Below are positions 1-7,067 of a stretch of DNA of 7,067 nucleotides, in pieces. The notes under the pieces were generated by a model that searched no databases, was not told the DNA's origin, and saw only the letters and a program-made list of their open reading frames with translations. The stretch comes from Anaerolineae bacterium (GTDB taxonomy: Bacteria; Chloroflexota; Anaerolineae; JAFGEY01). Both the position numbers and the translations under genes were made by a program. The stretch's first letter is position 1; every line of letters begins with the position of its first letter. The stretch lies in NCBI GenBank assembly GCA_016929205.1, contig JAFGJF010000360.1:1-7067 (forward strand). Reading direction: 5' to 3'.

Positions 1-420
1 ACCCATGCACACCGGAGAGGCCCGTTCCAGAGCGGCATGGCCCAGCAGATGCTGGCGATCGAGGGTCACAAAATAGTCGACACGAGCGAGGACGGCAGCG
101 GCAAAAACCGAGGCATCGGGCGCATAGAGGATGTAATCATACCAGCGCTCGGCTTCTTCTCGCGCTGGCGTGGGCACGACGCGACACCGCGCGCGGTCGA
201 GTAAAAGCGCCAGGTGTCCCAGCACGTCCGGCGCTTTACGCCGCAGCGCACGTTCGATCTCGGCCAGGACCTGGGCGCTGATCACCAGGTCGATCAACCC
301 ACCCTCGGCCAATTTGTGCAGCATTCGCGCCCCGCCGGTATCGGAAAAAATGCCGGCAAAAAGCGCGCTGGCATCCAGAAAGAAACTAACTCTCGGAGGA
401 ACAGGATTCGTTGTAGACAC
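1..420 (-). CDS. PIN-domain toxin (VapC-like ribonuclease), 3' end outside window
   Basis: Probable endoribonuclease toxin of a type II toxin-antitoxin pair, acting in the cytoplasm. 140 residues are visible with no stop before the window edge; PIN toxins are usually about 130-150 residues, so little is missing. The frame starts at a GTG (418-420) inside the antitoxin gene, with GAGGAG 7 nt upstream; no ATG fits. The PIN acidic set is present: D16 in FFLDASALF, E54 in VLAEIERAL, D102 in APDASVFAAA and D121 in VTLDR. These are the usual Mg2+-binding positions of the family. The start lies 35 nt inside the end of the antitoxin gene, which suggests translational coupling. The family call is firm. 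That it is an active toxin, and its RNA target, are inference. Confidence 0.85.
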   Translation of the reverse strand, partial: MSTTNPVPPRVSFFLDASALFAGIFSDTGGARMLHKLAEGGLIDLVISAQVLAEIERALRRKAPDVLGHLALLLDRARCRVVPTPAREEAERWYDYILYAPDASVFAAAVLARVDYFVTLDRQHLLGHAALERASPVCMG

Positions 421-664
421 GATCTCGCTCCTCGCGCAGTGCGTGCAGCATCGACTCTAGTGTTTCGCCCTGCGCCTGCAGCGCCTCGCACACGCGGTCT
501 GCCAGCACGTCGATCTCGGAACGGGCCGGCGTAAGTACAAACGTGCCGCCCAGATCGAGCAGGGTCAGGCCATCGCCCTCCTGGATGTGGTAGCGGTCGC
601 GCAGAGGCTTGGGCAGCGTGATCGTGCCCCGTTTGGCGACTTGAACGGACAGGGTATCCACCAT
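386..664 (-). CDS. AbrB/MazE-fold antitoxin (VapB-like)
   Basis: 92-residue DNA-binding antitoxin. The N-terminal half (residues 5-47) is a swapped-hairpin AbrB/SpoVT domain: VAKRGTITLPKPLRDRYHIQ followed by EGDGLTLLD. This is the standard form that binds the operator as a dimer. The C-terminal half (about 50-92) is charged and helical (EALQAQGETLESMLHALREE), as expected for the segment that wraps and blocks the PIN toxin. The ATG at 662-664 has GGGAGAG upstream. It is the first gene of a two-gene unit with the overlapping PIN toxin, behind a consensus promoter at 724-752. In this family the antitoxin, alone or with toxin, represses its own promoter; the TGATCA cluster over the start site is the likely operator. 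Confidence 0.88.
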   Translation of the reverse strand: MVDTLSVQVAKRGTITLPKPLRDRYHIQEGDGLTLLDLGGTFVLTPARSEIDVLADRVCEALQAQGETLESMLHALREERDRVYNESCSSES

Positions 665-694
665 ACTTTCTCTCCCTTTGTTCTGACAATCAGC

Positions 695-721
695 TGATCA
701 GGTGATCAGGATATCTGATCA
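695..721 (-). promoter_or_regulatory. TGATCA repeat cluster, likely antitoxin operator
   Basis: TGATCA occurs three times, at 695-700, 703-708 and 716-721, with further GATC/CTGAT half copies around. The cluster covers the predicted transcription start (about 717) and the beginning of the leader of the toxin-antitoxin unit, so a protein bound here would block transcription. AbrB-type antitoxins usually autoregulate, so this is the best operator candidate; binding is inferred. Confidence 0.6.
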
Positions 722-723
722 TC

Positions 724-752
724 AGTATATCCGATCTCGTCGCCTGTGTCAA
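724..752 (-). promoter_or_regulatory. Consensus promoter of the toxin-antitoxin unit
   Basis: On the minus strand, TTGACA (747-752) and TATACT (724-729) are separated by exactly 17 nt. Predicted start is near 717, leaving a leader of about 50 nt before the antitoxin ATG. Confidence 0.8.
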
Positions 753-826
753 GACAGCGTTGGGCCTCGCCCATTCTGGCACAAGCGGCACATGTCGCCT
801 CTGTAGCGCATCTTTCCTTTTCGTAC

Positions 827-832
827 TATAAT
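827..832 (+). promoter_or_regulatory. Candidate -10 box for the pRiA4b ORF-3-like gene
   Basis: A perfect TATAAT lies 59 nt upstream of the ATG at 892. No convincing -35 hexamer is found at 16-18 nt spacing, so this is either a weak or an activator-dependent promoter, or a chance match. Confidence 0.4.
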
Positions 833-891
833 CATCAACGACACAATCCTGAAAATCCTGACACCTGTTTATTCACAGAAAGGAGAGCACC

Positions 892-1443
892 ATGTCCGCC
901 GTTTCGATTTACCAGATCAAGATCACCTTGAGCGGCAGCAAGCCACCGATCTGGCGACGCGTTCTCGTGCGCGGCGACACCACGCTGGGCAAACTGCACG
1001 ACATCATCCAGGCAGTGATGGGCTGGCTTGATTATCACCTGCACCTGTTCACCATAGATGGGGTGCACTTTGGCGTCCCGTCGCCGGACGACTGGGAGCC
1101 GGTGCTGGACGAGCGCAAGATCAGGCTCGATCGGATCGTGCCCGGCGAGGGAACCAAGTTCATCTACGAATACGACTTTGGCGACAGTTGGGATCACGTG
1201 CTGCTGGTGGAGAAAATCATGCCCTCGGAACAGGGCGTCGCCTACCCGGCGTGCATCAAAGGCCGGCGCGCCTGCCCGCCCGAGGACGTGGGTGGCATTT
1301 GGGGATATTATGGTTTCCTGGAAGCAATCCAGGATCCTGGCCACCCCGAACACGACGACTATCTGGAGTGGATCGGCGGCGAATTTGATCCCGAACGGTT
1401 CGACCTGGATGAAACCGATGCCGCCTTGCAGCGACTACGTTGA
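892..1443 (+). CDS. pRiA4b ORF-3-like family protein
   Basis: 183-residue soluble protein of the family named after ORF-3 of plasmid pRiA4b. Its molecular role is not established. Family hallmarks run the full length: YQIKITLSGSKPPIWRRVLV at the N-terminus (residues 6-25), TLGKLHDIIQAVMGW (31-45), HLHLFTIDGVHFG, then FIYEYDFGDSWDHVLLVEKI (about 89-108), and a C-terminal block with YPACIKGRRACPPEDVGG and GFLEAIQDPGHPEHDDYLEW. Two cysteines and several Asp/Glu/His in the last block are typical. The ATG at 892 has AGGAG 7 nt upstream. It is transcribed alone, divergently from the toxin-antitoxin unit. Family members often occur on mobile DNA or beside toxin-antitoxin genes, which fits the neighbour but proves nothing. 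Confidence 0.93.
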   Translation: MSAVSIYQIKITLSGSKPPIWRRVLVRGDTTLGKLHDIIQAVMGWLDYHLHLFTIDGVHFGVPSPDDWEPVLDERKIRLDRIVPGEGTKFIYEYDFGDSWDHVLLVEKIMPSEQGVAYPACIKGRRACPPEDVGGIWGYYGFLEAIQDPGHPEHDDYLEWIGGEFDPERFDLDETDAALQRLR

Positions 1444-1582
1444 GCCAAGGGACGCCGATCTCGCCGCGCCCAGGTAGATGCTTGTATACAAACTCATTCC
1501 CACCTGTTCCTGCGGCACATCCACACAAGTGGGTTCAGTGCCGGTCAGTAAGTACGAACTTGGACGGGCCCCCTGATCGCAA
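1444..1582. other. Intergenic stretch without a supported gene
   Basis: Between the pRiA4b ORF-3-like gene and the sulfatase promoter I see no credible coding frame, RNA gene or strong terminator hairpin. A short frame from 1478 to 1576 is discussed under rejected items. Confidence 0.5.
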
Positions 1583-1611
1583 TTGACAAACCATGATGAG
1601 TCGATTATACT
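1583..1611 (+). promoter_or_regulatory. Consensus promoter of the sulfatase gene
   Basis: TTGACA (1583-1588) and TATACT (1606-1611) with a 17-nt spacer; predicted start near 1618, about 70 nt before the ATG at 1688. This placement also shows that the longer open frame beginning at the TTG of the -35 box is not the protein start. Confidence 0.8.
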
Positions 1612-1687
1612 CACCAGGTACTGCACCACACCACGCACACACGGGTTAGCTTACAAGAAGACAATTGCACGTTTGAAGGGAGAAATT

Positions 1688-3100
1688 ATGCGCACCCTAC
1701 AGCCAAGCCGCCCCAACATCCTCTTTTTCTTTACCGATGACCAGCGCTTTGACACGCTCGGGGCGCTGGGAAACCAGGCCATCTCGACGCCGACCATGGA
1801 TTCGTGGATCCACCAGGGCACGACCTTTACCCACGCCCACATCATGGGCGGCACGTCAGGCGCGGTGTGCATGCCCAGCCGGGCGATGTTGATGACCGGG
1901 CGCACACTGTTTCACCTCGAACGGGAAGGACAAGCCATCCCCGCCGCGCACGTGCTGCTGGGAGAGACGCTGCGGCGAGCGGGGTATCGTACCTTTGGCA
2001 CGGGCAAGTGGCACAACGGCCCGCCATCGTACGCGCGCAGTTTCACCGACGGAGCCGAGATCTTTTTTGGGGGGATGGAGGATCATTGGAACGTGCCGGC
2101 CTGCGACTTTGACCCAACCGGCCGGTACGACCTGGCCTGCCCGATCGTCAAGGACCCATATTATTCCAACGAGGTCACCTACCGGCGCTGCGATCACGTC
2201 ACCGCCGGCAAACATTCGAGCGAGCTGTTTTGCGAGGCGGCGATCGACTTTTTGGACGGGTACGATGCCGGTGCGCCCTTTTTTATGTACCTGTCGTTTA
2301 TGGCCCCGCACGACCCACGCACGATGCCCAAGACATACCTGGACATGTACGATCCGGACGCGATCGCCCTGCCGCCCAATTTTATGCCAGAGCACCCCTT
2401 TGACAATGGCGAGCTGAACGTGCGCGATGAAAAACTGGCCGCGTGGCCGCGCACGGAAACCGAGATCCGCCGCCACATCGCCGAGTATTATGCCATGATT
2501 ACCCACGCCGACGCCCAGATGGCACGAGTGATGGAAGCATTGACCAGAAACGGGCACGCCGGCAATACAATCGTCATTTTTGCCGGGGACAACGGGCTGG
2601 CTCTGGGTCAGCACGGTCTGATGGGCAAACAAAACATGTACGACCACAGCCTGCGCGTTCCCCTGGTCATGTGCGGCCCCGGCATCCCACAGGGCAAACA
2701 AAGCGATGCCTTTTGTTACCTGTTCGACATCTATCCCACGCTGTGCGATCTGATCGGCATCCCCATCCCCGGTACGGTCGAGGGTAAGAGCCTCGTTCCC
2801 GCTATGCGAAATAATGACCGGATCCGCGAGACGATGTATTTCGCCTACAGAGGTTTGCAGCGCTGCGTGCGTGACGAGCATTACAAGCTGATCGCCTACG
2901 CCGTCGACGGCAAACAGACAACACAGCTTTTTGACATCGAGCGCGATCCGTGGGAGTTGAACACTCTGGCCGGTGACAGCGGCTATGCGGAACAGGTAAG
3001 CCGTTTGAGTGCAGAATTGGTGCGCTGGCGGGATGAGCTGGATGACGAGGCCAGCCCGCACGGACAGCTATTTTGGAGAACGTATAGAGCTGAATCGTGA
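1688..3100 (+). CDS. Sulfatase (formylglycine-type, Cys subclass)
   Basis: 470-residue sulfatase of the alkaline-phosphatase-like superfamily, hydrolysing a sulfate ester of unknown substrate. N-terminal NILFFFTDDQRFDTLG supplies the metal-binding Asp pair (D17, D18). The signature CMPSRAMLMTGR (C61-R72) contains the Cys converted to formylglycine by FGE or by a radical-SAM enzyme encoded elsewhere. Other active-site features are GTGKWH (K107, H109), APHDPR (H208), and GDNG with LGQHGLMGK (D301, N302, H309, K314). No signal peptide or membrane segment is seen, so a cytoplasmic enzyme acting on an imported sulfated small molecule is likely. The ATG at 1688 is chosen for the AGGGAG 5 nt upstream and because the family core starts 9 residues later. 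It resembles iduronate/choline-sulfatase-like members; substrate is not readable. The same frame is open upstream to the promoter, which is not coding. Confidence 0.93.
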   Translation: MRTLQPSRPNILFFFTDDQRFDTLGALGNQAISTPTMDSWIHQGTTFTHAHIMGGTSGAVCMPSRAMLMTGRTLFHLEREGQAIPAAHVLLGETLRRAGYRTFGTGKWHNGPPSYARSFTDGAEIFFGGMEDHWNVPACDFDPTGRYDLACPIVKDPYYSNEVTYRRCDHVTAGKHSSELFCEAAIDFLDGYDAGAPFFMYLSFMAPHDPRTMPKTYLDMYDPDAIALPPNFMPEHPFDNGELNVRDEKLAAWPRTETEIRRHIAEYYAMITHADAQMARVMEALTRNGHAGNTIVIFAGDNGLALGQHGLMGKQNMYDHSLRVPLVMCGPGIPQGKQSDAFCYLFDIYPTLCDLIGIPIPGTVEGKSLVPAMRNNDRIRETMYFAYRGLQRCVRDEHYKLIAYAVDGKQTTQLFDIERDPWELNTLAGDSGYAEQVSRLSAELVRWRDELDDEASPHGQLFWRTYRAES

Positions 3101-3120
3101 TCCGGCACAACAAGCACGAC

Positions 3121-3154
3121 AAAAAAAACTAGCCCACACGTTGTGGGCTAGTTT
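3121..3154. terminator. Intrinsic terminator between converging transcripts
   Basis: A 13-bp perfect stem (3126-3138 pairing with 3142-3154, core CTAGCCCACA / TGTGGGCTAG) closes a 3-nt loop. Read on the minus strand it is followed by eight U (3121-3128), a strong rho-independent terminator for the redox operon. On the plus strand the tail is weaker (TTTGATCGTTT) but can serve the sulfatase, whose stop is at 3100. Confidence 0.9.
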
Positions 3155-3165
3155 GATCGTTTGAC

Positions 3166-3182
3166 GAGAACCACCGGTTCTC
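3166..3182 (-). promoter_or_regulatory. SECIS-like hairpin downstream of the FmdB-like UGA
   Basis: The mRNA forms GAGAACC-GGU-GGUUCUC, a perfect 7-bp stem with a GGU loop starting 24 nt after the UGA at 3199-3201. A G in the first two loop positions and a loop roughly 16-37 nt after UGA are the accepted features of bacterial SECIS elements. The stem overlaps the final stop codon (3181-3183), so protein coding does not explain it. No U-run follows in either direction, and the terminator is a separate hairpin. Confidence 0.7.
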
Positions 3183-3402
3183 AGTTGCGGCGAATCCCTC
3201 AACCGGAAGGGCCGCAGCCCGCCGCAGCGCTGCTTGCACCACTGCCGGCGCCGTTGGCAACCGAACAACAAACCGAGAGCGCCTTTTTTACGTCCTCTGC
3301 ACCGCACTGTGGGCATTGCAGATTTGTCTTGCGACGGCTCGAAAGGACCAGCTTTTCAAATTTGGCGCCGCAGTTCTGGCACACGTATTCAAAAATGGGC
3401 AT
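3181..3402 (-). CDS. FmdB-like zinc-ribbon protein with C-terminal selenocysteine (UGA read-through)
   Basis: 73 residues including a predicted selenocysteine. The N-terminus MPIFEYVCQNCGAKFEKL is the standard FmdB-family start; C8, C11, C30 and C33 form the zinc ribbon. Then come C45-C46 and a flexible Gly/Ala/Ser linker. The tail AAGCGPSG is followed by TGA (3199-3201), then GIRRN and a second TGA (3181-3183). FmdB-family tails often end in a CGxxGCG-like Cys cluster, so the UGA falls where a Cys would be expected (position 68). A SECIS-like hairpin follows at 3166-3182. AAGGAG lies 8 nt before the ATG; only 3 nt separate it from the previous gene. It is last in the operon. The function of these small FmdB proteins is not known; redox or metal handling is inferred. 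If UGA is not read through, a 67-residue protein ending at 3199 results. Confidence 0.75.
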
Positions 3403-3405
3403 CGC

Positions 3406-3744
3406 CTACGCTCCTTGCTCCTGCTGCAATTCTTCTCTCAACACACCCATTATCCCGTAAGCATCAACGTGACCGGCCATCACCGGTTTCTCGTTGACCA
3501 GGACCAATGGATACGGCCAATAACGCGCCTCTGCCTGTGCGACAACATCGGTAAAATCAGTACGAACCTCGGGTTTAGCCACATCATAATACTCGACGCT
3601 GACGCGATTGCCATAGACGCGCTCGATGTACCCCTTTACCAATTGTGTGGTCTCCGCCGAAGACCGGCGAGGGCCTCAACCCCGGGTACAAACTTCTGCC
3701 TGACTGTGTCCCAATACAACAACCTGTGCTAATGCTTCTGCCAT
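3406..3744 (-). CDS. YuzD-like thioredoxin-fold protein with in-frame UGA (predicted selenoprotein, CxxxU)
   Basis: 112 residues including predicted selenocysteine U23. The ATG at 3742-3744 has an excellent GGAGG 5 nt upstream. The frame gives QVVVLGHSQAEVCTRG, TGA (3676-3678), then GPRRSSAETTQLV and the rest of a small thioredoxin-like fold. That fold has a second strand SVEYYDVAK and a Y78-P79 (cis-Pro-like) motif before LVLVNEKPVMAGHVDAYG. From memory it resembles the YuzD/DUF1462 family, where a CxxC precedes a VNLPSSKET-like segment: U23 lines up with the second Cys, with the SS-x-ET spacing kept. The candidate pair is C19 and U23. A SECIS-like hairpin follows at 3649-3665. It is the third gene of the redox operon, 33 nt after the membrane thioredoxin. 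The truncated reading would be 22 residues, useless alone, while the downstream part is well conserved in style. Family name is moderate confidence; the UGA reading is stronger. Confidence 0.75.
3649..3665 (-). promoter_or_regulatory. SECIS-like hairpin downstream of the YuzD-like UGA
   Basis: The mRNA can fold as GGUC, bulged U, UC, loop GGCG, GA, GACC. The loop starts 18 nt after the UGA with two G first, and the upper stem has a bulged U. This closely parallels the E. coli fdhF SECIS layout. A competing fold (CGCCG/CGGCG with loop GUCUU) is also possible and would sit closer to the UGA. The element lies in coding sequence. Confidence 0.6.
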
Positions 3745-3777
3745 TCTATCCTCCACTATGCCACAAAACCCAATACT

Positions 3778-4194
3778 CTATTCATCCAATAATAGCTTGC
3801 TTGCGACCTCGACCGTGTGCTTGCGATCGGGTACGCCCACCTGCACATCCTGGACCTGCCCTACACCATCCAACACGAGCAAAGTAGGAATGCCGCGTAC
3901 GCCATATCGCTGTGCCGCTGCCCTGCCGATGTCGCTCCACACGTCCAGCCTGATCACCTCAATGCGATCGTGCAAGTCCTTTGCGATCCCATCCACGATG
4001 GGTTTTGCCACCAGGCAGGTGCTTCAAGTGTTGCCATAAAACTCGACCACAACGGGCTGCCCGGAAGCAATCGCGGTGTCGAACTCGTCCAGGGAGCCAA
4101 ATTTCGTGCCTTTGGTACGAAGCACCACAAAGGCCCCTACCAGGATCAGGAGCACGAACAGAAACAGCCCATTCTCGCGCACGAATGTTTTCAT
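3778..4194 (-). CDS. Membrane-anchored thioredoxin-like selenoprotein (UxxC) with in-frame UGA
   Basis: 138 residues including predicted selenocysteine U57. One N-terminal hydrophobic segment (about 9-25, GLFLFVLLILVGAFVVL) anchors a thioredoxin domain. The domain reads SGQPVVVEFYGNT, TGA (4024-4026), STC, LVAKPIVDGIAKDL, later VIRLDVWSD, and YGVRGIPTLLVLDG with the cis-Pro P103. The TGA sits exactly at the first Cys of the CxxC, giving U57-S-T-C60. Both sides are in the same frame and both are needed for the fold. A SECIS-like hairpin follows at 3988-4002. The ATG at 4192-4194 has GGTGG 5 nt upstream; a GTG at 4206 is an alternative. It starts 16 nt after the thioredoxin stop. The side of the membrane is unclear, since positive charges flank both ends. 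Likely a high-reactivity thiol/selenol reductase or peroxide/persulfide handling protein. Standard gene finders will split it into 4024-4206 and 3778-4011. Confidence 0.85.
3988..4002 (-). promoter_or_regulatory. SECIS-like hairpin downstream of the thioredoxin-like UGA
   Basis: The mRNA forms CCCAUC-GUG-GAUGGG, a perfect 6-bp stem with a 3-nt loop starting with G, 28 nt after the UGA (4024-4026). Distance, loop size and the leading G match the accepted bacterial SECIS rules. It lies in coding sequence, so selection on protein also acts here. Confidence 0.68.
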
Positions 4195-4210
4195 CCCAGC
4201 CACCACAAAC

Positions 4211-4537
4211 CTAGATGGCGTCGTCGATGAATTTGGCCAAATCGCCCTTGCCCTTCAGACCGACGCTTTTATCCAAAAGCTTGCCACCTTTGAACAAAAG
4301 CAGCGTAGGGATGCTCATGATCCCGTGCTGTCCCGGCGTCTTGGGGTTTTCATCCGTGTTCATTTTGTAAAAGGTAACCTTGCCCTCGTAATCCCCGGCC
4401 AATTCCTCGACAATTGGCGCCAGATTCCGGCAAGGAAAACACCACGGTGCCCAGAAATCAATCAGAACAGGCAGTTTGGATTCCAGAACCTTTGTTTGAA
4501 ACTCGTCATCCTGAAGATGCGCTACCAAGTCACTCAT
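4211..4537 (-). CDS. trxA: Thioredoxin with CFPC active site
   Basis: 108-residue cytoplasmic thioredoxin, the usual family length. LPVLIDFWAPWCFPCRNLAPIVEELA carries the active site C33-F34-P35-C36; F replaces the usual Gly of CGPC, which should change redox potential or partner choice. VTFYKMNTDENP and the cis-Pro P77 in SIPTLLLFKGGK are standard. The ATG at 4535-4537 is chosen because AAGGAG lies just upstream. A TTG 18 nt earlier overlaps that ribosome site and is rejected. First gene of a four-gene operon, followed by three UGA-containing genes, which makes it the likely conventional-thiol partner or reductant of the selenoproteins. A leader of about 170 nt separates it from its promoter near 4714-4742. 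The gene symbol is by family, as several trx copies per genome are common. Confidence 0.95.
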   Translation of the reverse strand: MSDLVAHLQDDEFQTKVLESKLPVLIDFWAPWCFPCRNLAPIVEELAGDYEGKVTFYKMNTDENPKTPGQHGIMSIPTLLLFKGGKLLDKSVGLKGKGDLAKFIDDAI

Positions 4538-4646
4538 ATTTTGCTCCTTTAGCAAGACCTTGACATATCTTTTTTGTAAACCAGGCTAACCTGCTTATTC
4601 CCCATTTTGGAGACAGTCCCCCTCTGAAATCACCCAGTCATACGGC

Positions 4647-4675
4647 TTGACAACATTCACATTCAAGTGTATACT
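4647..4675 (+). promoter_or_regulatory. Consensus promoter of the CsoR-family repressor gene
   Basis: TTGACA (4647-4652), 17-nt spacer, TATACT (4670-4675); predicted start near 4682, directly at the operator. It faces the redox-operon promoter, so the two transcripts begin about 25 nt inside each other. Confidence 0.8.
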
Positions 4676-4681
4676 ATCTAT

Positions 4682-4698
4682 ATACCCGTAGGGGGTAT
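4682..4698. promoter_or_regulatory. CsoR-type operator
   Basis: ATACCC (4682-4687) and GGGTAT (4693-4698) form a perfect inverted repeat around GTAGG. A G/C tract flanked by AT in a short palindrome is the known operator style of CsoR-family repressors. Another GGGTAT follows at 4699-4704, and an ATACCC half site (4729-4734) lies in the spacer of the minus-strand promoter. Located between the two face-to-face -10 boxes, one bound tetramer could silence both genes. Confidence 0.75.
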
Positions 4699-4713
4699 GG
4701 GTATCTGAGAGAC

Positions 4714-4742
4714 AGTATACCACACTTGATACCCTTTGTCAA
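4714..4742 (-). promoter_or_regulatory. Consensus promoter of the thioredoxin-selenoprotein operon
   Basis: On the minus strand TTGACA (4737-4742) and TATACT (4714-4719) with a 17-nt spacer; predicted start near 4707, leaving a leader of about 170 nt. The sequence CAAGTGT...TATACT...TCT is shared with the opposite promoter, making the region a large imperfect inverted repeat around the operator. Confidence 0.8.
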
Positions 4743-4763
4743 GTCACAAATGGGAGGAATACT

Positions 4764-5045
4764 ATCGAAACACAAGAGCAGCCAGGTGAAAAGCAGTTAC
4801 TGGATAGGTTGCGCAGGATTGAAGGACAGATACGCGGCCTGCAACGCATGATCGAAGAACGACGCGACTGCTCCGATACGATTGTCCAGGTCCTGGCCAT
4901 CCGTTCGGCATTGGAACAAGTTGGCGTCAAGCTGCTCGACCAACAGCTTCACAACTGCTTTCCCGATGATGAACTAGCCGGTATAGACCTGGAACCACTC
5001 AAAAAATCACTCCGGATGTGGGTCAAGTTTGGGACCGGATCGTAG
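4764..5045 (+). CDS. CsoR/RcnR-family transcriptional repressor, non-canonical start, CstR-like ligand set
   Basis: 93-residue all-helical repressor (DUF156). LLDRLRRIEGQIRGLQRMIEE (about 12-32) is the family helix-1 signature. C36 (RDCSDTIVQVLAIRSALEQVG) and C65 (QQLHNCF) match the Cys pair of CsoR. The intervening copper ligand His at position 61 is Gln here, with a His at 63 instead. Persulfide-sensing CstR also lacks that His, so copper sensing is doubtful. No ATG, GTG or TTG lies in frame between the promoter and the middle of helix 1. GGGAGG (4752-4757) is followed after 6 nt by ATC (4764), which gives numbering identical to CsoR. The TTG at 4809 would cut into helix 1. Probably represses itself and the divergent redox operon through the operator at 4682-4698. 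Its 3' end overlaps the opposite HisKA gene by 23 bp. Confidence 0.85.
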   Translation: METQEQPGEKQLLDRLRRIEGQIRGLQRMIEERRDCSDTIVQVLAIRSALEQVGVKLLDQQLHNCFPDDELAGIDLEPLKKSLRMWVKFGTGS

Positions 5046-5736
5046 GTATCTGGAACGCCAGCACGAACTCGTTGTCCGACGGCATGTCGATCCAAAACGA
5101 GCCCCTGTACAGGGCAACGCGCTTGTCGGAAACCAGCAATTTGAGGCTCTCATTGTCGATCCGGTGCTCCGGCGATTGCCCTCCAGACCGATATGCTTCT
5201 ACAACACCAGACACGCCAGGCGACAGCGCTTCGGTGGCGGTACCGACAATAGACAAGATGGCATTCGACCTGTCGCTCTCCAACTTGAGCACGATGCGGC
5301 CGGCCTGTACAAAGTGGATGGCTACCGATAAAAGATCGACCAAAAGCTGTTGGATATGGGTTTCTTCTACCTGCACAGAGATCAACAGATCGCTGGATTC
5401 TGATTCGATCTGGATCATGTCGTCAGGGATTCGAGATGCAGCCTGCGAGATGACTTTTTCCACAACTGGTTCCAGGTATACCTGGGCATTGCCTGGAGTC
5501 AAACTGCCCGCTTCGGCTTTTCCCAGGTCGATCACGTTGTTTACCATCTCGAGCATCATCTGCCCATTGGTATAGATGGCCTCCAGGTCTGTGAGCTGCA
5601 TATCGGACAGCGGCCCATCCAGACCCTTGATCATGATGCGCGAGAAACCAATAATGGCATTGAGAGGGCTGCGCAAATCGTGTGCAATGCTGGACAAAAC
5701 GTGATGCGCGATCGGTGAATCTTTTTCTTCAGACAT
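5023..5736 (-). CDS. HisKA-domain histidine-kinase-like protein with degenerate ATPase domain
   Basis: 237-residue soluble protein. The dimerisation/phosphoacceptor domain is intact: HHVLSSIAHDLRSPLNAIIGFS with H19, and the second helix EAIYTNGQMMLEMVNNVIDLGKAEAGSL (about 52-79). The following region has HATPase length and layout but has lost its nucleotide-binding motifs. The N-box is LLVDLLSVAIHFV, where NLLxNAxKFT is expected, and the G1 DxGxG is IVGTATEA. It therefore probably cannot bind ATP by itself. No sensor, transmembrane or receiver domain is present. It could act as a phosphotransfer or dimerisation partner, or as an inhibitor of a true kinase. The ATG at 5734-5736 has GGAGAG 4 nt upstream; a TTG at 5835 would add 33 residues but has no ribosome site. 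The GLDGPL-type HisKA segment recalls Chloroflexota kinases. No partner response regulator is in the window. Confidence 0.85.
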   Translation of the reverse strand: MSEEKDSPIAHHVLSSIAHDLRSPLNAIIGFSRIMIKGLDGPLSDMQLTDLEAIYTNGQMMLEMVNNVIDLGKAEAGSLTPGNAQVYLEPVVEKVISQAASRIPDDMIQIESESSDLLISVQVEETHIQQLLVDLLSVAIHFVQAGRIVLKLESDRSNAILSIVGTATEALSPGVSGVVEAYRSGGQSPEHRIDNESLKLLVSDKRVALYRGSFWIDMPSDNEFVLAFQIPTIRSQT

Positions 5737-5771
5737 GTTGCTCTCCTGCCAATAGAGACCGAACAAACGGT

Positions 5772-5800
5772 CCCAACTCTCGAACTCGTCCCCCAACTCT
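5772..5800. repeat. Two direct repeats of CCCAACTCT, 20 bp apart
   Basis: Copies at 5772-5780 and 5792-5800, start-to-start 20 bp (about two helical turns), with a related CGAACTCG between them. They lie in the leader of the HisKA gene next to an AT-rich TATATATA stretch that may hold its -10. This would suit a regulator binding one DNA face; function is inferred. Confidence 0.4.
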
Positions 5801-5881
5801 ATATATACTTTACCCGTTTTCCGCAAAATCCGCAAGTTGTTTCATTATCGAAACCAGTATGCCCAAAACGTGTTATCGTTC

Positions 5882-5910
5882 TTGGCCAACTCGTACTTGG
5901 GGGGTAATAT
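5882..5910 (+). promoter_or_regulatory. Probable promoter of the GPH transporter gene
   Basis: TTGGCC (5882-5887), 17-nt spacer, TAATAT (5905-5910). Weaker than the four perfect promoters in this window. Predicted start near 5917, about 50 nt before the ATG. The leader contains GGATGAG twice (5921-5927, 5944-5950) and a small CGAGA/TCTCG hairpin (5930-5944), with no clear role. Confidence 0.5.
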
Positions 5911-5965
5911 CCGCATTCAGGGATGAGGGCGAGATCCATTCTCGGATGAGCGCTGGGGAGAATCC

Positions 5966-7067
5966 ATGTCTGAAAAACTGTCCCGTCGTACCAAATTGAT
6001 GTATGGCGTTGGGGATACCGGTTTCAGTCTGACCGGGACGATTATTGGCGCCTATTTTGCTATTTTTTTGACCGACGTGGTCGGCATATCGCCTGCGACC
6101 GCGGCGGCAGCGATCTTTGTAGGGCGCAGTTGGGATTACGTCAACGATCCGCTAATCGGCTACATCTCGGATCGCACGCGAACACGTTGGGGGCGGCGGC
6201 GTCCCTTTTTGCTGTTTGGTTTCCTGCCTTTTGCCCTGGCTTTTTCGATGCTGTGGTGGCGGCCGCCGTTTGACAGCGAACTGGCACTGGCTATCTATTA
6301 CGCCATCGCTTATGTCGTCTATGATGCGGCGGCAACATTTGTCTATATGCCCTACTTTGCCCTCACCCCCGAGCTGACCCTCGACTATGACGAGCGTACC
6401 GCACTCACTTCTTATCGCATGTTTTTTTCCATCCTGGCCAGCCTGATTGCATTCACCGTACCCATCGTCATGGTCAAGTCGTTTTCACCTGCCAACACAT
6501 CGCGCGTGTGGTGGATGGGTGCCGCTTTTGGCCTGGTGAGCGCGCTGCCGCTCCTGATCACGTTTTTCGGCACGCGGGAGCGGCAGATCAATATCGAGCA
6601 GGCCCAACCCAGGCTGCGGGAGTCGATCCAAGCCGCCGTGAAGAACCGCCCCTTTGTCTTTGGCCTGGGGATCATGCTCTTGACCTGGGTCTCCGTCAAC
6701 GTCGTCCAGACAGCGCTGCTCTACTTTGTCCGCTATGTCGCCCAGCGCGAGGCACAGAGCGATCTGATCATGGGCTCCATTTTTGTCACCGCGATCTTGA
6801 CCTTGCCCATTTGGGAGCGGGCAGCACGACGCTGGAACAAAAAATGGGCCTACGTGGCCGGGATCGCCTTCTGGGCCGTGGTGCAGTTGGTGCTGATCAC
6901 CGTCAACGCATCGACCAGCCTGGCACCGATCGTGTTCCTGTGCGTGCTGGCCGGTGTTGGCGTGGCTGCGGCACACGTGCTGCCCTGGTCGATCATCCCC
7001 GATGCGATCGAGTGGGACGAATTGCAGACCGGCGAACGACACGAGGGTATGTTTTACAGCCTGGTGA
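5966..7067 (+). CDS. GPH-family (MelB-like) sugar:cation symporter, 3' end outside window
   Basis: Inner-membrane symporter for a glycoside, pentoside or hexuronide with Na+ or H+. 367 residues are visible of a usual 440-480. KLMYGVGDTGFSLTGTIIG (helix I) leads to VGRSWDYVNDPLIGYISDRT. D57 and D61 there match the two helix-II Asp residues (spacing 4) that form the cation site of MelB. RTRWGRRRPFLLFG is the conserved loop 2-3 motif. Further hydrophobic helices follow, with a cytoplasmic charged loop (TRERQINIEQ... to VKNRPF) at mid-protein. The late family motif PWSIIPDAIEWDELQTGERHEG is present shortly before the window ends. The ATG at 5966 has GGGGAG 5 nt upstream. Divergent from the HisKA gene across about 230 bp. 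Sugar specificity cannot be read; association with the sulfatase in sulfated-sugar use is only a possibility. Confidence 0.92.
   Translation, partial: MSEKLSRRTKLMYGVGDTGFSLTGTIIGAYFAIFLTDVVGISPATAAAAIFVGRSWDYVNDPLIGYISDRTRTRWGRRRPFLLFGFLPFALAFSMLWWRPPFDSELALAIYYAIAYVVYDAAATFVYMPYFALTPELTLDYDERTALTSYRMFFSILASLIAFTVPIVMVKSFSPANTSRVWWMGAAFGLVSALPLLITFFGTRERQINIEQAQPRLRESIQAAVKNRPFVFGLGIMLLTWVSVNVVQTALLYFVRYVAQREAQSDLIMGSIFVTAILTLPIWERAARRWNKKWAYVAGIAFWAVVQLVLITVNASTSLAPIVFLCVLAGVGVAAAHVLPWSIIPDAIEWDELQTGERHEGMFYSLV

Follow-up and report, generated by a model that had tools for sequence, protein, structure and literature searches.

Three consecutive short genes of an Anaerolineae contig (JAFGJF010000360.1; the whole 7,067-nt stretch analysed is hereafter called the window) each contain an in-frame TGA, which raises the question of whether these codons specify selenocysteine (Sec) and, if so, what the three products might do together. 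The genes belong to an operon on the minus strand (4537–3181) comprising, in order, trxA, a gene for a thioredoxin-like protein (TrxU), a DUF1462/YuzD-like gene and an FmdB-like gene (Table 1). The intergenic spacers, counted on the sequence, are 16, 33 and 3 nt, the first being 16 nt because the TrxU ATG lies at 4192–4194. A preliminary description had reported one TGA in each of three adjacent genes, set in UxxC, CxxxU and CGPSGUG motifs, and all of these are found where it placed them. The conventional CFPC thioredoxin that it put at the head of the operon (4211–4537) matches both TIGR01068 and PF00085, and the single terminator that it saw behind the operon corresponds to one terminator-like hairpin with a T run (3154–3126), as a consensus match only.

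Table 1. Features of the operon and of the divergent regulatory gene in the window.
Feature	Position	Strand	Evidence
trxA, conventional thioredoxin (WCFPC), operon gene 1, stop TAG	4211..4537	-	TIGR01068 118.4 bits, cut-off 96.8; PF00085 2.7e-30
TrxU, membrane-anchored thioredoxin-like protein, predicted UxxC, stop TAG	3778..4194	-	PF00085 6e-13; TGA kept in 37/37 loci (scan pattern favours Sec forms); Cys in 13 orthologues
Predicted Sec codon TGA of TrxU (U-S-T-C)	4024..4026	-	TGA conservation in homologues
TrxU SECIS-type hairpin CCCAUC-GUG-GAUGGG	3988..4002	-	Loop 27 nt past TGA; same stretch encodes P-I-V-D-G
DUF1462/YuzD-like thioredoxin-fold protein, predicted CxxxU, stop TAG	3406..3744	-	PF07315 29.5 bits, cut-off 25; predicted fold similar to 1xg8
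Predicted Sec codon TGA of DUF1462-like gene (C-T-R-G-U)	3676..3678	-	TGA conservation in homologues
DUF1462 SECIS-type hairpin GGUCUUC-GGC-GGAGACC	3649..3665	-	Loop 17 nt past TGA
FmdB-family zinc ribbon, flexible tail CGPSG-U-GIRRN, stop TGA 3181-3183	3181..3402	-	TIGR02605 51.1 bits, cut-off 31.3; PF09723 3.1e-15
Predicted Sec codon TGA of FmdB-like gene (CGPSGUG)	3199..3201	-	TGA conservation in homologues
FmdB SECIS-type hairpin UGAGAACC-GGU-GGUUCUCG	3165..3183	-	Loop 23 nt past Sec TGA
Intrinsic-terminator-like hairpin and T run behind operon	3126..3154	-	Consensus match only; 2 such sites in region vs 1.6 expected (shuffles)
csoR, repressor of the CsoR family, transcribed divergently, start probably ATC (4764), stop TAG	4764..5045	+	PF02583 81.7 bits, cut-off 22.8; two Cys present, Gln instead of the Cu-ligand His
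CsoR-type operator-like repeat ATACCCGTAGGGGGTATGGGTAT between the two promoters	4682..4704	.	Similar repeat in L001; function inferred
Sigma-70-like promoter TTGACA-17-TATACT, operon	4714..4742	-	Consensus match; 5 sites in region vs 1.2 expected
Sigma-70-like promoter TTGACA-17-TATACT, csoR	4647..4675	+	Consensus match, same promoter scan

On sequence grounds, we consider it probable that the three TGAs are read as Sec and that the small selenoproteins so produced make up a selenol branch of the thioredoxin system. The genes are predicted to be decoded in this way because their TGAs are conserved together with hairpins that are missing in 19 of the 20 Cys orthologues of TrxU and DUF1462. Indeed, related loci, the named ones of which nearly all belong to Chloroflexota, mostly keep the TGAs, and every non-TGA orthologue whose DNA was read in frame over the site has Cys there (20/20; 13 TrxU and 7 DUF1462). 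Alternation of Cys and Sec, which the preliminary description had proposed as a check, is thus observed for these two families and not for the FmdB-like protein, none of whose 14 database relatives is a Cys orthologue at the Sec site. Sec machinery is present in nearly all homologue-carrying genomes tested, that is, in relatives of the window. Among the 37 genomes with TrxU, 33 have selB above the cut-off and 34 have a tRNA-Sec of at least 64 bits; the 27 genomes with the Sec form of DUF1462 (DUF1462-U) include 24 with selB, 22 with tRNA-Sec and 26 with at least one of the two. Among 12 relatives, selD and selA are above the cut-off in 9 and 10, respectively. Neither selB nor tRNA-Sec was found in genome G442, which carries a DUF1462-U gene and is an incomplete metagenome-assembled genome or otherwise. 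Overall, machinery, alternation and hairpins in relatives support the main claim of a thioredoxin gene followed by three predicted selenoprotein genes in a row, with a regulator gene transcribed divergently.

It is barely conceivable that the TGAs are sequencing errors, traces of pseudogenes or Trp codons. One relative (P0015) does have a tryptophan at the TrxU site, which we take for a gene call made under code 4. However, independent genomes hold TGA at the same codon, and the residue found in its place is Cys in all 20 cases. Moreover, code 4 is rejected for the window itself: TGA is the normal stop of the PRiA4, sulfatase and histidine kinase genes, whose Trp codons are TGG, and the in-frame TGAs are thus not explained by a reading of TGA as Trp. 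The closest database relatives of the three proteins are pieces split at the TGA, starting behind it or ending before it, apart from one full-length exception with W. Genes of this kind are therefore easily missed in standard annotation, as had been anticipated.

The second line of evidence for Sec comes from the hairpins. The bSECIS model places a G in the first two positions of a loop located 16–37 nt after the UGA and sets a minimum free energy of at most −7.5 kcal/mol. All three window genes display this loop and spacing, the loops lying 27, 17 and 23 nt past the TGAs of TrxU, DUF1462 and FmdB, respectively. For counting, a hairpin was defined as a perfect stem of at least 6 bp with a loop of 3–5 nt, G in the first two loop positions and a spacing of 16–37. 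Such hairpins follow 1667 of 17200 background TGAs (9.7%), and in the first homologue set they follow 38/39 TrxU, 13/13 DUF1462 and 9/9 FmdB sites. In a larger set containing the first, the counts are 59/63, 30/30 and 25/25; sites identical over 62 nt, those truncated at the end of a locus and those outside the motif expressions are excluded from it. The FmdB filter of this set reads U, then G/R/K/S, then I/L/F/P/V, and conservation of the two residues behind Sec is conditioned there because the filter restricts them. At Cys sites, by contrast, the hairpin is found in 1/13 TrxU and 0/7 DUF1462 orthologues (Fisher test, Sec versus Cys, 7e-10 and 1e-7).

Stem pairs are altered on both sides at 5 of 7 positions in DUF1462 and 6 of 8 in FmdB, as computed from 12 of the 13 DUF1462 sites (a near-duplicate was omitted) and from the 6 of 9 FmdB sites that align without gaps on a 3-nt loop. 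Counted by further pair types, covariation in DUF1462 is not above shuffles (365/500 equal or higher), and 37/500 shuffles reach the FmdB value. Folding of single window segments yields energies of −14.3, −14.3 and −13.1, no better than shuffles (z −1.29, −0.37 and −0.71), so the case for the hairpins is phylogenetic, not thermodynamic. For DUF1462 and FmdB, the minimum-energy fold of the segment is a different pairing than the SECIS-type hairpin. The simple hairpins of TrxU, DUF1462 and FmdB in the window have energies of −5.1, −7.4 and −8.8 kcal/mol; −7.5 kcal/mol is passed at 14/39, 4/13 and 8/9 sites, respectively, and at 8% of 1518 background TGAs. A search of Rfam returned nothing relevant for the whole window (E up to 1) or for 3150–4800 (E up to 5), which says little because, to our knowledge, short hairpins of SECIS type are not expected to fall under one family. 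The SECIS-like hairpins proposed after the TGAs are conserved in relatives, with covarying stems in DUF1462 and FmdB.

TrxU has a single N-terminal hydrophobic helix, as read from sequence, and in this one-helix form the charges give no decision on which side of the membrane the domain sits. NCBIfam models match it below their cut-offs only. The 37/37 conservation of its TGA comes from a scan of genome contigs with a peptide pattern that favours Sec forms. A profile search free of this pattern returned 68 matches in 66 of 298 genomes, of which 53 have one TGA, 13 none, 1 two TGAs and 1 a TAA. DNA was read for 29 of the 53 one-TGA matches (32 with L070–L072), the two-TGA and TAA matches being left out, and all 13 matches without TGA have CxxC at the Sec site. 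TrxU is also found in other phyla (L009, L015). Like TrxU, the thioredoxin selenoproteins listed in PMC13188914 (PF00085, UxxC; its Table 1) have Sec in place of the first active-site Cys of the thioredoxin domain. TrxU and its kin differ from them in the N-terminal membrane helix and in the peptide right behind the active site, KPIVDG or KPVVDR, which is set by the SECIS in Sec forms and relaxed in Cys forms. The family thereby offers a natural experiment in which an RNA hairpin would dictate protein sequence behind an active site that is freed from it once Sec gives way to Cys.

The DUF1462-like protein scores above the PF07315 cut-off and has a predicted thioredoxin-like fold. The best Foldseek match of its structure model (pLDDT 86.6) is the DUF1462/YuzD protein of S. 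aureus (PDB 1xg8), and profile comparison with 1xg8 gives an E-value of 5.7e-08. The two share family and fold, but 1xg8 has C-A-S-C at the site for which C-x3-Sec is predicted in the window protein. Used alone as a query over genome contigs, the window protein found no relative. In one search of 400 genomes, 14 matched, and 12 of these have TGA at the site. A second search, of 396 genomes, gave 28 matching genomes, 17 with TGA at the site and 18 with any TGA; its weak matches in G467, G556, G476 and G569 (20–29 bits) miss the site and are scored neither U nor Cys, and G013 is frame-shifted there. Cys occupies the Sec position in 7 orthologues, with the sites of L087, L089, L091 and L092 placed by visual alignment of the [C/U]-x-P motif (CxxC versus CxxxU). 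In seven loci with the motif C[GN]YGUGPRMP, DUF1462-U occurs without TrxU and FmdB partners. Only 2 of 247 genomes of Acidobacteriota, the phylum of G009, have DUF1462, neither with a TGA, and none of 246 genomes of G015's phylum (Planctomycetaceae) matches; spread beyond Chloroflexota is therefore seen for TrxU only. Our literature searches found no DUF1462-family selenoprotein, and a 2026 selenoprotein inventory (119 families/subfamilies) lists no DUF1462 entry and no Sec site at the C-terminus of FmdB.

The FmdB-like protein, of 73 residues, displays the N-terminal MPxFEYxCxxC...CxxC ribbon of its family and scores well above the TIGR02605 cut-off. It keeps the two CxxC pairs of the zinc ribbon, and its predicted Sec lies in a C-terminal C-x4-U-G tail. 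The SECIS sits behind the coding part, since the hairpin begins with the stop codon. All 14 database relatives end just ahead of the TGA, which speaks for conservation of this codon. The part past it is 2–6 codons long (22 distinct tails), and no Cys orthologue was found, both of which might suggest that this TGA is a true stop and that Sec is confined to TrxU and DUF1462. We regard this as very improbable. In nine loci read without the motif filter, the TGA is followed by Gly (8) or Arg (1), then by I, L or F in 9/9, with a stop within at most three more codons. Furthermore, the hairpin has G in its loop at 25/25 sites, 23 of them at a spacing of 16–23, and its stem covaries. The tail in L124 is without the upstream Cys, and L093 and L096 are distant FmdB matches without a U tail that are not clear orthologues. 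An FmdB-family selenoprotein was described in the Global Ocean Sampling set (PMC2398784), its motif being given as U/CxxU in PMC9312934 and as UxxU in PMC13188914. Those two sequences belong to the same zinc-ribbon family, but their Sec is in a CxxU/UxxU motif and not in a C-terminal tail.

The module recurs in other genomes, which differ in the genes that it includes and in their order. All three genes are adjacent in the window and in five genomes, one of which has a fourth Sec gene, and two of the three are adjacent in 19 more. In the orthologous locus L001, trxB-trxA and the full set of three genes lie behind a csoR of opposite orientation. TrxB is encoded downstream of TrxU in L004 and L007, and genes for TrxB and for a PDO with a TGA of its own follow in L056 and L058. 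PDO, a Grx-like homologue of the AhpF N-terminus (TIGR02187), is a known Sec family that lies beside the module in its Sec form (UPYC) in L056, L057 and L058 and is missing from the window. Two FAD protein genes near TrxU were also considered: the one in L005 has a partial 54-bit match to the sulfide:quinone reductase model NF049943 (cut-off 525), and the one in L010 stays below the mercury(II) reductase cut-off (345.4 versus 454.45), so neither assignment is retained. The Tso and SAO operons described in PMC13188914, with three and six selenoproteins, likewise combine several unrelated selenoprotein genes. Their families differ, as no Tso or Sao model is above its cut-off on the window proteins. 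TsoB (NF045694) scores 24.4 and 22.7 bits against the two window thioredoxins (cut-off 805), and TsoA and TsoC are absent among the matches; the window is thus not a Tso operon.

The grouping of three to four Sec genes could also point to a role of the cluster in the supply or homeostasis of selenium, for instance in passing it to SelD, instead of in general redox defence. Indeed, delivery of selenium to SelD by the glutathione and Trx systems has been proposed, among other routes (PMC13188914). We consider this reading improbable: where all three genes are adjacent (five genomes), selB is on a different contig from the module, TrxU and DUF1462 also have Cys orthologues, and G496, which has a Cys form of DUF1462, is without detected selB or tRNA-Sec.

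A thiol relay, or a defence against persulfides or peroxides, would fit the TrxB, TrxA, PDO and OsmC neighbours and the CsoR-family regulator. In such a relay, electrons would pass from NADPH through thioredoxin reductase to TrxA, which may reduce both membrane-anchored TrxU at its UxxC site and the DUF1462 protein at its CxxxU site. Mammalian thioredoxin reductase uses a C-terminal Gly-Cys-Sec-Gly tail as an electron arm, and the flexible Cys-x4-Sec-Gly tail of the FmdB zinc ribbon might by analogy be a mobile arm of this kind. Targets would be oxidised or persulfidated thiols and reactive sulfur and oxygen species; the CsoR-family repressor, with two Cys and no copper-binding His, would sense such stress and free the divergent promoters. 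We infer Sec incorporation, substrates and inducer as well as the order of the relay, the latter, like the function of the FmdB tail, solely by analogy. For the picture as a whole we see roughly even chances: an undescribed Sec-dependent thioredoxin module of Chloroflexota, in which TrxB and TrxA feed a Sec set with new DUF1462/YuzD and FmdB tail sites, the tail acts as a mobile selenol arm resembling mammalian GCUG, the FmdB SECIS lies behind the coding part and a CsoR-family protein is the thiol-sensing switch. With the DUF1462 and FmdB tail sites, the bacterial selenoproteome would grow by two new kinds of predicted Sec site. The module also connects thioredoxin, TrxB and a regulator of redox type with several predicted selenoproteins, in a phylum represented here largely by metagenome-assembled genomes. 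The selenol-arm mechanism is directly testable on so small a protein as FmdB.

The preliminary description spoke of a dedicated regulator, and a divergent csoR is indeed present in the window and in L001, with similar operator-like repeats. As a general statement this does not hold, because only 13 of the 68 distinct TrxU loci have a CsoR-family gene nearby. In the window and in L001, Gln replaces the Cu-ligand His; the 13 linked proteins all keep both Cys, and one has the His. Copper sensing through a Cys-His-Cys site is therefore rejected for this CsoR. Two Cys, the lack of a His ligand and a CsoR-type operator-like repeat are shared with CstR, the persulfide-sensing CsoR branch. Unlike in CstR systems, the four genes of the window operon include no rhodanese, sulfite exporter or SQR, and persulfide sensing by the window protein is putative.

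CsoR-family relatives are metal sensors, and an unlikely alternative to the relay is that the selenoproteins bind soft metals or metalloids (As, Hg, Cu), with DUF1462-U as an ArsD-like Cys-Sec chaperone, the FmdB tail as a second ligand and CsoR as the metal sensor. After 1xg8, the best Foldseek match of the DUF1462 model is ArsD, tied with a thioredoxin (E 9.5e-4), and a profile weakly aligns C-x-x-G-U-G with the Cys-rich start of ArsD (E 0.054), which we take to be its metal site; this sequence match is, however, at chance level. Some neighbours are metal genes, namely a heavy-metal P-type ATPase upstream of FmdB-U (L058) and an EfeU-type iron permease upstream of DUF1462-U (L101), but TrxB, TrxA, PDO or OsmC adjoin more of the scored loci, metal-resistance genes having been noted unsystematically. 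The loss of the Cu-ligand His from 12 of the 13 linked CsoR-family proteins likewise argues against metal binding and for the thiol relay. So do L091 and L092, where the Cys orthologue of DUF1462 follows two thioredoxins in the order Trx-Trx-DUF1462, all in Cys form.

By sequence reading, the operon comprises trxA, TrxU (encoding a membrane-anchored thioredoxin-like protein), a DUF1462/YuzD-like gene and an FmdB zinc-ribbon-like gene, separated in this order by 16, 33 and 3 nt; the window scan places a promoter-like site 5' and a terminator-like hairpin 3' of it. The preliminary description had proposed three consecutive TGA-containing genes behind a thioredoxin, and the gene order and TGA sites found agree. 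TrxU (PF00085 in Pfam, 6e-13), the DUF1462-like gene (PF07315 in Pfam, 29.5 bits against a cut-off of 25) and the FmdB-like gene (TIGR02605 in NCBIfam, 51.1 bits against 31.3) each contain one in-frame TGA within good coding sequence, in the contexts U-S-T-C, C-T-R-G-U and C-G-P-S-G-U-G, respectively (U, predicted selenocysteine, Sec). The FmdB-like gene stops in the window at a second TGA, five codons past the Sec TGA, and in the orthologous locus L001 at a TAA, four codons past it.

Coordinates of the operon and of features in the window and in homologous loci
Feature	Locus	Position	Strand
Operon, trxA to FmdB-like gene	window	4537 to 3181	minus
Apparent csoR start	window	4764	
Apparent csoR start	L001	near 8500	minus
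PIN-domain-like and AbrB-like genes	window	1-664	minus
Sec PDO (TPTUPYCP, in-frame TGA)	L056	~2980-3657	minus
Sec PDO (TPTUPYCP, in-frame TGA)	L057	from 5371	plus
Sec PDO (TPTUPYCP, in-frame TGA)	L058	behind 6125	plus
ECF-type sigma factor region	L004	10554-11409	
ECF-type sigma factor region	L007	6882-7463	
ECF-type sigma factor region	L104	4292-5183	
ECF-type sigma factor region	L105	4144-5034	
Heavy-metal P-type ATPase gene	L058	1439-3688	
EfeU-type iron permease gene	L101	3124-4020	

That ordinary annotation would break all three genes is borne out, as database relatives mostly begin past or end before the TGA. Intact close relatives of TrxU are almost absent from protein databases: the best matches begin just past the TGA, the sole full-length close relative (P0015) has W at its position, and remoter matches are ordinary thioredoxins. 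All three DUF1462 matches (one being the window's own) begin past the TGA, and all 14 FmdB matches stop just 5' of it. Scanning genomes with an alignment built from the TrxU pieces yielded 37 loci, by title 35 from Chloroflexi/Chloroflexota or groups within it and one each from Acidobacteriota and Planctomycetaceae; TGA occupies the site in 37/37, a count biased toward Sec forms because the peptide pattern used is itself encoded by the SECIS, the RNA hairpin 3' of UGA. Searched by TrxU profile without this pattern, 298 genomes from the class of G001 (Anaerolineae by title) gave 68 matches, spread over 66 genomes; 53 matches have one TGA, 13 none, one two TGAs and one a TAA. Homologues of TrxU and DUF1462 show the expected Cys/Sec alternation: at the DNA level all 13 TrxU matches without TGA have CxxC at the position, and Cys occupies the DUF1462 site in seven orthologues (L055, L085, L087, L088, L089, L091 and L092). 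DUF1462 turned up in 14/400 phylum genomes, 12 of which carry TGA, always at the site, and in 28/396 class genomes, 18 of which carry TGA, at the site in 17. A separate DUF1462-U clade, C[GN]YGUGPRMP (L047-L050, L052-L054), comes from genomes of ~6-7 Mb that have selB in 7/7 and tRNA-Sec in 6/7 cases; the flanks examined contain neither FmdB-U nor TrxU. In L046/L090 (G013:C6), the TGA motif and hairpin of a DUF1462 copy are out of frame with the rest, reflecting either an assembly frameshift or a decayed copy. A TrxU subgroup (L017-L018, L020-L032, L035-L037) has a longer N terminus resembling two membrane helices, and many members carry EFQSPYU-like motifs; its available flanks gave no FmdB or DUF1462 matches.

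The published bacterial SECIS model requires a small loop, 16-37 nt past UGA, that bears G in the first two positions (PMC13188914). Most TrxU TGAs are followed by CCYRUC-GUN-GAYRGG at spacing 27, DUF1462 TGAs by a hairpin at 16-17, and FmdB TGAs by one at 16-23 in 23/25 cases, that of the window lying beyond the coding part. Requiring a stem of at least 6 bp and a model-type loop, hairpins occur at 59/63 TrxU, 30/30 DUF1462 and 25/25 FmdB Sec sites against a background of 1667/17200 TGAs (9.7%), in line with the SECIS-like hairpins first noticed behind each TGA; among Cys orthologues they occur in 1/13 TrxU and 0/7 DUF1462. Both-side stem changes affect 5/7 pair positions in DUF1462 (12/13 sites used) and 6/8 in FmdB (6/9 sites used). 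For both families, paired cells, both-side changes and covariation score exceed all slid controls and at least 494/500 shuffles. Counting further pair types gives no such excess, as 365/500 shuffles (DUF1462) and 37/500 (FmdB) are at least as high. For TrxU, ~4.9% of PIVDG-encoding genes would be fully paired through codon usage alone. Against this, single-sequence folding of SECIS segments is no better than shuffles, another fold being preferred for two segments, and by simple hairpin energy many sites miss the -7.5 kcal/mol limit. We predict with near certainty that the three TGAs are read as Sec.

The search for Sec machinery, run on relatives, is consistent with this prediction. Among the 37 TrxU genomes, 33 have selB over the cut-off and 34 score 64 bits or higher for tRNA-Sec; of 27 further DUF1462-U genomes, 24 have selB, 22 tRNA-Sec and 26 at least one, with neither found in G442. 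The seven DUF1462-Cys genomes have selB in four cases and tRNA-Sec in six. In 12 genomes tested, selD, which itself contains a TGA, was found in nine and selA over the cut-off in ten; in genome G001, a fragment of selA lies at the end of a contig.

L001 shares the window's MFS and histidine kinase genes followed by csoR, and has, divergent from csoR, trxB (404.7 bits, cut-off 343.45), trxA, TrxU, DUF1462-U and FmdB-U. The full set of three Sec genes stands side by side in the window, G001, G118, G435, G488 and G462, and two of three in 19 further genomes (TrxU being the Cys form in one, G572), with varying gene order. A Sec-form protein disulfide oxidoreductase (PDO) follows the module in G118 (L057), giving four consecutive Sec genes, and in G066 and G158 TrxB and a Sec PDO come after FmdB-U and DUF1462-U. 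The Cys motif TPTCPYCP occurs in L103 and L005; G468 has DUF1462-U, Cys PDO and OsmC consecutively, and L091 and L092 an all-Cys thioredoxin-thioredoxin-DUF1462 version. Neighbours, known from partial reading and scoring of contexts, include an ECF-type sigma factor, which lies with TrxB behind TrxU (L004, L007) or behind DUF1462-Cys (L104, L105). They are not all redox genes: metal-transport genes lie upstream of FmdB-U in L058 and of DUF1462-U in L101. By eye, a small zf-HC2-like protein accompanies the sigma factor in L004, L104 and L105. L148 is a mosaic in which a Cys-form TrxU adjoins a Sec-form FmdB, with TrxA and a CsoR-family gene present.

A dedicated regulator had also been proposed; csoR fits this in the window and L001, but a CsoR-family gene lies within ~1.7 kb of TrxU in just 13/68 distinct loci, window included. 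An operator-like repeat (ATACC, four to five consecutive G, GGTAT) separates csoR from the operon, on the trxA side in the window and the trxB side in L001; the window's copy is flanked by a back-to-back pair of promoter-like TTGACA-17-TATACT sites. The apparent csoR start has no ATG, GTG or TTG in either locus; both have, at the same place, an ATC preceded by a good ribosome-binding site, so that a conserved ATC start is likely. All 13 TrxU-linked CsoR-family proteins retain both Cys, and the copper-binding His position is Gln in two, Tyr in ten and His in one; at the sequence level, this favours a thiol-based signal over copper. Of the solved chains of the CsoR family that were aligned, the first three have His there; chain 7mq1, deposited as csoR and which we take to be the persulfide-sensing CstR, has Asn.

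The predicted DUF1462-U fold (pLDDT 86.6) best matches 1xg8, then ArsD and thioredoxins, and DUF1462 has been placed in the thioredoxin-like clan (PMC3091736). With two thioredoxin-fold Sec proteins and TrxA (plus TrxB in L001) in one unit, a thiol-redox role appears most likely. TrxB/TrxA and the Sec proteins would act as a thiol-redox relay, a reading we somewhat favour. FmdB ends in a tail that follows a stretch rich in Ser, Gly and Ala and has C-x4-U-G close to the C terminus; by analogy, its layout may be likened to that of the GCUG arm in mammalian thioredoxin reductase. More tentatively, reactive sulfur would be the inducer, acting through the putatively thiol-sensing CsoR-family protein; we consider this possible but rather doubtful.

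The sections consulted of an inventory of 119 selenoprotein families/subfamilies list FmdB with UxxU only and do not list DUF1462/YuzD (PMC13188914); elsewhere the FmdB motif is given, in the parts concerned, as CxxU or U/CxxU (PMC2398784, PMC9312934). The open-licence full text searched has nothing linking selenoproteins with YuzD, and its DUF1462 passages, all in one paper, concern the fold (PMC3091736). In PMC4807772 and PMC11227280, the name FmdB denotes formylmethanofuran dehydrogenase. The suggestion that the arrangement is undescribed holds for the open-licence literature searched, where no such operon from Chloroflexota/Anaerolineae appears by title. The nearest precedents found, the multi-selenoprotein operons Tso and SAO, differ in gene families; we therefore class the window operon among the selenoprotein operons, as one that adds two new kinds of predicted Sec site, in DUF1462 and the FmdB tail. 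Elsewhere in the window, the PIN-domain-like and AbrB-like genes look by eye like a toxin-antitoxin pair.
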